DNA of 64,000 nt from Aquamicrobium lusatiense. Lineage in GTDB: Bacteria > Pseudomonadota > Alphaproteobacteria > Rhizobiales > Rhizobiaceae. Shown piece by piece: positions 1-64,000 of this stretch. The position numbers and the translations under genes are program-made. Positions within the stretch are counted from its first letter, which is position 1. Each line of letters starts with the position of its first letter. The DNA is taken from NCBI RefSeq assembly GCF_014201615.1, contig NZ_JACHEU010000001.1, positions 1,259,631-1,323,630 on the forward strand, written 5' to 3'. Below the pieces are notes generated by a model. It saw only the letters and a list, made by a program, of their open reading frames with translations. It did no database searches and was not told the DNA's origin.

Positions 1-929
1 TGCACGACGCCGCCGCTCACGAACATGTCCAGAAGGTCGGCCCGGCCGGCGATGGCGGCGACGGGGAAGCCGTTGGCGATTGCCTTGCCGAAGGTTGAAA
101 GATCGGGCGTGACGCCGAACAGTTCCTGTGCGCCGCCGGGGGCGAGGCGGAAACCGGTGATGACCTCATCGAAGATGAGGATCGTGCCGTGACGGGTGCA
201 GGCTTCGCGAACGCCTTCCAGATAGCCGGGAAGGGGGTGAACGGCGCCCGCATTGCACATGGCGGCTTCCATGATGACGGCGGCGATATCTCCCTGCGCG
301 AGGCGGGCTTCCAGAAGCTCCGGATCGTTCCATGGCAACACGACCAGCGTGTCGGCGGTATCGGCAAGTTGCCCCTTGCTGCCCGCGACAGCCTTCGGTG
401 CTTCGCGCGGGCCGGCCGCGTCGGGTGCGGGTGCCGTCGACCACAGCACATTGTCGAACCAGCCGTGATAATGGCCCTCGAACTTGATGATGTTCCGGCG
501 CCCCGTGGCGGCGCGTGCAAGGCGAAGGGCTGCCTGATCCACTTCGGAGCCGGAGCCGCCGAAGCGCATGCGCTCAGCCGAAGGAACCATCTGGCAGACA
601 AGGCGCGCAGCCTCGGCTTCGACAGCGCTCTGCGCGCCGAACAGAATGCCGTCGTCGATCTGCCTTTTGACGGCCTGTGTGAGGGCTGCGGGGTTGTGGC
701 CGAGGATCATCGGCCCCATGCCCAGATAGTAGTCGATCAGCCGGTTGCCATCGACGTCATACAGAAAGGGACCTTCGCCACGCTCGATCACCAGCGGCGT
801 GGGGGAGATGTTCAGGCGGAAATTGCTGTTAACGCCGCCCGCCATCCATTGGCAGTTGTGCCGGATGGCCTCCGCCGATCTGGTAAAGGACAGAAGGTCC
901 GATGTGATGGCGTTGCTTGAGGCAGTCAT
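1..929 (-). CDS. Class III (PLP-dependent) aminotransferase, C-terminus cut by window edge
   Basis: The leftward reading frame starts with ATG at 929-927 and is open to the window edge, giving about 309 residues of what is normally a 430-450 residue enzyme. It resembles the glutamate-1-semialdehyde aminomutase/aspartate aminotransferase family: fold-type I, PLP-dependent, cytosolic. Visible landmarks are the substrate-loop glycine motif GGSGSEVD near residue 155, the cofactor-aspartate motif IFDEVITGFR near residue 260, and the PLP-lysine motif FGKAIANG near residue 285. The C-terminal domain is outside the window. The IclR regulator lies directly upstream on the same strand, and a cluster of dyads fills the gap, so local control by that regulator is likely. 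The substrate cannot be read from sequence; the family includes true aminomutases and amino-acid or amine transaminases. Confidence 0.88.
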   Translation of the reverse strand, partial: MTASSNAITSDLLSFTRSAEAIRHNCQWMAGGVNSNFRLNISPTPLVIERGEGPFLYDVDGNRLIDYYLGMGPMILGHNPAALTQAVKRQIDDGILFGAQSAVEAEAARLVCQMVPSAERMRFGGSGSEVDQAALRLARAATGRRNIIKFEGHYHGWFDNVLWSTAPAPDAAGPREAPKAVAGSKGQLADTADTLVVLPWNDPELLEARLAQGDIAAVIMEAAMCNAGAVHPLPGYLEGVREACTRHGTILIFDEVITGFRLAPGGAQELFGVTPDLSTFGKAIANGFPVAAIAGRADLLDMFVSGGVV

Positions 930-1055
930 GTCTTGCTCCCGATAAGACAGATGAGGCGGTGCGCTCACAGAGGCTGCAGTCTGTGGCCGCCACGGACTGG
1001 CCGCGACGGTGCAGGCATGTCTGAGTGCCCCGTTCCCTATAAGATCGTTAGTCGC

Positions 1056-1190
1056 ATAATGTAGGACGACTTCCGATGTTCATGTGGCGATCTAATACGG
1101 AATTTTAGCCTTTATCAAGCTGATTATCACGATAAACCATCATGATTTATCGTTATCGAGGTCAATTCTGAGAAAAACATCCTACATTAT
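1056..1190. promoter_or_regulatory. Cluster of inverted repeats upstream of the aminotransferase
   Basis: An 11-bp sequence ATAATGTAGGA at 1056-1066 is repeated in perfect inverted orientation at 1180-1190, 113 bp away. Between them CGATAAA (1130-1136) pairs with TTTATCG (1146-1152), and TTATC (1124-1128) pairs with GATAA (1131-1135). The stretch is clearly AT-richer than its surroundings and lies between the IclR gene and the start of the aminotransferase. These are probable operator half-sites for the adjacent IclR protein, perhaps with looping. No experimental support is implied. Confidence 0.5.
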
Positions 1191-1226
1191 AAGATTTCAG
1201 GAACTTGGGCCTTTTCCGCGTCTCTG

Positions 1227-2135
1227 TCAGGACTGGCCAGCGAGATCCCGGGTGATGCCGGCGAGGCTGGTAATGAGGATATTGGAAAGGCGCGAGACGG
1301 CCGGGCCATCGAACCGTGAGGCAGGGCCGGCGATGCTGACGGAGGCGACGACATTGCCGCCCGGACCGAAAATCGGGGCTGCTAAGCACGCACTGCCGGG
1401 TTCGTTTTCCTCGAACTCCTGCGTCCATCCTCTGGTGCGACAGTCCTGCAATACGCTTTCGAGTTCTTCCGGATCGGTAATGGTGTTGGGCGTCAGTTTT
1501 TGCAGCGGCGCGACCTCATAGATGAAGCGCCGGAAATCCTCGGGCTGGTAAGCCAGCAGCGCGCGCCCGCAGGCGGTGGAATGATAGGAAGCCCTCGTGC
1601 CGGAATAGGAGGAAACGCGCAGATTGTAGCTGCCTTCGAGGCTCTCCGCGATGAACACGTCGGCGGGGCCCGGAATGGCAAGGTTGATCGTCTCGCGCGT
1701 CTGCGCGCACAGGGCGGTCAGATGCGGACGTGCAATCGTGGCGATGTCCAGCCGGCGGGCCACTGCGTTTCCGTAGACGAGGTGCTGAAGTCCGAGCCGG
1801 TAGGAGCCCGTTCCCGTGTCGTGCTCGGCGAGCCCCGTCTCGACCAGCGCCTTGATCAGGTTGAACGCCGTCGTTTTCAAGAGCCCGGTGCGTTGGGCCA
1901 GATCCCGCAGCGAAACCCATTCGCCGCCAGCCATGGCATCCAGCAGGGCTTTGGCGCGGGCGATGGACTGGATCCGCACTTCGGAGGCGGGAGCGTGTTG
2001 CGGCACTGTACCAGTCATGGCTGACATCTCCGGTTTCGGCATCTGTGATGCCATGTCGCTCATGATGGCGGAAGCAGCAAGGTTCTGGGCCGATGTTTTC
2101 GCTGCGACGTCCGATTTTGAAGGGCGCGCGCCCAT
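1227..2135 (-). CDS. IclR-family transcriptional regulator
   Basis: The open frame is 302 residues, versus about 250-270 for a typical IclR protein. The N-terminal ~50 residues look like an upstream extension, and no clear ribosome-binding site separates the candidate starts at 2135, 2063 or later. Residues about 52-120 form the winged helix-turn-helix (segment WVSLRDLAQRTGLLKTTAFN). The remainder is the effector-binding domain with the family signature STACGRALLAY, followed by the EFEENEPGSACLAAPIF segment. Such proteins are homodimeric regulators of catabolic genes with a small carbon-compound ligand. The gene is upstream of and codirectional with the aminotransferase, so it probably controls that gene and perhaps itself. 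The ligand is unknown. Confidence 0.9.
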   Translation of the reverse strand: MGARPSKSDVAAKTSAQNLAASAIMSDMASQMPKPEMSAMTGTVPQHAPASEVRIQSIARAKALLDAMAGGEWVSLRDLAQRTGLLKTTAFNLIKALVETGLAEHDTGTGSYRLGLQHLVYGNAVARRLDIATIARPHLTALCAQTRETINLAIPGPADVFIAESLEGSYNLRVSSYSGTRASYHSTACGRALLAYQPEDFRRFIYEVAPLQKLTPNTITDPEELESVLQDCRTRGWTQEFEENEPGSACLAAPIFGPGGNVVASVSIAGPASRFDGPAVSRLSNILITSLAGITRDLAGQS

Positions 2136-2180
2136 GCTACGGTGGGCAGGTTGAGAGCTTCTACAAAGGAGAGGGAAAAC

Positions 2181-2615
2181 ATGCGCAGACTGTTTATCGC
2201 AGCAGGCATTTCACTTCTGGCTGGCGTGGCGATGCCTCTGCCGGCCAGTGCGCAGACAGCCGATGAGATGAATGCCAGCCTCGATTCCCTGTTCGGCGAG
2301 CACGACCGCTACCACAGCTTTTTCACAGCGCTGAAGAAAGCGGTCGCGGAGGGTGACAAGAAGTCATTCGCGGAAATGGTGGATTATCCGTTTCAGGCCC
2401 GGATAAAGGGCAAGTCGGTGAAAATCCGCGATGCCGCCCATTTCGTTGCCGATTACGATCAGGTCGTCACCGCAAAGGTGAAGCATGCCCTTGAGGCGCA
2501 GGCCTATGAGAGCCTGTTCGCGAACTGGCAGGGGGTGATGGTTGGCGACGGCGAAATCTGGTTTTCGGCGGTCGGGGAGCCGGGCGAAATCCGGATAACG
2601 GCAATCAACGACTGA
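2181..2615 (+). CDS. Small secreted protein of unknown function
   Basis: 144 residues. I place the start at ATG 2181 because AAGGAGAG lies 8 bases upstream and because a clean Sec signal peptide follows, a hydrophobic core with an ASAQ cleavage region near residue 25. The mature part contains PFQARIKGKSVKIRDAAHF and ends in a stretch of alternating hydrophobic residues, compatible with a small SnoaL/NTF2-like alpha+beta fold, but I do not recognise the family securely. It is divergent from the IclR gene, with 45 bp between the starts, and convergent with the methylcitrate operon. The likely location is the periplasm. Confidence 0.75.
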   Translation: MRRLFIAAGISLLAGVAMPLPASAQTADEMNASLDSLFGEHDRYHSFFTALKKAVAEGDKKSFAEMVDYPFQARIKGKSVKIRDAAHFVADYDQVVTAKVKHALEAQAYESLFANWQGVMVGDGEIWFSAVGEPGEIRITAIND

Positions 2616-2660
2616 CCCGCCCGGCACTAGACAACTGCGCCGGCAGCTTCGAAAAGCGAA

Positions 2661-2687
2661 TGGCCGCCCCGGCTTGCCGGGCGGCCA
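2661..2687. terminator. GC-rich hairpin between convergent genes
   Basis: TGGCCGCCC pairs with GGGCGGCCA around a short loop, giving a strong stem between the convergent secreted-protein gene and prpB. There is no T-run on either strand, so it may be a weak bidirectional terminator or an mRNA end-stabilising hairpin. Confidence 0.35.
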
Positions 2688-2702
2688 CTGCTTGCGGCTG
2701 GA

Positions 2703-2799
2703 GCGTTTCCAGGAAAAGTGGAACCACTTTTCCGGTTCGGAAACGCGACGAATCAAAGACTTGGAGCCGTTCAGTGATTCCGTGAAATACTGAACGACT
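2703..2799. repeat. Rhizobial-type intergenic mosaic palindrome
   Basis: The outer arms GCGTTTCC (2703-2710) and GGAAACGC (2739-2746) enclose an inner near-perfect palindrome GGAAAAGTGG/CCACTTTTCC. A second hairpin follows, CGTTCAGT (2768-2775) with ACTGAACG (2789-2796). This arrangement resembles the dispersed intergenic elements known from Rhizobium, Mesorhizobium and Brucella relatives. Only one copy is seen in this window, so its repeat status rests on recollection of the family. Confidence 0.55.
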
Positions 2800-2828
2800 C
2801 TGACGGACCGCTTCCGGGGCCTCGGTGT

Positions 2829-3740
2829 TCAGACCGGCGTCGGCACCACCGTCGCCACGATGGACGCGTCGAGCGCCTCGTAACCGGCAAGGTCGATCAT
2901 GTCGTAGAGCTCGGCCCGGGTCTGCATTTCGGGCACCATCGCCTTTGTCGAGCCGTCGCGCTTCAGCGTCGCGTAAAGCTTTTCCTGCGCCTTGTTGGCG
3001 ACGCGCAGTGAGGAAACCGGCCAGATCACCATTTTGTAGCCCATTGCCTCGAACTCGTCGGCGGTAAAGAAGGGCGTGCGGCCGAATTCGGTCATGTTGG
3101 CGAGCAGCGGCACACCCGGCATGCGCGCGGCGAATTCGCGGAACATGTCCGCCGTGGTCAGCGCCTCGGGGAAGATCGCATCCGCGCCCGCTTCCATGTA
3201 GAGCTTTGCCCGCGCCACGGCGCCGTCCATGCCTTCGCTGGCCGCCGCATCGGTGCGGGCGATGATGTAGAGGTTGCGCCGCGCCTTTGCCGCAGCGGCG
3301 ACCTTGGCCGCCATGTCGTTGGCGTCGGCCAGCTTCTTGTCGTTGAGATGGCCGCATTTCTTGGGCAGGAGCTGGTCTTCGAGGTGAACCGCGCCGGCGC
3401 CAGCCTCCTCGAATGTGCGCACCATGTGCATGACGTTGAGCGCCTCGCCATAGCCGGTGTCGCCGTCGACCAGCAGCGGCAGGCCGGAAGCGCGCGCGAT
3501 CTGGCGGATGAAGAAGGCCACTTCGTCGACGGTGATGATGCCGAGATCGGGGATGCCCATCGAGGCGGTCATGGCCGCGCCCGACAAATAAAGCCCCTCG
3601 AAGCCGGCGGCCTTGGCCTGAAGGGCGGCCATGCCGTTATGGGCTCCGGGAAGGCGGGTGATGCCGCCGCTTGCGACGAGCGCCCTGAAGCGCTCGCCTG
3701 CGGAGTGTTGCGGAAGGTCTGAAGAGACGAGATAGGGCAT
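2829..3740 (-). CDS. prpB: 2-methylisocitrate lyase (isocitrate lyase/PEP mutase family)
   Basis: 303 residues, normal for PrpB. It cleaves 2-methylisocitrate to pyruvate and succinate in the cytosolic methylcitrate cycle for propionyl-CoA. The Mg-binding segment VDGDTGYG is at about residues 91-98 and the catalytic loop is KKCGH at 127-131 (the family has KRCGH or KKCGH). The start at 3740 is supported by GAGGAAA just upstream. It is the last gene of the leftward operon thioesterase-prpD-prpC-prpB, 8 bp after prpC. A carboxy-PEP mutase-like or general oxaloacetate-lyase-like role is possible from the protein alone, but the neighbours settle it. Confidence 0.93.
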   Translation of the reverse strand: MPYLVSSDLPQHSAGERFRALVASGGITRLPGAHNGMAALQAKAAGFEGLYLSGAAMTASMGIPDLGIITVDEVAFFIRQIARASGLPLLVDGDTGYGEALNVMHMVRTFEEAGAGAVHLEDQLLPKKCGHLNDKKLADANDMAAKVAAAAKARRNLYIIARTDAAASEGMDGAVARAKLYMEAGADAIFPEALTTADMFREFAARMPGVPLLANMTEFGRTPFFTADEFEAMGYKMVIWPVSSLRVANKAQEKLYATLKRDGSTKAMVPEMQTRAELYDMIDLAGYEALDASIVATVVPTPV

Positions 3741-3748
3741 GCTTTTCC

Positions 3749-4915
3749 TCAGGCTGCCTTGGAGTTTTCGGCCGGCCGGCCACGGCGCTCGATCGACACG
3801 AATTCCAGATTTTCCGGTCCCGTGTAATTGGCGGAAGGCCGGATGATCTTGTTGTCGACGCGTTGCTCGATGATGTGCGCGGCCCAGCCGCTGGTGCGCG
3901 AGATGACGAACAGCGGTGTGAACATTGCCGTCGGCACGCCCATCATGTGATAGGAGACCGCGCTGAACCAGTCGAGGTTCGGGAACATCGCCTTGGCATC
4001 GGCCATGGTGGATTCGATGCGCTCGGCAATGTCGAACATCTTCGTCGATCCGGCCTCGACGGAAAGCTGGCGCGCCACGGTCTTGATGACCTTGTTGCGC
4101 GGGTCGCTCACCGTATAGACCGGATGGCCGAAGCCGATGACGACCTCTTTCGCCTCGACGCGGCTGCGAATGTCGGCTTCCGCCTCATCCGGATCGGCGT
4201 AGCGCTTCTGGATCTCGAAGGCGACCTCGTTGGCCCCGCCGTGCTTCGGCCCCCGCAGCGCGCCGATGGCCCCGGTGATGGCCGAGTACATGTCCGAGCC
4301 GGTGCCGGCGATCATGCGCCCGGTGAAGGTCGAGGCGTTGAACTCGTGTTCCGCATAGAGGATCAGCGAGATGTGCATCGCCTTCACATGCGAGGCCTTC
4401 GGTGCCTTGCCGTGCAGAAGATGCAGGAAATGGCCGCCGATGCTGTCGTCGTCAGTCTCGACCTCGATGCGCCGCCCGTTATGGGCAAAGTGGTGCCAGT
4501 AGAGCAGCATCGAGCCGAGCGAGGCCATCAGCCTGTCGGCGATGTCGCGCGCGCCGGGCAGGTTGTGGTCCGCCGCTTCCGGCAAAACGCAGCCGAGAGC
4601 GGAGACGCCGGAGCGCATCACGTCCATCGGATGGGTCGCGGCCGGCAACAGCTCCAGCGTGCGCTTCACTGCATCCGGCAGCCCGCGCAGGGCCTTCAGC
4701 TTCGCCTTGTAGGCGGCAAGCTCGGCCTGCGTCGGCAGCGTGCCGTGGACGAGGAGATGGGCGATCTCCTCGAACTCGCAGGTCTCGGCCACATCGAGAA
4801 TGTCGTAGCCGCGATAGTGGAGATCGTTTCCGGTGCGCCCGACGGTGCACAGCGCCGTGTTGCCGGCAACGACGCCGGACAGGGCAACGGACTTCTTCGG
4901 CTTGAATGCGCTCAT
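3749..4915 (-). CDS. prpC: 2-methylcitrate synthase / citrate synthase II
   Basis: 388 residues, the size of the short type II citrate/methylcitrate synthases. It condenses propionyl-CoA with oxaloacetate. The catalytic residues are visible: His in [10 protein letters not shown] (about 225), His in [13 protein letters not shown] (about 264) and Asp in NLDWFSAV (about 315), plus the [10 protein letters not shown] motif near 190. GGGAGGAAG sits just upstream of the ATG at 4915. It lies between prpD and prpB with gaps of about 10 bp on both sides, so it is clearly cotranscribed. Citrate synthase activity towards acetyl-CoA is a common side activity of the family. Confidence 0.93.
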
Positions 4916-4925
4916 TACTTCCTCC

Positions 4926-6440
4926 CTACCTCTTCCAGTCGAAAATGCCGGTGGCGGCGGCCGGGCCGAGCTTGTCCTGCGCGACCGTGAAGGTGAGGCC
5001 CGACAGTTCTTCCGGCTTCAGTTCCAGAAGGCGCTCGACTGTGGCGATGAAACGGTCCTGCTCGGCCTTCTCCACGACGCCCTCGGCCAGCGTGCGGAAC
5101 TTGTTGACGTAGTCCGGACGGGTGAAGGGGCGTGCGCCCAGTGGATGCGCATCGGCGATCGCCAGTTCGTCCTCGATGACCGAACCGTCCTGAAGGGTGA
5201 CGGTGACGCGGCCGCCGAACGCCTTTTCCTTCGGATCATGGCTGTGATAGCGGCGCGTCCATTCGGGATCCTCCACGGTGGAGATCTTGTGCCAGAGGGC
5301 CACCGTTTCAGACCGGTTGGCGCGTTCGGGCGCATAGGAACGCTCGTGGTGCCAGCCGCCGTCTTCCAGTGCCACGGCGAAGATGTACATGATCGAATGG
5401 TCGAGCGTTTCGCGGCTCGCCTTCGGGTCCATCTTCTGCGGGTCGTTGGCGCCGGTGCCGATCACGTAGTGGGTGTGATGGCTGGTGTGGATGACGATGT
5501 CCTTCACCCTGGTGAGGTCGCCGATTTTCGGCCCCATGCGGCGTGCCAGATCGATGAGCGCCTGGCTCTGGTATTCGGCCGAATGCTCCTTGGTGTAGGT
5601 GTCCATGATGGCGCGCTTGGCCTCACCCTTTTCGGGCAGCGGCACCACATATTCGGCCTTGGGGCCTGAAAGCAGGTAAGCGATGAAGCCGTCCTCGCCT
5701 TCCCATGCCGGCGACGGCGCGCCTTCGCCGCGCAGCACGCGGTCCACGGCCTCGACCGCCATCTTGCCGGCGAAGGCCGGAGCATAAGCCTTCCAGCTCG
5801 AAATCTCGCCCTTGCGCGACTGGCGGGTGGTGGTGGTGACATGCAGCGCCTGCTGCACGGCCTGATAGATCACTTCCGCCGAAAGCCCCAGCGCCGTGCC
5901 GATGCCGGCGGCGGCCGAGGGGCCGAGATGGGCGATGTGGTCGATCTTGTGCTCGTGCAGGCAGATGCCCTTCACGAGATTGACCTGCACCTCGTAGCCG
6001 GTGGCGATGCCTCTGGCGAGTGCCGCGCCCGACAGGCCGCAATGCTGCGCCACGGCAAGGATCGGCGGGATGTTGTCGCCCGGATGCGAATAGTCGGCGG
6101 CGAGGAAGGTGTCGTGGAAATCAAGTTCGCGCACCGCCACGCCGTTGGCCCATGCCGCCCATTCCGGCGAGATGCGCTTGGCGGTGGAAAGGCCAAACAC
6201 GGTAGCGCCGGGCAGGAAGGGGTGAGCCTGCGCCTGCGCCCGGGCGCTCGCCACCGGGCGGCGCGCCAGCGATGCGGCGGCAACCGCCGCATTGTCGATG
6301 ATGCGATTGCCGATCATCTCGACCACATCGGCGTCGAGCGCGACGTTGTCGGCGGCAATCGAGGCGATCTTCCAGGCGAGCTGGTCTTCGCGGGCCAGAT
6401 TTTCGGCGGATTTGTAGGTGCGGACCTTATGCGACTTCAC
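4926..6440 (-). CDS. prpD: 2-methylcitrate dehydratase (MmgE/PrpD family)
   Basis: About 504 residues. It dehydrates 2-methylcitrate to 2-methylaconitate. I choose the GTG at 6440 because it overlaps the upstream thioesterase stop as GTGA, a translational-coupling arrangement, and gives the usual PrpD N-terminus beginning [10 protein letters not shown]. An ATG at 6464 in the same frame would run deeper into the upstream gene. Family landmarks include the [14 protein letters not shown] region and [16 protein letters not shown]. It is the second gene of the propionate operon. MmgE/PrpD proteins elsewhere act on other substrates, but this context is diagnostic. Confidence 0.92.
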
Positions 6441-6847
6441 GAATGAATATCCTCTGCGTTGCATTGATCGGAAGTGGGGAGGGGTGTCGGCCTGCCGTCG
6501 CCATCGACGGCGACCATCATGAAATGGCCGCTGATGGCGGGGTCTTTCTCACCGCTGTCATCGGTGAAGGCATTGACCAGAATGGTCATGGAGGAGCGGC
6601 CGCGAAACACGATGCGGGCGCTGATGTCGATGATCTCGCCCAGCCGCACCGGGCGATGGAATTCGATGCCATCGGCTTTCGCCATGACGACATCGCAGCC
6701 GGCATGGCGGGCAGCGCACAGGAAGGCGGCCTTGCCCATCAGGTGCAGCGCATTGGCGCCATAAAGCGTGCCGTAGTGATTGGTCAGTGCAGGCAGAACC
6801 AGTTCACTGAAGCGCGCATCGCTGTGCAGGGAAAGTTCCTCCGGCAT
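6437..6847 (-). CDS. Acyl-CoA thioesterase, hotdog fold
   Basis: 136 residues, a single hotdog domain. The motif [19 protein letters not shown] matches the YciA/ACOT N-x-x-G-T-L-x-G-G type active-site helix, and [10 protein letters not shown] follows as in that family. AAGGAGC lies about 12 bases before the ATG at 6847. It is the promoter-proximal gene of the methylcitrate operon and its stop overlaps the prpD start. A plausible role is releasing CoA from propionyl-CoA or related acyl-CoAs that accumulate during propionate or odd-chain oxidation; substrate preference is not readable. Confidence 0.82.
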
Positions 6848-6938
6848 TCCTGAAACGTGCTCCTTGGTTCGAGAGCCTCTTTGCTAATCCGCAATATCCG
6901 CATATGTTAAAAATCGTAAACCACTGAAAAGGCAGACA

Positions 6939-6977
6939 TTTGCGAAGCCAGATCAGTGAATTTGCAAAGTTTGCGAA
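6939..6977. promoter_or_regulatory. TTTGCRAA repeats in the prp divergent promoter region
   Basis: Three copies of TTTGCRAA occur at 6939-6946, 6961-6968 (TTTGCAAA, itself a dyad) and 6970-6977, between the divergent thioesterase-prpDCB operon and its regulator. The TTTGCAAA core is like the sites described for RamB, a related regulator of acetate/propionate genes in actinobacteria. These are probable binding sites for the protein encoded at 7001. The last two copies lie 24-40 bases upstream of its start, where binding would also autoregulate. Confidence 0.6.
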
Positions 6978-7000
6978 GTTTGTGAGGCGAGGGTGACGCC

Positions 7001-8434
7001 GTGAAAAAGCTGTTTATGGGCGTGCGATTGAAGCGGCTGCGGGAAGAGCGCCGGCTCACCCAGCAGGCGCTGGCCGACTCCATCGGCATTTCGCTGAGCT
7101 ATCTCAACCAGATCGAGAACAACCAGCGCCCGCTCACCGTAGCGGTACTCCTGAAGCTCAACGCCGCCTTCGGTGTCGACGTGCAGCTTTTCTCCGGCGA
7201 GGACGAGGCGCGGCTGGTGGGCGAGCTGCGCGAGGCGCTGTTCGATCCGGGCGTGGGAGAGGAGATTTCGAGCGCTGAGCTGAAGGAGATCGCCACCGGC
7301 ATGCCGGCCGTGGGGCGCGCCATCGTCGGGCTGCACAAGCGCCTGTCGCGCGCGCTGGACCAGTCTGCGGCGCTGGCCGCGCGGCTGGGCGATGACCGGC
7401 AGGGCGACGGCGGGGCGGACTCAGCACCCATCGCGGCCGCTCCCTTCGAGGAGGTGCGCGACTTCTTCTATGCAAGGCACAACCATATCGATGCGCTTGA
7501 CCGGGCTGCCGAGGCCGCCGCCACGGGGCTTGGCCTGCCGCCGGGGCGCATGGTAACGGGGCTGGAGACCTATCTGGAAGCGAAACACGGTGTGCGGGTG
7601 TTGCGCCACGCGCTGCCGCCCGGCTCCGGCGTGCAGCGCGCTTTCGATCCGCAGGGACGCATATTGCGGCTTTCGGAGCGCCTGAGCGGCGGCCAGCAGG
7701 CATTCCAGCTGGCAACCCAGCTCGCCTTTCTCGAATATGGCGGGCTGATCGATGCGGAACTGGCGGAAGCCTCGTTCTCCAATGCGGAGACGCGGGCGCT
7801 CGCCCGCATCGGCCTTGCCAATTATTTCGCCGGCGCACTGGTGCTGCCCTATTCCGTCTTCCTGCAATCGGCCAAGGAGCTGCGCTACGACATCGACCTG
7901 CTCGGACAGAAATTCGATGTCGGTTTCGAGACCGTCTGCCATCGCCTCAGCACATTGCAGCGGTCGGGCGCGCGCGGCGTTCCCTTCTTTTTCATCCGCG
8001 TCGATCGCGCCGGCAACATCTCCAAGCGCCAGTCGGCCACGGACTTTCACTTCTCGCGAGTGGGAGGAACCTGTCCGCTGTGGAATGTCTATGAAGCCTT
8101 CACCCGGCCCGGACGCATCGTCACCCAGCTTGCCGAGATGCCGGACGGGCGCACCTATCTGTGGATGGCGCGCACGGTCGATCATTCGGCAGGTGGCTAC
8201 GGAACGCCCGACAAGACCTTCGCCATCGGTCTTGGCTGTGACCTCCAGCATGCGCCGGGGCTGGTCTACTCCAAGGGATTGCGACTCGACGACGCCGAGG
8301 CGCGCACGCCGATCGGCGCCGGCTGCAAGATCTGCGAGCGGCCCGCCTGCCCGCAGCGCGCCTTCCCGCCGGTGGCGCAGGCGCTGCGCATCGACGAGAC
8401 GCGCAGCAGCTTCACGCCTTTTGCCTCCACCTGA
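7001..8434 (+). CDS. Short-chain fatty-acid responsive regulator (XRE HTH, RamB/ScfR/PrpR type)
   Basis: 477 residues with a GTG start at 7001; an in-frame ATG at 7016 is the alternative. Residues 1-65 are an XRE/Cro-type HTH (RREERRLTQQALADSIGISL with SYLNQIENNQRP). The centre has the ImmA/IrrE-like domain of this family, and the C-terminus has a cysteine cluster GCKICERPACPQRAFPP. Proteins of this layout activate methylcitrate-cycle or glyoxylate genes in response to propionyl- or acetyl-CoA status. It is divergent from the prp operon with TTTGCRAA repeats between, so regulation of that operon is strongly suggested. Confidence 0.88.
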   Translation: MKKLFMGVRLKRLREERRLTQQALADSIGISLSYLNQIENNQRPLTVAVLLKLNAAFGVDVQLFSGEDEARLVGELREALFDPGVGEEISSAELKEIATGMPAVGRAIVGLHKRLSRALDQSAALAARLGDDRQGDGGADSAPIAAAPFEEVRDFFYARHNHIDALDRAAEAAATGLGLPPGRMVTGLETYLEAKHGVRVLRHALPPGSGVQRAFDPQGRILRLSERLSGGQQAFQLATQLAFLEYGGLIDAELAEASFSNAETRALARIGLANYFAGALVLPYSVFLQSAKELRYDIDLLGQKFDVGFETVCHRLSTLQRSGARGVPFFFIRVDRAGNISKRQSATDFHFSRVGGTCPLWNVYEAFTRPGRIVTQLAEMPDGRTYLWMARTVDHSAGGYGTPDKTFAIGLGCDLQHAPGLVYSKGLRLDDAEARTPIGAGCKICERPACPQRAFPPVAQALRIDETRSSFTPFAST

Positions 8435-8526
8435 GGTCGGGGCTGCTGCTGCCGAAACAGGTTCCCCTCGAAGCCATGATGGGGTAGGGCGGGCGCCGGG
8501 CGAAATTGCCCCGCGGAAAGGTCCGG

Positions 8527-9735
8527 ATGCGCACACAAAGTTTCGACACCGTCATTCTCGGCGCCGGTGCCGCCGGCATGATGTGCGCGATCCACGGCGC
8601 CGCCCGCGGCGGCCGCGTGCTGATTGTCGATCATGCCCGCAATCCGTGCGAAAAGATCCGCATTTCCGGCGGCGGCCGCTGCAACTTCACCAACACCGGC
8701 GCCACTGCGCGCAATTTCCTGTCAGCGAACCCGCATTTCGCCAAGTCCGCACTCGGCCGCTACACGCCGCAGCATTTTATCGCGCTGGTCGAGAAACATG
8801 GGATCGCCTATCACGAAAAGACGCTCGGCCAGCTCTTCTGCAATCATTCCGCCAAGGACATCATCGCCATGCTGCTGGACGAGATGGCGCAGGCTGGCTG
8901 CGAGGTCCGGCTTTCGACCACGCTGGAAAAGGTCGGGTGCAGTGAAGCCGGTTTTTCGGTGACGCTGGGCGGCGAGGGCGCTGCAGACATTGTCTGCCGC
9001 AACTTCGTCGTCGCCTGCGGCGGCAAATCCATCCCGAAGATGGGCGCGACCGGCCTCGGCTACCAGATCGCAACGCAATTCGGTCTCGCCGTGACCGAAA
9101 CCCGCGCCGGGCTCGTTCCCCTGACCTTTGGCGAGGATGTGCTCACCGGCTTTCGTGAAATCTCAGGCGTCGCGGTCGATGCGCGCGTCAGCTGCGGCAA
9201 GACTGCTTTCGAGGAGGCCTTGCTGTTCACGCATCGGGGCCTTTCCGGTCCCGCCATCCTGCAGATTTCATCCTACTGGCGCGAAAAGCAGCCCGTTCGC
9301 ATCGCCTTTCTGCCCGGTCAGGATTTTTTTGCCGCCCTTGCCGCGGCCAAGCGGGAAAACGGCCGCCGCAGCATTGCCACCGCGCTTGGCGAACTCCTGC
9401 CAAAGCGGCTGGCAACACATCTGGCGCAGACGCAGGGCTGGACCGGAACGCTCGGCGAAACGACCGACAAAAGGCTTGCCGCAATCGCCGCCACGCTTCA
9501 GGGCTGGGAGGTCTTCCCCATCGGCACGGAAGGCTACCGCACGGCGGAGGTCACGCTCGGCGGTGTCGACACCGGCGGCCTCGATTCCCGCACCATGGAA
9601 GCCAAAGCCGTTCCGGGCCTGCATTTCATCGGCGAGGTGGTGGACGTGACCGGCTGGCTCGGCGGCTACAATTTCCAGTGGGCGTGGTCGTCCGGCTGGG
9701 CGGCGGGAACCGCGATTGCCGAACGGGCAGCATGA
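8527..9735 (+). CDS. NAD(P)/FAD-dependent oxidoreductase, HI0933/BaiN-like
   Basis: 402 residues from the ATG at 8527; GGAAAGG at 8514-8520 is the ribosome-binding site, so I prefer this to the TTG at 8506. The N-terminus is a Rossmann fold (VILGAGAAGMMCAI), followed by the family signature CEKIRISGGGRCNFTN and a C-terminal FAD segment with GVDTGGLDS and GGYNFQWAWSSG. BaiN is implicated in bile-acid 7-dehydroxylation in gut Clostridia, but the family is universal in proteobacteria, where its substrate is unknown. It stands alone between the prp regulator and the tRNA, with a 92-bp upstream gap. Confidence 0.88.
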   Translation: MRTQSFDTVILGAGAAGMMCAIHGAARGGRVLIVDHARNPCEKIRISGGGRCNFTNTGATARNFLSANPHFAKSALGRYTPQHFIALVEKHGIAYHEKTLGQLFCNHSAKDIIAMLLDEMAQAGCEVRLSTTLEKVGCSEAGFSVTLGGEGAADIVCRNFVVACGGKSIPKMGATGLGYQIATQFGLAVTETRAGLVPLTFGEDVLTGFREISGVAVDARVSCGKTAFEEALLFTHRGLSGPAILQISSYWREKQPVRIAFLPGQDFFAALAAAKRENGRRSIATALGELLPKRLATHLAQTQGWTGTLGETTDKRLAAIAATLQGWEVFPIGTEGYRTAEVTLGGVDTGGLDSRTMEAKAVPGLHFIGEVVDVTGWLGGYNFQWAWSSGWAAGTAIAERAA

Positions 9736-9796
9736 GCGCCGTCACATCGGTAACGTCAGCGAACGACTATCACCATGTTGGCCGCAGCTTCCCTTA

Positions 9797-10780
<984 letters not shown>

Positions 10781-10852
10781 AGGACACTCCTCTGAATCCT
10801 TCCGGGTCCCGCAGATTCTCGCGCTGCCCCAGTAGAGAGCCACCACAGGCGC

Positions 10853-11104
10853 TCACAACGGGGAGGCAACCGCCATCCCCTTCACGTCATCGAACGATAT
10901 CTCGCAGATCTGTTTACCGTCTTTATCGCGCACCCTGACCGCCCATCCTGACGGCTGCTGGCCCGCCTCGACAGCCTCGTCGTAGAGATCCTTTGCTGAG
11001 CGCAGCGCTTCAGCGCGGGCGGCTTCTGGGGTTGGAAATTCGATACCCTTAATTTCCTGCTCAACGTCGTCACAATCCAGATACATGAAAGAGAAAGTCG
11101 GCAT
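10853..11104 (-). CDS. DUF6894-like small protein
   Basis: 83 residues. AAGGA lies 7 bases upstream of the ATG at 11104. The start MPTFSFMYLDCDDVEQEIKG and the following region ending in an Ala-rich EALRSAKDL helix resemble the short DUF6894 proteins abundant in rhizobial genomes, whose function is unknown. It sits downstream of a leftward terminator hairpin (11166-11203) and therefore probably has its own promoter in the roughly 60 bp upstream. It is the last leftward gene before attL. Confidence 0.65.
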   Translation of the reverse strand: MPTFSFMYLDCDDVEQEIKGIEFPTPEAARAEALRSAKDLYDEAVEAGQQPSGWAVRVRDKDGKQICEISFDDVKGMAVASPL

Positions 11105-11165
11105 CTCAAATCCTTAGGTGCAACTCTATTTCAGCATATCGGCTTCAGCACATCGGCCACACCAG

Positions 11166-11203
11166 AAAAAAGCCCGCTGCCGAGGGAACATTCGACAGCG
11201 GGC
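11166..11203 (-). terminator. Rho-independent terminator reading leftward
   Basis: GCCCGCTG (11172-11179) pairs with CAGCGGGC (11196-11203). On the minus strand the stem is followed by TTTTTT (11171-11166). It would stop leftward transcription from the lysis region before the DUF6894-like gene. Confidence 0.8.
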
Positions 11204-11369
11204 AGTGTGGCAACATCTCTCGTGATGAACCCTGTTAACGTTCACAAATCAAGAAGGTTCCCGCTCTCTTTTAAAATCGGCCGTCCGGCTTCAGCGTATT
11301 TTGGTTTCGTCGATCCTGTGGAACATCTTGCTACCGGTCTTGTTAACTATCGGACAGGAGGATCGCATT

Positions 11370-11495
11370 ATGAATACAGCAATCCACATATTCTTGGTCG
11401 CGTTCGCCGCGGCCGTCCTAGGCGCAGTTGTGGCAATCTCCATTGCTCCAGCGAGAGTCGATCCCAATCCCACCGCTGCGATCGCTGAAGAATGA
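11370..11495 (+). CDS. 41-residue single-pass membrane protein
   Basis: The ATG at 11370 is preceded by CAGGAGGA (11355-11362). The product starts MNTAIHIFLVAFAAAVLGAV and ends with a short polar tail, giving one transmembrane helix with the C-terminus probably outside or a signal-anchor topology. An upstream in-frame start at 11301 gives a second hydrophobic stretch but lacks such a good binding site. Function unknown. It lies between two leftward terminators and reads opposite to the lysis genes. Confidence 0.55.
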   Translation: MNTAIHIFLVAFAAAVLGAVVAISIAPARVDPNPTAAIAEE

Positions 11496-11496
11496 G

Positions 11497-11526
11497 AAAA
11501 GCCCGCCACCCTCTTGGATAGCGGGC
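11497..11526 (-). terminator. Rho-independent terminator of the lysis/late operon
   Basis: GCCCGC (11501-11506) pairs with GCGGGC (11521-11526). Read leftward, the stem is followed by a short T-rich run (complement of GAGAAAA). It is placed 30 bp after the stop of the holin-like gene, so it probably ends the long leftward late transcript. Confidence 0.65.
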
Positions 11527-11555
11527 CTGACGGTGTTTCCGGGTTCTGTGGCTTT

Positions 11556-11894
11556 TTAGGACGGCGGCTCCTTTGTCACCCCGAACCATTTCGCAATCGC
11601 ACCAAACAGCAGATCAGACGCCCACATGGCCGAGTTGCCGACAAGAAACGACGACGCCAGATATACATGGAAATTGTTCTCCGGCATCGGCCAGCCGATC
11701 AGTTGCAGGTACTGGACGATAGGCACTGTGAGATAGACGCATGCCAACATGCCGGCGATGGGAGAAACAATGATCTCCCTCAGCCGGATCTTCTTGCGGG
11801 TGATCGAGCGGAGCAAGCCGCCGGCAGCACCTGCGGCAAGAAAGCTCGGATCGATCCCGATCGAACGCAGCAGATCGCTTATCATTTCCAGCAT
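11556..11894 (-). CDS. Holin-like membrane protein
   Basis: 112 residues from the ATG at 11894. Hydrophobic stretches are seen at about residues 14-24 (FLAAGAAGGLL, weak), 37-58 (IVSPIAGMLACVYLTVPIVQYL) and 77-100 (VYLASSFLVGNSAMWASDLLFGAI), compatible with two or three membrane spans. It is the last gene of the lysis cassette, overlapping the putative o-spanin by 13 bp and followed by a terminator. Size, topology and position fit a phage holin, but the family is not recognised by a signature. An ORF start at 12011 exists but would run through the o-spanin. Confidence 0.65.
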   Translation of the reverse strand: MLEMISDLLRSIGIDPSFLAAGAAGGLLRSITRKKIRLREIIVSPIAGMLACVYLTVPIVQYLQLIGWPMPENNFHVYLASSFLVGNSAMWASDLLFGAIAKWFGVTKEPPS

Positions 11895-12094
11895 CCCCGG
11901 CCTTTTCCAAACTGGTTGTGAGCCGCCACCTGCTCGGCAAACGGCCTGTCGCTGGCGATGATGACCTGCCGGGTTTCTGCCGATGGCGTAAGCTTTCGCC
12001 ACCCATCGCATTCACTGGCAGGAACCATCTGGCAGGATGCTCCCGCCAAGAGCGGCACACAGGCCAGCATCATCCATGTTGCGCACTTTCTCAT
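11882..12094 (-). CDS. Rz1-like outer-membrane spanin lipoprotein
   Basis: 70 residues from the ATG at 12094. The N-terminus MRKCATWMMLACVPLLAGASC carries a lipoprotein signal with lipobox LAGASC, so the mature protein is a short lipoprotein of about 50 residues starting at Cys. It begins inside the upstream i-spanin gene in another frame, overlapping it by 83 bp, as Rz1 does with Rz in lambda. The C-terminus HNQFGKGRGCWK contains one more Cys that could form an intermolecular disulfide. The expected role is disrupting the outer membrane together with the i-spanin. Confidence 0.72.
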   Translation of the reverse strand: MRKCATWMMLACVPLLAGASCQMVPASECDGWRKLTPSAETRQVIIASDRPFAEQVAAHNQFGKGRGCWK

Positions 12095-12263
12095 CGGTCG
12101 CGCTCCTTTGCCTGAGAACTTCAACGGATCGGGTGAGAATGGCCTGCCGTTCGGACGCAGCGCCCCGCTGGTAGCCGTGGAGCCAAGGAATGCCCGTGAT
12201 AAAGGCTGCACCCACAAGAGCGCCGAGCACGCGGCCGAGGGGTGACAAGAGGAAGGAGATCAT
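12012..12263 (-). CDS. Rz-like inner-membrane spanin
   Basis: 83 residues from the ATG at 12263, whose ATGA overlaps the endolysin stop. There is one N-terminal transmembrane segment (about residues 8-28, LGRVLGALVGAAFITGIPW), then a polar helix (GAASERQAILTRSVEVLRQR) able to form a coiled coil in the periplasm, and a short C-terminus ending DGSCQ. With the overlapping lipoprotein gene it makes a two-component spanin. The longer in-frame ORF starting at 12443 lies inside the endolysin gene and is not the gene. Confidence 0.72.
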   Translation of the reverse strand: MISFLLSPLGRVLGALVGAAFITGIPWLHGYQRGAASERQAILTRSVEVLRQRSATDEKVRNMDDAGLCAALGGSILPDGSCQ

Positions 12264-13069
12264 CCCGACACCTCGGACTTGATCTGGCGAACTGCGGCGA
12301 CGATCTGGCGGCGAAGGAGAAGCAGCAGCAGAATGATCACCAGAAGGACCACGCCGCCGGCGACAATCGCCTGCCAGTCCATGCCGAAGATGCCGCCAAG
12401 GCCAAGAGCCGCAATGCCGCCACCGCCGGTGAGTTTGGTCCACAGGTCGGATTTCTCCTTGACCTTGGCTTCGACCTCGGGAGGCACGACTTCCTTCTCG
12501 ACCTCGACGGGCACCTCAATCTTTGGCTGTCCCGCCTCATGCCAGCGCTTGACCTCAGACAGCGCCGCCGTGACCTGCATGACGGAGACGGATGCATTCT
12601 GGCCGCTGTAGTAGCCTTTGCCTTTGGAGGTCGGCAGCGAGGCCCATTCGCGCGCCAGATTGTCGAGCAGAGAGTTGAGCGACAGCCGACCCGCCAGCCA
12701 CTTGTCGATGCCGCGCTGACCAAGCAGGTAGCAGGCCATCCGATCCTGCATGTCACGGTCAAACAGTGTGCTTGACGGGAGACTGAGCGCCTTCTGGATA
12801 TTCCGGCGCGTGGTGCGCACGATCTGGTAGCGGCCACACGCAGACGACTTCCACTTGTTTTTCGGGTGGGCGAGCATTCTGCCTTGCAAACCATCGACCT
12901 GCTTGAGCGTCATCTTGACCAGATCGACCGGGCCGCCCGTGTACGCACCGTAGGCCAGAGTCTCGTTGTATCCTCGGCCTTTGTCGGTGCCTTCAGAAAG
13001 GCCGAGAAGGTCGAGCACAGGGCGGTACACGTAATAGCGGTCGCCCGCGCCAGTTGGCACGTTCGTCAT
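12260..13069 (-). CDS. Endolysin, GH104-like muramidase with C-terminal membrane segment
   Basis: 269 residues from the ATG at 13069, with AAAGGA 8 bases upstream (an in-frame start at 13108 lacks this). Residues 15-165 resemble phage lysozymes of the GH104 type: LLGLSEGTDKGRGYNETLAYG with putative catalytic Glu26, then SSACGRYQIVRTT. A Pro/Glu-rich linker (about residues 180-210) leads to two C-terminal hydrophobic stretches, GGIAALGLGGIFG and AIVAGGVVLLVIILLLLLLRR. The membrane tail is unusual for a soluble endolysin and suggests the enzyme is held at the inner membrane until release. First gene of the lysis cassette. Confidence 0.82.
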   Translation of the reverse strand: MTNVPTGAGDRYYVYRPVLDLLGLSEGTDKGRGYNETLAYGAYTGGPVDLVKMTLKQVDGLQGRMLAHPKNKWKSSACGRYQIVRTTRRNIQKALSLPSSTLFDRDMQDRMACYLLGQRGIDKWLAGRLSLNSLLDNLAREWASLPTSKGKGYYSGQNASVSVMQVTAALSEVKRWHEAGQPKIEVPVEVEKEVVPPEVEAKVKEKSDLWTKLTGGGGIAALGLGGIFGMDWQAIVAGGVVLLVIILLLLLLRRQIVAAVRQIKSEVSG

Positions 13070-13183
13070 GTCAGTTCCTTTCGTTGTGGTGGTGGGCCTC
13101 TCTGGCATTAGCCAAAAGAGGTATTGGACGGCCCCGCGGTGCCGGCGCTATCGTTCGGGCTTCAATCTTTGCGGGGGCAAGTC

Positions 13184-13426
13184 ATGGAAATGTACGTGGA
13201 GCCGGCCAAAAGGCCCGGCAGACGCAAGCTGATCCGAAAATCGCCGCTGATGCCAACAGCCATCACGCATGACATTGATGGAATATGGCTGACGATGGAT
13301 GCTGAAGGCATCTACGACGCCTCCACGTATCGCTATACGCTGAAGCTTTCATCCGAGACGGTCGCCATGATCATACAGACATGGGTCAGCAAACCATTGC
13401 CGGACAGAACAGCATTGCGTTCCTGA
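13184..13426 (+). CDS. Hypothetical protein, 80 residues
   Basis: ATG at 13184 after GCGGGGG. The product begins MEMYVEPAKRPGRRKLIRKS and then has a soluble alpha/beta-looking part with WLTMDAEGIYDASTYRYTLK. No signal peptide and no recognised family. It is the first of several rightward small genes lying between the leftward tail genes and the leftward lysis genes. A GC-rich dyad-free gap of 75 bp separates it from the endolysin start, so the two are divergent. Confidence 0.55.
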   Translation: MEMYVEPAKRPGRRKLIRKSPLMPTAITHDIDGIWLTMDAEGIYDASTYRYTLKLSSETVAMIIQTWVSKPLPDRTALRS

Positions 13427-13543
13427 TAACTTTTCATATGGTCGCCTGCGGCTTTTCTCCAGCAGCCGCAGGGCTGGCGCGCTATCCGGCAGGGAACTAG
13501 ACGGTGCGTCAGCCCAACCAAAAGAAGGGTTTCAGGTTGGCGC

Positions 13544-13699
13544 ATGCGACAGCGCGATGCACTTAGGATTTTATACGTTGCCATTGTGCTGGTGACGCTC
13601 GCGGTTGGGGCGACTGGCGTCTACGGGCTTTATGACCACCTACAGTCCATGAAGGAACTCAATGCCCGCCTGAAGATTGACAGCGATGAACTTCGTTGA
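13544..13699 (+). CDS. 51-residue single-pass membrane protein
   Basis: ATG 13544 to TGA 13699. The sequence MRQRDALRILYVAIVLVTLA begins a helix that continues VGATGVYGLYDHL and ends in a charged tail KIDSDELR. This gives one transmembrane span with a cytoplasmic basic start and a short acidic tail. A strong rightward terminator follows 33 bp later. The function is unknown; the size fits small regulators of lysis or superinfection, but that is only a possibility. Confidence 0.55.
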   Translation: MRQRDALRILYVAIVLVTLAVGATGVYGLYDHLQSMKELNARLKIDSDELR

Positions 13700-13731
13700 C
13701 CAAAATGGTGCTGCGGTTCCCATGTTGCCGT

Positions 13732-13783
13732 GAGCCGGCGCTCTTTCCTCCCCAAGGACCATACAGAGCGCCGGCTCTTTTTT
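13732..13783 (+). terminator. Strong rho-independent terminator, rightward
   Basis: GAGCCGGCGCTC (13732-13743) pairs perfectly with GAGCGCCGGCTC (13766-13777) and is followed by TTTTTT. It terminates the 13184/13544 rightward genes. On the opposite strand there is no T-run, so leftward late transcription should pass. Confidence 0.88.
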
Positions 13784-13895
13784 GAGATGAAGATGACTGG
13801 CGGCAGATGCGCCTTCCTTCATCACGAAACGTGACAAGACTGAAACAATTTGATAAAAGCCCGACCAACATCATTTTTGTGGAGGGCGAAATTGA

Positions 13896-14087
13896 ATGGA
13901 ACATCCACCAAGTAACGATCCTTCCGATAGCGCTTCAACTGCGACGACCGCACCACAACTCCGACTTAAAAATTCACGAAACGAAGCAATTTCTATTGTT
14001 TGCTGGATAGCATTCGGTCTTCTTTTGCTGTCGCTTATGACAATAACCCTCACCGGGGCAAATGTCTCAGCCCTATTCAGGACTTAG
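13896..14087 (+). CDS. 63-residue single-pass membrane protein
   Basis: The ATG at 13896 has GGAGGGCG about 10 bases upstream. A Ser/Thr/Ala-rich N-terminal segment is followed by one hydrophobic helix (AISIVCWIAFGLLLLSLMTI) and a short tail. No family recognised. It is clustered with other tiny rightward membrane-protein genes. An alternative frame (13807-14010) has poorer composition and no binding site, so I take it as a shadow. Confidence 0.55.
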   Translation: MEHPPSNDPSDSASTATTAPQLRLKNSRNEAISIVCWIAFGLLLLSLMTITLTGANVSALFRT

Positions 14088-14119
14088 GGTTAGCCATTGC
14101 CTCGCCGAAGAGGGATCTT

Positions 14120-14236
14120 GTGACCGGCTACGAAAAATCTCCCGACTACGGCAATCCGCCCGGTAACAGCGGGCTTGGCATCATCATTGTCATGGCGGCT
14201 GTTGTAGTCGTGCTGGCCGCGCTGATCTTTGCGTGA
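14120..14236 (+). CDS. 38-residue membrane protein with SPDYGNPP N-terminus
   Basis: GTG start at 14120 with GAAGAGGGA just upstream. The product is a Gly/Pro-rich cytoplasmic segment (TGYEKSPDYGNPPGNSGLG) followed by one very hydrophobic helix IIIVMAAVVVVLAALIFA ending at the membrane. Tiny proteins of this SPDYG-plus-helix type are scattered in rhizobial genomes and phages without a known function. The longer ORF from 14000 overlaps the previous gene and is unlikely. Confidence 0.55.
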   Translation: MTGYEKSPDYGNPPGNSGLGIIIVMAAVVVVLAALIFA

Positions 14237-14294
14237 CTCGACTCCCTGCCTGACGCTGTGCTTGTATCGCCCCGGGGATTAAGGGAGGGGCTCA

Positions 14295-14624
14295 GTGAAC
14301 TACAAAGTCTTTCTAGCGCTGTCGGCTGCGGCAATGGCGTCGTCGTGTTCGTTGTCATCCAAGGTAGATGTGACCTCGTGCCCATCGACCGTCACGATCA
14401 GCAGCAGCATGTCGAGTGATCACCAGTACACATACTTCAAGGTGATCAATCGATCAGCCGCTGCCGTTGTCGCCCAGGTCGAGCGATCAGTCATTTTCGA
14501 GGGCCGGAGGGTTCCCGACGCAAAGCCAGTTAATATCCGTATTCGCGCGCAATCGCAGGAAAACGTCCCGGGCTCCTTCCTGACCCGGCAACAGCCACGC
14601 GTGAAGCTTCTCGGTTGCAGGTGA
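14295..14624 (+). CDS. Putative lipoprotein of unknown function
   Basis: 109 residues; GGGAGGGG precedes the ATG at 14295. The N-terminus has a short hydrophobic signal and a lipobox-like AMASSC, so the mature protein would be a lipoprotein of about 92 residues. Ser-rich beta-type sequence follows (VTISSSMSSDHQYTYFKVIN) and the protein ends LLGCR. No family recognised. Convergent with the DUF4376 tail-assembly gene. As a rightward gene in a late leftward block it is probably expressed in the lysogen, and a surface lipoprotein could modify phage adsorption. Confidence 0.55.
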   Translation: MNYKVFLALSAAAMASSCSLSSKVDVTSCPSTVTISSSMSSDHQYTYFKVINRSAAAVVAQVERSVIFEGRRVPDAKPVNIRIRAQSQENVPGSFLTRQQPRVKLLGCR

Positions 14625-14679
14625 TCAGCGAGCTATTTCCGGCAGGTAGCTGTAGCGCGCAAGTTCGGTTCGCAGCTCT

Positions 14680-15249
14680 TTAACTCGGTAACACCGGCCA
14701 CAGATCATCCGCCGTCACGTCCACCGGCAATGGCTCCATAGCCTTGACCGCCCAGCTTGCCGCATAGAGGTCGGAGACATAAGCAGACGACTGTTGCCAC
14801 AGCGACAATACCTGAGGCGGCGTCAGCTCGTGGTTGACATTGTTGCCGTCGCGATAAACCGTGATTGTCGAGGTGTCGCCGCCAGCAATGCGCATCTGGG
14901 CAGCCAGCGCCAGATTGGTCAGGTTGCGGGCATCCTCATCCCGGCCGGTGACGTAGACGCCATCGATAACCTTGCCGGCCTCGATACGGCGCTGGCGCTC
15001 GGCATTGATGGCGGCATGCAGATCATCTCGTGTCGGCACCGGGGGCTCCGAAGCAGTGCGGTAAGAGGCAACGCGCGCAGCCGTCCAATGCTCCTCGGCA
15101 GCCTCACGTACAGCCTCGGGCAAGCTGGCCACCGCGGTGGCCTCCCATACGCCCTGCCGCCACACACCCGGTGCGTAGAGCGTTGTGTGGCCGCCAGCAT
15201 CGCGGAGCGTGATGGGGCCGGTTGGATCGGTGAAGATGGTGATATCCAT
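14680..15249 (-). CDS. DUF4376 protein, likely tail-fiber assembly
   Basis: 189 residues. The first 75 residues are beta-rich (TLRDAGGHTTLYAPGVWRQ). Residues about 75-180 match the DUF4376 pattern: INAERQRRIEAGKVIDGVY, then NLALAAQMRIAGGD, then LTPPQVLSLWQQ. In many phages this domain occurs in fiber-assembly or tail-tip accessory proteins encoded right after the fiber. Here it lies 9 bp downstream of the fiber gene. Its exact structural or chaperone role is not proven. Confidence 0.72.
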   Translation of the reverse strand: MDITIFTDPTGPITLRDAGGHTTLYAPGVWRQGVWEATAVASLPEAVREAAEEHWTAARVASYRTASEPPVPTRDDLHAAINAERQRRIEAGKVIDGVYVTGRDEDARNLTNLALAAQMRIAGGDTSTITVYRDGNNVNHELTPPQVLSLWQQSSAYVSDLYAASWAVKAMEPLPVDVTADDLWPVLPS

Positions 15250-15258
15250 GTGTGCCTC

Positions 15259-16137
15259 CTAAGCCGCCGTCCAAAATGCCGCGCTGAAGAACAGAATATT
15301 CGCACCTGTCTTCAGCACACTGGTGGGTGCGGAGCCGCCGGGATTTGTGAGCATGCGCGCTTGTCCCACAGCAGAGATGTCGATGTTGACCGGCACGGAT
15401 GTTAACGAATTCAGGCCGATTGCAGCAGAGACTGCCCGACCACCAGCAGGCACAAAAGGCACACCATCGATCTGAACGGATCCCGAGCCAACATCTGTTA
15501 CGGTGGGGCGAATGTCGAAGTTGCACAGGACGAGTTGGCCTAGTTTTATCCACGTGCAGATACGAGCGGCATAAGAGCTGATGGTCGGAGATGTCGTTGT
15601 TGCGGTCAACGTGAGGTTAGATGTGCCTGCCACAAACGGGAGCCGGGCAGCCGGCAGGATGCCGGCATTGAGGTTGGCGGCGTCATTGGCGCCGAGGGCG
15701 AGCCGTGCCGCACTGCCGTCGGCCGAACCGAGCACGCCACGCATAAATGCCGTCAGGTTATGCGTTGCCAGCGCGCCGGCACCAGTGGCATGGATGCCCT
15801 TGTTGGCGGCGAGGGTCAGCCCGCCGAGGCTGGTGAGGTTGGGCACCAGTGCGGCCATGAGATCGGCATGGGCAGCGATCAGCCGATCGGCATCGGAGAC
15901 CCGCAGGATTTCGTAGGGCAGCGCCGTTCGCGTAACGCCGGGCCACCCCTCGGCCAGTGTGAGGCCGGTGCCGTTGGGATTGATGGCAGCAATGGTCACC
16001 GAAAAGCCGGCCGCTTTGATCTGGTCACCAGCCCGCAGCCCTGCAGTATTCCAGCTTGTGCCCTGTCCAGTCACAGCCGTCTGGCCGTTGGTCAGGGTGG
16101 CGGTGCCGGTTTTGTAGATCGGGCTCCAGTCAGCCAT
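15259..16137 (-). CDS. Tail fiber protein
   Basis: 292 residues from the ATG at 16137. The N-terminus MADWSPIYKTGTATLTNGQT begins a small beta-sandwich of the kind found at the start of phage fiber proteins. The middle has repeated Ala/Asn/Leu-rich segments (LAANKGIHATGAGALATHNL, FMRGVLGSADGSAARLALGAN) typical of trimeric fibers. The C-terminus is beta-rich with an Ala/Phe-rich end and would form the receptor-binding tip. The start overlaps the upstream coiled-coil gene by 8 bp. Confidence 0.78.
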   Translation of the reverse strand: MADWSPIYKTGTATLTNGQTAVTGQGTSWNTAGLRAGDQIKAAGFSVTIAAINPNGTGLTLAEGWPGVTRTALPYEILRVSDADRLIAAHADLMAALVPNLTSLGGLTLAANKGIHATGAGALATHNLTAFMRGVLGSADGSAARLALGANDAANLNAGILPAARLPFVAGTSNLTLTATTTSPTISSYAARICTWIKLGQLVLCNFDIRPTVTDVGSGSVQIDGVPFVPAGGRAVSAAIGLNSLTSVPVNIDISAVGQARMLTNPGGSAPTSVLKTGANILFFSAAFWTAA

Positions 16138-16369
16138 TGCTTGCCTCCTTTCGGGTCTTGGGTGCTGCGGCCTCGGCCGACACCTCAGCAAGCTTTGCGG
16201 CCAGCTCGATCTTGTCCTGCTCAAGCGCCGCAACGCGTGCTGAGAGCGTATCGACCAGCTGCTCTGCCGCGTCTCGCTGTCGTGTCAGCCGCGCTACAGT
16301 GTAATCGCGGGCAACAGGGGTGGATGCAGGCACGGCAATGCCGGCCGGCGCGGGTGCGTCGGTTGTCAT
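16130..16369 (-). CDS. Small coiled-coil protein in the fiber region
   Basis: 79 residues. A Pro/Ala-rich N-terminus is followed by a heptad-type helix (QRDAAEQLVDTLSARVAALE continuing to about residue 65) and a basic end. It lies between the paralogous tail proteins and the fiber gene, overlapping the latter by 8 bp. It could be an oligomerisation or connector element of the fiber, but no family is recognised. Confidence 0.6.
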   Translation of the reverse strand: MTTDAPAPAGIAVPASTPVARDYTVARLTRQRDAAEQLVDTLSARVAALEQDKIELAAKLAEVSAEAAAPKTRKEASNG

Positions 16370-16401
16370 GGGAGTACTCCTTTTTCTGAGGTCAGATGAC
16401 G

Positions 16402-16866
16402 TTAGGAGGCGTCAAGAGTATTTTCGAAGACGAAATATCGCCAGTTGAGGGGCCTGTCCTCGTATGGGGTTGGGTCGCTGCCCTGTCTCATCAGGACGAA
16501 CAGCTCGAATCTGTCCCTGTACGTACGTATCTCGGACCACGGCATGACTCTGTCTACTCCGGACACACCTGCTCTGATGTTCCGAACGAAGGGAGACTGC
16601 TGAGTGGTGCCGTCGCTGTTTAACCCGGCGACCATCACAATCGGAGGCCTGACGAACGGTGTCGGGAATGTCACCACACCTTGGTACCCATATACAGACA
16701 GGAGGCCTGAAAATGGCCCCACAGTCACGGTACCGGAGAGAGCGAGCCGCATTGCCACGAATGACGGCGAGAAAGCCATCTTCTCAAGCGGCGCCGTGTC
16801 CACATCATATCCCGGCAGCGCGATCTCGGGTCCGGCAGATGACAATCTCATTCTAGGCATCTGCAT
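16402..16866 (-). CDS. Tail accessory protein, paralog 3 of 3
   Basis: 154 residues. The N-terminal region (MRLSSAGPEIALPGYDVDTA) shares the basic-strand plus PGYDVD motif with the products of 16853-17284 and 17281-17727. A beta-rich body follows, and the C-terminal part carries FELFVLMRQG, parallel to the VVLMRN ending of its neighbour. The overlap with the upstream paralog is 14 bp. Located between the tail-tip gene and the fiber, it is probably a decoration or receptor-contact protein of the tail tip. No named family is recognised. Confidence 0.65.
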   Translation of the reverse strand: MQMPRMRLSSAGPEIALPGYDVDTAPLEKMAFSPSFVAMRLALSGTVTVGPFSGLLSVYGYQGVVTFPTPFVRPPIVMVAGLNSDGTTQQSPFVRNIRAGVSGVDRVMPWSEIRTYRDRFELFVLMRQGSDPTPYEDRPLNWRYFVFENTLDAS

Positions 16867-17284
16867 TCCTCATGAGAACGACATAGGCACCATTCGGCGA
16901 GCGCTGGCTGTCAAGGCCCTTGATGAAGCGAACATCGAGCCGCGTCGAACTCATCACCTCATGATAGACTGTCCAGTTCGTAGCCCACCCGCCTGTCTCG
17001 TCGCGCGGCCTTGGCCATGCGATCGATTCGTCGGAGTCGACAGGCCACAGCAGCACGATCGGGCTAGGCGTGACATTGGGGATGGTGACGCTGACCGTCT
17101 GGTCGAGCAGGCTGGTGGATGTGTTTCCGGCAAAGGGGCAGGCTACGAACCTGAAGAAGTACGGCTGCGTGAACAGGAACTGCTCGCGCATCAGCAGTTC
17201 GTGCGGCTGGGCGGTGTCCACATCCACGCCCGGAGGGCTGAAGCGGATCTTGCTGCTGGAAATTATGCCCCGCTTCGCCATCAC
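16853..17284 (-). CDS. Tail accessory protein, paralog 2 of 3
   Basis: 143 residues starting MMAKRGIISSSKIRFSPPGV; the PPGVDVDTAQPHELL segment matches the PGYDVDTAP segment of the following gene. The body has an immunoglobulin-like beta pattern (VTIPNVTPSPIVLLWPVDSD) and the C-terminus is GAYVVLMRNADA. It overlaps the upstream paralog by 4 bp (17281-17284) and the downstream one by 14 bp, so the three are translated as a unit. Function inferred only from position near the tail tip. Confidence 0.65.
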   Translation of the reverse strand: MMAKRGIISSSKIRFSPPGVDVDTAQPHELLMREQFLFTQPYFFRFVACPFAGNTSTSLLDQTVSVTIPNVTPSPIVLLWPVDSDESIAWPRPRDETGGWATNWTVYHEVMSSTRLDVRFIKGLDSQRSPNGAYVVLMRNADA

Positions 17285-17727
17285 GCTGCCCTCAGATTAA
17301 AGGCGTACCAGTAGATGTGCGTAGTTCCGGGCTGCGATCCCCGGTACTTCAGATCGATCCCGTTCTTCTTCACTCGGATCATGTTATTAGTCAGCGACAC
17401 TATGGCCTGTCCCGCGGTCGGATGGAGCGGCAAGAAGTTCTGGGTACGGGCTTCGGAGGCAGGGTAGGCAGCCTGCCGAGACACGAAGTAGCACAGCGGC
17501 ACGAAGCTCAGTGCAGACCACGTGGCAATCGGCACCCACTGATCGGTCGGGGATTCGCCATTCCACGAGTACACACCGCTCAGCAGTATGGACAGCGTGC
17601 CGATGTTGTCGCTGTCGAAGATGACCTTGTTTGGCGGAACGTTTTCGTCATCGGCATCGTAGCCGGGCATCACGAAGCGCATACGCAGGCTGCCGTTGAT
17701 CCTTTTCATGTAGCCGCGCAACGTCAT
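17281..17727 (-). CDS. Tail accessory protein, paralog 1 of 3
   Basis: 148 residues. I take the ATG at 17727, which overlaps the stop of the tail-tip gene as TGATG; the longer frame from 17925 lies inside that gene. The segment LRMRFVMPGYDADDENVPPN is the same motif as in the next two genes, and the end (IYWYAFNLRAA) parallels their C-termini. Beta-rich, no signal or membrane segment. Probably a virion tail-tip component. Confidence 0.68.
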   Translation of the reverse strand: MTLRGYMKRINGSLRMRFVMPGYDADDENVPPNKVIFDSDNIGTLSILLSGVYSWNGESPTDQWVPIATWSALSFVPLCYFVSRQAAYPASEARTQNFLPLHPTAGQAIVSLTNNMIRVKKNGIDLKYRGSQPGTTHIYWYAFNLRAA

Positions 17728-20700
17728 CAGTCCCACCACTCCATCGTGCCCTCGGAAACCGTGTATCGATGCTTGCCGTTCGGTGACTCGACGGTCCCTG
17801 CTCTGACCAGCCCAATGTCCGCGACGCTCAACCGCCACGCGCCATCGGCATAAATGAGAAAGTTGGGTGAGACCTCTCCGGAGGATGTGTCGATGAATGC
17901 AAACTCCTGCGCGTCCCACATCCATTTCGTTTTCTTTGCCGGATCATTCGGAACGTCGCCGAACATGGTGATCGCGCGTTGTGCACCCGCAGAAGTCAGG
18001 AGCCGCAGTCCGTAGCGCGTGTAACCGTTTGGCCCTGTCAGCACTTCCCACTTGGCACGTATGGAATTCTCGTCACCACCGGCCGCTGCGAACAACTCGT
18101 CTGTGCGGGATGCCTGCGCCGAAACCACACCGCCGAGTTCTGAAACCGCCGTGTTCGTCGCCAGCATCGCCGTCGCCACTGCCTGGGGAGCTGTGTAGCC
18201 GGCGAGTGCATCAAGTGCCGTGCCTGATTTTCCGAGCGCCTCCTCGATCTGCGGCGTCAGAGCAGATGACAGTGTGGTGGTGGCCTCGGCCGCCGCGTTT
18301 GTGGCTGCCTCCTGTGTCTCCGTTTTGCTGTAGCTGTCGAGCTTCGTACGGTAGTTGACCAGCACCGAAGCGTCGGCCTTTCCGGTTTCCAGATCCCCGA
18401 TCGTGCCCCGCATCTGCAGGATGCTCTGGCCGATGTTCTCAATTCCGCTCTCGGTGGCGGTGACGCGGCCGTCGAGCGCCTGCACCGCATCAAGGTCAGC
18501 TAACCCACCCATGTCGAGCCGGATACGGTCGAGTATCTGACCATGAAGCGTTACCTGATCGTCGGTCGCATCAATGCGGCTGGTGGTCTGCTGATGGACA
18601 TCGGCAACGATATTGCCAAGCTCCCGTCGGTCATTCTGGCCCGCCAGCCAGACACCGGCCTGCCCAAGAGCAAGCTTCTCCACGGTCAGGTGCATCGAGC
18701 GGATGGCTTCCGCGATCAACGACAGACCCTCGCCACCACCCATCTGATTGATCTGAGCCTGCAAGCCATCGGTGATGCCGATGTCGGCCTTGCCTGTCTC
18801 CAGATCGTCCACAGACAAGACCAGATCATCAATACTCTGGCCCATCACTGTCACCACGCCGTCGAGGCTGGATATCTGCCCCTGCATGGTGGACTGGACC
18901 TGCGCCAGAGCATCGAGGCCGGTCGATGGATCATCGATCTGCGCCGCGACGCCCTGTATGAGCAGCGTATTGGCCTCGTCGCCCGTCACTCGGGCAACGC
19001 TCTCGTCGTAAATCAGCCCCTGCGACAGGCTGGGGATCGTCGCCCCTGTCGGATCGGCAAGCCCGGTCAGCGCGACAGACAGCGCCTCACGGCTCGATGC
19101 CTCCGCAAGTATCTGGCTGGCCAGCGCTTGCTGCATCGCTGATGCCTGCGCCTGACTGAAGCCTGCTGCCGGCTCACCGATGTAGAAGTTCTTTATCTGG
19201 GCTCCCTGCCCAGAAGATTGGGCCGAAGTCAGATCAAGCCGAACCTGCTCAATTGTTCCGACCCACCCGACATTGACGGTGATGGCTGCAACGCCATCGA
19301 CGAATGCAGGCTCAGCGATGTCAACACGTCGGGAGGCATCCCATGTGGCATCACCAGTAGCTTTCCACCACAGGCGTCCAGCCCATGTCGGACTTCCGAT
19401 TTTGCGGATGTATAGACGGACCTGCTGATAACGAGACCCCTGCACGCCAAGGCCTGCTGGGCTGACGAGATAGGGTTCACTTCCATGATTGGCCGGCGTA
19501 AGCCAGCCGTTGTCGATGGAGGGCGCTCCATTACCAGACCATCCCAGTACACTATCAGCGAAGGCCCATCCGATGATCTGGTTGAACAGCGATGCATTGC
19601 CAACATTTACCGACAGAAGCCCCACCTGCTCGGCTAGCGCTTCAGTTTCGCTGATCCAGCCTTGCTGGCTCTGATAGAGCAACCCCTGTGTGACCTGTTT
19701 GATGTCGTTGCCGGTGTAATTGCCGACAAGCTGAATGCGCAGCGCCTGCCTTGCCGTCGCTTCGTCGGCTACGGCATCGAGCGCCACGGACTGCACGGTC
19801 TGGATCGCACCGGACAGGGCGACATAATTCGCGTCGGCCTGCCCCTCGATCGTCGTCAGTCGCTCTGCCAGAGCTGATCCAGGCCCCACCGCAAGCTGGA
19901 TCTGATCGAGCGCAAATGCACGTCCGGTCTCGTCAACTGATACCAACTCCTCGCGCACGAGGATGAGGTCGCGCTTTTGCGCCAGCATGGTGTCGCTGAG
20001 CGCAAAAGCTGTGCGGTTGACCGTCTCGTACAGAGATCGCCAGCGGTCAGCCAGACCGCCAACATCCACCATTCGCTCTGATCTCTCGGCAACGATGGCG
20101 TCTGTGTTGGCGGAAACCTCCTGCCCAAGTTCGTAGATTGGGCTGTCGGAATCCAGCCAGTCGAGCATTTCGGTGACGTGCTGGTCGACTTCAGCCGCGA
20201 TATCGTCAAACTCGATGCCGACATCGTCATATGGAACCTCAACAGGCACGACGAGCGGTGCAGATGGCAGCGTATAGCCACCGTCTGACATCAGCCCCCT
20301 GACGGTAAAGCTCCAGAGTCCCGACTGGATGTTTTCGAACTCAGCAACCTGCTGATCACCTGCCACAACTTTGCGGACGATACCCGGGTCGCTCGTTCCG
20401 ATGACCTCGAAGGAGGTATAGTCCGGCCCCAGAACCGGCTGCCAATAGAGACGCACGACATATGTGCGGCCAACCTCTCCGGCCTGCACAAAGCTTTCTG
20501 CCCGCAACCCGAAGGGTGTGAGACTGGACACCGGTGCCGGCGGCGTCACGGATCCGGACGGAATGTCGGTAGAGCTGTCGCCGGTCTGGACGTTCGGCCC
20601 ATCATCCACGAGATCCACCTCGGCCGACAGATCGCTACCGGGCCGGATGCGCAGAATGCGATAGATGCCGGTTTCCTGATCGCGAATGCCGAAGGTGTAC

Positions 20701-22826
20701 AGATCTCCGGCTTCAGGCGGCGTGCCGGTTATGGTGATGACAGTCCGGGTGCCCGGATTGGTCGTCACCTGCCTTACGATCGATGTGCCGTCCCTGCGGC
20801 GAATGCGAATGCCGTAGAGCTTGCCGGACTCCATGATGGCCGGCTCATCAAGCGTCAGCTGCTGGCCGGCCACGGCCTGAATGCGACCTGATGCAATTCC
20901 CTGTCGCACCACATCGTAGGCCATTGCCACGCGATCGCCGCGCTGCGCAACCAGATGCTCGAAATCGACACTGAAGCTGTAAACAGCCGGGCGCTCTTTT
21001 GCGTCGGCATGGCGGTAGAGCCCGTGTTTGTAGACGAGTTCACCCGACGTGACGCCCGGAAACTCTGCCTGCTCATAGAGCTTGGCGTTATCCTTGTTGT
21101 AGCCATCGGCAAAGCACAGGAGTTCGTCCTCGATATAATCCTTGTCGGCATTGACGAACTTGCACCGCAAGCCCTGAGGCAAGGTCCTGTAGGTCTGGCT
21201 CCAGCGGAAATCGCGACTGTTGCGCGGCGTAAAATGCTGGACCACAGGAGCGGATGCGTCCTCCCATGTGACCGACCATTTCCCGTCGCGGAAGGTTGGG
21301 ACGCCTCGGCCTGCCGCCGCGATGTCGCGCAGCGTATCTCGCACCGATGCAGTAAAGTCGCGATACATGTCGAAGGTGTAGCCCTTCGCCCTGCAATGAT
21401 CAGCAAAGGCTGCGAGCCCGGAAAGGTCGAGGCGGCTGTCGGAAACCGCACGCGCGTTGGCCGGTCCCTGAAGCACCAGCCGCATCAGGTCGCCCGGATT
21501 GCGCGTCTCCTGCGCCTCAACCCAAGATGTCCCGTTCCAGCTTTTGCCGACAGACGTCACCAGCGCATTCAGCGTATCGACCATGCCGTTGAGTTGCTTC
21601 GAGGCCTTGATGCGCAACGCCGTGATGGCGAGGGGCTTGCCAAAGGAGATCGGCGGATCCCCAACCCGGAAGCTTTTGATCGCAGTCCATGTGACTTCGG
21701 AAAAATCGGTCGTCGTGTTCTCATCGCCCGTCAGGCGGGTGATCCTGATGTCGTATCGGCCTTTTGACACGACATAGCGGAACGAGCGGCGAACCGGATC
21801 GTTCGTAGCGCCCTGAAGCTGCACATTGCCTTTGTTGACCCAGGCATTCGCGCCGGCCGGGCTCATCTCGACCTTGAAGTCGACAACTTTGCTCTGCCGC
21901 TTGCCCTTCTTGCTGACATGACACAAACCGGCCGGCGCCACGAAATCCAGCACGATCTCGTCGACATTTTCGGCCGATGTGCGCGTTACCGGCACATTGT
22001 ACGCGGGATCGATCGACAGATCGTCCTGCACCACCTCGGAGGGATAGATGGTCTGCTGCGGATCGTTGCCATATCCTTCGAACGTCTCGATCTCGACGCC
22101 TTCAAACTCGGCAATGGAGGTATCCCCGATGCGGATATCCTCGATGTTCATAGGGCCATAGCCCCAGACAAACAGCAGCCGCAGATACTGATCGTCGCCC
22201 TCAAATTCAGTGTAGGGCAGCGCGGCATATTTCGGCAGCGCGCGGACTTTGCCCAGCACAACCGGGATCGGTCCCCATTTCGATGCGCCGTTCCTTCCGG
22301 CCGAAATCGAATAGGATGGATTGTTGCTTTCCGAGCGGGTCTGCGTCGGCGGAAACAGCGCGTTGAGCGCAAACCCACCGGCCATCATGATCGCGCCGGC
22401 AGCGAGCGAAGCAACCACCTGCCCCGCAGTGCCACCGATGGCTGCGGCAATACCCAAGCCGGCCGGCCCGACGATGAAGGACGCCGCCACCGACAATGCG
22501 ATCATGAGCACAGATTTCAGGATGCCGCCGATGGCCTTTCCAGCACGCGCACGTACCGTGACATGGGCGCCGGATTTTACGCGCACCCTCGACCACAACA
22601 CCTGATCGATCGCATGGCCCGAGACAGAGACATCGGCGCCACGTGCAAGCCGGGAGACATGGCAGCGTTGCGCAACCTCATCGACGATTTCTGCCAGCGA
22701 CAATCCGGCCGGCAGGATCAGGATCTCGGCATGCGGCTTCAGGGGATGCACGGCGGCCGTGACGGTGATCACATCAGCCGGGCCAAGGATCTCGCCAGCG
22801 ACAGGCGCGCGGACAAGTGCATTCAT
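17727..22826 (-). CDS. J-like host-specificity / tail tip attachment protein
   Basis: 1699 residues, the largest gene here. The first ~200 residues include a ubiquitin-like beta-grasp (PLKPHAEILILPAGLSLAEI) and a glycine-rich hydrophobic region (residues about 105-165, GGILKSVLMIALSVAASFIV), as in proteins combining lambda I-like and J-like parts. Residues about 180-850 are the conserved TipJ body (NPSYSISAGRNGASKWGPIP, VVLGKVR). Then come fibronectin/jelly-roll-like segments and long coiled coils. A DUF1983-like C-terminal domain (TMFGDVPNDPAKKTKWMWDA) follows. It forms the central tip and determines host contact. ATGA overlap with the NlpC gene upstream. Confidence 0.88.
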   Translation of the reverse strand: MNALVRAPVAGEILGPADVITVTAAVHPLKPHAEILILPAGLSLAEIVDEVAQRCHVSRLARGADVSVSGHAIDQVLWSRVRVKSGAHVTVRARAGKAIGGILKSVLMIALSVAASFIVGPAGLGIAAAIGGTAGQVVASLAAGAIMMAGGFALNALFPPTQTRSESNNPSYSISAGRNGASKWGPIPVVLGKVRALPKYAALPYTEFEGDDQYLRLLFVWGYGPMNIEDIRIGDTSIAEFEGVEIETFEGYGNDPQQTIYPSEVVQDDLSIDPAYNVPVTRTSAENVDEIVLDFVAPAGLCHVSKKGKRQSKVVDFKVEMSPAGANAWVNKGNVQLQGATNDPVRRSFRYVVSKGRYDIRITRLTGDENTTTDFSEVTWTAIKSFRVGDPPISFGKPLAITALRIKASKQLNGMVDTLNALVTSVGKSWNGTSWVEAQETRNPGDLMRLVLQGPANARAVSDSRLDLSGLAAFADHCRAKGYTFDMYRDFTASVRDTLRDIAAAGRGVPTFRDGKWSVTWEDASAPVVQHFTPRNSRDFRWSQTYRTLPQGLRCKFVNADKDYIEDELLCFADGYNKDNAKLYEQAEFPGVTSGELVYKHGLYRHADAKERPAVYSFSVDFEHLVAQRGDRVAMAYDVVRQGIASGRIQAVAGQQLTLDEPAIMESGKLYGIRIRRRDGTSIVRQVTTNPGTRTVITITGTPPEAGDLYTFGIRDQETGIYRILRIRPGSDLSAEVDLVDDGPNVQTGDSSTDIPSGSVTPPAPVSSLTPFGLRAESFVQAGEVGRTYVVRLYWQPVLGPDYTSFEVIGTSDPGIVRKVVAGDQQVAEFENIQSGLWSFTVRGLMSDGGYTLPSAPLVVPVEVPYDDVGIEFDDIAAEVDQHVTEMLDWLDSDSPIYELGQEVSANTDAIVAERSERMVDVGGLADRWRSLYETVNRTAFALSDTMLAQKRDLILVREELVSVDETGRAFALDQIQLAVGPGSALAERLTTIEGQADANYVALSGAIQTVQSVALDAVADEATARQALRIQLVGNYTGNDIKQVTQGLLYQSQQGWISETEALAEQVGLLSVNVGNASLFNQIIGWAFADSVLGWSGNGAPSIDNGWLTPANHGSEPYLVSPAGLGVQGSRYQQVRLYIRKIGSPTWAGRLWWKATGDATWDASRRVDIAEPAFVDGVAAITVNVGWVGTIEQVRLDLTSAQSSGQGAQIKNFYIGEPAAGFSQAQASAMQQALASQILAEASSREALSVALTGLADPTGATIPSLSQGLIYDESVARVTGDEANTLLIQGVAAQIDDPSTGLDALAQVQSTMQGQISSLDGVVTVMGQSIDDLVLSVDDLETGKADIGITDGLQAQINQMGGGEGLSLIAEAIRSMHLTVEKLALGQAGVWLAGQNDRRELGNIVADVHQQTTSRIDATDDQVTLHGQILDRIRLDMGGLADLDAVQALDGRVTATESGIENIGQSILQMRGTIGDLETGKADASVLVNYRTKLDSYSKTETQEAATNAAAEATTTLSSALTPQIEEALGKSGTALDALAGYTAPQAVATAMLATNTAVSELGGVVSAQASRTDELFAAAGGDENSIRAKWEVLTGPNGYTRYGLRLLTSAGAQRAITMFGDVPNDPAKKTKWMWDAQEFAFIDTSSGEVSPNFLIYADGAWRLSVADIGLVRAGTVESPNGKHRYTVSEGTMEWWD

Positions 22827-23224
22827 GGCGCTGCGCTCCTGTGACGATAAATGCCCTCGACCCGGCGCGACCAGCGGCCGGTGTCATATGGCTCGATGCA
22901 ACTGGATTGGTTTTCGGGCATGTGGAGCATCAGGCCCCTGCGGACGACAATGCCGACATGCCACGGCGCCTGACGGATCAGGATCGCATCGAGTGGACGC
23001 TCACGCCCCGCAGCGACAGGCATCCAGTCTGCGAGCCCCGCCTCGATCAATCCGGCAACGGCAGGCCGATCTGACGTGTCGGCGTAGCCATTCGAATGGT
23101 CAGGCAGGCCAATGCCCAGCTCCCCGGCATAGACAAGGCGCAGGAGCCCCCAGCAGTCGCAGCCATTGCGCATGCGCCCGCGATCCCGCCAAGGCAGGCC
23201 GACATAGTGATTGAGATCGATCAT
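22823..23224 (-). CDS. NlpC/P60-type tail-tip peptidase (lambda K-like)
   Basis: 133 residues, a minimal papain-like NlpC/P60 domain. The catalytic Cys24 lies in NGCDCWGLLRLVYAGE and the catalytic His89 in APWHVGIVVRRG. The enzyme family cleaves peptidoglycan stem peptides. In siphophages it is placed between the minor tail proteins and the tip and is thought to help local cell-wall penetration. It overlaps the J-like gene by 4 bp and follows the DUF1833 gene by 1 bp. Confidence 0.88.
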   Translation of the reverse strand: MIDLNHYVGLPWRDRGRMRNGCDCWGLLRLVYAGELGIGLPDHSNGYADTSDRPAVAGLIEAGLADWMPVAAGRERPLDAILIRQAPWHVGIVVRRGLMLHMPENQSSCIEPYDTGRWSRRVEGIYRHRSAAP

Positions 23225-23225
23225 G

Positions 23226-23735
23226 TCAGGTGGAAGCCCAGAGACCGCCGAAGGATGAGGGTGTGAAATTGTCAGCCGGAAACGGCTCCGATGCCATTGT
23301 GTCGACAGTCAGCGACAGCACCACTGAGCCGGCATCCACATCAGCGGATGCCAGCTCGAAATCCGGAAACTCGATCTCGACTTCATCCGGTGCGCTGGCG
23401 AGCACGATCTCGATCGTCACCGATGCCGGCGTCACCGTCGATTTGAGCAGCGGCGTGATCTCCCGCGTTACGTTGTCGAGCGTGATCTGGATGACGTTCG
23501 ATGCATCCTCCCCATCCTCGGGCAGGCTCACATCCATCGGAAAGAAATAGTAGTTCTGTCCCCGGCTGATCGTGCCGCGCAACTGCTCTTCAGCGTCCAG
23601 CAGATCGGCGTTGTCTGAAGACAGGCGCCATACGCTGCCCAGATCAGGGTGGCTGATCGTAAGCAGCAGCACCGGCAGTTCGTCCGTCTGCTGATCGAAC
23701 ATCGCATGGCGGAAGGTGTCAGATACGGTTCTCAT
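23226..23735 (-). CDS. DUF1833-type minor tail protein (L-like position)
   Basis: 169 residues. The start MRTVSDTFRHAMFDQQTDEL followed by PVLLLTISHPDL is characteristic of the DUF1833 family of siphophage minor tail proteins. It is beta-rich with an acidic middle (EVEIEFPDFELASADVDAGS). It occupies the position of lambda gene L between M-like and K-like genes and overlaps the M-like gene by 4 bp. Predicted tail-tip structural protein. Confidence 0.8.
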   Translation of the reverse strand: MRTVSDTFRHAMFDQQTDELPVLLLTISHPDLGSVWRLSSDNADLLDAEEQLRGTISRGQNYYFFPMDVSLPEDGEDASNVIQITLDNVTREITPLLKSTVTPASVTIEIVLASAPDEVEIEFPDFELASADVDAGSVVLSLTVDTMASEPFPADNFTPSSFGGLWAST

Positions 23736-24082
23736 GGCAGGATCACCAGATCAAAGCTTACAACCCAGTCGATGCCGCGCGGCACCCATCGGGGCATGTC
23801 GCGGCCGAACTGGACAATCCATGTTCCCGGCTCGTCCTGCGCCGGGAACGTGAAGGGTTTGACGCCACCAGCGGTGTCCGTCGTCACAAAAGTCTTGAAG
23901 ATCGCCAGTTGACCAGCGTTCATGTGCATGGAGAAGGTCAGCGGCCGGGGAGCAGCAGAAAACCTTCGTCGCATCTTGGCAATGCCGGAATCCGTCTCGG
24001 TGCGGGCACGGCCGTCGCCAAAGCCCGACTGATACCCATCGCGCAGCGCTCGCTGCGGAAGTGTTGCCGGCCACGCGATCAT
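23732..24082 (-). CDS. Minor tail protein (M-like)
   Basis: 116 residues, starting MIAWPATLPQRALRDGYQSG, with the phage-type GRARTETDSGIAKMRRRF stretch and a C-terminus WIVQFGRDMPRWVPRG. Small tail-tip proteins of this pattern follow the tape measure in many alphaproteobacterial siphophages. ATGA overlaps join it to the tape measure upstream and the DUF1833 gene downstream. Confidence 0.78.
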   Translation of the reverse strand: MIAWPATLPQRALRDGYQSGFGDGRARTETDSGIAKMRRRFSAAPRPLTFSMHMNAGQLAIFKTFVTTDTAGGVKPFTFPAQDEPGTWIVQFGRDMPRWVPRGIDWVVSFDLVILP

Positions 24083-27000
24083 CGACGCACCACCTGATTT
24101 GAAAGGCCATAAGCGCCACGCAGTTGGCGATTGGTTGCAGCAGATGGCCGCCCCACCTCATCCTGTGTCGTGCGGCGGATAAGAATGTCGAGTTGACGCG
24201 TTCCGTCCGCCCCAACGGTTTCCCGCTGCTCGACCTCAGGCGCTCCGGCCTCTCGCTGATCGATGACGTTGACCACCATGCCACGGTCGGAGCCTATCCG
24301 GCTTGGCGTCGGAACAGGGCCACCCGCAAAGCCGCCGCTTGCCAATCCGCGCCCGCGCCGGCCCGCCTCATGGAGCGATGACAGATAGTCGACACCCAGA
24401 TTGGCGGTGGCCTCCTTGGAGAAATAGAACTCGCCGCGGTGCGCGAGACCAGCTACCTGATACTTGTCGCCGTCGCCGGTATAGCCGCCCCTGTCGTAAA
24501 GCCCCCACGAACCGGAAAGGATGTTTCCGGTGGCTGCGGGGGATATCGACAGCATATGGTTCATGGCGCCGCTTATGCCGCCAAACATCGACGACAAGCC
24601 CTGAAACCATAATGATCCGCCGCCGGTGGGTGACTGAAGGAAAGAGCCAAGCCCTTTCCACAGATCGCCCATCCCCTTGCCAATGTCGCCCAGACCGGCC
24701 TGCAAGCCCTTGCTGAAGTCTGTCGCGCCGCCGGTGGCAGCACCCAGCGCGCGATTGAACTTGTCGACATAAGCGGCACCCGAGGTGCCGAGCACGTCGA
24801 CCGCATTCTTCCCGCTCGCCAGCGGACGCCCGGTGAACCATGTCGAGGCCGCATCCTGCGGGTTTCCGTATTTGGAGATGTAGCTGCCGAACTTGTTCTC
24901 GAAGATCGCATCCTGAATGCTGGGCGAGGCCATGAATTCCGCGCGCGAAACCCTTCGGCCCAGCGCCTCCATCGACCATGACGGCAGGTTCGACTGCATC
25001 ATGCCGTAAGCGCCGAGCGCCTGATTGCCGTTGCTCAGCAGCGGCCCGAGGGCGGAATAACCTCCATTGCCAGCGCTTTCGATTGATCGGATCGCAGCCG
25101 CATATGACGACATGGTCGATGTAGGCTGATACTCCCCACCCATCTTTCCAGACGAGAAAAGGCGATCCAGAATATCGGCGCCGGCGTTCATGTCAATCGA
25201 GCCGGTCAGCATGACAGACCCGGCATTTACGGTCATCGCGCCGACACTCTGAAAACCTGATGCAGGGTTCGCCGTTTGCCCCAGCAACGTCCCCAGAAAT
25301 CCGCCGGCGCCGCCGATATCATCCAGAGTCGGCAGGCCCGCACCGTAAATTGCGTTTTTCAGCGGATTGGCGACGGACAGCTGCAGTATCTGTCGGGTGA
25401 TGTCGCTGGCGATGCCCTCGAAAGTCTCACCGATATCGTCAAAGCCCCGGCTGGCGCTGCTCACCAGTTGGTCGATCGCGTCCATGCCGGTGTCACGAAT
25501 TTCGTTCCAGATACCCACACGCTGCTTGAGGATCGCATTGATACGGATCTCGCGTGCAGCCTCGCCATCCAGATCAACGGCCTGACCTATGCCGCGCAAC
25601 TGGCTGGCAACCTGCTGATCAAGCGGAGTGCGCGCCAACTGATCCCGCTCGAACTGAAGGTCGCTGCCGAGCTTTGCCAGCGCCAGCGCATCTGCATAGC
25701 GGGCCATCTCAGCAGCTGCGGCGCGAATAAGGGCCACCTCTTTCTGATCGATCGGAGCGCCAGTGCGCGCAGCCTGCTCGCGCAATTCCTGCATGCGCTC
25801 GAACTCAAACCGCAGCTTGGCCTGCTCGCCACCGGTTTTGCCGATCAGGTCGAGTTCAAGACGCTGCTGCTGAAGCGAGCGCTCGATTGACTGGGCACGC
25901 TGGATGGCGGCATCACGAGCCTCGACTTCCTGTCGGGTTCGCTCTTCGGCAAGGGCGCGATCTACGCGCGCCTGCAAGCCGCCGCCGGTGTCGCCATCTT
26001 CACGCGCCCGGGAACGCACTTGCGCCTCTATGGCGGCGAGGCGCTCGGCATTGCTCCGCGCACGCGCCATTTGTTGCTCGGCTGCGAACTGGTCGTTAAG
26101 AGTGCCAAGATCAGCAGCGCGTCGATTGACATAGGCGCCCAGCGCGCGGCGGTCGGCAAGGCCCGGGCGGGTTTCTTCCCGATCGATGCGCCGCAGTATT
26201 TCTTCCAGCGCCTTTGCCTTGTCAGCGAGAGAGACAATTTCCTTACCGGCGAGAATCGCCTCGTCTGCCAGCTTGCGCAGGCCTTTCTGCTGTCCAAGAC
26301 GTTCGATTTCGGTGTTGAAAGCCGACAGGTTTGGCTTTCCATCCGCCGCCTCCACCCTCAGCCGGTTGATCGCGTCCGCGAACGGAGCAAATTTCCCGCT
26401 CACCTCAAAAGCATTGGCGCCAAGCAATTGAACGGCGTCCGCCGTCGCACGCAACCGAGCTGGATTGTCGGTTTTGCCCAGCGCCCTCTCAAAAAGCCGC
26501 TCAACCTCTTCGTTGAAGGCAGCAAGATCGGTTTTCCCGCTCTTCGCGCTCTCGATGAGAGCAGCCATGGGTGCTGCGAACTGCTTCTGATCACCCGACA
26601 GATTGCGCAGCGCCTCGATGCCGCCACCATTGCCAAAAAAACCCTTAACCCAACCGGTTCCACCCAGAGTATCGAGAAAGGGACCGCTTCTTTCGCGGAT
26701 CTGAGCCTGAATCAACGTCTGAGCATCCCGGCTCGTCGCGCCGGTGAAGGCCATGCCCCCGGCATTGCCTGCCGTTTTCGCAGCCTCTCCAAGCTCGCCA
26801 TACTGGTCTTTAAGCAACCGCAGGGATTCAGAGTGAGCCTTCAGGGCATCATCAAGCGACTTCGCTCCATCCTTGCCTTTCATTGCCCACTGAATGGTCG
26901 CAGCGGTTGCCGCCGTAAAGCCGACCGTCAGCAAGGTTGTCATGCTGAATACGGATGCCAGACCAGCACCCAGCGCCGTCAGACCGCCGCCCTGCTGAAT

Positions 27001-27609
27001 GGCGGTTGCAAGCTGCGGACCCTGCTGGAGGGCCAGCGTGCGCGGATCCTGACCGATCAGCGACATCATGGCGATGTCCTGCAACTGCTGACCAGCGTTG
27101 AACCCCGCAGCGCGCTTTGCCTCGGCCGATATCGTGTTGGAGTTCGCAGCCTGCACTCGACGGCTGGCAGCCTCGGCGGCGACGAGATCATTTGCCTGAC
27201 GGGCAATCTGAATGTTCGCGCGCTCGACAGCAGCCGCGAGCGACATCTGCCCCTTGGCTGCGAGATCGGATGCATTGGCGGTCAGGCCGAGACGCTGATT
27301 CATGCCGACAAGGATGCGCTCAGCACCTTCGGCACTGATCTTGCCACTTTCCAGCCCGCGATTGAGTTGCCTCAAGCCCTGCTCGAAACGCTGCTGTGAT
27401 GCATATCCCTCGACATACTGACGCGAGAGCCGCGCCAGCACATCTCCACTGGTGCTGATCTTTGCAGATGTGTCGACGACAGCCGCACCCGCTTCGCGCG
27501 ACGAAGCTGCCATGGCCTTATCGGCGGCAACCTTGTCCTGTGCACCAGCGGTATATTTTGAGGCATCGACGGCAGGCTGCACAATCAGCGATGAAATCTG
27601 TGTGACCAA
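24079..27609 (-). CDS. Tail tape measure protein with embedded SLT muramidase domain
   Basis: 1176 residues from the TTG at 27609, chosen because GGAG lies 7-8 bases upstream; the ORF start at 27672 would overlap the chaperone by 49 bp. The N-terminal half is helical and Ala/Gln-rich. The TMP signature NAGQQLQDIAMMSLIGQDPR is followed by hydrophobic segments (GLTALGAGLASVFS, TVGFTAATAATIQW). Around residue 890-1010 lies a lysozyme-like transglycosylase domain (YAAAIRSIESAGNGGYSALG, then ALGAYGMMQ), with the Glu of the IESAG segment as putative acid. The protein sets tail length and probably opens the cell wall during DNA entry. Confidence 0.9.
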   Translation of the reverse strand: MVTQISSLIVQPAVDASKYTAGAQDKVAADKAMAASSREAGAAVVDTSAKISTSGDVLARLSRQYVEGYASQQRFEQGLRQLNRGLESGKISAEGAERILVGMNQRLGLTANASDLAAKGQMSLAAAVERANIQIARQANDLVAAEAASRRVQAANSNTISAEAKRAAGFNAGQQLQDIAMMSLIGQDPRTLALQQGPQLATAIQQGGGLTALGAGLASVFSMTTLLTVGFTAATAATIQWAMKGKDGAKSLDDALKAHSESLRLLKDQYGELGEAAKTAGNAGGMAFTGATSRDAQTLIQAQIRERSGPFLDTLGGTGWVKGFFGNGGGIEALRNLSGDQKQFAAPMAALIESAKSGKTDLAAFNEEVERLFERALGKTDNPARLRATADAVQLLGANAFEVSGKFAPFADAINRLRVEAADGKPNLSAFNTEIERLGQQKGLRKLADEAILAGKEIVSLADKAKALEEILRRIDREETRPGLADRRALGAYVNRRAADLGTLNDQFAAEQQMARARSNAERLAAIEAQVRSRAREDGDTGGGLQARVDRALAEERTRQEVEARDAAIQRAQSIERSLQQQRLELDLIGKTGGEQAKLRFEFERMQELREQAARTGAPIDQKEVALIRAAAAEMARYADALALAKLGSDLQFERDQLARTPLDQQVASQLRGIGQAVDLDGEAAREIRINAILKQRVGIWNEIRDTGMDAIDQLVSSASRGFDDIGETFEGIASDITRQILQLSVANPLKNAIYGAGLPTLDDIGGAGGFLGTLLGQTANPASGFQSVGAMTVNAGSVMLTGSIDMNAGADILDRLFSSGKMGGEYQPTSTMSSYAAAIRSIESAGNGGYSALGPLLSNGNQALGAYGMMQSNLPSWSMEALGRRVSRAEFMASPSIQDAIFENKFGSYISKYGNPQDAASTWFTGRPLASGKNAVDVLGTSGAAYVDKFNRALGAATGGATDFSKGLQAGLGDIGKGMGDLWKGLGSFLQSPTGGGSLWFQGLSSMFGGISGAMNHMLSISPAATGNILSGSWGLYDRGGYTGDGDKYQVAGLAHRGEFYFSKEATANLGVDYLSSLHEAGRRGRGLASGGFAGGPVPTPSRIGSDRGMVVNVIDQREAGAPEVEQRETVGADGTRQLDILIRRTTQDEVGRPSAATNRQLRGAYGLSNQVVRR

Positions 27610-27623
27610 TGGATTTCTCCGGC

Positions 27624-27998
27624 TTATTCGTCGGTCTTTTGAGACTGGGAGCGCGCCACATGCTCCAGCCACTCATCATCCAGCGCCGTCACGAACGCGA
27701 GGAACCGCTCGAACGCCTCGCCCTCGATGCCGTAGCGCCGGGCATATCCGTCCAGCGCCATGAAGCTGATCGGCGTTTCCCCGCCGAATGCGCCATATTG
27801 GCGATCGAAACGCAGCACCTGCCACGCCCGCAGGTAAAAGGCGTGCCATGCTTCCGGCTCGGCACCGGCAGGCGGCTTTTCAACCGCCCGCTCCAGCCAC
27901 TTCTCGCCCGGATAGGCCCTGATGAGTTCTTCGATCCACTCTTCGTGCTCTGGCGCCTTCCTGCTTATTTGCCAGCGGAAGGCGCTTCGGAGTTTTTT
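27624..27998 (-). CDS. Tail assembly chaperone, frameshift-only C-terminal part (lambda T-like)
   Basis: This frame has no good start of its own near its beginning. It continues the upstream chaperone after a -1 slip at 27992-27998, adding about 122 residues (LRSAFRWQISRKAPEHEEW onward to the stop at 27624). The extension is helical and charged (WIEELIRAYPGEKWLERAVE). In lambda the G-T fusion recruits the tail tube subunits to the tape measure. The fused product would be about 267 residues. It lies immediately before the tape measure gene. Confidence 0.78.
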   Translation of the reverse strand, partial: KKLRSAFRWQISRKAPEHEEWIEELIRAYPGEKWLERAVEKPPAGAEPEAWHAFYLRAWQVLRFDRQYGAFGGETPISFMALDGYARRYGIEGEAFERFLAFVTALDDEWLEHVARSQSQKTDE

Positions 27999-28426
27999 GT
28001 GGCATCCGACACGAACTCGACCTGACGTTTGCCGACACGGCCGGCGCACCAGTAGATCATCGTGCGCAGCACGCGGTGCTCTTCGGCGGCAAGGATCGTC
28101 TTCACGGCCTGGGCCGAATACTCGATATCGAAGCCCTTCCAGCCCAGCAGCAGGTGCTCGACGGCAAGCTGACCCTCAATGCGGGCTGCGACCTCAGGCG
28201 GCACCTTGTCGTCGGGATAGTCCTTTTTCATGTCTTCGAGCGCCGTCTGGCGCGCGGTGACATAGGGCGGATAGTTGGTCGACCGAACGTGGAATGACAC
28301 GCCGGGCAGCGGCATCATGTCCAGCGGCTTATCCGGATTGAGGCCGGGCCATTCCTTCGGCTCGATCCACTCGCCTTCGCGTTCTTTGGTCAGGTCAGCC
28401 GCAAGGCTGCCGAGCTTGATCGTCAT
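27965..28426 (-). CDS. Tail assembly chaperone (lambda G-like)
   Basis: 153 residues (MTIKLGSLAADLTKEREGEW...). It includes a conserved-looking middle PPYVTARQTALEDMKKDYPD and a helical C-terminal part with LRTMIYWCAGRVGKRQVEFV. It occupies the gene G position between the tail tube and the tape measure. Near its end the codons ACA AAA AAC create the slippery heptamer A-AAA-AAC; ribosomes that do not slip finish this short form. The chaperones are needed for assembly but are absent from virions. Confidence 0.82.
   Translation of the reverse strand: MTIKLGSLAADLTKEREGEWIEPKEWPGLNPDKPLDMMPLPGVSFHVRSTNYPPYVTARQTALEDMKKDYPDDKVPPEVAARIEGQLAVEHLLLGWKGFDIEYSAQAVKTILAAEEHRVLRTMIYWCAGRVGKRQVEFVSDATKNSEAPSAGK
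27992..27998 (-). promoter_or_regulatory. -1 ribosomal frameshift slippery heptamer AAAAAAC
   Basis: On the minus strand the heptamer A-AAA-AAC is in the correct zero-frame register (ACA AAA AAC) 10 codons before the short-form stop. Slipping back one base enters the 27624 frame, which is open through to 27624. This is the canonical X-XXY-YYZ arrangement of siphophage chaperone genes. Confidence 0.82.
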
Positions 28427-28495
28427 GGGGATTTCCTTTGTCGGGATTGGTGGCCGGAGCGCCCCGACAAGCGCCCCGGCCGATCTGCGCAGATA

Positions 28496-28768
28496 TCAGT
28501 CCTGCGACTGATCAGATGCCGTGTCGGCGGCAAGCAAGGCGGCGGGCGCATCGTCAGTGATCCCAACAATTCCGGCTTTCTCCGCCTTGCCCTCATCGCG
28601 CATGCGTCGGGCAAATTCTGCCGGAACCGGCGATGACAGGATGCCGGCCCGGAAGGCGACGGCGTTTTCGTTGCCGATGCCCCACGGATCGCCCCGGAAA
28701 TCGGTCAGCGGCAGGATGGATTCGGGACCGGCATCTTCCGGCCGGGCGGATTTGCTGCGCTTTGCCAT
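28496..28768 (-). CDS. Hypothetical protein between tail tube and chaperone
   Basis: 90 residues, beginning MAKRSKSARPEDAGPESILP and ending in an Ala/Asp-rich tail. The middle (NENAVAFRAGILSSPVPAEF, then ARRMRDEGKAEKAG) is polar and helical. No domain recognised. It lies 2 bp after the tail tube gene and 69 bp before the chaperone, so it belongs to the tail operon. A virion or assembly role is only positional inference. Confidence 0.65.
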   Translation of the reverse strand: MAKRSKSARPEDAGPESILPLTDFRGDPWGIGNENAVAFRAGILSSPVPAEFARRMRDEGKAEKAGIVGITDDAPAALLAADTASDQSQD

Positions 28769-28770
28769 GA

Positions 28771-29709
28771 TCAGCCATCCGTTTTTGTGATGGACATGGA
28801 AGCCGCGCTGGTCGGATCGAAGAATGCCTGGAACGGCACTTCCAGAACGACAGGCTGACCATTGCCCGGAGCGGCCGGGCCGCCATCGTTGAATTTCACC
28901 TTCGGAATGGCGAAGGCATATTTGTTGCCCACCGGATCGACCATGTCGAAACCGATGGTCACATCTTCGTGGTTCAGGATCGCGGTGTAGGCCGACAGAT
29001 CCTCGAACAGCACGGTCATGTTGCCAGTCGCTTCGAACCGGCCGAGACCGTGGCCATAGGCATCATACTGGCCGACGACATCGACCTGATAGATGTTGTT
29101 GTTGATGCGCAGCGACAGCGCCTGCACCTTGGGCGACGAGACCATGGCTGCCGACTGGATCGACAGGTTCGCCACATTGAGGCCGGCGTTGAAGTCTTCG
29201 GTGGTGGTCGCGGCCGCATAAGTGGCGCCGGCAATGATCGCCGTGGTCGGCGTCGGACTGCCGATGCCCATGATGCCCCACGTCGCCTGCACAGGCTGGC
29301 GCGAGCGCAGGTTGAGGTCGAGCGTGTTCCAGCGGCAACCGCGATAGCGGACATAGCTGTCGGTCGCACCCTGCTCGTATGTCATTTCGAGGGTGCCGGC
29401 CTTGTGGGTGACGCCGTTTTTCAGCACACCGCCCGTGAACTCGGAGCACAGCACACGCTCAAGCCACCTGTCATAGGTGCCGTACGAAAACCGGGTTTCG
29501 ATCGATCCGCTCACATTGCGGCCGACATCGGTGATGCCGGGCACGTTGCGATCAGCGCGGACCTCATCGGAGATATCCACCTGCTTGGACAGGCGCACGC
29601 TGGCCGTGCGATAGCGCATGATCTGGAATGCAGGCGTTGCGGGGATCGTGCCGATTGTGGCTTCCGACACATCGGCAAGCCGTACCTGTGAACCATCAGC
29701 AAAGCTCAT
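28771..29709 (-). CDS. Major tail tube protein
   Basis: 312 residues, starting MSFADGSQVRLADVSEATIG. The protein is dominated by beta strands with conserved-looking GSIETRFSYGTYDRWLERVL and a middle with repeated hydrophobic/Thr alternation (IIAGATYAAATTTEDF). The C-terminus is KNEL-free and rich in Ser/Ala. Its size and position, after the tail terminator and before the chaperones, match the tail tube protein family of long-tailed phages. It polymerises around the tape measure. Confidence 0.82.
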   Translation of the reverse strand: MSFADGSQVRLADVSEATIGTIPATPAFQIMRYRTASVRLSKQVDISDEVRADRNVPGITDVGRNVSGSIETRFSYGTYDRWLERVLCSEFTGGVLKNGVTHKAGTLEMTYEQGATDSYVRYRGCRWNTLDLNLRSRQPVQATWGIMGIGSPTPTTAIIAGATYAAATTTEDFNAGLNVANLSIQSAAMVSSPKVQALSLRINNNIYQVDVVGQYDAYGHGLGRFEATGNMTVLFEDLSAYTAILNHEDVTIGFDMVDPVGNKYAFAIPKVKFNDGGPAAPGNGQPVVLEVPFQAFFDPTSAASMSITKTDG

Positions 29710-29752
29710 GGCGCTTCTCCTTCAGTTTGTGGAATGGACGGCAGTGCCGCGT

Positions 29753-30184
29753 TCAGGCCGAGGTGATGTCGCGCCGCGTCCACGCGATGGTGGCCGTGAT
29801 CGCGAAGTAATTGGGAAAATCCCGACCCGGATCACCGGCGCCGATGGACATTTCCGGCATGAAGATGTTGTTCACCGGCTTTTCGCGGAAGAGATTGAGC
29901 AGCGTGTTTGCATGGGCGCGAGCATCCGCCGATCCGGTGCCGCTCGGCACCATCACATGCAGATAAACCGCCCCTGTTTCTTCCCAGACGTTCGCACCGG
30001 GAGCGCCCATGGTGTCCTGATTGTAGCTGTCGCCGTAGATCTCGACATAGACCCATGCCGGCGTGTTTTCGTCGAGCAGGTTCTGGACGAAATCATTTTC
30101 GTATCGCACAGGCAGCGCACCAGTGCCGGCGGCATATGTGTCGAGAACGCCCTTGAAGGCGGCAAATGCAGAAGGACTGGACAT
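29753..30184 (-). CDS. Tail terminator / tail completion protein
   Basis: 143 residues. The segment TPAWVYVEIYGDSYNQDTMG and the later SIGAGDPGRDFPNYFAITAT resemble phage tail-terminator-like proteins (lambda U-type fold). The gene lies between the neck protein and the tail tube, the usual place. Its start overlaps the upstream stop as TGATG. The terminator ring caps the tail tube at the head-proximal end and sets the joining surface. Confidence 0.72.
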   Translation of the reverse strand: MSSPSAFAAFKGVLDTYAAGTGALPVRYENDFVQNLLDENTPAWVYVEIYGDSYNQDTMGAPGANVWEETGAVYLHVMVPSGTGSADARAHANTLLNLFREKPVNNIFMPEMSIGAGDPGRDFPNYFAITATIAWTRRDITSA

Positions 30185-30885
30185 CAGGTGGCGCTGTTGA
30201 TGACGATTGCGGGATAGGTGAGCGGCTGGCCGGTTGCGGTATCCTTGCGGCTGGCAAGCGTTGCACGACCAGCACGGAATGTGCTGGAGCGGTCGTTCTG
30301 GGCTGCGGCACGGATCCTGACATTGCCCTTCAGGATGTACGGGATTTCCGGATGGACGCCCGATCCGATGTTGAGAAACCGGGTTTCGGCGCGGAATACG
30401 CCGTTGAAGCGCGCATTCAGCATTCGCTTCGTGCCATCAAACACATAGCGCTTCGGCTTTTTCAGAAGACCGGTTTCCGCCTTGCGGGTATAGGGCTGGA
30501 AGTTGGCGATGATGACCTCGGCACCGGCAGCAATAGCCCGGTAATCGGTCACAATGCGTCCCGAGCTGATAACGATGAAGGATGACGCGAAGCGGCCGGA
30601 CCTGCGCGGTGAGCGCTTCTGCAGTTCGTCGAGCGCAAAACGGATGACCAGTGGCCAGTTCGTGAATTCATAAAGAATCTGGCCCGGGGCCCGAAAGGCC
30701 ACCTCCGGCGCACCATGAACGCCGTTGACGTAGCGCTCATAGACCGGCGATGCGACCCCTTCGGCAATGACCCGTCGCAGTTCCTGACGGGCAAAGGCTG
30801 CCACGGCCTGATCGATCTCCTCCGGCTCCATTCCGGCGGTCGCAACGCGCAGGTCGCGCTCGAAGAAGTCGAAGCCCGAAGCCAT
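30184..30885 (-). CDS. Neck / head-tail joining protein
   Basis: 233 residues from the ATG at 30885, which overlaps the preceding stop as TGATG. The longer frame up to 31047 lies in the previous gene. The N-terminus MASGFDFFERDLRVATAGME is helical, and the body contains LDELQKRSPRRSGRFASSFI, which is similar in style to HK97 gp10-type proteins (R-S-G-x-L-x-x-S region). The C-terminal part is beta-rich. Probable neck or tail-completion component. Confidence 0.68.
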   Translation of the reverse strand: MASGFDFFERDLRVATAGMEPEEIDQAVAAFARQELRRVIAEGVASPVYERYVNGVHGAPEVAFRAPGQILYEFTNWPLVIRFALDELQKRSPRRSGRFASSFIVISSGRIVTDYRAIAAGAEVIIANFQPYTRKAETGLLKKPKRYVFDGTKRMLNARFNGVFRAETRFLNIGSGVHPEIPYILKGNVRIRAAAQNDRSSTFRAGRATLASRKDTATGQPLTYPAIVINSAT

Positions 30886-31262
30886 CAGCCGGCCACCGTC
30901 AGATTGACGCGAACCACGACACCATTGATGGCAATCGGATCCGCGAACATGATCTGCCGAACCTTGCCCTTCACGACGAGAAAGTCGTTCGGACGCGGAA
31001 TACGAGGATCGACAGCGCCGGGCGCAACAACATGACCGGCGGGCCATCCTGCGGCGAGAATTTGCGTCATGGAAATCACCGCCTTCGAAAAGGCCTGCGT
31101 TGCGGTCCCGACGATCTCGTCGCCACGAAGGCCGCGCACAGAGGCCCGAACCGTCACATCTTTGTCAGTCGGCGGATTGCCATCTTTGCGGCGCAGGGTG
31201 CAGTCCTCGCCATGCTCGGCCAGCTGCCTATCGAGCGAGGCAATAGCGGCCTCCGGCGTCAT
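30885..31262 (-). CDS. Head closure protein-like
   Basis: 125 residues with an ATGA overlap to the connector gene upstream. It has a helical N-terminus (AIASLDRQLAEHGEDCTLRR) and then a beta-barrel-type pattern ending VVVRVNLTVAG, like siphophage head-closure (stopper) proteins. Position between the connector and the neck protein supports this. No signature motif makes it certain. Confidence 0.66.
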   Translation of the reverse strand: MTPEAAIASLDRQLAEHGEDCTLRRKDGNPPTDKDVTVRASVRGLRGDEIVGTATQAFSKAVISMTQILAAGWPAGHVVAPGAVDPRIPRPNDFLVVKGKVRQIMFADPIAINGVVVRVNLTVAG

Positions 31263-31870
31263 GAATACACCCGCAGTGTTGAGAGCAGCCGCTCGCAGGT
31301 TCGCTCGATAACCTTCGAGGCCACCTCCGAGAGCGTGAACTCTTTGCGCCCAACGCCCTCGACCTCATCGACCTTCAGATAGAGACTTTCGACCTGCAAT
31401 GATCGCAGGTGCTGGACAGACAGGATAATGGCCTGCCGGGCGCGCTCTGGCACAGCGCCGGTCTGTTGCTCACCAGCCGCCGCACCACTGGTGCCGTTGT
31501 AACCGGCCTTGTAGCGGATGCGGTGCCGATTGCTGGTCACCCATCCAGCGCCGTGAGCGACGACAATGCAATCACCTTCCTGCCGATAAGTGGATGGGTC
31601 AACGACCTGTTCCCCACCATCGCAGTCGATCGCGGTAACGTTCTCGATCTTTATGATTGGCCGGCACGGCAACGTTGTTCGACGACACCCGATCCAGTCC
31701 GTCCATTCGATGGTCTGCACCCCGAGGGCGCGGCCAAGCCATCCTGACGGACCATCGATCTCTTCCGTCACAGCGGCAATAAGTGCCGCTTCAGCGGCGT
31801 CGCCCACCGCAACGCCCGCAATATCGGCGGGCGTCACTATGGGCTGCGGCGGAACGACGACGCGCAGCAT
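31259..31870 (-). CDS. Head-tail connector (phiE125 gp8 / gp6-like)
   Basis: 203 residues, starting MLRVVVPPQPIVTPADIAGV. It shows the pattern of the phiE125 gp8 family: an N-terminal helix bundle, a central beta region (PCRPIIKIENVTAIDCDGGE), a YKAGY segment, and a C-terminal helix AIILSVQHLRSLQVESLY. Such proteins form the adaptor ring under the portal. The neighbours (capsid upstream, closure protein downstream) agree. Confidence 0.75.
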   Translation of the reverse strand: MLRVVVPPQPIVTPADIAGVAVGDAAEAALIAAVTEEIDGPSGWLGRALGVQTIEWTDWIGCRRTTLPCRPIIKIENVTAIDCDGGEQVVDPSTYRQEGDCIVVAHGAGWVTSNRHRIRYKAGYNGTSGAAAGEQQTGAVPERARQAIILSVQHLRSLQVESLYLKVDEVEGVGRKEFTLSEVASKVIERTCERLLSTLRVYS

Positions 31871-31873
31871 GAC

Positions 31874-32170
31874 TTATTTGCCGTCTTTCTTCGCCGCCTC
31901 ATCAGCGGCCTTCTTGTCGGCCTCGGCTTTCGCCTTGGCGGCTGCTTCTTCCTCAGCGCGATGCTGCTTCGCCGCCTCATCAGCGGCCTTTTCCGATGCT
32001 GTTTCGGCGGCAACTGCCGCATCGAGCGCTTCAGGGGGCAGGCAAGCAGCCGTGATCAGGCGGCGGGCCTGTTCGGGATTGGGAGCCGGGTCGAACAGGT
32101 CGCCCTTTGCGAGACGCTTGCCGTTGCGGATGTCGATGCATGCGGCAAGCACGGTAAGTGCTTTGCTCAT
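31874..32170 (-). CDS. Small Ala/Lys-rich protein of the head module
   Basis: 98 residues. The first half begins MSKALTVLAACIDIRNGKRL and looks folded. The second half is an Ala/Lys/Glu-rich helix (EEEAAAKAKAEADKKAADEA) ending in KKDGK, of low complexity. It is 3 bp upstream of the connector gene and 71 bp after the decoration-like gene. Small proteins at this spot are often hypothetical. It may be a capsid-associated factor. Confidence 0.6.
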   Translation of the reverse strand: MSKALTVLAACIDIRNGKRLAKGDLFDPAPNPEQARRLITAACLPPEALDAAVAAETASEKAADEAAKQHRAEEEAAAKAKAEADKKAADEAAKKDGK

Positions 32171-32241
32171 GGGATTGCTCCAGATTTCGGATTGGGAGAA
32201 TGCCCGGCCTTCAATCAGCCGGGCGTCAACGAAACGCAGGA

Positions 32242-32673
32242 TCAGACAGCCGGCCAGTACCGGGAGTGCCCCTTGATGACTTCGGCCGCAATGGGCGTGC
32301 CCGTGCCATGGGTGCCGCTGAAGTCGGCGGTCAGCTTCAGGTAGCGCTTGCCGCCGACATATCCGACCTTGGTGATGTCGGCTGCGGCATGTGCCGCGAC
32401 AAGGCTCTTGACGATACCGTCAGCACCGACGCCATCGACACCCTGGACATCCGCATCGGTGACGGCGGTGTAGGTGATGTCGTCATCGGAATGGGTAAGC
32501 TTGAACTCGACCTTGTTCGCACTGGTGAAGGTGATGCCGCCGACGCCCACATGGATCGCGACGACCGCGGATTCGAATCCGAGCAGATCCACGCCAACAG
32601 CGGTGTTGTCGGCATCATAGACTGCGGCGGGAATGGCGACCACGGCCGCCAGGCTGTTCACGAGGTCGCGCAT
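32242..32673 (-). CDS. Head decoration / minor capsid-like protein
   Basis: 143 residues, almost entirely beta-type with Ala, Val and Asp: VVAIPAAVYDADNTAVGVDL, FKLTHSDDDITYTAVTDADV. It follows the major capsid gene by 74 bp. This pattern is common in proteins annotated as phage capsid-associated or decoration proteins in alphaproteobacterial siphophages. Assignment is positional with weak sequence support. Confidence 0.6.
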   Translation of the reverse strand: MRDLVNSLAAVVAIPAAVYDADNTAVGVDLLGFESAVVAIHVGVGGITFTSANKVEFKLTHSDDDITYTAVTDADVQGVDGVGADGIVKSLVAAHAAADITKVGYVGGKRYLKLTADFSGTHGTGTPIAAEVIKGHSRYWPAV

Positions 32674-32747
32674 GGCGATCTCCTTTCATGTGTGAGTTGA
32701 AATGAACGGGGCGAGCCGGCCGGAGCCGGCCCGTTGCGTGCAGCCGA

Positions 32748-34040
32748 TCAGCCCGGGACGTCGAGCGCGACGAACGGCGAGACTTCGTAGCCGTTCTCTT
32801 CCTTGAACGGTGCATGCATCCACGGAGCGCCATCGACGTTCCAGAAGATCTTGATGACCGTTTTGTTGGAGGTGAACTTGACATGCTCGGAGGCGGCGAC
32901 GAACGGCCCGGAGCCATCCTTGATCAGGTAGTAGCTCCAGTCGGCAAGCAGGATATCGCCCTTGCTGCCGAGGGCGGGCGCACGGTTGTTCCACCGCACC
33001 GGATAGCCAAGCAACGTTCCGGCAAAGCCGTCGCGGGCGTTGGCAATCCAGATGTAGTTTCCGTTCTCATCCTTCAGCTTGGCGATCTGCGGCAGGGCAC
33101 CCTGCGGGATCGACCAGACCGGCGAGCCACCGCGCATGAGCAGGACGGCAACCATATTCACCAGATCGGTGTAGGTAACCTGATTGGCCGTCACGCGATT
33201 GACGCCCTTGAGAACGGGCGCATTGAGCGCTCCCAGCGGCTGCCCCTTGCCAGTGCCGCGCAGGAACGCATAGTCCTCAGCCGCCGAGACACCGCCGCGC
33301 ATCAGATTCTCAAGGAATGATGCGGAAGCCTGCCAGTTGCGCAGCAGCTTGTCGGTGACCGTCACGAAGCCTGCGATTTCGTGCGGCACAAGCGAAATAC
33401 CGCGCAGCTCAGCATCAGTTTCGGGCTTCTCGCCGCCTTCCTCGATCCATGCGAAGGTCATGCCGCCGAAGACATTGCCGGGATTATCGCCACTCTGGTC
33501 GAGTGCTGGCATGGTAATACCGGCATCAGGCGGCGATCCTGCCGGAATAACGCTGGCACGCGGTCGCACCAGCGCGTCCTGAGGTGACACGCTCATAATG
33601 GTGGAACGGAACTGGGTCGGCACCATGAAGCCGCCCTGCGTGTCATTATCCATGCGCATTTCGGAGCGCAGGCCGTTTTCATCGGTTTCGGCGCCAACAC
33701 CCTCGACGAAGCTCAGGCGCTGATCGTTCTGATTGAAGCGCACCGCGCTCAGGAACTCACCGATGCTCTCAAATTCGCGAGGTGCCGGATCGCCACCGGG
33801 ACGCTGGATGCCTGCGCGGCGGGAGGCAGCGGGAACGATCGCGTCAAGTGCAGCCTCTGAAGCCTCGACGTTCTCCAGCCGCTCGATGCGCTTGTCGAGA
33901 TCATCCTTCGACGCCTTGGCCGCATCGAACGTTTCCTGCTCTTCCGCGGTGAGGTCACGATCCTCGCCCTCGGCCGTTTCGATGATACCGCGCATCTCGG
34001 CAACGAGCTTTGCGCGCTTCTCACGGAGTTGCTTCAGCAT
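32748..34040 (-). CDS. Major capsid protein (HK97 gp5 family)
   Basis: 430 residues. Residues 1-70 form a charged coiled-coil delta domain (MLKQLREKRAKLVAEMRGII, then DDLDKRIERLENVEASE) that serves as internal scaffold and is removed during maturation. The mature fold begins around residue 120, including the motif NDTQGGFMVPTQFRSTIMSV, then VTDKLLRNWQASASFLENLM and DYAFLRGTGKGQPLGALN, all hallmarks of the HK97 capsid family. It is preceded by the S49 protease gene, the presumed maturation enzyme. Confidence 0.93.
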   Translation of the reverse strand: MLKQLREKRAKLVAEMRGIIETAEGEDRDLTAEEQETFDAAKASKDDLDKRIERLENVEASEAALDAIVPAASRRAGIQRPGGDPAPREFESIGEFLSAVRFNQNDQRLSFVEGVGAETDENGLRSEMRMDNDTQGGFMVPTQFRSTIMSVSPQDALVRPRASVIPAGSPPDAGITMPALDQSGDNPGNVFGGMTFAWIEEGGEKPETDAELRGISLVPHEIAGFVTVTDKLLRNWQASASFLENLMRGGVSAAEDYAFLRGTGKGQPLGALNAPVLKGVNRVTANQVTYTDLVNMVAVLLMRGGSPVWSIPQGALPQIAKLKDENGNYIWIANARDGFAGTLLGYPVRWNNRAPALGSKGDILLADWSYYLIKDGSGPFVAASEHVKFTSNKTVIKIFWNVDGAPWMHAPFKEENGYEVSPFVALDVPG

Positions 34041-34135
34041 GGGGTTCTCCTGTTTGCTGAACGCCGGATACGACTTCGCATCGCCCGAGCCGGCCCCCGG
34101 AGCGCGATCTGTTCCGCCAGATGACGGGAAGGTGG

Positions 34136-35026
34136 TTAGAGAGTGAGCGCCCGCTTTTCGCGCTCGGCAGCCAGCTTGCGACGCGGCGCCGTCTGGCCCG
34201 TGAACCGGGCTATGGTTTCGTCGAGAGTGGCGATCCGGTCTGCCATCCCCTGAGCGACAGCTGCCTCTGCGCGGACCATGCGGCCCTGTCCGAATCCATC
34301 ACGCACGGCAGACAGCGTTACGCCACGGTTTCGGGCAACCGCGCGGATGAAGTCGTCATAATAGGAATCCGCCTGTTGCTGGCGGTTCTCGCGCGCTTCG
34401 TCGCTGAGCGGCCCGAACTGGTTGCCCTCAGCCTTGTATTTTCCAGACGAGATAATGGTTTTCTTCACGCCCATCTTTTCGAGTGCGGCGCTGACATCAT
34501 CATGGACGCCAATGACGCCGATCGAGCCAACCTGTGCGGATGAGGTGAGCACGATTTCATCGGCAGCAGATGCGATCCAGTAGGCAGCGCTGGCGGCATA
34601 GCCATTTACATGGGCAATGATCGGCTTCCTGCCCCGAGCCGCAAATATTCGCGATGAAAGCTCGTCTGTTCCGGTGACCACACCGCCGGGGCTCTCCACA
34701 TCCATGATAATGGCCTTCACGCCACTGTCGGCGACGGCCATGTCCAACATCTTGCCGAAGCTTTCCGAACTGGTGCCGCCAGAGATTTCCGACATCATGT
34801 TCATGCGGTTGGCGATGACGCCGCGCAGAGGAAGGATCGCCACGGCGCCCTCCTGTCGCTGCACATCACGCTCGGCCTGACGCGTAATGCGCGCCTCGAC
34901 CTCTTCTGCGGAGAGCTTTTCGCCTGATGCCTGCAAGGCGAGGAACGCAACAATCTGGTCGAGCTTGTCGGGATCGATGGCCCAACACTCGGACGCAACC
35001 GCCAGAAGGATATGAGCATACTTCAT
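34136..35026 (-). CDS. S49-family head maturation protease
   Basis: 296 residues. It is SppA/ClpP-like: MDVESPGGVVTGTDELSSRI, then the nucleophile Ser146 in NGYAASAAYWIASAAD and the putative catalytic Lys in SSGKYKAEGNQFGPLSD (196 or 198). No signal peptide, unlike cellular SppA. Placed between portal and capsid, it processes the capsid delta domain. Starts with an ATGA overlap with the portal stop. Confidence 0.9.
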   Translation of the reverse strand: MKYAHILLAVASECWAIDPDKLDQIVAFLALQASGEKLSAEEVEARITRQAERDVQRQEGAVAILPLRGVIANRMNMMSEISGGTSSESFGKMLDMAVADSGVKAIIMDVESPGGVVTGTDELSSRIFAARGRKPIIAHVNGYAASAAYWIASAADEIVLTSSAQVGSIGVIGVHDDVSAALEKMGVKKTIISSGKYKAEGNQFGPLSDEARENRQQQADSYYDDFIRAVARNRGVTLSAVRDGFGQGRMVRAEAAVAQGMADRIATLDETIARFTGQTAPRRKLAAEREKRALTL

Positions 35027-36393
35027 TGGCCGTCCCTTTCCGCGCGTTCTTCTGCCTCATCCTCATTAGGATCGGGCTCGCGTTCTGCCGCCGGCGTGGC
35101 GGATCCGTTTGGCTGATAATTTGGATCGGTTGCGCGCTTGAGCGGCACCATGTTGGCCGGCACGAAGTGCTCATCGCCTTCCGGGCCGATCGGGTCTTCA
35201 TCCTCAAGCTGAAGAATGCGGTTCGGAGAGAAACCGCCAACCATGAACACCTTGTTGTAGAACTCAGCCCGGGCTTTCATGTCGCCGCGCAGGAGGGCGT
35301 TCATGTTGAACTTCACATAGTAGCCCTGCTCCTTTTCCTCTTCAGTGAACAGCTTCCAGTTCAGTTCCTGCTCCCATGCATCTACCCACGGCCCAACCGT
35401 CTGGCGGATGAAACCAATCATCAGCTGCTCGATGCCGGAACCCCATGAAGTCGTCTTCTCGTGGCTCTGGAGAAGGATCAGCGGCACGTCGAAGATGCGG
35501 GCGATCTCGGCAATCTGAAACTCGCGAGTGCCGAGGAACTGCGCATCCTCCGGCGGGATGGTGGTCTGGATGAACTTCATGCCCTCTTCGAGGACCTTGA
35601 CCCGATGGGCGTTATTAAGGCCGCTTTGGTCATCGAGGGACGCTGCCGGGTTCTCGGAATTGCGCTTCACCTCGCCATTCGGGCTGCGGATGTTCTGCTT
35701 CGCACCGGGCGACAGCTTTCCCGGATGAAGCAGGAAACCGCCGGACTTGGCATCGTTGGCAAAGAACTTGCCGCCGAATGTCTCTGTTGCAAGTCCGAGC
35801 GCCACCGCCTCACGGTGCAGGGCGATCTGGGACATGCCGACATATCCGTCCTGGCTTTGATCCATTATGTGGATCACATCGTCGGAATCGAGCTGGTGGC
35901 GCGTGCCGTCGATCGTCGTCTCAAACCAGTGATCGCCATTGCGGCGCACAGGGCCGGTGCGATCTGGCAGAAGGGGATAGAGCCCTACGCCACGACCCCG
36001 ACCGTCGCGCTCTATCTCCAGATATCCGTTACCCCATAGAAGCGCATGAGCCTGCGAGGTCTTACGCACCGTCCTCGACGACATGAGGTCATTGGGCCGA
36101 ACGCCGAGGCGCTGCGCAAAGGGATGCTGTCCCTTTCCATTACCGGGGCTCACCACCTCTTTCCCGCCAGCCGGCCGTGAGCGATACATGCGCAGCGGAA
36201 ACCACGCGATCGGATTGCTGATGCGATTGACGCAGGCATAGACAGGCGTGAGGCGCAGCGACCCGTACTCGCTGACGGTCACTCCGGCGTTCGTCTTACC
36301 GCCGCCAATGGCTCGCAGCAGCCAGCCACCGGGCGAGGAAAAGCTTCCGGCCTCGCGGTAGGTCGATCCAAACATGCTGGCAAACAGGCTCAT
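35023..36393 (-). CDS. Portal protein (HK97 family)
   Basis: 456 residues from the ATG at 36393, with GGCGAGG just upstream and an ATGA overlap with the small membrane gene. Family features: the N-terminal clip region TVSEYGSLRLTPVYACVNRI, the wing SQAHALLWGNGYLEIERDG, and the stem region VPLILLQSHEKTTSWGSGIE. The C-terminus is acidic and disordered. It forms the dodecameric DNA-entry ring. Confidence 0.92.
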   Translation of the reverse strand: MSLFASMFGSTYREAGSFSSPGGWLLRAIGGGKTNAGVTVSEYGSLRLTPVYACVNRISNPIAWFPLRMYRSRPAGGKEVVSPGNGKGQHPFAQRLGVRPNDLMSSRTVRKTSQAHALLWGNGYLEIERDGRGRGVGLYPLLPDRTGPVRRNGDHWFETTIDGTRHQLDSDDVIHIMDQSQDGYVGMSQIALHREAVALGLATETFGGKFFANDAKSGGFLLHPGKLSPGAKQNIRSPNGEVKRNSENPAASLDDQSGLNNAHRVKVLEEGMKFIQTTIPPEDAQFLGTREFQIAEIARIFDVPLILLQSHEKTTSWGSGIEQLMIGFIRQTVGPWVDAWEQELNWKLFTEEEKEQGYYVKFNMNALLRGDMKARAEFYNKVFMVGGFSPNRILQLEDEDPIGPEGDEHFVPANMVPLKRATDPNYQPNGSATPAAEREPDPNEDEAEERAERDGQ

Positions 36394-36557
36394 GCATGCC
36401 TCGCCAAAAGGATCGCACCCACGAGCAGCAGCCCCCCACACACAATGAGAGCCGCCGGCACATGGATCATCGCCACGCCGCCAGCAATGAGGGCGACGCC
36501 GAGCAAGCCGACAGCATCACGCCAGTCAACCCTTCGGCTGTTCCGTTCTTCGTTCAA
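36390..36557 (-). CDS. Small two-helix membrane protein between terminase and portal
   Basis: 55 residues starting at the TTG at 36557. This start overlaps the terminase stop as TTGA, and its own stop overlaps the portal start as ATGA, which is strong evidence of a real gene. A basic N-terminus (LNEERNSRRVDWRDAVG) is followed by two hydrophobic helices (LLGVALIAGGVAMIHV, AALIVCGGLLLVGAILL). It is seldom seen in model phages at this site. Function unknown. Confidence 0.72.
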   Translation of the reverse strand: MNEERNSRRVDWRDAVGLLGVALIAGGVAMIHVPAALIVCGGLLLVGAILLARHA

Positions 36558-38281
36558 ACTTCGATCTCCAGAATGCCGCGCGTCTCGTAGACGGACGGTC
36601 CCTCTGCCTCGGCGCTCATCCATCGAGCCTGACACATCATGTGAGCGACAGGGCCGTCGATCTTGTTCTGCTCGCGGTCCTTGCGGGGATAAACGTTGTC
36701 CTTGGCGTCCGCTTTCGCGACGACATTGGACAGCATCCATGTGAAAACGGGATCACCGTTATGAGCGATCTTCCGCGACCGGATCAGGCCATCCATCTGT
36801 TTCATTGCGGGCGAGAAGTTCAGGACCAGTGGTCGCACCTCTATGCAGGGAATACCTTCCTCGCGAAGTTCGGCCATCATCATGTGCGCCTGATGCGGAT
36901 CAAAGGCGATCTCGTCGATGATAAGTCCGAGGCCTTCCTCATCCTGCAATCCAAGGATGTCATCACGGATCGTCACATAGTCGATCATGTCGCCATCGGT
37001 TTGCGTGATCCACCGTTCAGGAGCGTCCCGCCATCCGCGATAGTGTTCGTTTTCAGGCAGTTCGATCGTGGCCTCAGGCAGGTAATATCTGCCGAAGCGC
37101 GCATATCCGCCCTCATGCTCGAAAGTGATTTCCATCGCCGCAATGTCGATGACAGACGCCAGATCAAGGCCGATTTTGCAGGGTTGGCCTCGGAAATCCT
37201 CCAGCCTCAGGGCAGGGGTCGCGCTTTCTTTCCACTTTTGAATGTCGAAATAGGCATTGCGAGCCTGCACCCACATATTGAGGTGCTTGGTCTTGAATAC
37301 TCCGATTTTGCGCGGGTTCTGTTTCGCGTCCCGCTGCCTAGCACGCAGAAACTCACCCTTGACGCTCACGTCATAGTTCGGATTTGCTTTTCTCAGGGCG
37401 AGATCGGAACTCCAGTCGTCGTCTGCGTCTACAGTGTAGATGAGCGCGAACAGCTCATCGTTCTCAATAATTCCTTCAAGTACTTTTTCCGCTTCCTGCA
37501 CGGCAGCGTAACAAGGTCCCGAAAGGTTATCTCCGGCTGTTGTGATGATGAGCAGGAGCGGCTGCTCACGGGCGCCCATGCCTGTTTCCATCGTGTCGAC
37601 CATGCGGTCGGTGGCGTGTTCATGATATTCATCAACGATGGCGCAGGATGGAGAAGCACCATCTCCGGGATCACCAATCAGGGGCTCGAACTTTGATCCG
37701 TCACCAAGGCGATGGATATTCTTCGCTCCGACCGTGACGCCATAGTGCTGAACGAAGGCTGGCGTCTTCATTGCCATGAGCCGGGCAGGCTTGAAGACCT
37801 CCCATGCCTGCTTTTCAGTGGTGGCGCCGGAGTAAACCTCGGCGCCATGATCACCATCGATCGACATCATGCCGAGACCGACACCCGCCGCCCATGTGGA
37901 CTTGGCATTCTTGCGAGGCTCAAGAATCAGCGCTTTTCGAAACCGACGCAGCCCGTCCTGTTTCCGCAGCCAACCGAAAAGGCAGACCGTTTTAAAGCAC
38001 TGCCACGGCTCAAGCTTGAGCTTCAGGCCTTTTCGCGCCCACTCACCTTTTGTGTGAGGCAGCAGTTCAAGGAACTTGCACCACTTCTCTGCCGCCTTGG
38101 AATCGAACCGATAAGGGAAGTTATGACCTTTACTCGCCTCAAGATCGTCCAGATGCCGTTTGCAAGCTAGGAACACCCATTTGCAGACCGGTATTTTCCC
38201 GCTGACGACATCCTTCGCGTATTTATTGCCGGCCGCGACATGGGGATGGTCAGCCGAGCGCGGCGAACGGGTTTTGCTCAT
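36554..38281 (-). CDS. Terminase large subunit
   Basis: 575 residues. ATPase domain: Walker A-like EPRKNAKST at about 121-129, Walker B CAIVDEYHEH at about 213-222, coupling motif IITTAGDN. Nuclease domain: KIGLDLASVIDIAAMEI and GLIIDEIAFDPHQ, supplying metal-binding acidic residues. It cuts and translocates phage DNA into proheads at the portal. It overlaps the small terminase gene by 32 bp. Related to HK97/phage_term_1-type subunits. Confidence 0.93.
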   Translation of the reverse strand: MSKTRSPRSADHPHVAAGNKYAKDVVSGKIPVCKWVFLACKRHLDDLEASKGHNFPYRFDSKAAEKWCKFLELLPHTKGEWARKGLKLKLEPWQCFKTVCLFGWLRKQDGLRRFRKALILEPRKNAKSTWAAGVGLGMMSIDGDHGAEVYSGATTEKQAWEVFKPARLMAMKTPAFVQHYGVTVGAKNIHRLGDGSKFEPLIGDPGDGASPSCAIVDEYHEHATDRMVDTMETGMGAREQPLLLIITTAGDNLSGPCYAAVQEAEKVLEGIIENDELFALIYTVDADDDWSSDLALRKANPNYDVSVKGEFLRARQRDAKQNPRKIGVFKTKHLNMWVQARNAYFDIQKWKESATPALRLEDFRGQPCKIGLDLASVIDIAAMEITFEHEGGYARFGRYYLPEATIELPENEHYRGWRDAPERWITQTDGDMIDYVTIRDDILGLQDEEGLGLIIDEIAFDPHQAHMMMAELREEGIPCIEVRPLVLNFSPAMKQMDGLIRSRKIAHNGDPVFTWMLSNVVAKADAKDNVYPRKDREQNKIDGPVAHMMCQARWMSAEAEGPSVYETRGILEIEV

Positions 38282-38729
38282 CTGGGGTGTTTACAGAAAC
38301 CTTGGAGCGCGCCGCCGGGGACAGCCCAAACTCGGAAAGCAGTGATTGAGCATGGCGCATAGCCTCACTTCGCTGGGCAACCGCCGGATGGCCCTTGATC
38401 TGCTGACTGGCTACGCGGCCTTGGTCGTCATAGGTGACGTTGCTGACAAAGGTTCGCCCGCCGTCTTCGATCATTGCCGTGCAGATCTCGACTTCTTCAA
38501 GCCGCGAGGACGCCAGCGCCAGCATCGCGGCGTCCGAGGATGAGCCGATGCCCATGGCGCCGACGATAGCCACAAGCTGGTCGAAAATCTCTGCGCCGCG
38601 TGCCGAAAGCCAGTCTGGAGCCTCAGGCATGGATGCTGCGGGCTTGGGCGCATCTGGGTTCATCCGATCCGGTCTGTCCGTCCCGGCGACGACTTTCAGA
38701 TGGTCAGGAGTCCGTTTGCGTCCGGCCAT
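38250..38729 (-). CDS. Terminase small subunit (P27 family)
   Basis: 159 residues. The start MAGRKRTPDHLKVVAGTDRP and the following PEAPDWLSARGAEIFDQLVA are characteristic of P27-type small terminases, which recognise the packaging site and stimulate the large subunit. It is the first gene of the leftward morphogenetic module. The 120 bp upstream, shared with a divergent rightward gene, probably hold a late promoter or the packaging site; I cannot identify either directly. Confidence 0.88.
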   Translation of the reverse strand: MAGRKRTPDHLKVVAGTDRPDRMNPDAPKPAASMPEAPDWLSARGAEIFDQLVAIVGAMGIGSSSDAAMLALASSRLEEVEICTAMIEDGGRTFVSNVTYDDQGRVASQQIKGHPAVAQRSEAMRHAQSLLSEFGLSPAARSKVSVNTPDEQNPFAALG

Positions 38730-38850
38730 AGAAAAATACTTTCATTTTGACGGCGGAAAAATTTGACCCCGAACCGGTCTAGGCCCCAAAGGCTCTGGAC
38801 TTCCGATCCCCCATCCCCTTCACTGGTGAGATAGGCGGGAGGCAAATCTG

Positions 38851-39096
38851 ATGTCGAAGTATGACCCTTGGCGAGACCACCTGACCAATCACCGCGCTGA
38901 TATCGTGACTATGAGCTTTGACGAACTCGATGAACTGGCTCACCTGCCGCCTTCGTCCCGGACCTATGCTGAGTGGTGGTCAAATGAGGACATACGGACC
39001 ACGACACATAGCCAGTGCAAGTCATGGCAGGCGGCTGGCTTTAAGGCAGAAGTCGACCTTGTTCGCGAAACCGTCACCTTTCGGCGTGGCTCCTGA
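38851..39096 (+). CDS. DUF7662-like small protein
   Basis: 81 residues, preceded by GGGAGG 7 bases before the ATG. MSKYDPWRDHLTNHRADIVT followed by SFDELDELAHLPPSSRTYAE and WWSN, then QAAGFKAEVDLVRETVTFRR, matches the short DUF7662 family seen in many bacteria and phages, of unknown function. It is divergent from the small terminase gene and convergent with the HNH gene, whose end it overlaps by 23 bp. Confidence 0.72.
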   Translation: MSKYDPWRDHLTNHRADIVTMSFDELDELAHLPPSSRTYAEWWSNEDIRTTTHSQCKSWQAAGFKAEVDLVRETVTFRRGS

Positions 39097-39409
39097 TCTC
39101 TTCCCTCTGCTTCACACTGGAATGGCACGGCGCACACAACGATTGCAGCGGGCCGTACCAGAACAGGTCATAACCGCCGTTGTGTCGCTCGACGTGATCG
39201 GCCACGGTCGCTGGTGTCAGCCTGCCTGCCTTCTGACACATGACGCATAGCGGTTCGTCGCGAAGCTGCGCCTCTCGCCTCCGCTGCCAGCGTGCTGTCT
39301 TGTACCAGCCGCGCCATTCCTGCTTGTCGCGTGTCTGGTCGTAGAGGCGGCGCTGCTGCTGTCGGTCGCCTATGCCGGGAGGACGGTGGACTGGTGGACG
39401 GCTGGGCAT
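39074..39409 (-). CDS. HNH endonuclease upstream of the terminase
   Basis: 111 residues from the ATG at 39409 (AGAGGA upstream). The HNH core is visible: EPLCVMCQKAGRLTPATVAD, HVERHNGG, then LQSLCAPCHSSVKQRE. HNH nucleases placed beside terminase genes in HK97-type phages help the large terminase cut at the packaging site. Position and family agree. The C-terminus overlaps the convergent DUF7662-like gene. Confidence 0.87.
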   Translation of the reverse strand: MPSRPPVHRPPGIGDRQQQRRLYDQTRDKQEWRGWYKTARWQRRREAQLRDEPLCVMCQKAGRLTPATVADHVERHNGGYDLFWYGPLQSLCAPCHSSVKQREEIRSHAER

Positions 39410-39488
39410 CGACGATCCTCTTGCCACCACAAGCTACGTTTGATTACTAGGCGCGGGGTTTGATTTGATCTGGAGAAGGGACGGGGGC

Positions 39489-40010
39489 TTGACTGTGCGC
39501 AGCAAGGCAAGAGCTTATTTCGACGTGCTTGTAGGTTTGGTTGGTGTCGCTGCCGGCGCCATAAGCGTTTGGCAGTTCGTACTGCCGACACAACGGCAAG
39601 ATGCCTACCTTGAAGGAAAGAAGGAAATTGCTGCAGAAGTCGTGATGGCTCTTTCAGAAGCCGGGTTCAACACGAACCCAGCCGAGACGGCGTTGCAGGA
39701 CGGCAAATATAGCGAAGCTGTTACACTTGCCACGCAGGCCACACTAGCGCCTCCCGTTGCCACCATTCCAGACCAACCCTTCAAGCTTCGCGATGGAGAG
39801 GTGATCGATCTTCCCAGCGGAGACATGCTGTCCTTTCGCTTTGTAAGCAGCCCTGAAAAGATCGTCATCGTTGCGGGCGACGAGAAATCGCCGGCGATAC
39901 GCCGTGGTGAATCCTACGTTCATTCGGGTGGATGCCAAATCGATTACATCGATCTTGAGACCGAAGGTTACAGCAATCACACGGCCACGCTTCGCGCGAA
40001 GTGCGAATAG
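39489..40010 (+). CDS. Membrane-anchored protein of unknown function (accessory)
   Basis: 173 residues from the TTG at 39489, which has GGAGAAGGG 9 bases upstream; TTG 39465 and GTG 39495 are alternatives. One N-terminal transmembrane helix (YFDVLVGLVGVAAGAISVWQ), then a polar helical part (KKEIAAEVVMALSEAG) and a beta-rich C-terminal part with CQIDYIDLETEGY. No family recognised. It reads rightward within the leftward prophage and is AT-richer, so it is likely a later insertion (moron). Confidence 0.6.
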   Translation: MTVRSKARAYFDVLVGLVGVAAGAISVWQFVLPTQRQDAYLEGKKEIAAEVVMALSEAGFNTNPAETALQDGKYSEAVTLATQATLAPPVATIPDQPFKLRDGEVIDLPSGDMLSFRFVSSPEKIVIVAGDEKSPAIRRGESYVHSGGCQIDYIDLETEGYSNHTATLRAKCE

Positions 40011-40116
40011 TTCGCCCTGCCTAACGGATGCATCTGTATCACGAGATGGCTGCCACTCGCCTGCTACGCTTTTTGCGATAAAACTCGCTATCAGTCTTAT
40101 CGATCAGCTCGGCAAA

Positions 40117-40134
40117 TGTAAGGCGTGACTTACA
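40117..40134. promoter_or_regulatory. TGTAAG-N6-CTTACA dyad
   Basis: A perfect 6+6 inverted repeat lies in the 168-bp gap between the convergent anchored-protein gene and the four-helix membrane gene. There is no T-run, so it is not an evident terminator. It could be an operator or a small hairpin. Confidence 0.35.
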
Positions 40135-40178
40135 TCGTTGGTGTCCCACGGATATTGACAGGGCGTGAGCGGCTGTCC

Positions 40179-40655
40179 CTACTGTGATGTGGGCGTTGTT
40201 TTCCGCCTTTTAATTTCCTCTTCCATTCTTTCCTTTTGGATAGACATTAAGCTGTAAGGCAGTGGCAGGGACATCAGCAATGCGAACACGGTCACACCAG
40301 CTAAAATGGAAAAAGGCCAATCGTGACAAGCGATTTTATTTTCTTGGATGACTGTACAAGCTAATACCAAGATGAGGTTGATGACATACACGAACACCAA
40401 GTGAGCATAGTTTCCAATCCTGACTTGAATGTCTTTGGCATGCTCATGTCCCAAGCGCCAATTTCCTGTCAGAAGCATTGACGGATCGCCTATGATCGAA
40501 ATGACCGCGACCAATACACCCGCTAGAATGGAAAAGACGGAAGTAATTCCAGCAAGCGCGGCCGGCGATCCGACAAGTAATGGTCCAACTTTTACGGCGG
40601 CCCATGCTCCCAAGGCCGCGCTTGCTAAGATGTACGCCCGTGCAATGGTAATCAT
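40179..40655 (-). CDS. Four-helix membrane protein, RexB-like partner
   Basis: 158 residues. Four hydrophobic segments: YILASAALGAWAAVKVGPLL (8-27), SVFSILAGVLVAVISIIG (about 39-56), AHLVFVYVINLILVLACTVI (83-102) and FSILAGVTVFALLMSLPLPY (about 113-132). A basic, cytoplasmic-looking C-terminus follows. The start overlaps the upstream stop as ATGA, so the two genes are coupled. Size, topology, gene order and prophage location parallel lambda RexB (144 residues, four helices, ion-channel effector). No direct homology is claimed. The alternative is a KwaA-like or unrelated membrane effector. Confidence 0.6.
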   Translation of the reverse strand: MITIARAYILASAALGAWAAVKVGPLLVGSPAALAGITSVFSILAGVLVAVISIIGDPSMLLTGNWRLGHEHAKDIQVRIGNYAHLVFVYVINLILVLACTVIQENKIACHDWPFSILAGVTVFALLMSLPLPYSLMSIQKERMEEEIKRRKTTPTSQ

Positions 40656-41566
40656 TGCTCAAATATCCCGGCACTTCGCCACTCCTTCATAGCGCTGCGG
40701 ATGGCTGAGAATGCGCTTGCTGTGTCAATCGCGATCTCATCGCCTTCGACACTAACCTCCCTACGTATAACCAGCTTCGTACGTGTGATCACGTTATCAT
40801 CTCTGGTCACGATCTTGAATTCATCTTCGGTGTCGGTGATCCCATCGGCAATTTTTGCGAGCAAGAACGGAACTAGATGTCCAGCAGAACGACCATCATA
40901 GCCGAGATGAATGCTCGTTTGAATTTCACTTGCTGCCAGCATCTCTTCAGGAGAACGCCCTTTTGCACCCAGTTGAGCTAAGGGCGCCAAGATGGATCCG
41001 ATGGCGGCGGACAACGAACCTTTCGTCACCTCGTGGTTGATGTCATTCACGGTCGTCTCAAAAGCCGATATCCCTAGGTCGATGGATTTTACACCAGCTT
41101 TGAGCAACTTCTCTATCTGCTGCCTATCGGCCCTCGGATGAAGATGGAATTGTGTTTCGCTTTTTGGCCTTTTCGCATGCTCGATGAAGCGCTGGAAAAG
41201 CCCTGTTATCTGACCATCGTTGGTATGGCCATCAGCGAGGTAACCCACATGGTTTCCTTCTACGACCAAGTGAATTCCTGTTCTCAAGAATTCTTGACCC
41301 GTCGGCGCTTTATGGCGACCGACACCAGGACCACCATTAGCCACCGTCGCAGCCTTGCGTCCCTCAGAATACAGGGTGAAGTACAATGCTGTGCCTCCTG
41401 CAGAGAGGCTTCGCTCCGATATTTGAACGTCAGTATCGGACTTGTATTCGAACTTGGTAGAGGAAACGTCCGGACAGTTGCCAAGACAGAGATTCAGAAT
41501 CTTCTCTAGTGTTGAGCCACCATCCGCCGCCCAAAGCGCACGCCTGTAATGAGCAACCTTATACAA
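40652..41566 (-). CDS. Soluble partner of the four-helix membrane protein, RexA-like
   Basis: 304 residues from a TTG at 41566 with GGGAGGAT 6 bases upstream. No membrane segment or signal. The segment GIHLVVEGNHVGYLADGHTN resembles in pattern the VEGD-x-IGF region I recall for lambda RexA (279 residues). The middle is helical (IEKLLKAGVKSIDLGISAFE), the C-terminal third is beta then helical. It is cotranscribed with the membrane gene. Base composition is lower in GC than the flanking phage genes. A RexA-like sensor role is an inference. KwaB-type (DUF4868) or a wholly new family are alternatives. Confidence 0.55.
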   Translation of the reverse strand: MYKVAHYRRALWAADGGSTLEKILNLCLGNCPDVSSTKFEYKSDTDVQISERSLSAGGTALYFTLYSEGRKAATVANGGPGVGRHKAPTGQEFLRTGIHLVVEGNHVGYLADGHTNDGQITGLFQRFIEHAKRPKSETQFHLHPRADRQQIEKLLKAGVKSIDLGISAFETTVNDINHEVTKGSLSAAIGSILAPLAQLGAKGRSPEEMLAASEIQTSIHLGYDGRSAGHLVPFLLAKIADGITDTEDEFKIVTRDDNVITRTKLVIRREVSVEGDEIAIDTASAFSAIRSAMKEWRSAGIFEQ

Positions 41567-41806
41567 AAATATCCTCCCTTATTCCCCGTCATGATCAAAG
41601 CGGGGAAATCAGAGAGAGTCCAGTGCGACGTTTGTTCCAGATGTTGAGCCAGCGGCTAAACGCTGCCGCTTCTCAGGATTCAGCGAAGTGAGGAAAAGGG
41701 CGCATTTCCCCCTAGTGTCGGCGGTGAATTCCGACGCTGCTCCGGCAGGTGGCGCTAAGGCCCCGCTCATGACGAGCAAATCACCAAGTTCATTACGGAG
41801 CCGAAA
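41567..41806. other. 240-bp gap with a hairpin upstream of the RexA-like gene
   Basis: Contains the inverted repeat TTCCCCG (41582-41588) / CGGGGAA (41601-41607) just upstream of the ribosome-binding site of the RexA-like gene, and AGCGG/CCGCT around 41651-41671. No gene of useful length is seen. The dyads could be an operator, a terminator for the NusG transcript, or a leader structure. Confidence 0.4.
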
Positions 41807-42349
41807 CTATCCTGCTTGGCGGATTTTATCAAGAGGCACCTTGGTCCGAAGCTCCCGGCCCATGGCAGCTATCAACAGGACAATGTTTTCGTCGCTCACA
41901 GCCTCCACAGTTCCCTGCGTGCCAGTGAATGCACCTTCGCCCACCTTGACCAGATCACCGGGCTTGATGCCGTGACGGTCGATGCGCAAATCGTCGAACT
42001 GGCCGGCATCCTGCGCGGAGCGGATCGCCTGCACATCGTCATCGCTCGCAGCAATCGGAACAGACGCCTCGCCGTAGTGCTGGCTGCGAAGCACGCGCTG
42101 CACATGCTCGCAGTCCAGAACCCGCGACCAGTGTTCCGAGGCCAGCACAAACAGATACCCCGGCAGGAGCGGATAGCTCTGCTTCATCCACTTGCGCTTG
42201 CGCCTGTGATGGTACTCCCTTCGAAAGCACGGCACGAACACCGTCTGCCCCAAGGCGAGGATTTCGGCTCCTGCCTGTCGTTCTGAGTTCGGGCGGCAAG
42301 CAACGATGTACCACTTGCGCGCATTGTCGTTCTTCGCGATCTTGATCAA
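41807..42349 (-). CDS. NusG/RfaH-family transcription antitermination protein
   Basis: 180 residues. I choose the TTG at 42349: GGAGGG lies 7 bases upstream and the codon overlaps the previous stop as TTGA. Residues 10-110 form the NGN domain (RKWYIVACRPNSERQAGAEI, YPLLPGYLFV). A KOW domain follows (HGIKPGDLVKVGEGAFTGTQ). NGN proteins bind the RNA-polymerase clamp and promote elongation; RfaH/UpxY-type paralogs act on particular operons. Its place at the end of the early operon, before the long late genes, suggests it drives late transcription. Confidence 0.85.
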   Translation of the reverse strand: MIKIAKNDNARKWYIVACRPNSERQAGAEILALGQTVFVPCFRREYHHRRKRKWMKQSYPLLPGYLFVLASEHWSRVLDCEHVQRVLRSQHYGEASVPIAASDDDVQAIRSAQDAGQFDDLRIDRHGIKPGDLVKVGEGAFTGTQGTVEAVSDENIVLLIAAMGRELRTKVPLDKIRQAG

Positions 42350-42708
42350 TCGTCTGCCCTCCAATAGAGCTTATACGCCTTGGGTTTTCGATAGAGGACA
42401 CCGCCGCGATATTCGTATTTCCCCTGCTTTGCCCGATGAACGACAGAGCGAATCCTATTCGGACTTAGCTGGGTTCCAATCGGCCGGTACTCGACAAGCC
42501 TGTCTTTCCACATGCGCTCGGGCGGTTCGATCCGATACCATTCGCCATCTTCGTGCAGGATGAAGCGGGCACGGCCGAGATCAGTCAGGCCAACCATATC
42601 ATTTGTGCGCAGCTCGCAGATGTCCGGGCCGGGCTTTGCCTGGCTAATCGGACGCCACGGATTCTTGCGGTCGTATGCCTCGCGGGCTATGCGTTCGAAG
42701 GCGCTCAT
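42346..42708 (-). CDS. Hypothetical early protein
   Basis: 120 residues (MSAFERIAREAYDRKNPWRP ...). Overlaps ATGA with the upstream gene and TTGA with the NusG-like gene, so it is translated in the chain. The composition is basic with many Arg/Tyr (RIRSVVHRAKQGKYEYRGGV), consistent with a small nucleic-acid-associated protein. No family recognised. Confidence 0.62.
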   Translation of the reverse strand: MSAFERIAREAYDRKNPWRPISQAKPGPDICELRTNDMVGLTDLGRARFILHEDGEWYRIEPPERMWKDRLVEYRPIGTQLSPNRIRSVVHRAKQGKYEYRGGVLYRKPKAYKLYWRADD

Positions 42709-42968
42709 GCGCGCTCCTTTCCTGCGTAGGGGATGAGACCTTTGCGCATTGGCCGTCTGATAGGGGCCGACTTCTCCCGAAAGTCAGTGGTAGAAAGATT
42801 TGCGATGCCGGGCCTTCGTCCGTTGCCGCTACCGCGCATCTCCGCCCCCGCTCGTTTGAGGATCTGGCGAACGCGTTCACGCGAAAGCCCGTAGGCGCTT
42901 CCGATCTCCTGAAGTGTTTCGCCGCTTTCGTGCCGACGAAGCATGTCGCTGACGCGGGCACTGCTCAT
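42705..42968 (-). CDS. Sigma-70 region 4-like HTH protein
   Basis: 87 residues. The first 40 residues (ETLQEIGSAYGLSRERVRQI with KRAGAE) match region 4.2 of sigma-70 factors, the -35-recognising helix-turn-helix, here without regions 2 and 3. The C-terminal half is basic and unstructured-looking. ATGA overlaps join it to both neighbours. It may be a transcription regulator that contacts RNA polymerase, as some phage late activators and co-activators do, or a simple DNA-binding protein. Confidence 0.7.
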   Translation of the reverse strand: MSSARVSDMLRRHESGETLQEIGSAYGLSRERVRQILKRAGAEMRGSGNGRRPGIANLSTTDFREKSAPIRRPMRKGLIPYAGKERA

Positions 42969-43204
42969 GGCTCACCCCGGTCGATAATGACCTCGCATCG
43001 GCCCTTGAGCGTCGTCGTGGTCTGATTGGCCCAACTGACAACCCTGCGTGCTCGACAGACACGAAGGCAGGGATTTATCGCAGCCATGTGGGCGGCGTTT
43101 TCCTCGTTCGGATAGAAATATTCATCCCACAGGCGACCGTCCGGCTTGACGATGACGAAGCCGCGCTTGACCGTGGGCTTGTGGAAATCAGCAGGGATGA
43201 TCAC
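42965..43204 (-). CDS. Hypothetical early protein
   Basis: 79 residues with a GTG start at 43204 overlapping the upstream ParB-like stop as GTGA. The sequence (IIPADFHKPTVKRGFVIVKP, EYFYPNEENAAHMAAINPCL) is a compact alpha/beta-looking domain. No family recognised. Part of the tightly overlapping early operon. Confidence 0.6.
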   Translation of the reverse strand: MIIPADFHKPTVKRGFVIVKPDGRLWDEYFYPNEENAAHMAAINPCLRVCRARRVVSWANQTTTTLKGRCEVIIDRGEP

Positions 43205-44043
43205 GCCGCAACCCTCCGCTTCTTACGGGTCTTCCTGAACCACTGGACGGCCAGCGCCCGCCACACCGGCACCTTCTGAGCTACGCTGAACACCTTGGCC
43301 TCATGTTCGGCAGCCTTGCCGGCCATCTCGATTTCGCGTGTCAGGTCTTCCGGCTCGAACTGGTCGCAGAACTCCGGTTCTGTCATGAGATACTCGGCGG
43401 CCTTGATGTGATCGGCGGTGATCGGGGCCAGCTTGGCCTTCGCCAGAACCTCCAGAACCATGCGGGCCTTCATGACGCCGCGTTTGTCGACCAGCGCTTT
43501 GATTGCCGAGATCGAAATCGTCTCGCGATGCTTGAAGTCGGATCGGCTTGGCGGGGTACGCATGATGATGACGCCGGCACGCTCGCAGGTTTTCAGAACG
43601 TCGAGGGCGTCGACATCGCCGGCCGTGACCTCCGCGAAGAACACCTGCAACGGTGTGACGCCGAGACGCTGAGTATTCTGACCGACGAATGCCGCAGCCT
43701 GCACGGTGGTGTCGGCCGCCTCGACGATCATGACCGGGATCATGTCGATGTGCGGATGGCTGGCCGCTGCGATGGCCGTGTGCTGGCCGTCGATGACCTT
43801 CAGCACGGTTTGGCCGTCATGGTCGGCATAGGCGCAGATCGGCGGCTTGTACTTGGTCCAGTCGAAAGCTTCGATAATCCGCCGGATCTGGCGCAGGCCT
43901 CGTTCACCGACGCTGCGCTGGTAGGCCGGATCGACGAACAGGGTCTTGGGGTCGACACGTTCGCAGATCGGTTCGCCGGTGTCGGGCGCTGCCGTATCCA
44001 GATCGGTGATGCTGATCGGTTCTATGGCGCGGAGTTCGGTCAT
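43201..44043 (-). CDS. ParB/sulfiredoxin-fold protein
   Basis: 280 residues from the ATG at 44043 (ATGA overlap upstream; the ORF extension to 44187 is inside the previous gene). Residues about 25-110 resemble the ParB/Srx domain: DPKTLFVDPAYQRSVGERGL, then CAYADHDGQTVLKVIDGQHT with the conserved DGQHT/R-x-x-A motif. The rest is helical, with IKALVDKRGVMKARMVLEVL. Phage ParB-like proteins may be CTPase DNA-binding proteins or nucleases; here it accompanies replication genes. Which activity is present cannot be told. Confidence 0.78.
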   Translation of the reverse strand: MTELRAIEPISITDLDTAAPDTGEPICERVDPKTLFVDPAYQRSVGERGLRQIRRIIEAFDWTKYKPPICAYADHDGQTVLKVIDGQHTAIAAASHPHIDMIPVMIVEAADTTVQAAAFVGQNTQRLGVTPLQVFFAEVTAGDVDALDVLKTCERAGVIIMRTPPSRSDFKHRETISISAIKALVDKRGVMKARMVLEVLAKAKLAPITADHIKAAEYLMTEPEFCDQFEPEDLTREIEMAGKAAEHEAKVFSVAQKVPVWRALAVQWFRKTRKKRRVAA

Positions 44044-44300
44044 GCTGACCCTCCCGTTTCGTGAATGCAGTATGTCTGTCGGATCATTTCGGCCTGAACG
44101 GCGTCTTGGAACGCTTGGACTTCGATGCGCGCGATACGAGGCGGGAGGCCGAAAGCGACGGTGAGTTCGAGGAACAGCGTGCGGCACGCCTGTCGGATGA
44201 ACCGCGAGGACCGATGGCCGTCCAGATCAAGCGCCTCAATGGCGACCGCCCGAACCCGGCGCAGGTTCCTTGCAGGCGGGAAGAGAACAATCGAGCCCAT
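44040..44300 (-). CDS. DUF6074-like small protein
   Basis: 86 residues from the ATG at 44300, overlapping the initiator stop as TGATG (a TTG at 44303 is possible). MGSIVLFPPARNLRRVRAVA and the later QACRTLFLELTVAFGLPPRI resemble the DUF6074 family typical of rhizobial genomes and their phages, of unknown function. It ends with an ATGA overlap with the ParB-like gene. Confidence 0.65.
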   Translation of the reverse strand: MGSIVLFPPARNLRRVRAVAIEALDLDGHRSSRFIRQACRTLFLELTVAFGLPPRIARIEVQAFQDAVQAEMIRQTYCIHETGGSA

Positions 44301-44959
44301 CAACCTTCCTCCGTTTCAGAAAAAAGTTCGACGGTTCCGTTTGCTCCAATTTCTCTACGGCCCTCTTCTTTACGAGTATCACGAGAGATGGGACCACGGG
44401 TGTCCTTTAGACCGGGACCACGGGTGTCCTTTAACTCGCTGGCCGGTCGGGACCACGGGTGTCCATAGGGGTCGGGACCACGGGTGTCCTTTAGACCGGG
44501 ACCACGGGTGTCCAGCCCAAAGGGCCTCAAATCGACCACCTCGACACGGTCGTCCAGCGTCTCGGGCAGGGCCAGACGGATCGTGCGGGTCTTGAAAAGA
44601 TTGTCGCCATCACGCCGCCAGCCGGATGCCACGATAAGAATTCCGAGATCGGCGTATCGCTTTATGCACCGCGTAATCGTCTTGTCGGAGCAGTGGCCGG
44701 CACGCCATGCAATTTCGCGGTTGCTCGCAATAATCTCTCCGCTGGAGAACATCAGCACCTTGCGCACTGCGGCCAGAAGGCGGAAATCGTCGTTCTCCAG
44801 ATGTACGATCTGCATCGCCACATCGTGCCATGCGTCGAACAGCGCCAGCTTTTCCTTCTTTTCCTTTGGCCATTGCAAGGGCACAGCTCGTCGCTGTTGA
44901 TGGCTCTTGCGCTTGCCTGTCAGCACGTTGCTACTCTTAATCTGTCTTGCCGCCGTCAT
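44300..44959 (-). CDS. Replication initiator-like protein with internal DTRGP repeats
   Basis: 219 residues. Residues about 35-130 are a winged-helix-type domain (NDDFRLLAAVRKVLMFSSGE, then HCSDKTITRCIKRYADLGIL), like RepC/phage initiators. Residues about 148-190 contain repeated DTRGP motifs (GLDTRGPGLKDTRGP) because the DNA there carries five 16-bp iterons. The C-terminus is acidic. It follows the Toprim primase with an ATGA overlap. By analogy with lambda O, which holds origin iterons in its own gene, this is the likely initiator and origin. Confidence 0.72.
   Translation of the reverse strand: MTAARQIKSSNVLTGKRKSHQQRRAVPLQWPKEKKEKLALFDAWHDVAMQIVHLENDDFRLLAAVRKVLMFSSGEIIASNREIAWRAGHCSDKTITRCIKRYADLGILIVASGWRRDGDNLFKTRTIRLALPETLDDRVEVVDLRPFGLDTRGPGLKDTRGPDPYGHPWSRPASELKDTRGPGLKDTRGPISRDTRKEEGRREIGANGTVELFSETEEG
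44390..44513. repeat. Five 16-bp iterons within the initiator gene (candidate origin)
   Basis: GGGACCACGGGTGTCC occurs identically at 44390-44405, 44414-44429, 44449-44464, 44474-44489 and 44498-44513, with start-to-start spacings of 24, 35, 25 and 24 bp. The unit is an imperfect dyad (GGAC...GTCC). Iterons clustered within an initiator gene mark replication origins of lambdoid phages and plasmids. The spacers differ and are too short for a CRISPR array. Confidence 0.8.
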
Positions 44960-45870
44960 GCCGCGCGTCTCCTCGCCATCACTGATGTGAGGATGCGCTG
45001 CACGGCAAAGATGCCCGCCTCCTGATGCAGATCGTTGAAGTCTGTCCGCAGCGTCGGCGGCATGCCGTAGGGCAGGCCGGTTTGCTGGGCGAAGTGCTCA
45101 CCGGTTCCGATCCCGCCGAACTGAGGCAGGGGCTTGTCGTTATCGGCGGCGATGAACGCTCGGCCTTTTACCTGCCTCGCCACAGCAACGATATTCGATG
45201 CCGAGAAACAGCACAGGACGGTGGCCTGCACGCCGAGGCCCTTGAGCGCCGCCCTGATCGACAGGCCGGTCGCATAGCCTTCACAGAGCCATGTGTAGAC
45301 CCCAGATGCGATGCGGTGCGAAGCGCCGCCGATCTCACCGCCGAACATGAACTTCTTGGTCCCGTCTTCCCAGATCAGTTGCGCACTGGTGACTTTGCCG
45401 GAGCGGCGGGCAGGGATCAGGACAGCACAAGTGGCGCCGGCAGGAACAATGTAGTCGCCCACGATATCGCGCACGGTCGCGGCCGATACGGTCATCGCTC
45501 GTTCGTCGCGGAATCCTTTCAGGACGAGGTAGGGATGCCCGCCGAGCGTCGATGACGCGATAAGGGCCTGAGCCATATCGGCAGCGCGCGCAGCGTCCCT
45601 CTCGGCCTTCTGCTTCGCCTTGGCGATGTCTCGCGCCACGGCTTTCTGTTCTCTGGCCGTCATGCCGTCGCGCAGGTTGATCGTCACCTTCTGGCTGGTC
45701 TGCCAGTTCCAGGCAGTAACCGAATGCTCGTTGACGATCAGCCGCCCGTCACCCTTTCCGCTTTTGCCAGCGGTGGTATCGGTATTCAGCCAGCGGCCAT
45801 AGGTGATGCGCTTGGGGATATAGATCCCGGCTTCATGGCAGGCTTGTTCGATTGCTTCGTGTATCGTCAC
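44956..45870 (-). CDS. Toprim-domain primase
   Basis: 304 residues from the GTG at 45870, overlapping the helicase stop as GTGA. The N-terminal part is a phage-primase-type region (YGRWLNTDTTAGKSGKGDGR). The C-terminal half is a Toprim domain: Glu in VYTWLCEGYATGLSIRAALK and the DxD-like acidic pair in AFIAADNDKPLP. It would synthesise RNA primers at the replication fork. No helicase domain is fused; a separate helicase is the next gene upstream. Confidence 0.85.
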   Translation of the reverse strand: MTIHEAIEQACHEAGIYIPKRITYGRWLNTDTTAGKSGKGDGRLIVNEHSVTAWNWQTSQKVTINLRDGMTAREQKAVARDIAKAKQKAERDAARAADMAQALIASSTLGGHPYLVLKGFRDERAMTVSAATVRDIVGDYIVPAGATCAVLIPARRSGKVTSAQLIWEDGTKKFMFGGEIGGASHRIASGVYTWLCEGYATGLSIRAALKGLGVQATVLCCFSASNIVAVARQVKGRAFIAADNDKPLPQFGGIGTGEHFAQQTGLPYGMPPTLRTDFNDLHQEAGIFAVQRILTSVMARRRAA

Positions 45871-47441
45871 GCCGCCGACCTCCGCTTGCTATGTTCGCGG
45901 AAGCGCTTCACCTCACGTTCGATGAGGCCCCATTCGTCTTCACGAAGCGACACCTGATCGACAGAAGCGTAGTAAAGCCCATAGGGCAGTTGTGAGTCCG
46001 GGTAGATCCCACGCCAGACGCCGTAGGCCCATTTGCGAGCCGCCGCGTCACCCTTTCGCGTATGTGAAAGGCAGTAGCTGAGCGCCGCGTTCCAGACGCC
46101 TCTCGGATTTTTAAGGCACGCTGCACGAAGGCCCTGCCGCGGCTGAAACGCCGCCTTCATGCTGACTTCGAAGTCGATTAGCTGACCTTCAACGGTCTGG
46201 ATTTCACCACGCTTCGGCCGCTCCCAGCCGCATGACTGGCAAACGATGGAGGCCGGCTCCATCTGCATCCCGCAGTCGCCGCAGAAGTGCTGCCTCTTTA
46301 TCCGCTCGACCGGTTCGCGCAATTCGCTGTCACGCCGCTGCGCATCGGACAGGCTGTCGACACCGTTCTCATAGAGCCACGCGGTTTCCTCGGCAAAAGC
46401 AATGCAGTTGCCGGAGTGGTCGAGCCACAAGCCAAAATCCTTGCCCGGCGAAGTCCGCATGACGCGGCCCATTTCCTGAATGTGGTTCGAGAACGATTTC
46501 CGATACGGCCGGCAGGAGATGCCGACCAGCACATCAGGAACATCGAACCCTTTCGTCAGAACCGCGCATGAGACGAGCCCGTGAATGGAACTGTTGGGCT
46601 TCCGGAATTCTTCGATCTTGGCGTCTCTGGTTCCATCGGAACTGTCGAGGTAGCTGATCTGCTGGAAGTTGAAGCCGGCCTCGGCAAACTGGCGGCACAG
46701 TTCTTCGCCGTGACGGACGGATGGCGAGAACACGATTGTCTTTGCCGGCCCGCCGAAGAATTTCGCCGTCTGTTGAACCCATGTCTGCACCACATCGCCA
46801 ATGATGGTGATGCCGCGTGATGCTGCTTCCTCGTCCTCATACTCGCCAGTGAATTTTTTCTTGGCCCCGGTCATATCTGGAGACACGCAAGCCTTGATCT
46901 TCAACGGCGCCAGAAAGCCATCCTTCAGAAGTCGGTTTACGGTCGCGCCGTTGACCAGACCGCCCCAATATTCCGCCATTCCCGCAGTGAACGGGGTCGC
47001 CGTGAGGCCGATGATCTTGGTTCGGGTGTACTGCTTCAGGCGCTCCAGCGTCTTCTGATACTGGCTGTGGCACTCGTCATAGAAGATCAGGTCAGGCTCT
47101 TCACCGAACTCCCGGCGCTCGAAAGTCTGGATCGTCATGATCTGGACGTTCTTCTCCGGCGCATACCGGTCGTTCTCGGCGTTGGCTCCCTGCACGACGC
47201 CATGGTCGATGCCGTATTCGTGGAAGCGGTCGCTGGTCTGCCTTGCGAGCGTCACGCGGTCCACAAGGAACCAGACGCGCTTGCCCTTCTGCATAGAAAG
47301 TCGGATCAGGTGTATTGCGGTCTCTGTCTTCCCGAAGGCGGTCGGAGCGACGAGCACGATCCACGACGCGCCGCTTCGCAGTTGCTCACGAAGCTGCCCT
47401 TCGACGTGCATCTGGTGAGGGCGAAGGATAAGCTCTTTCAC
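45867..47441 (-). CDS. Superfamily 2 DEAD/DEAH helicase with zinc ribbon
   Basis: 524 residues from the GTG at 47441 (GTGA overlap). Motif I VAPTAFGKTE (31-40), motif II FYDECHSQ, motif III LTATPF, and motif VI-type region GRVMRTSPGKDF are present. A CxxC...CxxC ribbon (HFCGDCGMQMEP, IVCQSCGWE) sits near residue 390-420. Such SSL2/UvsW-like helicases serve phage replication, branch migration or recombination. The start from 47513 in the same frame lies within the previous gene. Confidence 0.87.
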   Translation of the reverse strand: MKELILRPHQMHVEGQLREQLRSGASWIVLVAPTAFGKTETAIHLIRLSMQKGKRVWFLVDRVTLARQTSDRFHEYGIDHGVVQGANAENDRYAPEKNVQIMTIQTFERREFGEEPDLIFYDECHSQYQKTLERLKQYTRTKIIGLTATPFTAGMAEYWGGLVNGATVNRLLKDGFLAPLKIKACVSPDMTGAKKKFTGEYEDEEAASRGITIIGDVVQTWVQQTAKFFGGPAKTIVFSPSVRHGEELCRQFAEAGFNFQQISYLDSSDGTRDAKIEEFRKPNSSIHGLVSCAVLTKGFDVPDVLVGISCRPYRKSFSNHIQEMGRVMRTSPGKDFGLWLDHSGNCIAFAEETAWLYENGVDSLSDAQRRDSELREPVERIKRQHFCGDCGMQMEPASIVCQSCGWERPKRGEIQTVEGQLIDFEVSMKAAFQPRQGLRAACLKNPRGVWNAALSYCLSHTRKGDAAARKWAYGVWRGIYPDSQLPYGLYYASVDQVSLREDEWGLIEREVKRFREHSKRRSAA

Positions 47442-47782
47442 GCTGCCCTCCTTCCAGCATCGATGATCTCGGACGCCTTGCCGACGAACCATGTCCAGTC
47501 GGCGGGGTTGCAATCCTTGGGAGGTGACGACAGAAGAAGCCGCGCAATGTCATCGGCCTCCTTGCGCGAGAAGCCGCCATCAAACTCGATGATGGCCGCG
47601 CGTTCGTCGAACTCGCCCTCCTTCTCGATGAACTGAGCGATTTCCCTGCCGTGCTGACGGATGAATTCAAAAGCCCCATCCGGCAGCTTTTCACGGTTGA
47701 TGATGATCAGCTTTCCCGCATCTATGGCGATGTTCGCGCCGTGCGCCCTGATCCGTTCGACGATCTTTCCAACATCAGCCAT
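47438..47782 (-). CDS. Hypothetical early protein (TubC-docking-like N-terminus)
   Basis: 114 residues. The N-terminal part (ERIRAHGANIAIDAGKLIII, NREKLPDGAFEFIRQHGREI) resembles the helix-beta-hairpin pattern of TubC-type docking domains that appear in some phage early proteins. The C-terminus contains DWTWFVGKASEIIDAGRR. It precedes the helicase gene with a GTGA overlap. Function unknown, possibly an adaptor for a replication protein. Confidence 0.6.
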   Translation of the reverse strand: MADVGKIVERIRAHGANIAIDAGKLIIINREKLPDGAFEFIRQHGREIAQFIEKEGEFDERAAIIEFDGGFSRKEADDIARLLLSSPPKDCNPADWTWFVGKASEIIDAGRRAA

Positions 47783-48647
47783 CGACGATTTCTCCCGTCT
47801 CGATGTCGATGGCGACGTTGCGGGACCAGCCCAACTCGCTGAGCTTTTTCATCGCCCAAGTGAGGGTGTTGAGATTTTTGATTTTCTCTTGGCTTTCGCT
47901 GTAGAGGCGGGTTTCGAGAACCCGGATTTCCTCGTCCTTGTCGGCAATGACCTTGGCAAAGCCGCCCAGCTCGAACTGCACCTTCATTTCGCCATACAGC
48001 TTGTTCTCGGCTTTCAGCTCGGCATTCTCGGCTTCAAGGACGCGAAGCGCTTCCTCTAGTTCGAATATCCGGTCTTCGAGGGACAGGCCGTCATCGGCAG
48101 GCTGCGTCTTGCGCGCGGCAATCGCGTCGGCCTTGGCCTGTTCGCGCTGCTTGATGGCATCGGGCAGGGCGGAAACATGCTGCTCTCGCTGCCGGTCGAA
48201 CTCGGCCTGCTGCGCCTTGCGTTCTTCGCGTTGGCGCTCCTTTTCGGCGCGAGCTGCCGCTACGGCTTCGGCAACGGCGGTTTCTGGAGCTTCGCCCTGC
48301 TCGACGCGCTCACGTATTTCCGCCGTGACAGCCGGCAAATCGGCCTTTATTTCGCGGGCTGTGGCTTCGGAAATGTCCACAAATGTGGACACTTTTTCGC
48401 CCACTGCGTCCGATAGCGCTCGGATGACGCGACCTTGGTCAATCAATTGATAGGCCCGACTCCGGCCCATATCGAATTCGGCTTTGACGTAATCGCCCCA
48501 TGACGAATAGCCGAGGGCCTTCCATGCCTTGCCTTCATAGGCCTTGGTGATGTCCGCCCATGCCGCGTCGATGTGGCCGCGAATCCGTTCGGTCAGCGCG
48601 GAAGCTTCAGCTTTGGTGAGCTGCGTTGCAGGAGATTTCTGTGCCAT
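47775..48647 (-). CDS. Coiled-coil DNA-binding-like early protein
   Basis: 290 residues from the ATG at 48647. Residues 1-75 are helical and HTH-like (WGDYVKAEFDMGRSRAYQLI), similar to the N-terminus of several phage/plasmid proteins that resemble ParB/KorB-type HTH regions. Long coiled coils follow (AAARAEKERQREERKAQQAE, EALRVLEAENAELKAENKLY). It may be a transcription or replication accessory protein. No family assigned. Confidence 0.62.
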   Translation of the reverse strand: MAQKSPATQLTKAEASALTERIRGHIDAAWADITKAYEGKAWKALGYSSWGDYVKAEFDMGRSRAYQLIDQGRVIRALSDAVGEKVSTFVDISEATAREIKADLPAVTAEIRERVEQGEAPETAVAEAVAAARAEKERQREERKAQQAEFDRQREQHVSALPDAIKQREQAKADAIAARKTQPADDGLSLEDRIFELEEALRVLEAENAELKAENKLYGEMKVQFELGGFAKVIADKDEEIRVLETRLYSESQEKIKNLNTLTWAMKKLSELGWSRNVAIDIETGEIVDG

Positions 48648-48652
48648 GCGGA

Positions 48653-48802
48653 TCACGCTGCCTCCTTCATGGAAAGCAGCCGCCGCAATTCAGCGACCGC
48701 CTCGTCGAGTGTGCGGCCGGAAGCGACGATGCCGGTTGCAGGATCACGGGCGAGGACAGTGCCGTCATGGGTGCGGATAGAGGTGAGGGGAGGGAAGATC
48801 AT
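48653..48802 (-). CDS. 49-residue early protein
   Basis: ATG 48802 overlaps the upstream stop as ATGA, and the TGA is at 48655-48653, 6 bp before the next start. The product (MIFPPLTSIRTHDGTVLARD, then TLDEAVAELRRLLSMKEAA) has a beta strand pair followed by an amphipathic helix. No family recognised. The overlap in a chained operon supports it as a gene. Confidence 0.62.
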   Translation of the reverse strand: MIFPPLTSIRTHDGTVLARDPATGIVASGRTLDEAVAELRRLLSMKEAA

Positions 48803-49110
48803 TCAATCCCCCTTTCCGCCGTCGATGTGACGGGCTTGGAGAGGCGTGCCGCCGCCCACGCGTCGAGGTCGTCGACATGGTAGAGCGGAATGCGGCCTGC
48901 GTACTGCATGGCAGGTCCGCCGCCGATGGTGGCGAGCTTGCAGAGCGTGGACACGGCGATGTCAATGCCATGTCGATGTGCCAGATAGGAAGGAACGTCC
49001 TTGCGACGAAGGCGCGGACGATCAAACGTCGCGATGTTCTCGCCACGGAGGGGATTGCGTTCCCCGCCGATAGGCGTCATTTGTTCATCAGTCACGGCGG
49101 CATCTCCCAT
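48799..49110 (-). CDS. Excisionase/AlpA-like helix-turn-helix protein
   Basis: 103 residues. The segment RLRRKDVPSYLAHRHGIDIA followed by VSTLCKLATIGGGPAMQYAG and YHVDDLDAWAAARL is a winged-helix MerR/AlpA-type DNA-binding domain, common in phage excisionases and early regulators. It is the first gene of the leftward early operon, so it may be Xis or a transcriptional activator. The start is uncertain (49110 or 49080), as neither has a clear ribosome-binding site. Confidence 0.7.
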   Translation of the reverse strand: MGDAAVTDEQMTPIGGERNPLRGENIATFDRPRLRRKDVPSYLAHRHGIDIAVSTLCKLATIGGGPAMQYAGRIPLYHVDDLDAWAAARLSKPVTSTAERGIE

Positions 49111-49349
49111 TGGGTGCCGTTGGGGCCAGAACAGCTAGGCGGATGTACAGTCCGCTTTGCTGATCGATGAAGGCGACGGGGCTTGAGTCTTGGCGGACAC
49201 CCCGTCGCCGCTCCTGCAAATCGCAGGATGTATTCAAACGCCTAAGGTAAGGCGGTTTCGGATTCTACATATACTCGCAGAACCGCTTTCCCCAAAAGGT
49301 TTTTGTTCTGCATCCGTTCTGGGTAAAGCGGGGAAAACTTGTGCAAACT
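49111..49349. other. Probable early promoter region
   Basis: 239 bp without a gene between the excisionase-like gene and the upstream Tat-like gene. It is AT-richer at 49240-49340 and contains CCGCTTT (49283-49289) and AAAGCGG (49325-49331) as a dyad. A leftward promoter for the early operon is expected here, but no convincing -35/-10 pair stands out. Confidence 0.4.
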
Positions 49350-49682
49350 TTAGGATGTGCATAGACGCGGCGCTTTCATCTCGCACAAAGCCTCGCTCAA
49401 CGCTTTAACGGTGTACGCGCGGTTGGCTTCATCCCGTTCTTTACGAGGCAGATGGGCAAACCGAAGAACCGCCTTGATGGTCCCGGTACCGCCGTCAGAG
49501 TCCCGAATTATGCATCGCCAACCAGAAGTATCCTCGCCCAAAATGCCGGCGACGGTCTCCATAAGTTCGCGCTCAAGGCGGTAGGCGCGCTCCATCGGGG
49601 TTTCAGCCGGCTCAGCCATCGCCGGGCAGATTGCAACTGTTCCCATTGCAGGAAGGGATGACAGGAACTTGCGACGGTCCAT
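49350..49682 (-). CDS. Protein with twin-arginine-like leader
   Basis: 110 residues. The N-terminus MDRRKFLSSLPAMGTVAICP has an RRKFL twin-arginine-like motif and a hydrophobic stretch ending PAMAEP, suggesting Tat-type export. The mature part is helical and acidic with WRCIIRDSDGGTGTIKAVLR. An exported phage protein upstream of the early operon is unusual. Alternatively the leader may be coincidental and the protein cytoplasmic. Confidence 0.6.
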   Translation of the reverse strand: MDRRKFLSSLPAMGTVAICPAMAEPAETPMERAYRLERELMETVAGILGEDTSGWRCIIRDSDGGTGTIKAVLRFAHLPRKERDEANRAYTVKALSEALCEMKAPRLCTS

Positions 49683-49888
49683 TATGCCACCCCCCGGCTT
49701 TCCTTGCCGTCATCATGGGCAACCAGACCCTCGACCATCTCGCGCGCAATCCACAGAAGATTGTCTATGCGGGCGTCGTCTTCACCGACCGGCAGCTCAA
49801 ACCGAAGTTCGCAGATCACAGACATCAGGTCTTTGATTCGATGCAGATCGCTGTTGAAATCATCAACTTTCCACGCCGGCCGCCTCAT
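49682..49888 (-). CDS. Hypothetical protein, 68 residues
   Basis: MRRPAWKVDDFNSDLHRIKD and onward, predicted mostly helical (LMSVICELRFELPVGEDDAR, IDNLLWIAREMVEGLVAHDD). The start overlaps the neighbouring gene by 4 bp, and its stop meets the next start. No family recognised. It belongs to the short leftward operon behind the Arc gene. Confidence 0.6.
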   Translation of the reverse strand: MRRPAWKVDDFNSDLHRIKDLMSVICELRFELPVGEDDARIDNLLWIAREMVEGLVAHDDGKESRGVA

Positions 49889-50145
49889 ACCGAAGCCCTC
49901 CGCACTTGGTCGTCACGGAGTTCTTTGAAAACCGACCGCGCATCCCGCAGAATGTCGTTTATGACGTCGCAGCCGGTTGCGATGGCGCTTTTTTGAACGT
50001 GCCCATTAAGGCTGTGCCCAGCCATGAAGACCAGTTGGTTCAAGAAGATGGCCTTATCCAGAAGATCAAGGGCATCGAGAAAGGTGCGGGGTTCTTCGGC
50101 GGCGCTTGCCTCATCGGGCGCACTGGTGCTATGATTTGTCATCAT
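49885..50145 (-). CDS. Hypothetical protein, 86 residues
   Basis: An acidic, Ala-rich N-terminus (HSTSAPDEASAAEEPRTFLD) is followed by a helical part with LDLLDKAIFLNQLVFMAGHS and a basic end (RDDQVRRASV). It is 11 bp downstream of the Arc-family gene and overlaps the next gene by 4 bp. No family recognised. Putative lysogeny-module accessory protein. Confidence 0.6.
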   Translation of the reverse strand: MMTNHSTSAPDEASAAEEPRTFLDALDLLDKAIFLNQLVFMAGHSLNGHVQKSAIATGCDVINDILRDARSVFKELRDDQVRRASV

Positions 50146-50156
50146 CTTTCCTATCT

Positions 50157-50372
50157 TTAACCGGGTTGGTGGGTGATATGGCTCGGAGAGGTGGCCGCCT
50201 CTGCCGGGCCTTTTTCGTTCTCGCTCCGAATGGCGCAGTCAAGAACGTGGATAATTTCCGAGTTCATGGAGCGCTTATTTGCCACGGCACGCTCACGAAT
50301 GCGGGTTCGCATGCCGTCTGGCAGGCGAAGGGTGTATTTGTCGGGGCCGCCGCTGGCAGAAACTTGCTTCAC
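50157..50372 (-). CDS. Arc-family ribbon-helix-helix regulator
   Basis: 71 residues from the GTG at 50372 with GGAAGGAGAAA upstream. The core GPDKYTLRLPDGMRTRIRER, then ANKRSMNSEIIHVLDCAI, is the ribbon-helix-helix fold: a beta strand giving base contacts, then two helices. Proteins of this type (P22 Arc and Mnt) are dimeric repressors. It is the first gene of the leftward arm of the immunity region and is divergent from a second Arc-like gene, with three palindromes between. Confidence 0.85.
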   Translation of the reverse strand: MKQVSASGGPDKYTLRLPDGMRTRIRERAVANKRSMNSEIIHVLDCAIRSENEKGPAEAATSPSHITHQPG

Positions 50373-50396
50373 GATTTCTCCTTCCTCTCTTGATGA

Positions 50397-50470
50397 TGGC
50401 TATTAGCCACTCATTAACCATGGCTAATAGCCACGCTTGCGTCAAGGGGCAAAATGATGGCTTTTAGCCT
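50397..50470. promoter_or_regulatory. Three TGGCTAWTAGCCA-type operators
   Basis: Palindromes TGGCTATTAGCCA (50397-50409), TGGCTAATAGCCA (50421-50433) and the imperfect TGGCTTTTAGCCT (50458-50470) lie between the two divergent Arc-type genes. A leftward -35-like TTGACG lies at 50445-50440, so operators 1 and 2 cover the region where the -10 and start site of the small Arc gene would be. The arrangement suggests mutual and self repression. Confidence 0.8.
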
Positions 50471-50505
50471 TATCTTTGAAAACCCGCTGAAAAGGTCTTA
50501 AAAAT

Positions 50506-51354
50506 ATGGCAAAGGGACCCGCCCAACCTCAGGACAAGTACGTTGTTCGATTCCCTGACGGGATGCGGGAGAAGCTCAAAGGGCTGGCCACGGAACACAA
50601 GCGATCTCTCAACGCTGAGATCATTGCGCGCTTGGCTGAATTTGAGGAAATGGACGCGCGTCTCTACGATGCCCTCGAAGAGAACGAGCGGTTGACCGCT
50701 GAAGTATCGGCGCTGCGCGTGATCAAAGCCCAATTCAACGAGATCGGGGATCGCCTCTTTGACGAAAGTGGCAACGTGAAACCGTTTGTGGTTGTTCCTC
50801 CCGATTTGTTGGACCGCATCCGCAGGGCCGCAAATGGAAGCTATCGGACTATAGATGCCGAGGTAATAGCTACACTTGAGGAGGCCTACCCCAACACGTC
50901 TGCTTTCCTTCGGGATTTGAAGTTTTTCTATTTTCAATGGGGGTCAGGCACATGGCACACGGTCGATGAAGACTCGTGGGCGCGGTTTAAATCTGGAGAA
51001 GTGCCTAAGCACATTGCGGACAGAATGAGCGAAAGAGACAACTACTTTGCTGTCGCGGTGATCGATGCGGAATGCGGTCTAGTAAATGTAATTCCGCATA
51101 ATTATCATATTAGCGATGGTGGGGCTGTTTGGGCGGCATACGAGTTGCTTACAGATGAGGAGAAAGAAAATTACGCCCGATTGATGACCTCAGCCAACAT
51201 GAAAGAAGAGGACGAGAAAAGAATTAAGGAGCTTCGAGACAAGATGGCTCCAGCGATATCGCTACCGCCAGACGCGATTTCCCATCTGCGCCAGATGTTG
51301 AGCGGACTTGCACCTGATGATGAGCTTGATGTCATCTTTGAGCGGTTAGCTTAA
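50506..51354 (+). CDS. Tandem Arc-like ribbon-helix-helix repressor
   Basis: 282 residues, AAGG about 9 bases before the ATG. Residues 1-50 are an Arc domain (DKYVVRFPDGMREKLKGLAT). Residues about 95-130 look like a second one (VVVPPDLLDRIRRAANGSYR, IDAEVIATLEEAYPN), joined by a short helical linker. The C-terminal part (residues 140-282) is of unknown type with FAVAVIDAECGLVNVI. There is no CI/LexA-like repressor elsewhere in the prophage, so this is the best candidate for the lysogeny repressor or its antagonist. Confidence 0.78.
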   Translation: MAKGPAQPQDKYVVRFPDGMREKLKGLATEHKRSLNAEIIARLAEFEEMDARLYDALEENERLTAEVSALRVIKAQFNEIGDRLFDESGNVKPFVVVPPDLLDRIRRAANGSYRTIDAEVIATLEEAYPNTSAFLRDLKFFYFQWGSGTWHTVDEDSWARFKSGEVPKHIADRMSERDNYFAVAVIDAECGLVNVIPHNYHISDGGAVWAAYELLTDEEKENYARLMTSANMKEEDEKRIKELRDKMAPAISLPPDAISHLRQMLSGLAPDDELDVIFERLA

Positions 51355-51441
51355 GAAGTTGATCTCCTCAAATCTGAGGGCGTCAAAATCAGCCGATCCA
51401 AATTTGGGTTGACGTGATTGCACATCCACCATTGGTGGACG
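51355..51441. other. Hairpins between convergent repressor and integrase
   Basis: CCTCA/TGAGG around 51366-51379, CGTCAA...TTGACG around 51382-51416, and TCCACC-ATT-GGTGGA (51425-51439) fill the 87-bp convergent gap. None has a clear T-run. They could together serve as a bidirectional terminator. Confidence 0.35.
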
Positions 51442-52671
51442 TTAAAGCCCCATCTGGCGGCTGACTTCCTCGGCAACCTTATCCGCTACGGCAATCAGCA
51501 CCGAATCCAGCCTGTGGGTGTAGCGCGAGGTGATCGTCGTTCCCGCATGGCCGAGCAGTGCACCTATGGTGGCGTCTGAGTAGTCGAGATCAGCCGCCAC
51601 CGAGGCGAAGGAATGCCGGAACGTATGGGCCGAAACGTCTTCCAGCTTGACCGCCGCAAGCAGGCGCTTCAGAGCGGCAGGGAACCCGCCGTAGGGTTGA
51701 TCCTCATTGTGCGCGCCGGGCAGAACGTAAGCGGCCTTGTCCTTGCAGGGAAGGCTCTTGAGCAAGTCAACGACCGGGCTTCCAATCGGCCTGACTGACG
51801 CCCCGGTCTTCGTGTCGCCCAAGTGCAGTGCACTGCCGTCAAGATCGACCTCCGACCATTTCAGCTTTTCGATTTCGCCGCGCCGGCATCCGGTCAGCAG
51901 CAGCAGCTTGGCGAACGCCACCGCCTGCCACGCCTGCGATGCATCGGTTAGCGCCTTGCCGATCGCCTTGTATTCGTCCGCAGTCAGCCGTCGCCGCTTC
52001 TTCTTGTCGGTGGGTCGTTTGACGCCATGGACCGGATTTCGATCGATGATCCCTTCGGATACCGCAAAGGACAGAATGCCGCCGAGCAGGCCGGTAGTGC
52101 GGCTGGCCGTTCCCGCGCCGCCCTCGACGATGATCCGACCCCGCAGCTTGTCGCTTTTCTCGACCTTCGCCGTCTTGCCGACCGTCACGTCGCGGATGAA
52201 TTTTGCGATGTCGGAGGTTTTGAGATCGATCACCAGCTTTCGGCCCAACAACGGCTTTATGTGCTGATCGATCCTGCCCTTGTCGCTGTAGAGCGTCGAA
52301 GGCTTTTTCGGCTGGCCGCTGCGCCCGATGATCAGCCCTTTGTCCGCCGCTTCAACGTACCTGTCGCAAAGCTCAGACAATGTAATCGATCCGCGCCGGG
52401 TCTTGCGCTCGGTCGCCGGATCCTCACCAGCAAGGGCATTTCCAAGATTGATCCGGGCGAGCTTCCGAGCCTCGTCAACCGTCAGCTTGCCGAAGGGGCC
52501 GATGGACATTCTTTTCCGTTGGCCGTCAGAATTATAGTAGTCAACATAGAACGTCTTCCGACCGTTCGGGAACACGCGTGCACCGAAGCCAGGCAGTTCC
52601 GAGCACCAGACGAAATAGGGCGTCGTCCGCGCTTCCAGACCGTCCAGATAACCCTTTGTCAGCTTTGCCAT
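51442..52671 (-). CDS. Tyrosine recombinase / prophage integrase
   Basis: 409 residues. The N-terminal ~90 residues form the arm-binding DUF4102-type region (LPGFGARVFPNGRKTFYVDY). A core-binding SAM-like domain follows, and the catalytic domain carries Arg263 (TGCRRGEIEKL), Lys288 (TKTG), His349/Arg352 (SAHTFRHSFAS), His375 (LLGHAG) and Tyr384 (ITSRYTH). It is next to attR and mediates integration into the tRNA-Arg gene. The start ATG is at 52671. Confidence 0.95.
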   Translation of the reverse strand: MAKLTKGYLDGLEARTTPYFVWCSELPGFGARVFPNGRKTFYVDYYNSDGQRKRMSIGPFGKLTVDEARKLARINLGNALAGEDPATERKTRRGSITLSELCDRYVEAADKGLIIGRSGQPKKPSTLYSDKGRIDQHIKPLLGRKLVIDLKTSDIAKFIRDVTVGKTAKVEKSDKLRGRIIVEGGAGTASRTTGLLGGILSFAVSEGIIDRNPVHGVKRPTDKKKRRRLTADEYKAIGKALTDASQAWQAVAFAKLLLLTGCRRGEIEKLKWSEVDLDGSALHLGDTKTGASVRPIGSPVVDLLKSLPCKDKAAYVLPGAHNEDQPYGGFPAALKRLLAAVKLEDVSAHTFRHSFASVAADLDYSDATIGALLGHAGTTITSRYTHRLDSVLIAVADKVAEEVSRQMGL

Positions 52672-52692
52672 CGACCCTTGCCTTCCGCTTTT

Positions 52693-52712
52693 GTGTCACC
52701 ATAGTGTCACCA
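52693..52712 (+). repeat. Paired GTGTCACCA repeats inside attR (putative integrase arm sites)
   Basis: GTGTCACCA at 52693-52701 and 52704-52712, again 11 bp apart, as at the left end (9997-10016). They lie just upstream of the integrase start and 128 bp inside the core. Confidence 0.6.
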
Positions 52713-52840
52713 CAAAAACGGAAACATGGGAAGTGTCTCGGAAACTCACGGAATTGACAGTAAACAAATAGCGTCGTAGATTCAGCTAGTTAGGAAACAT
52801 CAGTAAACTTACAGAAATCGGGGAAAATCATGCACTTGAT

Positions 52841-52888
52841 CCCTCCGAAGGCGAAGGTCACAGGTTCGAATCCTGTCGGGTGCGCCAA
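52841..52888 (+). repeat. attR: 48-bp core copy of the tRNA-Arg 3' end
   Basis: Identical to 9902-9949. It is preceded by TTGAT rather than tRNA sequence, so this copy is not a functional tRNA gene; it marks the right junction with host DNA. Confidence 0.95.
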
Positions 52889-52949
52889 AACCGCCGATTT
52901 CCCTACATGATACGCTATAGTCACGGGGCACACGCCCTGAGCTCCAGAC

Positions 52950-53300
52950 TCATGAACTTTGGAGCCAAAAGAGAACGGTCGCAGCGAGCGCTAACGCTGG
53001 GAGGAAGACGACCGGGCACCTGTCGTATCGGCTAGCACCGCGCCCCCAGTCCTTGAGACTGCCGAATATGGTGTTGATGCGGTACGGCGCTTGTAGCGGC
53101 ATTTGTCATGCCTGACGGCTTTCTTTCGACCTTTTCGACCGGAGATACAGGCTTTTATCCCCTTTTCTTTCAACGCATCTCTGAACCAGTCGGCATCATA
53201 GCTTCGATCCACCAGCATCCAGTCTGCCTACGGCAGGCTGCTCAGCAAAGCGGCAGCCCGGTGTAATCGCTGACCGGCTCTGCCGTGACAAACATGCGGA
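52950..53300 (-). pseudogene. Decayed IS5-family transposase fragment
   Basis: Read leftward, pieces in different frames give the C-terminal part of an IS5-type DDE transposase: MFVTA and SDYTG, then MLVDRSYDADWFRDALKEKG with GRKGRKKAVRHDK, then TIFGSLKDW and RCPVVFLPALALAATVLFWL, ending at TGA 52952-52950. At least two frameshifts and a missing N-terminal half make it non-functional. No terminal inverted repeats are evident. It lies just outside attR, between the prophage and the efflux locus. Confidence 0.82.
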
Positions 53301-53452
53301 TCGGGCGGTATGAGCGTCGGCAATTCGGCTTGCGGGACGCTATCATTCGCGACATATGCGACGACGACTTCAGAAGCCGGCAGATGGCTCTGTTGTGTTC
53401 TGGGTGGCTTTTTCTTCGCGTCTTTCCTCACCCGAATGGGCCGTATAGCGAC

Positions 53453-54724
53453 TCAAATTCGCTCCTCGCTTCGGGCGAGAGGCAATTTGACGGTCTGAAC
53501 CAGGCCTTTGGGTTTGGTGGAGTTGGCGATTGTGATCGTTCCCCGAAACCGCTCAATGATTTCCTTGCTGATAGCGAGGCCAAGGCCGGCTCCAGGCATA
53601 ATTTTGCGGCGTGCGGCATCGACGCGAAAGAACGGCTCGAACACCTGGTCGAGCAGCTCTTCTGGGATCCCCGGACCTCTGTCGCGGATTTTGATGACCG
53701 CGTCGTCGCCCTCGACTTCAAGCTGGATCGAGGCACCCCCACCATGCGTCGCGGCGTTTATAATGAGATTGCGCAGCGCTCGTTTCAAGGCAATAGGGCC
53801 CGCAGCAACCGGGAGGGAGGCCAGGGAAGGCGGCGTCACTTTGTATCCCAGAGGAATGAGTTCATCGACAATCTCCTGAACAAGCGAACCGAGACGGACA
53901 GTCTCGCGATTGTCGCTGCCGACTTCCTCTTTTACCAGCCGAATGGCGCTGTCTGCGATCGCATCAAGCTCCTGAAGATCGGCTAACCATTTCTCGCGTT
54001 CCGCGTCGTCAGCGACGAACTCGGCTCTCAGTCGCATGCGTGTCATCGGTGTGCGCAGGTCGTGGCCGGCGGCGGCCACGAGCCGCATACGGCTTTCGAT
54101 CGCCGATTTCAGGCGACCCGACAAGGAATTGAGCGCATGGGCGGTCGCCCGCACTTCACCAGATCCGGTTTCGGGAATTGGAGGAATTACTCCGTCCGGT
54201 CCGATGCGGTTGATAGCATCTTCCAGTATCTGCAGTGGCCTGATGATCTTGGAAGCAGCAAATATCGAAACCGCGGTACTGCCGAGAACGATCAGGATGC
54301 TCCAGCCTGCCAGCACCCACCCACCGCTCTGGGGGGGGCCGAAACCGGGAACTTCTGAGATAAGCCAGGCGCCGCTGTCCAGTTGAACTGAGGCGATGAG
54401 TGGCGATGTACTGGAAGCCTGAGTAACTGTGACAGCCCTGGCCGCCCCTGTCTTCTCCATTGCTTTGTTGAGAAACTGAGACATTCTCTCGATTTCGATG
54501 CCCCCAGCCGGTTGATCCTGCAGCCTGATGCCTATGCTAAGGGCATCCTGCCTGTCCCTCTCAGCGAGCGCAGCCAGCAAGTGAAGCTGGCGCGCCACCG
54601 GTTCGATCGTCACCGCGGGTAATGGAGGCTGCAAGGCGCGGCTCGCTGCGAAGGTCGCGAGGCCAACCACCGTCACGATGGCGATGATCAGAAGCAGGAC
54701 AAGACGATTGCGCAGCGATTTCAT
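53453..54724 (-). CDS. Sensor histidine kinase (EnvZ-like)
   Basis: 423 residues. Transmembrane helices at about 8-30 and 137-157 bracket a periplasmic sensor of about 105 residues. A HAMP domain follows, then the phosphoacceptor His221 (AAAGHDLRTPMTRMRLRAEF), the N box NLIINAATHG, G1 DRGPGIP and G2 GAGLGLAIS. Membrane-bound kinase that phosphorylates the response regulator encoded upstream, overlapping by ATGA. The ligand is unknown; the efflux genes nearby suggest an envelope or toxic-compound stress. Confidence 0.92.
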   Translation of the reverse strand: MKSLRNRLVLLLIIAIVTVVGLATFAASRALQPPLPAVTIEPVARQLHLLAALAERDRQDALSIGIRLQDQPAGGIEIERMSQFLNKAMEKTGAARAVTVTQASSTSPLIASVQLDSGAWLISEVPGFGPPQSGGWVLAGWSILIVLGSTAVSIFAASKIIRPLQILEDAINRIGPDGVIPPIPETGSGEVRATAHALNSLSGRLKSAIESRMRLVAAAGHDLRTPMTRMRLRAEFVADDAEREKWLADLQELDAIADSAIRLVKEEVGSDNRETVRLGSLVQEIVDELIPLGYKVTPPSLASLPVAAGPIALKRALRNLIINAATHGGGASIQLEVEGDDAVIKIRDRGPGIPEELLDQVFEPFFRVDAARRKIMPGAGLGLAISKEIIERFRGTITIANSTKPKGLVQTVKLPLARSEERI

Positions 54725-55446
54725 CGTGGGGCGGTTTGAACCTTTACGTTTACGGTAAGCTGGTATCCGCCGTTTCGTACGGTCTTGAAGATTGGAGTGG
54801 AGTCGTTTTCGCCCAGTTTTCGCCTTAGCCGGCTCATGAGAACATCGATTGAGCGATCAAGCGGGTCACGGCTGCGCCCCTGTGTCAGGTCCAGTAACTG
54901 ATCGCGAGACAACAGGCGGCCGGGCCGTTCGAGGAACACATTGAGAAGATCAAACTCCGCCCCGGTCAATTCCGCCGCAATACCGTCCTGGCGCACGACA
55001 CTGCGCAGTTGTGGGTCAACCTCGTACTCTCCGAAGCTGTAGGTTTTTGTCTCTGAAACTGCCTGCTCGTCATGACCGCCCCGACGTAGCACCGCTTTGA
55101 TGCGAGCTACGAGTTCGCGTGGGTTAAACGGTTTGCCGAGGTAATCATCGGCGCCGATCTCCAGCCCGATGATGCGGTCGACGTCTTCCTTGAGCGCGGT
55201 GAGCAAGATCACCGGTGTGCGAGGACGACGTTCCTGCATACTCCGGCAGATGTCGAGCCCGGAGCCGTCCGGCAGCAAAACGTCGAGCACGACCAGGTCA
55301 GGCCCGCTCGTGGAAAGCTGAGCTTCACATTCGGCGCGGTTGGAGGCAGCTGACACCCGAAACCCCTGGCTGCCAAGATAACGTGCCAGCAGCGATCTTA
55401 TTTCTGGGTCATCATCTACAATCAAGATATGAATCTGGCCGCTCAT
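54721..55446 (-). CDS. OmpR-family response regulator
   Basis: 241 residues. Receiver domain with acidic pocket DDD11-13, phosphoacceptor Asp55 (VVLDVLLPDG), Thr83 and Lys105 (GADDYLGKPFN). The C-terminal winged helix (ELTGAEFDLLNVFLERPGRL ... SIDVLMSRLRRKLG) binds DNA. It is the first gene of a leftward two-gene operon, divergent from the secreted-protein and efflux genes across a 213-bp gap where its target promoters would be. Confidence 0.93.
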   Translation of the reverse strand: MSGQIHILIVDDDPEIRSLLARYLGSQGFRVSAASNRAECEAQLSTSGPDLVVLDVLLPDGSGLDICRSMQERRPRTPVILLTALKEDVDRIIGLEIGADDYLGKPFNPRELVARIKAVLRRGGHDEQAVSETKTYSFGEYEVDPQLRSVVRQDGIAAELTGAEFDLLNVFLERPGRLLSRDQLLDLTQGRSRDPLDRSIDVLMSRLRRKLGENDSTPIFKTVRNGGYQLTVNVKVQTAPR

Positions 55447-55659
55447 GTGATCCTGCCGGCTCCTTTCTTTTCGCTTCTATACCCCGATTGGATCGGCTCA
55501 TCTGGATATTTTTGCAACAGTTCTTTGCTGCGAGCTGAATGGAAACGTTTTGTTACAAAAATCTGCCTTGTAGCAACATCCGGAAATATTCAGACCTATG
55601 CCGGACATGCTCGATCTGTACTTCCATGCTGGTGGAAAATTGCATGAAAGGAAGATTGC

Positions 55660-56397
55660 ATGAAATGCTTCTCAACCGCTTGGCCCCTGTCAGCCAGCGT
55701 CATGCTATTGGTGACGGCTCCAGCCTTCTCGGGTGCGCTTTCCTCCAATCCGGTGCATGACGGGCAGCCGGTCGTGTATATTCTGGCCCAGAATGATGTG
55801 AGCCGGAATACTCCTGACGATATCGCGCAGGCTACACCCGATCACTATCGCGCTGACGCAGGAACGCCAGATGAGTTCGCGGCATCCGGCTTCTCCCGGT
55901 TCGGTCAGCCGATGCCCGGGCTTCATCTTGCTGCGAGGCTTGCAGTGGCGGAGACCTATGTCGGCATCACCAGCGGGCAGCTTGATGTCTGGCGCGCCTA
56001 TGCCTCTGCTTTGATTGAATTTGCCGATTTGCCCGAAGTTGCCCGAAGGCCGGAACGACCACGCGGCGGCCCACCACACGCGCGTGGAGATGGTTCGCCA
56101 CCGTCTGTCGATGCCCGACCGGCGCCTGTGGATGAGCCTCTGCTCACTGAGCGGGTTGTAGGCGGGGTAATCGAACGCGGCGAGAAGGCCGTGGTCCTGA
56201 AGGGAGCACTGTCTGCCCTGCGTGCCACGCTTGCTCCCGAGCAACTGTCGAGGCTGCGTAAGGCCGAGCGCTCCCTGCTTCCATCTCCAGGGTTACCGAC
56301 GCTGATGGCTCCTGGCCGGAGCCATCCTGATTTCGATCGTCGCCGGCACATCGACATGCCGGTGCCGCCGCCGCTTCCCCCGTTTTCCGGGGAGTAG
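55660..56397 (+). CDS. Secreted protein with Pro/Arg-rich linker
   Basis: 245 residues; GAAAGGAAG precedes the ATG at 55660. Signal peptide about residues 1-24. The mature part has AARLAVAETYVGITSGQLDV, an amphipathic helix region, then a Pro/Arg/Gly-rich linker (residues about 130-160), then a helix with TLAPEQLSRLRKAERSLL that resembles the LTxxQ segment of Spy/CpxP-type periplasmic proteins. The C-terminus is proline-rich. First rightward gene next to the two-component system, so a periplasmic feedback factor is possible but unproven. Confidence 0.65.
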   Translation: MKCFSTAWPLSASVMLLVTAPAFSGALSSNPVHDGQPVVYILAQNDVSRNTPDDIAQATPDHYRADAGTPDEFAASGFSRFGQPMPGLHLAARLAVAETYVGITSGQLDVWRAYASALIEFADLPEVARRPERPRGGPPHARGDGSPPSVDARPAPVDEPLLTERVVGGVIERGEKAVVLKGALSALRATLAPEQLSRLRKAERSLLPSPGLPTLMAPGRSHPDFDRRRHIDMPVPPPLPPFSGE

Positions 56398-56535
56398 CTG
56401 ATTGTCCGTCATCCTCCCCGCCCCCGCTAAAAAGGCTGACGGACGATGCAGCCTGCAATGGCTGCCGGTCGGAGGTGCAAAGATCGCTCCTTGTGCCTCC
56501 GACCGCGACACAACACCGAATAAGAGGTTACAGAA

Positions 56536-56832
56536 ATGAAGAGACTTGCTGCAATTACGATGTCCGTCCTGGTCGCCCTCGCTCCGGTGGTCGGTGCAGC
56601 CGAAGCCCAAAGCAAGGTACCGTCGAAGAAAACGGAGCAGCAGGTCCGGAAGCAGCAATGGAAGAAGGGCGCAAGATATACGGGACGCGGTGTCGTCGTC
56701 TCCAACCACAAGCAATACAAGCTCAAAGCGCCGCCGAAAAACCATCGCTGGGTCCGTGACGGTAACAATTTCATCCTCGTCTCTACGGTAACCGGCCTCA
56801 TCGCGTCGATGGCTAGCGCGCCCAGAAACTGA
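56536..56832 (+). CDS. RcnB-family periplasmic protein
   Basis: 98 residues. Signal peptide MKRLAAITMSVLVALAPVVG with cleavage near AEAQ. The mature part has the RcnB signature of Y-x-L-x-x-PP-x-x-x-x-W-V-R: QYKLKAPPKNHRWVRDG, then NNFILVSTVTGLIASM. E. coli RcnB affects nickel/cobalt homeostasis, but the family is broad in alphaproteobacteria as small envelope proteins. GAGGTTACAGAA upstream gives a weak ribosome-binding site. It lies between the secreted protein and the efflux operon. Confidence 0.82.
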   Translation: MKRLAAITMSVLVALAPVVGAAEAQSKVPSKKTEQQVRKQQWKKGARYTGRGVVVSNHKQYKLKAPPKNHRWVRDGNNFILVSTVTGLIASMASAPRN

Positions 56833-57123
56833 TCGTCAGGATGCGCGAGCATGGTGGGGATGCTCCGGGAAGGCTCGATGATGTTCGAAATGCAGTATTT
56901 GTTGATGTCATTCTCAGTCATGATAGCCCTAATGAAGGTCATGCTGCCGCGACGTATTCTTGCGTGCTCCATTGTGACACGACGAGACTGAGACCCCCAG
57001 GCCCGTCATTCAGGTGCATCTTTATGAGCCGAAGCAACGCAAAATTCTATTTCGGGAATGGCATTGGGCTCAGATTTGGGGAGATGCCAGACATTGATCC
57101 GCGAGCTTGAACTTCGACGATTT
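56833..57123. other. Gap without a recognisable gene
   Basis: 291 bp between the RcnB-like gene and the small leader ORF of the efflux operon. Short open frames exist but none has a ribosome-binding site or convincing composition. It probably contains the efflux operon promoter. Confidence 0.4.
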
Positions 57124-57258
57124 ATGACGTCGGTTTTCTTGCGACTGGCAACGCTTGCCTTTGCGATAGCGCTTGTCGCCGCGGCTGGTTCGTCTTCTGG
57201 CGAAAGCGAGCCGCCGCCCGCTGGCGGCGAACGAATAACTGTAGAGAGTATCAGATGA
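57124..57258 (+). CDS. Small secreted peptide coupled to the efflux adaptor
   Basis: 44 residues from the ATG at 57124 (MTSVFLRLATLAFAIALVAA ... GGERITVESIR); an in-frame ATG at 57058 is the alternative. A hydrophobic signal is followed by an acidic, Pro/Gly-rich tail. Its TGA overlaps the ATG of the adaptor gene as ATGA, implying translational coupling. Whether the peptide functions or simply acts as a leader is unknown. Confidence 0.5.
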   Translation: MTSVFLRLATLAFAIALVAAAGSSSGESEPPPAGGERITVESIR

Positions 57259-58472
57259 ACGGAATTATGAGAGCAGGCGCGCTGATGTTTCTCTCGCTGA
57301 CCGTGGCGAGCTGCAGCAATGAGTCGGCCGGAAATGCCGGAATGGGGCCTCCGGGCGGATCAATGGGGCCGGTGGAAGTCGGCGTGGTCACGCTGCAAAG
57401 TCAGCCGGTTCCGCGCAGCGCTGAGTTGCCCGGGCGAGTGGTGGCGTCTGCCACGGCGGAGGTGCGCCCGCAGGTCGACGGGCTTGTGCGTAGAATCGCC
57501 TTCCGCGAGGGCCATGACGTCAAAGCAGGCGATGTTCTTTACGAACTCGACGATACGAAGTTCAGGGCGGCCTACGCGGCTGCCGAAGCTTCGCTTAAGA
57601 AGGCTGAAGCTGCCACAGCCGGAGCGAGGGCAACGTTCGAGAGGAACGAGAAACTGGCAGCGACCAATGCCGTCAGCGCGCAAACTCTCGACGACGCCCG
57701 CTCGACGCTCTTACAAGCTCAGGCAGATGAGGAATCCGCCAAGGCATCCCTCCAGACGGCCCGCATCAACCTCGACAACACCATGATCCGTGCCCCCATC
57801 GGCGGCGGCGTCGGCATATCGAATGTAAGTGTCGGTGCACTTGTCAACGAGAACCAGACCGACGCCCTGGTAACGATAAGGCAGATGGACCCTGTCTATG
57901 TGGATCTGGTCGATTCGAGTGTCAATCTGTTGCGTGTTCGCGACGAAATCGCTGCTGGGCGGCTCGGTCGCGAGTCAGGCTCACCCGCTCCGATATCACT
58001 GACGCTTGAGAATGGACGGGAATACGAGCGGACAGGAACGCTTTCTCTGGCCGACATGGTTGTCAGCCAGACGACAGGTACTTTCATGGTCCGCGCGTCA
58101 TTCGAGAACCCCGACCGGGTCCTGATTCCCGGCATGTTCGTCCGCGCCAAAGTCGATTTCGGCTCGATACCGGATGCGTTCCTCGTGCCGCAACGCGCGG
58201 TGTCGCGCAACGAGACTGGGGACGCCACGATCTATCTGGCCTCGGCAGCCAACAAGGCGGAGATACGAAAGATTTCAACGCGTGGAGCGCTCGGTAATGA
58301 CTGGATCGTCACCGACGGCGTGAAGAATGGTGACCGGCTGGTCGTTGACGGATTTCAGAACATATCGGACGGAACCGAGATCGAAGCGGTGGAAGTGTCC
58401 GTTGATGATGATGGCGTCGTTCCTCAGAGCCTGAATCAGGCGGCATCAGACACGCAGGAGATGCCGCGATGA
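57255..58472 (+). CDS. RND efflux periplasmic adaptor (AcrA/MexA type)
   Basis: 405 residues. A lipoprotein signal with lipobox TVASC anchors it to the inner membrane. It has the usual order: beta-barrel/lipoyl halves (VRPQVDGLVRRIAFREGHDV), a coiled-coil hairpin (about residues 110-180, FERNEKLAATNAVSAQTLDD), the returning lipoyl half (TMIRAPIGGGVGISNVSVGA), and the membrane-proximal domain. It joins the pump at 58469 to the outer-membrane channel. ATGA overlap with the pump gene. Confidence 0.92.
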   Translation: MNGIMRAGALMFLSLTVASCSNESAGNAGMGPPGGSMGPVEVGVVTLQSQPVPRSAELPGRVVASATAEVRPQVDGLVRRIAFREGHDVKAGDVLYELDDTKFRAAYAAAEASLKKAEAATAGARATFERNEKLAATNAVSAQTLDDARSTLLQAQADEESAKASLQTARINLDNTMIRAPIGGGVGISNVSVGALVNENQTDALVTIRQMDPVYVDLVDSSVNLLRVRDEIAAGRLGRESGSPAPISLTLENGREYERTGTLSLADMVVSQTTGTFMVRASFENPDRVLIPGMFVRAKVDFGSIPDAFLVPQRAVSRNETGDATIYLASAANKAEIRKISTRGALGNDWIVTDGVKNGDRLVVDGFQNISDGTEIEAVEVSVDDDGVVPQSLNQAASDTQEMPR

Positions 58473-61400
58473 ACATTTCTTCACCGCGCAATGCGATCGC
58501 CAGTTTCTTCATCGCGCGTCCGGTGTTTGCGATCGTTCTGGCCATTGGCGCCGTCCTCGGCGGACTTATGGGAATCAACTCACTATCGATCTCGCAATAT
58601 CCGGAGATCGCGCCCGTCACCATCCGCGTATCAGCCACATATACCGGTGCGACCGCCGATGCCGTTGAGAACTCGGTCACCCGGAAGATCGAGGGCGCCA
58701 TGACGGGTCTTGATGGCCTGCTCTACATGGAGTCGACATCCAGCACCGGCTCCGCCTCACTGTCTCTCACTTTTGCCAACGGCACCGATCCCGAGCTTGC
58801 GCAGGTCGAGGTTCAGAACAAGATTTCAACCGTCGAGTCCCAGCTTCCCGATGCAGTGCGTGACCGGGGTGTTCGCGTCAGCCGTTCCCCGTCGGGCATC
58901 CTGATGATCGGCAATATCGTCTCGCGGGACGGCCGCTATACCTCGTCTGAATTGTCCGACATCATGTCGAGCCGGATCGAGGAGCGCATTGAGAGGTTGG
59001 ACGGCGTGGGGTCGATCCAGTCCTTCGGTTCGGGCTACGCCATGCGTATCTGGCTCGATCCGTCAGCCATGCAGAAGTATCAGCTTGTGCCGGGTGACGT
59101 GACGGCGGCGATCGGGGCCCAGAACGTGCAGGTCGCTGCGGGTTCGATCGGTGCTGCGCCGGCCGTCAAGGGGCAGCAATTGAAGGCCAGCATTGTCGCG
59201 CGAACGCAGATGACGTCGGCGGAAGAGTTCGAACGGATCATCCTGAAGACCGACGAAGACGGCTCAGTGGTGCGTCTCGCCGATGTAGCCCGTATCGAAA
59301 TCGGCCTTGAGACCTATGGCCAGAGCTCCACCTTCAACGGTTTGCCGGCTGCGGGCTTCGGTGTGCAGCTTGCCTCGGGCGCCAACGCGATCTCCACAGC
59401 ACAACTCGTTCATGCCGAGCTTGACAGCCTCGCCGGAGCGCTGCCGGAGGGAGTTGAGATCGCCTATTCTTACGAGACTACGCCTTTCGTCGAACTGTCG
59501 ATCGAGAAGGTGGTGGAAACTCTGATCGAGGCGATCATACTTGTCTTCCTCGTACTGCTGCTTTTCCTGCAGAACCTGCGCGCAACGCTTATTCCGATGA
59601 TTGCCGTCCCGGTCGTGCTTCTGGGCACGTTCGGAGTGCTGGCGGCGCTCGGCTATTCCATCAACATGCTCACCATGTTCGCCATGGTGCTGGCCATCGG
59701 TCTTCTGGTCGACGACGCCATCGTCGTGGTCGAGAATGTCGAGCGCATCATGCGCGACGAGAAGCTTTCCGCGCGCGAGGCGACCGAGAAATCCATGGGC
59801 GAGATCACCGGCGCGCTCGTCGGCATCGGGCTGGTGTTGACCGCCGTCTTCATCCCTATGGCGTTCTTCTCCGGCTCCGTTGGTGTCATCTACCGGCAAT
59901 TCTCGGTGACGATTGCCAGCGCGATGATCCTGTCGGTGCTGGTTGCGATTATCCTGACGCCGGCCCTGTGCGCGTTGATGCTCAAGCCCGCGCATGACGG
60001 ACTCCTGGCCCGATGGCTCGGATGGTTCGAACGTGGTTTCACGCGCATCACCGGTGGTTATGTCGGCGCCGTCGCAGGGCTCGTCGTACGTCCGTTGCGT
60101 ATGTTCGCGGTATTCGGCGTTCTTCTGGCGGCAGCATGGGGCCTCTTTACGCAGCTTCCATCCTCCTTCCTTCCGGAAGAGGACCAGGGTGTGCTGATGA
60201 CCCAGATCACGTTGCCAGACGGCGCCAATGCCGCGCGCACGCAGGCTGTCATCGATATGGTCGAGGACTACTACCTGACTTATGAGAAAGATGCGGTCCA
60301 GAGCACGTTCATGAGCCTCGGCTTCAGCTTTGGGGGCAGCGGCGAGAATGCAGCCATGGGCTTCATCCGTCTCAAGGATTTCGACCAGCGGACCGATCCG
60401 GCTCTCTCGGCTACCGCCGTGGCCCAACGCGCGTCGGCCCATTTCCGGCAGATCCGCGACGCGCAGGTCTTCGTTCTGTCCCCGCCGGCGATCCAGGGTC
60501 TGGGCCAGAGCAGCGGATTTTCGATGTATCTGGAAGATACAGGCAACGAGGGTCGTTCCGCGTTGATTGCTGCCAGCAACACGCTGGCCGACAATGCTGC
60601 CGGCAACTCGGTGATTGCTAACATTCGCGGCAACACGCGTACACTTGAAGCCCAGCTCAAGATCGAGATCGATCAGGAAAAGGCCGGGGCGATGGGCATC
60701 GACCTTTCAGCGATTGACAGCCTGATAAACACTGTCTTCTCCGGAACCAATGTCAACGACTTTGTCCATAACGGTGAGATCAAGCCTGTCTATGTGCAGG
60801 CGGATGCACCCTTCAGGATGCAGCCTGAAGACCTGAACCGCTGGTATGTGAAGAACAACAGCGGCGAGATGGTGCCATTCTCGGCATTCGCCACAACCCA
60901 ATGGGTGCAGGGGTCGCCCTCGTTGGCGCGCTTCAACGGTACGGCGGCCATCTCCCTCAGTGGACAGGCCGGACCAGGATCGAGCTCCGGCGAGGCGATG
61001 ACCGAGGCTGAAAGGCTGGTGGCGGAACTGCCCGGCGGTTATTCGGCCTCGTGGTCGGGTCTGTCCTATCAGGAACGGCTGGCGGGTTCACAGGCCGCGA
61101 TGCTCTATGCCGTCTCGCTGCTGGTCGTCTTTCTCTGCCTCGCCGCACTTTACGAAAGCTGGTCGATCCCGCTTTCGGTGATCATGGCGGTTCCGGTCGG
61201 CGTGTTCGGCGCTCTGTTGGCGGCCTGGATGTTCGACCAGTCGAACGACGTTTATTTCAAGGTTGGTCTGCTCACTACGATAGGTCTTACCGCCAAGAAC
61301 GCAATCCTGATCGTGGAATTTGCCAAAGATCTGATGGAACGGGGTCACAGCGCCATCGAAGCCGTGGTCGAGGCCGCACGGTTGCGTTTGCGCCCAATCG

Positions 61401-61630
61401 TTATGACCTCGCTTGCCTTCGTTCTTGGTGTAACGCCACTGGCGACTGCGAGCGGGGCGGGATCGGCAGCGCAGAACGCGATCGGTATAGGCGTGATGGG
61501 GGGCATGATTGCTGCCACCATTCTCGGAATCTTCTTTGTACCGTTGCTCTTTGCGACTGTTGCAAGGGTGAATGCAAGATTGAAAGGCGGCCGTCAGGGT
61601 AAGACCCTGCCGCAAACTTCCGAGACATGA
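58469..61630 (+). CDS. RND multidrug efflux permease (AcrB/MexB, HAE1 family)
   Basis: 1053 residues with the 12-helix/two-porter-loop plan of HAE1 pumps. N-terminus FFIARPVFAIVLAIGAVLGG, porter-domain YPEIAPVTIRVSATYTGA, and TM4 with the proton-relay Asp-Asp (AIGLLVDDAIVVVENVERIM). The second half repeats the plan, with the lysine-containing GLTAKNAILIVEFAKDL (TM10). It exports drugs and other amphiphiles by proton antiport from the inner membrane. Specific substrates cannot be read. Confidence 0.95.
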   Translation: MNISSPRNAIASFFIARPVFAIVLAIGAVLGGLMGINSLSISQYPEIAPVTIRVSATYTGATADAVENSVTRKIEGAMTGLDGLLYMESTSSTGSASLSLTFANGTDPELAQVEVQNKISTVESQLPDAVRDRGVRVSRSPSGILMIGNIVSRDGRYTSSELSDIMSSRIEERIERLDGVGSIQSFGSGYAMRIWLDPSAMQKYQLVPGDVTAAIGAQNVQVAAGSIGAAPAVKGQQLKASIVARTQMTSAEEFERIILKTDEDGSVVRLADVARIEIGLETYGQSSTFNGLPAAGFGVQLASGANAISTAQLVHAELDSLAGALPEGVEIAYSYETTPFVELSIEKVVETLIEAIILVFLVLLLFLQNLRATLIPMIAVPVVLLGTFGVLAALGYSINMLTMFAMVLAIGLLVDDAIVVVENVERIMRDEKLSAREATEKSMGEITGALVGIGLVLTAVFIPMAFFSGSVGVIYRQFSVTIASAMILSVLVAIILTPALCALMLKPAHDGLLARWLGWFERGFTRITGGYVGAVAGLVVRPLRMFAVFGVLLAAAWGLFTQLPSSFLPEEDQGVLMTQITLPDGANAARTQAVIDMVEDYYLTYEKDAVQSTFMSLGFSFGGSGENAAMGFIRLKDFDQRTDPALSATAVAQRASAHFRQIRDAQVFVLSPPAIQGLGQSSGFSMYLEDTGNEGRSALIAASNTLADNAAGNSVIANIRGNTRTLEAQLKIEIDQEKAGAMGIDLSAIDSLINTVFSGTNVNDFVHNGEIKPVYVQADAPFRMQPEDLNRWYVKNNSGEMVPFSAFATTQWVQGSPSLARFNGTAAISLSGQAGPGSSSGEAMTEAERLVAELPGGYSASWSGLSYQERLAGSQAAMLYAVSLLVVFLCLAALYESWSIPLSVIMAVPVGVFGALLAAWMFDQSNDVYFKVGLLTTIGLTAKNAILIVEFAKDLMERGHSAIEAVVEAARLRLRPIVMTSLAFVLGVTPLATASGAGSAAQNAIGIGVMGGMIAATILGIFFVPLLFATVARVNARLKGGRQGKTLPQTSET

Positions 61631-61646
61631 GGGTACGGTTTTCGTG

Positions 61647-63143
61647 ATGCGTATAAGAGCAGCGAGTGCGTGCAGCAGGCGCGGGAAAGCATTGTTGGTG
61701 GTCGTCCTGACGGCGCTCGTTAACAGCGGCTGCGTTGTCGGGCCGGACTATCAAAAGCCGGATATCGCACTCCCACTTCATTGGGCGAGTGCTGGCAAAA
61801 CGGCATCGTCGCGGCCGCCGGAACTGTCGAAATGGTGGCGCAGGCTCAACGATCAGACACTTGATATGCTGATCGAGGAGGCCGTTGCCGGGAATCTCGA
61901 TGTCGCCGGCTCGAGGGCGCGAATCCGCGAGGCGCGCGCCAGCTACCGGCAAAATGTCGGCGCGCTGTTCCCGTCTGCCGATGGCTCGGCGTCCGCGACA
62001 CGCAACCGCAGTGCTGCGTCGGCGACGGGTGCAGCCGAAACCTACAGCCAATACAGATCCGGCTTTGATGCAAGTTGGGAGATTGACCTGTTTGGCGGCA
62101 AACGCCGGGCAGTCGAGGCTGCACGTTACGGCATGGATGCGGCAGAAGAGGAGTTGCGCGCCACACTCCTGTCGCTGATTGGGGATGTGGCCTCAAATTA
62201 TGTCGAGGCGCGGGGCTATCAGGCCCGTATCGCGCTTGCCCGCCGCACCGCTACCTCACAGCGTGAGACGGTGGCGCTTACCCGCACGCGCCTCGAGGCG
62301 GGGGCGGCATCGGCCGTGGACGTTGCCAACTCCTCGGGGCAGGCATCCAATACAGAGGCGAACATTCCGACCCTCGAAGCCGCATATGCCCAGGCGGTTC
62401 ATCGCCTGTCGGTGCTGACCGGACGTCCGCCTGCATCTCTGGCAGACCGGATGAAGAAGTCCGCGCCGATTCCGGGTCCGAAACTACCGATCCCGACAGG
62501 TATTCCTGCCGACATCCTTCTAACCCGACCCGATGTACGCCTTGCCGAGCGTCAATATGCGCAGGCAACTGCGAAGATCGGGCAGGCCGAGGCCGAGCGG
62601 TATCCTGGGATCAGTCTGACCGGCAATATCGCAACCACAGGGCTTAATCTCGGTGACCTCGGCAGGAGCTCGTCGATAAGCTGGTCGTTCGGGCCGTCCC
62701 TGAGCGTGCCGATCTTCAATGCCGGGCAACTCGCGGCCGCGGCCGACGTTGCGAGAGCGCAGCGCGACCAGTACTTCGTTGCGTGGCGCGCGTCAGTGCT
62801 TACGGCGTTGGAGGACGTCGAAAACGCTACCGTCTCGCTCTCCCTGGAACGGGTTCGCAACGGCAGGCTGGCGACCTCTGTCCGGCATTATCGCGATGGA
62901 GCCTCGCTGGCCAGAACCCTGTACCAGTCGGGCTCGACGAGCTTCCTCGAGCTCCTCGAAGCGGAACGATCCCTCTATTCGGCCGAGGACGCCCTGATCC
63001 AGAGCCGCGTGTCGATCGCTACCGACTATATCGCGCTCAACAAAGCACTCGGTGGGGGCTGGGACGGGTATGTCGACAGCACGAAACCGGAAATTTTAGA
63101 TGCAAACCAGGGGCCGCGTCTCGCTGGCTCTGTCCGCAACTGA
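61647..63143 (+). CDS. RND outer-membrane channel lipoprotein (OprM/NodT family)
   Basis: 498 residues from the ATG at 61647 (a GTG at 61644 is the alternative). Lipobox LVNSGC, then GPDYQKPDIALP, which is typical of the NodT/OprM family. Two TolC-like repeats follow (coiled-coil helices, e.g. EAARYGMDAAEEELRATLLS, and FGPSLSVPIFNAGQLAAAAD). It forms the trimeric channel completing the tripartite pump. 16 bp after the permease gene. Confidence 0.92.
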   Translation: MRIRAASACSRRGKALLVVVLTALVNSGCVVGPDYQKPDIALPLHWASAGKTASSRPPELSKWWRRLNDQTLDMLIEEAVAGNLDVAGSRARIREARASYRQNVGALFPSADGSASATRNRSAASATGAAETYSQYRSGFDASWEIDLFGGKRRAVEAARYGMDAAEEELRATLLSLIGDVASNYVEARGYQARIALARRTATSQRETVALTRTRLEAGAASAVDVANSSGQASNTEANIPTLEAAYAQAVHRLSVLTGRPPASLADRMKKSAPIPGPKLPIPTGIPADILLTRPDVRLAERQYAQATAKIGQAEAERYPGISLTGNIATTGLNLGDLGRSSSISWSFGPSLSVPIFNAGQLAAAADVARAQRDQYFVAWRASVLTALEDVENATVSLSLERVRNGRLATSVRHYRDGASLARTLYQSGSTSFLELLEAERSLYSAEDALIQSRVSIATDYIALNKALGGGWDGYVDSTKPEILDANQGPRLAGSVRN

Positions 63144-63204
63144 CGAAATGAGAACGCAACAGCCGACATCGTCGGTAGAGCCGCCGGTAAAGAAAGCATA
63201 ATCC

Positions 63205-64000
63205 GTGAAAGCTGGAAGAATAATTGTAGCTGTCCTCGTGGCCAGCGGCGTCGCCATTGCTGCGTACGCCGGTTGGAAGACATTTTTCACGCAGCAGAAG
63301 CCATCCCTCCTGACGGCTGCAGTCTCGCGCGGCGATGTAGAGGAAACGGTGCTTGCGACAGGTACCCTGAAACCTGTCAGACTGGTTGCGGTCGGCTCGC
63401 AGGTTTCCGGCCGTATCACTGCGGTAAAAGTCGAACTCGGGCAGTCTGTCAAAACGGGCGACCTCATCGCTGAAATCGATTCTGTATCGCAGCAGAACTC
63501 TCTGCGCACCGCTGAGGCTTCGCTCGCCAACCTGACCGCACAGCGACAGGAAAGGGAGTCGACACTCTCACTGAACGAACAGACGCTCACCCGGCAGGAG
63601 CAGATGCTGGCAAGAAGAGCTGTCTCTCAGGCAGACTATGACAATGCCGCCGCGGCTGTTGTGCAGACGCGTGCGCAAATTGCCGCGCTGGATGCCCAGA
63701 TAACTGCCGGTCAGGTCGCCATCGAGACCGCGCAGGCGAATCTCGGCTATACCCGCATAACAGCGCCGGTTGAGGGAACAGTGCTGGCGATCGTCAGCCA
63801 GGAAGGCCAGACCGTCAATGCTGTCCAGTCCACGCCGACCATTGTTATCCTGGGTCAGCTCGAAACTATGAAGGTGCGTGCCGAGATATCCGAAGCTGAT
63901 ATCGTCAAGGTCAAACCGGGCCAGCCTGTTTGGTTCACCATCGTCGGCGAGCCGGAAAACCGCTACAGTGCCACGCTCGAGTCGATCGAGCCGGCTCCGG
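63205..64000 (+). CDS. MacA-type periplasmic adaptor, cut by window edge
   Basis: 265 residues from the GTG at 63205 to the window end. One N-terminal membrane anchor (IIVAVLVASGVAIAAYAG), then TGTLKPVRLVAVGSQVSGRI at the first lipoyl half, a helical hairpin (TLTRQEQMLARRAVSQADYD), the second half NLGYTRITAPVEGTVLAIVS, and the beta-barrel start (VRAEISEADIVKVKPGQPVW). This order is that of MacA, the adaptor of MacB ABC exporters. A macB-like gene is expected just outside the window. Confidence 0.88.
   Translation, partial: MKAGRIIVAVLVASGVAIAAYAGWKTFFTQQKPSLLTAAVSRGDVEETVLATGTLKPVRLVAVGSQVSGRITAVKVELGQSVKTGDLIAEIDSVSQQNSLRTAEASLANLTAQRQERESTLSLNEQTLTRQEQMLARRAVSQADYDNAAAAVVQTRAQIAALDAQITAGQVAIETAQANLGYTRITAPVEGTVLAIVSQEGQTVNAVQSTPTIVILGQLETMKVRAEISEADIVKVKPGQPVWFTIVGEPENRYSATLESIEPAP

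Follow-up and report, generated by a model that had tools for sequence, protein, structure and literature searches.

What are the two overlapping genes at 40179–41566 in a prophage of Aquamicrobium lusatiense? The earlier note on this locus, made from the sequence alone, read them as a relative of the lambda rexA-rexB genes. RexAB was the first abortive-infection system seen, and to our knowledge its trigger is still not known. The window analysed here is the whole 64,000-nucleotide stretch that contains the prophage.

Gene A (40652–41566, minus strand) is an open reading frame for a 304-aa soluble protein with a predicted RexA fold, a putative phage sensor and putative DNA-binding protein. 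Gene B (40179–40655, minus strand) encodes a 158-aa protein with four transmembrane helices, a putative membrane effector. Translation starts at TTG in gene A and at ATG in gene B, and the two genes overlap by the four bases ATGA. A ribosome-binding site, GGGAGG, is found in the sequence 5' of the TTG start (41573–41578, minus strand). Four hydrophobic segments are present in B and none in A, and the model of B is a four-helix bundle with a mean pLDDT of 87.5. A gene for a four-transmembrane protein lies directly 3' of gene A on the same strand, as expected of a RexAB system. The sizes of 304 and 158 aa compare with 279 and 144 aa for lambda RexA and RexB, with the same gene order and the same soluble plus four-transmembrane layout. 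The GC content is 50.9% in gene A and 47.6% in gene B, against 59.2% in the prophage. The earlier note described the pair accurately; its coordinates, sizes and ATGA coupling were exact, and it had described the pair as AT-richer than the phage genes, with a soluble A, a four-helix B and the arrangement of rexA-rexB. The pair is not a product of chance: counting the window's own proteins, database matches number 67 for A and 139 for B.

An exact direct repeat of 48 bp (attL at 9902–9949 and attR at 52841–52888) marks the ends of the prophage, which spans about 43 kb and resides in a genome of 4.39 Mb. The attL copy lies inside the 3' end of a tRNA-Arg(CCG) gene (9872–9948), and attR adjoins a tyrosine integrase gene (51442–52671). 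Based on PHROG matches, a NusG-like antiterminator is encoded upstream of A, and an HNH endonuclease followed by the small and large terminase subunits downstream of B. The slot between antiterminator and terminase had been recognised correctly, and the HNH gene and a convergent ORF also intervene. This ORF (39465–40010, plus strand), between B and the HNH gene, encodes 181 aa with one N-terminal hydrophobic segment. It has no match in the PHROG search and is possibly a further cargo gene. Near the integrase, two Arc-like ORFs face each other, one at 50157–50372 (minus strand, called by eye) and one at 50506–51354 (plus strand, called by PHROG). No CI-type repressor was found among ten prophage proteins scanned, and no repressor gene adjoins the pair in the window.

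The structure comparison points to RexA. With the AlphaFold2 model of A as a Foldseek query, the only two PDB matches at E ≤ 1e-3 were lambda RexA (8TWQ), and a second aligner, VIA-align, also ranked lambda RexA first. The model suggests a two-domain fold, in which a split globular domain surrounds a dimerisation domain, the layout described for RexA in PMC11077077. The rigid superposition on RexA is poor (rmsd 13.5–15 Å, TM 0.37/0.40), and confidence in the model is low in its central domain (block pLDDT 48–74).

Sequence comparison is less direct. A matches neither the Pfam (PF15969) nor the PADLOC model of RexA up to E 10, while lambda RexA, as a control, matches both. CarolAnn gp44, which is regarded as Rex-like, is likewise missed by both models, and Sbash gp30, also regarded as Rex-like, by the Pfam model. 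The sequence sets consisted of all 67 A matches (A1), 74 of the best 120 of the 139 B matches (A2), lambda RexA with 35 of 53 matches (A4), and 18 of the 67 A matches with nine genome loci (A5). Profile comparison of the A family with the RexA family, a test of low power, gave P values of 0.13 with a 27-row profile and 0.054 with a broader one, and two of 60 block shuffles scored as high. The same test between lambda RexA and the CarolAnn/Sbash set is not significant, which indicates that it has little power. The segment chosen by the unsupervised alignment pairs EFL..VEGNHVGYLA of A with DESLGF..VEGDTIGFA of lambda RexA. VEGNHVGY had already been singled out as RexA-like; it does align with lambda VEGDTIGF, without reaching significance. 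The sequence-profile likeness to RexA is therefore suggestive only. Since the RexA sequence models do not match A, the pair is RexAB-type and not a member of the lambda families, and the Rex reading of the earlier note is partly supported.

A connection to the cI locus runs through two phage protein families. A matches PHROG 26543 with an E value of 1.2e-11 and PHROG 3482 weakly (E 0.0047), and two relatives of A match PHROG 3482 at 2.7e-5 and 1.4e-6. Compared profile to profile with a set of five PHROG 3482 members, the window family aligns over 289 columns with an E value of 6.5e-12, and none of 60 block shuffles came near this score. In Escherichia phage Perceval, the PHROG 3482 gene (43) is directly after the CI repressor gene and before a gene for a "transmembrane protein" (42). 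In Acinetobacter phage phi1_092021, one small gene stands between the repressor and the downstream PHROG 3482 gene, which carries the label "DefenseFinder protein" and is followed by a gene for a protein with four hydrophobic segments. In Shigella phage SfIV (L048:2405-3827), the PHROG 3482 gene adjoins lysis genes, not a repressor. The membrane partner in SfIV is a short protein of 108 aa, whose gene adjoins one for an IS1 transposase.

The IMG/VR scan with the PHROG 3482-type group gave 120 relatives, 80 of which were kept, collapsing to 36 distinct proteins. The 89 loci examined (L054–L142) collapse to 45 distinct A-like proteins, which are not independent because some are truncated and several are near-identical. 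Twelve of the 45, several of them near-identical, are encoded 26–281 bp after a CI-like repressor gene on the same strand, where CI-like means BLAST matches to six reference repressors only, some of them weak (20–38% identity). One additional A-like gene (L093) overlaps a CI-like match by 10 bp. The window pair does not lie downstream of CI, being flanked by the antiterminator and the HNH/terminase genes. The Sbash pair is likewise not downstream of a CI repressor, and thus this location is not strictly defining for RexAB systems.

The pairing of A-like proteins with a small membrane protein is constant. A partner was counted when a same-strand ORF of 90–260 aa with at least two hydrophobic segments started between −120 and +150 bp of the gene end. 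The count was restricted to A-like proteins of 250 aa or longer with 700 bp or more of sequence downstream, a requirement that leaves out truncated proteins. All 51 distinct proteins of this kind had such a partner, against two of the 249 other ORFs with the same minimum length (250 aa) at the same loci. At L054–L142, 42 of the 45 distinct A-like proteins are followed by an ORF with at least two hydrophobic segments; the other three are L074 and L113, near a contig end, and the truncated L080.

The partners belong to several families: the window's B family, Perceval 42 (PHROG 16807), phi1_51 (PHROG 4510) and a 197-aa protein. B has no PADLOC match, while lambda RexB itself is matched, and in the hhalign comparison of B with RexB 16 of 25 shuffles scored as high. 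The similarity of B to the actinophage gp43/gp31 group is not significant; a single pairwise P value of 0.02 against CarolAnn gp43 was not upheld by shuffles. Nor is its similarity to the other partner families significant, the nearest being Perceval 42 (P 0.043) and the 197-aa protein (P 0.036), in each case with one of 25 shuffles scoring no lower. These comparisons are most simply summarised as a conserved sensor whose membrane effectors have been exchanged, and a single effector family that diverges fast is also compatible with these comparisons.

It is fairly likely that A and B constitute a RexAB-type abortive-infection pair of a temperate phage, which benefits the lysogen and probably acts by incapacitating the infected cell, so that competing viruses are stopped. 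The claim of a Rex-type pair held for the RexA half, through the predicted structure and the homology to genes at the cI-rexA-rexB position, and for the RexB half in position and topology only. A, with its RexA fold, would be a dimer that binds DNA without sequence specificity and is switched by DNA or a DNA-protein intermediate of an incoming phage. Activated A would then open or assemble the four-helix membrane protein B, and its action would cost the cell its membrane integrity or potential, aborting the infection. The present analysis contributes the anatomy, the RexA-like predicted fold, the constant pairing with a small membrane protein and the homology to genes that occupy the cI-rexA-rexB position in other phages. 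That A binds DNA and activates B, that the membrane is then damaged and that the pair gives protection are drawn by analogy from lambda RexAB and Pseudomonas putida RexABpp, as is every step that goes beyond A's fold and B's topology. For RexABpp, RexA overexpression is described to cause RexB-dependent growth suppression and membrane leakage in part of the cells (PMC12894663).

The roles may also be reversed, as reported for gp30/gp31 of mycobacteriophage Butters, with A as the antiviral effector and B keeping it inactive at the membrane until infection. The Butters genes have the same anatomy, tandem soluble and four-transmembrane proteins (PMC7542560), with roles assigned in PMC12894663. 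This arrangement is unlikely here, as A is predicted to fold like the RexA sensor, and PMC12894663 describes the four remaining RexAB-like systems as needing both genes, with the membrane protein acting as effector. The retention of A with varying families of membrane partners also fits exchanged effectors better than exchanged inhibitors, although not decisively.

In the order sample, A was found in four of 297 genomes, its own included, with B directly beside it in all four; B without A was seen in one further genome, where the match covers 28 residues. The family sample contained A in 10 of 394 genomes, again including its own. The B family adjoins A or an A remnant in eight of the ten, and the other two (L019 and L020) have the different 197-aa membrane protein in the place of B. 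The phylum sample contained a relative in 10 of 398 genomes, the window's own among them. At L003 and L036 the pair is by terminase-type genes, as in the window, and at L002, L004 and L005 it lies within about 2.2 kb upstream of a gene for ~700 aa. The L004 and L005 versions of this gene match the 1197-aa ORF of the window at 24079–27672, a candidate tape-measure-like gene by its size and place. One relative is on the Sinorhizobium plasmid pSfreGR64b, and more distant copies (L040, L039 and L044) adjoin resolvase-like or transposase-like genes, named by eye from the sequence. Besides the leader, the flanks are alike only between L003 and L036 among the eight loci compared per side. Such varied placement is typical of travelling accessory cargo. 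Copies of A that are decayed or truncated were observed in other genomes and viral contigs (L018/L044, L022/L045, L066, L080, L086, L087 and L140), several of which keep an open B or another membrane partner alongside.

A service to the phage's own life cycle, in the lysis-lysogeny switch or in prophage protection, would not require defence against other phages. Lambda RexA alone can bias a bistable switch (PMC11077077), and relatives of A adjoin CI in several phages. Against this, the window pair and its close relatives occupy differing places in late regions and occur on a plasmid, and the cargo-like distant copies are by transposase- or resolvase-like genes, so that a life-cycle role is quite unlikely.

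The leader is shared more widely than the other flanks. About 75 nt 5' of A (41567–41622, minus strand, in the window) are alike by eye in the window, L002–L006 and L036, which are prophages otherwise unrelated; by BLAST, the similarity is found only among L002, L004, L005 and L006. The layout comprises a [TA]NGACT box, GCTTT[GC]AT or similar, and a C-rich/G-rich dyad beside or including the ribosome site. Five of the seven leaders fold better than their own shuffles (z −2.0 to −4.5); the window (−0.98) and L006 (−0.51) do not, and no consensus structure was found. In the window, the tentative dyad TTCCCCG-N12-CGGGGAA (41582–41607, minus strand) is thus not significant at its z of −0.98. A weak promoter-like sequence, TGGACT-N17-TTTGAT (41594–41622, minus strand), is also tentative, with 8 of 12 matches; it was missed by a stricter scan, and no clear promoter for the pair was found by scan in the window. 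It is possible that the leader provides a promoter of its own and hides the ribosome site in read-through transcripts. If the GACT box were a promoter, its transcripts would not contain the 5' arm of the dyad and would be translated; read-through transcripts could mask the ribosome site, turning the pair off during late transcription.

Two further explanations dispense with a Rex-type system. A could be an RdgC-like recombination or DNA-coating protein, with B as a membrane anchor or bystander and no defence role; A is not a match to the RdgC sequence family, and this explanation is very unlikely. A divergent Kiwa (KwaA-KwaB) system, raised earlier as an alternative, has the same two-part logic and one distant B relative at E 0.2 (noise level) with the PADLOC KwaA model, but it is extremely unlikely, as PADLOC contains models of both KwaA and KwaB and matches neither A nor B up to E 10, and the order here, soluble then membrane, is the reverse of kwaA-kwaB, membrane then soluble.

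The RexAB-type reading makes the pair a branch of Rex-type systems not previously recognised as such, with a broader family behind it. Among titles and abstracts of open-licence PMC articles, none was found naming the pair, calling PHROG 3482 or 26543 Rex-like, or reporting a RexAB-type system in Rhizobiales; the PHROG numbers themselves were not queried. Five RexAB-like systems are described in a 2026 paper (PMC12894663), and additional RexAB homologues in actinophages are listed in PMC11077077. A tentative extension, which we hold as possible but somewhat short of probable, is that PHROG 26543, PHROG 3482 and the rhizobial clade form a large, so far unrecognised RexA-like superfamily in Pseudomonadota, with a single conserved DNA sensor of RexA fold constantly paired with small membrane effectors that differ in family and can be exchanged. 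Lambda rexAB would then represent only one case of a modular sensor-effector class, and the rhizobial branch would have moved out of the cI locus and become a mobile cassette, whose own leader may silence the genes under late read-through. If the RexAB-type reading is right, it adds a separate branch to the RexAB-like systems. Its natural pairings of sensor and effector could then be used to study what RexA-type proteins respond to and how different membrane proteins are opened by one type of sensor, and two PHROG families now listed as unknown would gain a suggested function.

Compared with known systems, A-B resembles lambda RexA-RexB (PF15969; PDB 8TWQ) in gene order, sizes, soluble plus four-transmembrane layout and the predicted fold of A. 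It differs in that neither A nor B matches the Pfam/PADLOC models, B is unrelated to RexB by sequence, and the pair is not downstream of a CI repressor. CarolAnn gp44/gp43 and Sbash gp30/gp31 are soluble plus four-transmembrane defence pairs regarded as Rex-like (PMC6426606), with profile similarity to A and B that is not significant. P. putida RexABpp (PP_5643/PP_5644), compared by its description in PMC12894663, is likewise a prophage-borne soluble plus four-transmembrane pair, recognised by the structure of its RexA and not by BLAST; unlike the window pair, it lies two genes after a CI-like repressor. The PHROG 3482 genes (Perceval 43-42 and phi1_092021), given as "unknown function" in the PHROGs listing, have membrane partners in families other than that of B (PHROG 16807 and 4510), and are themselves full-length homologues of A, each followed by a membrane-protein gene.
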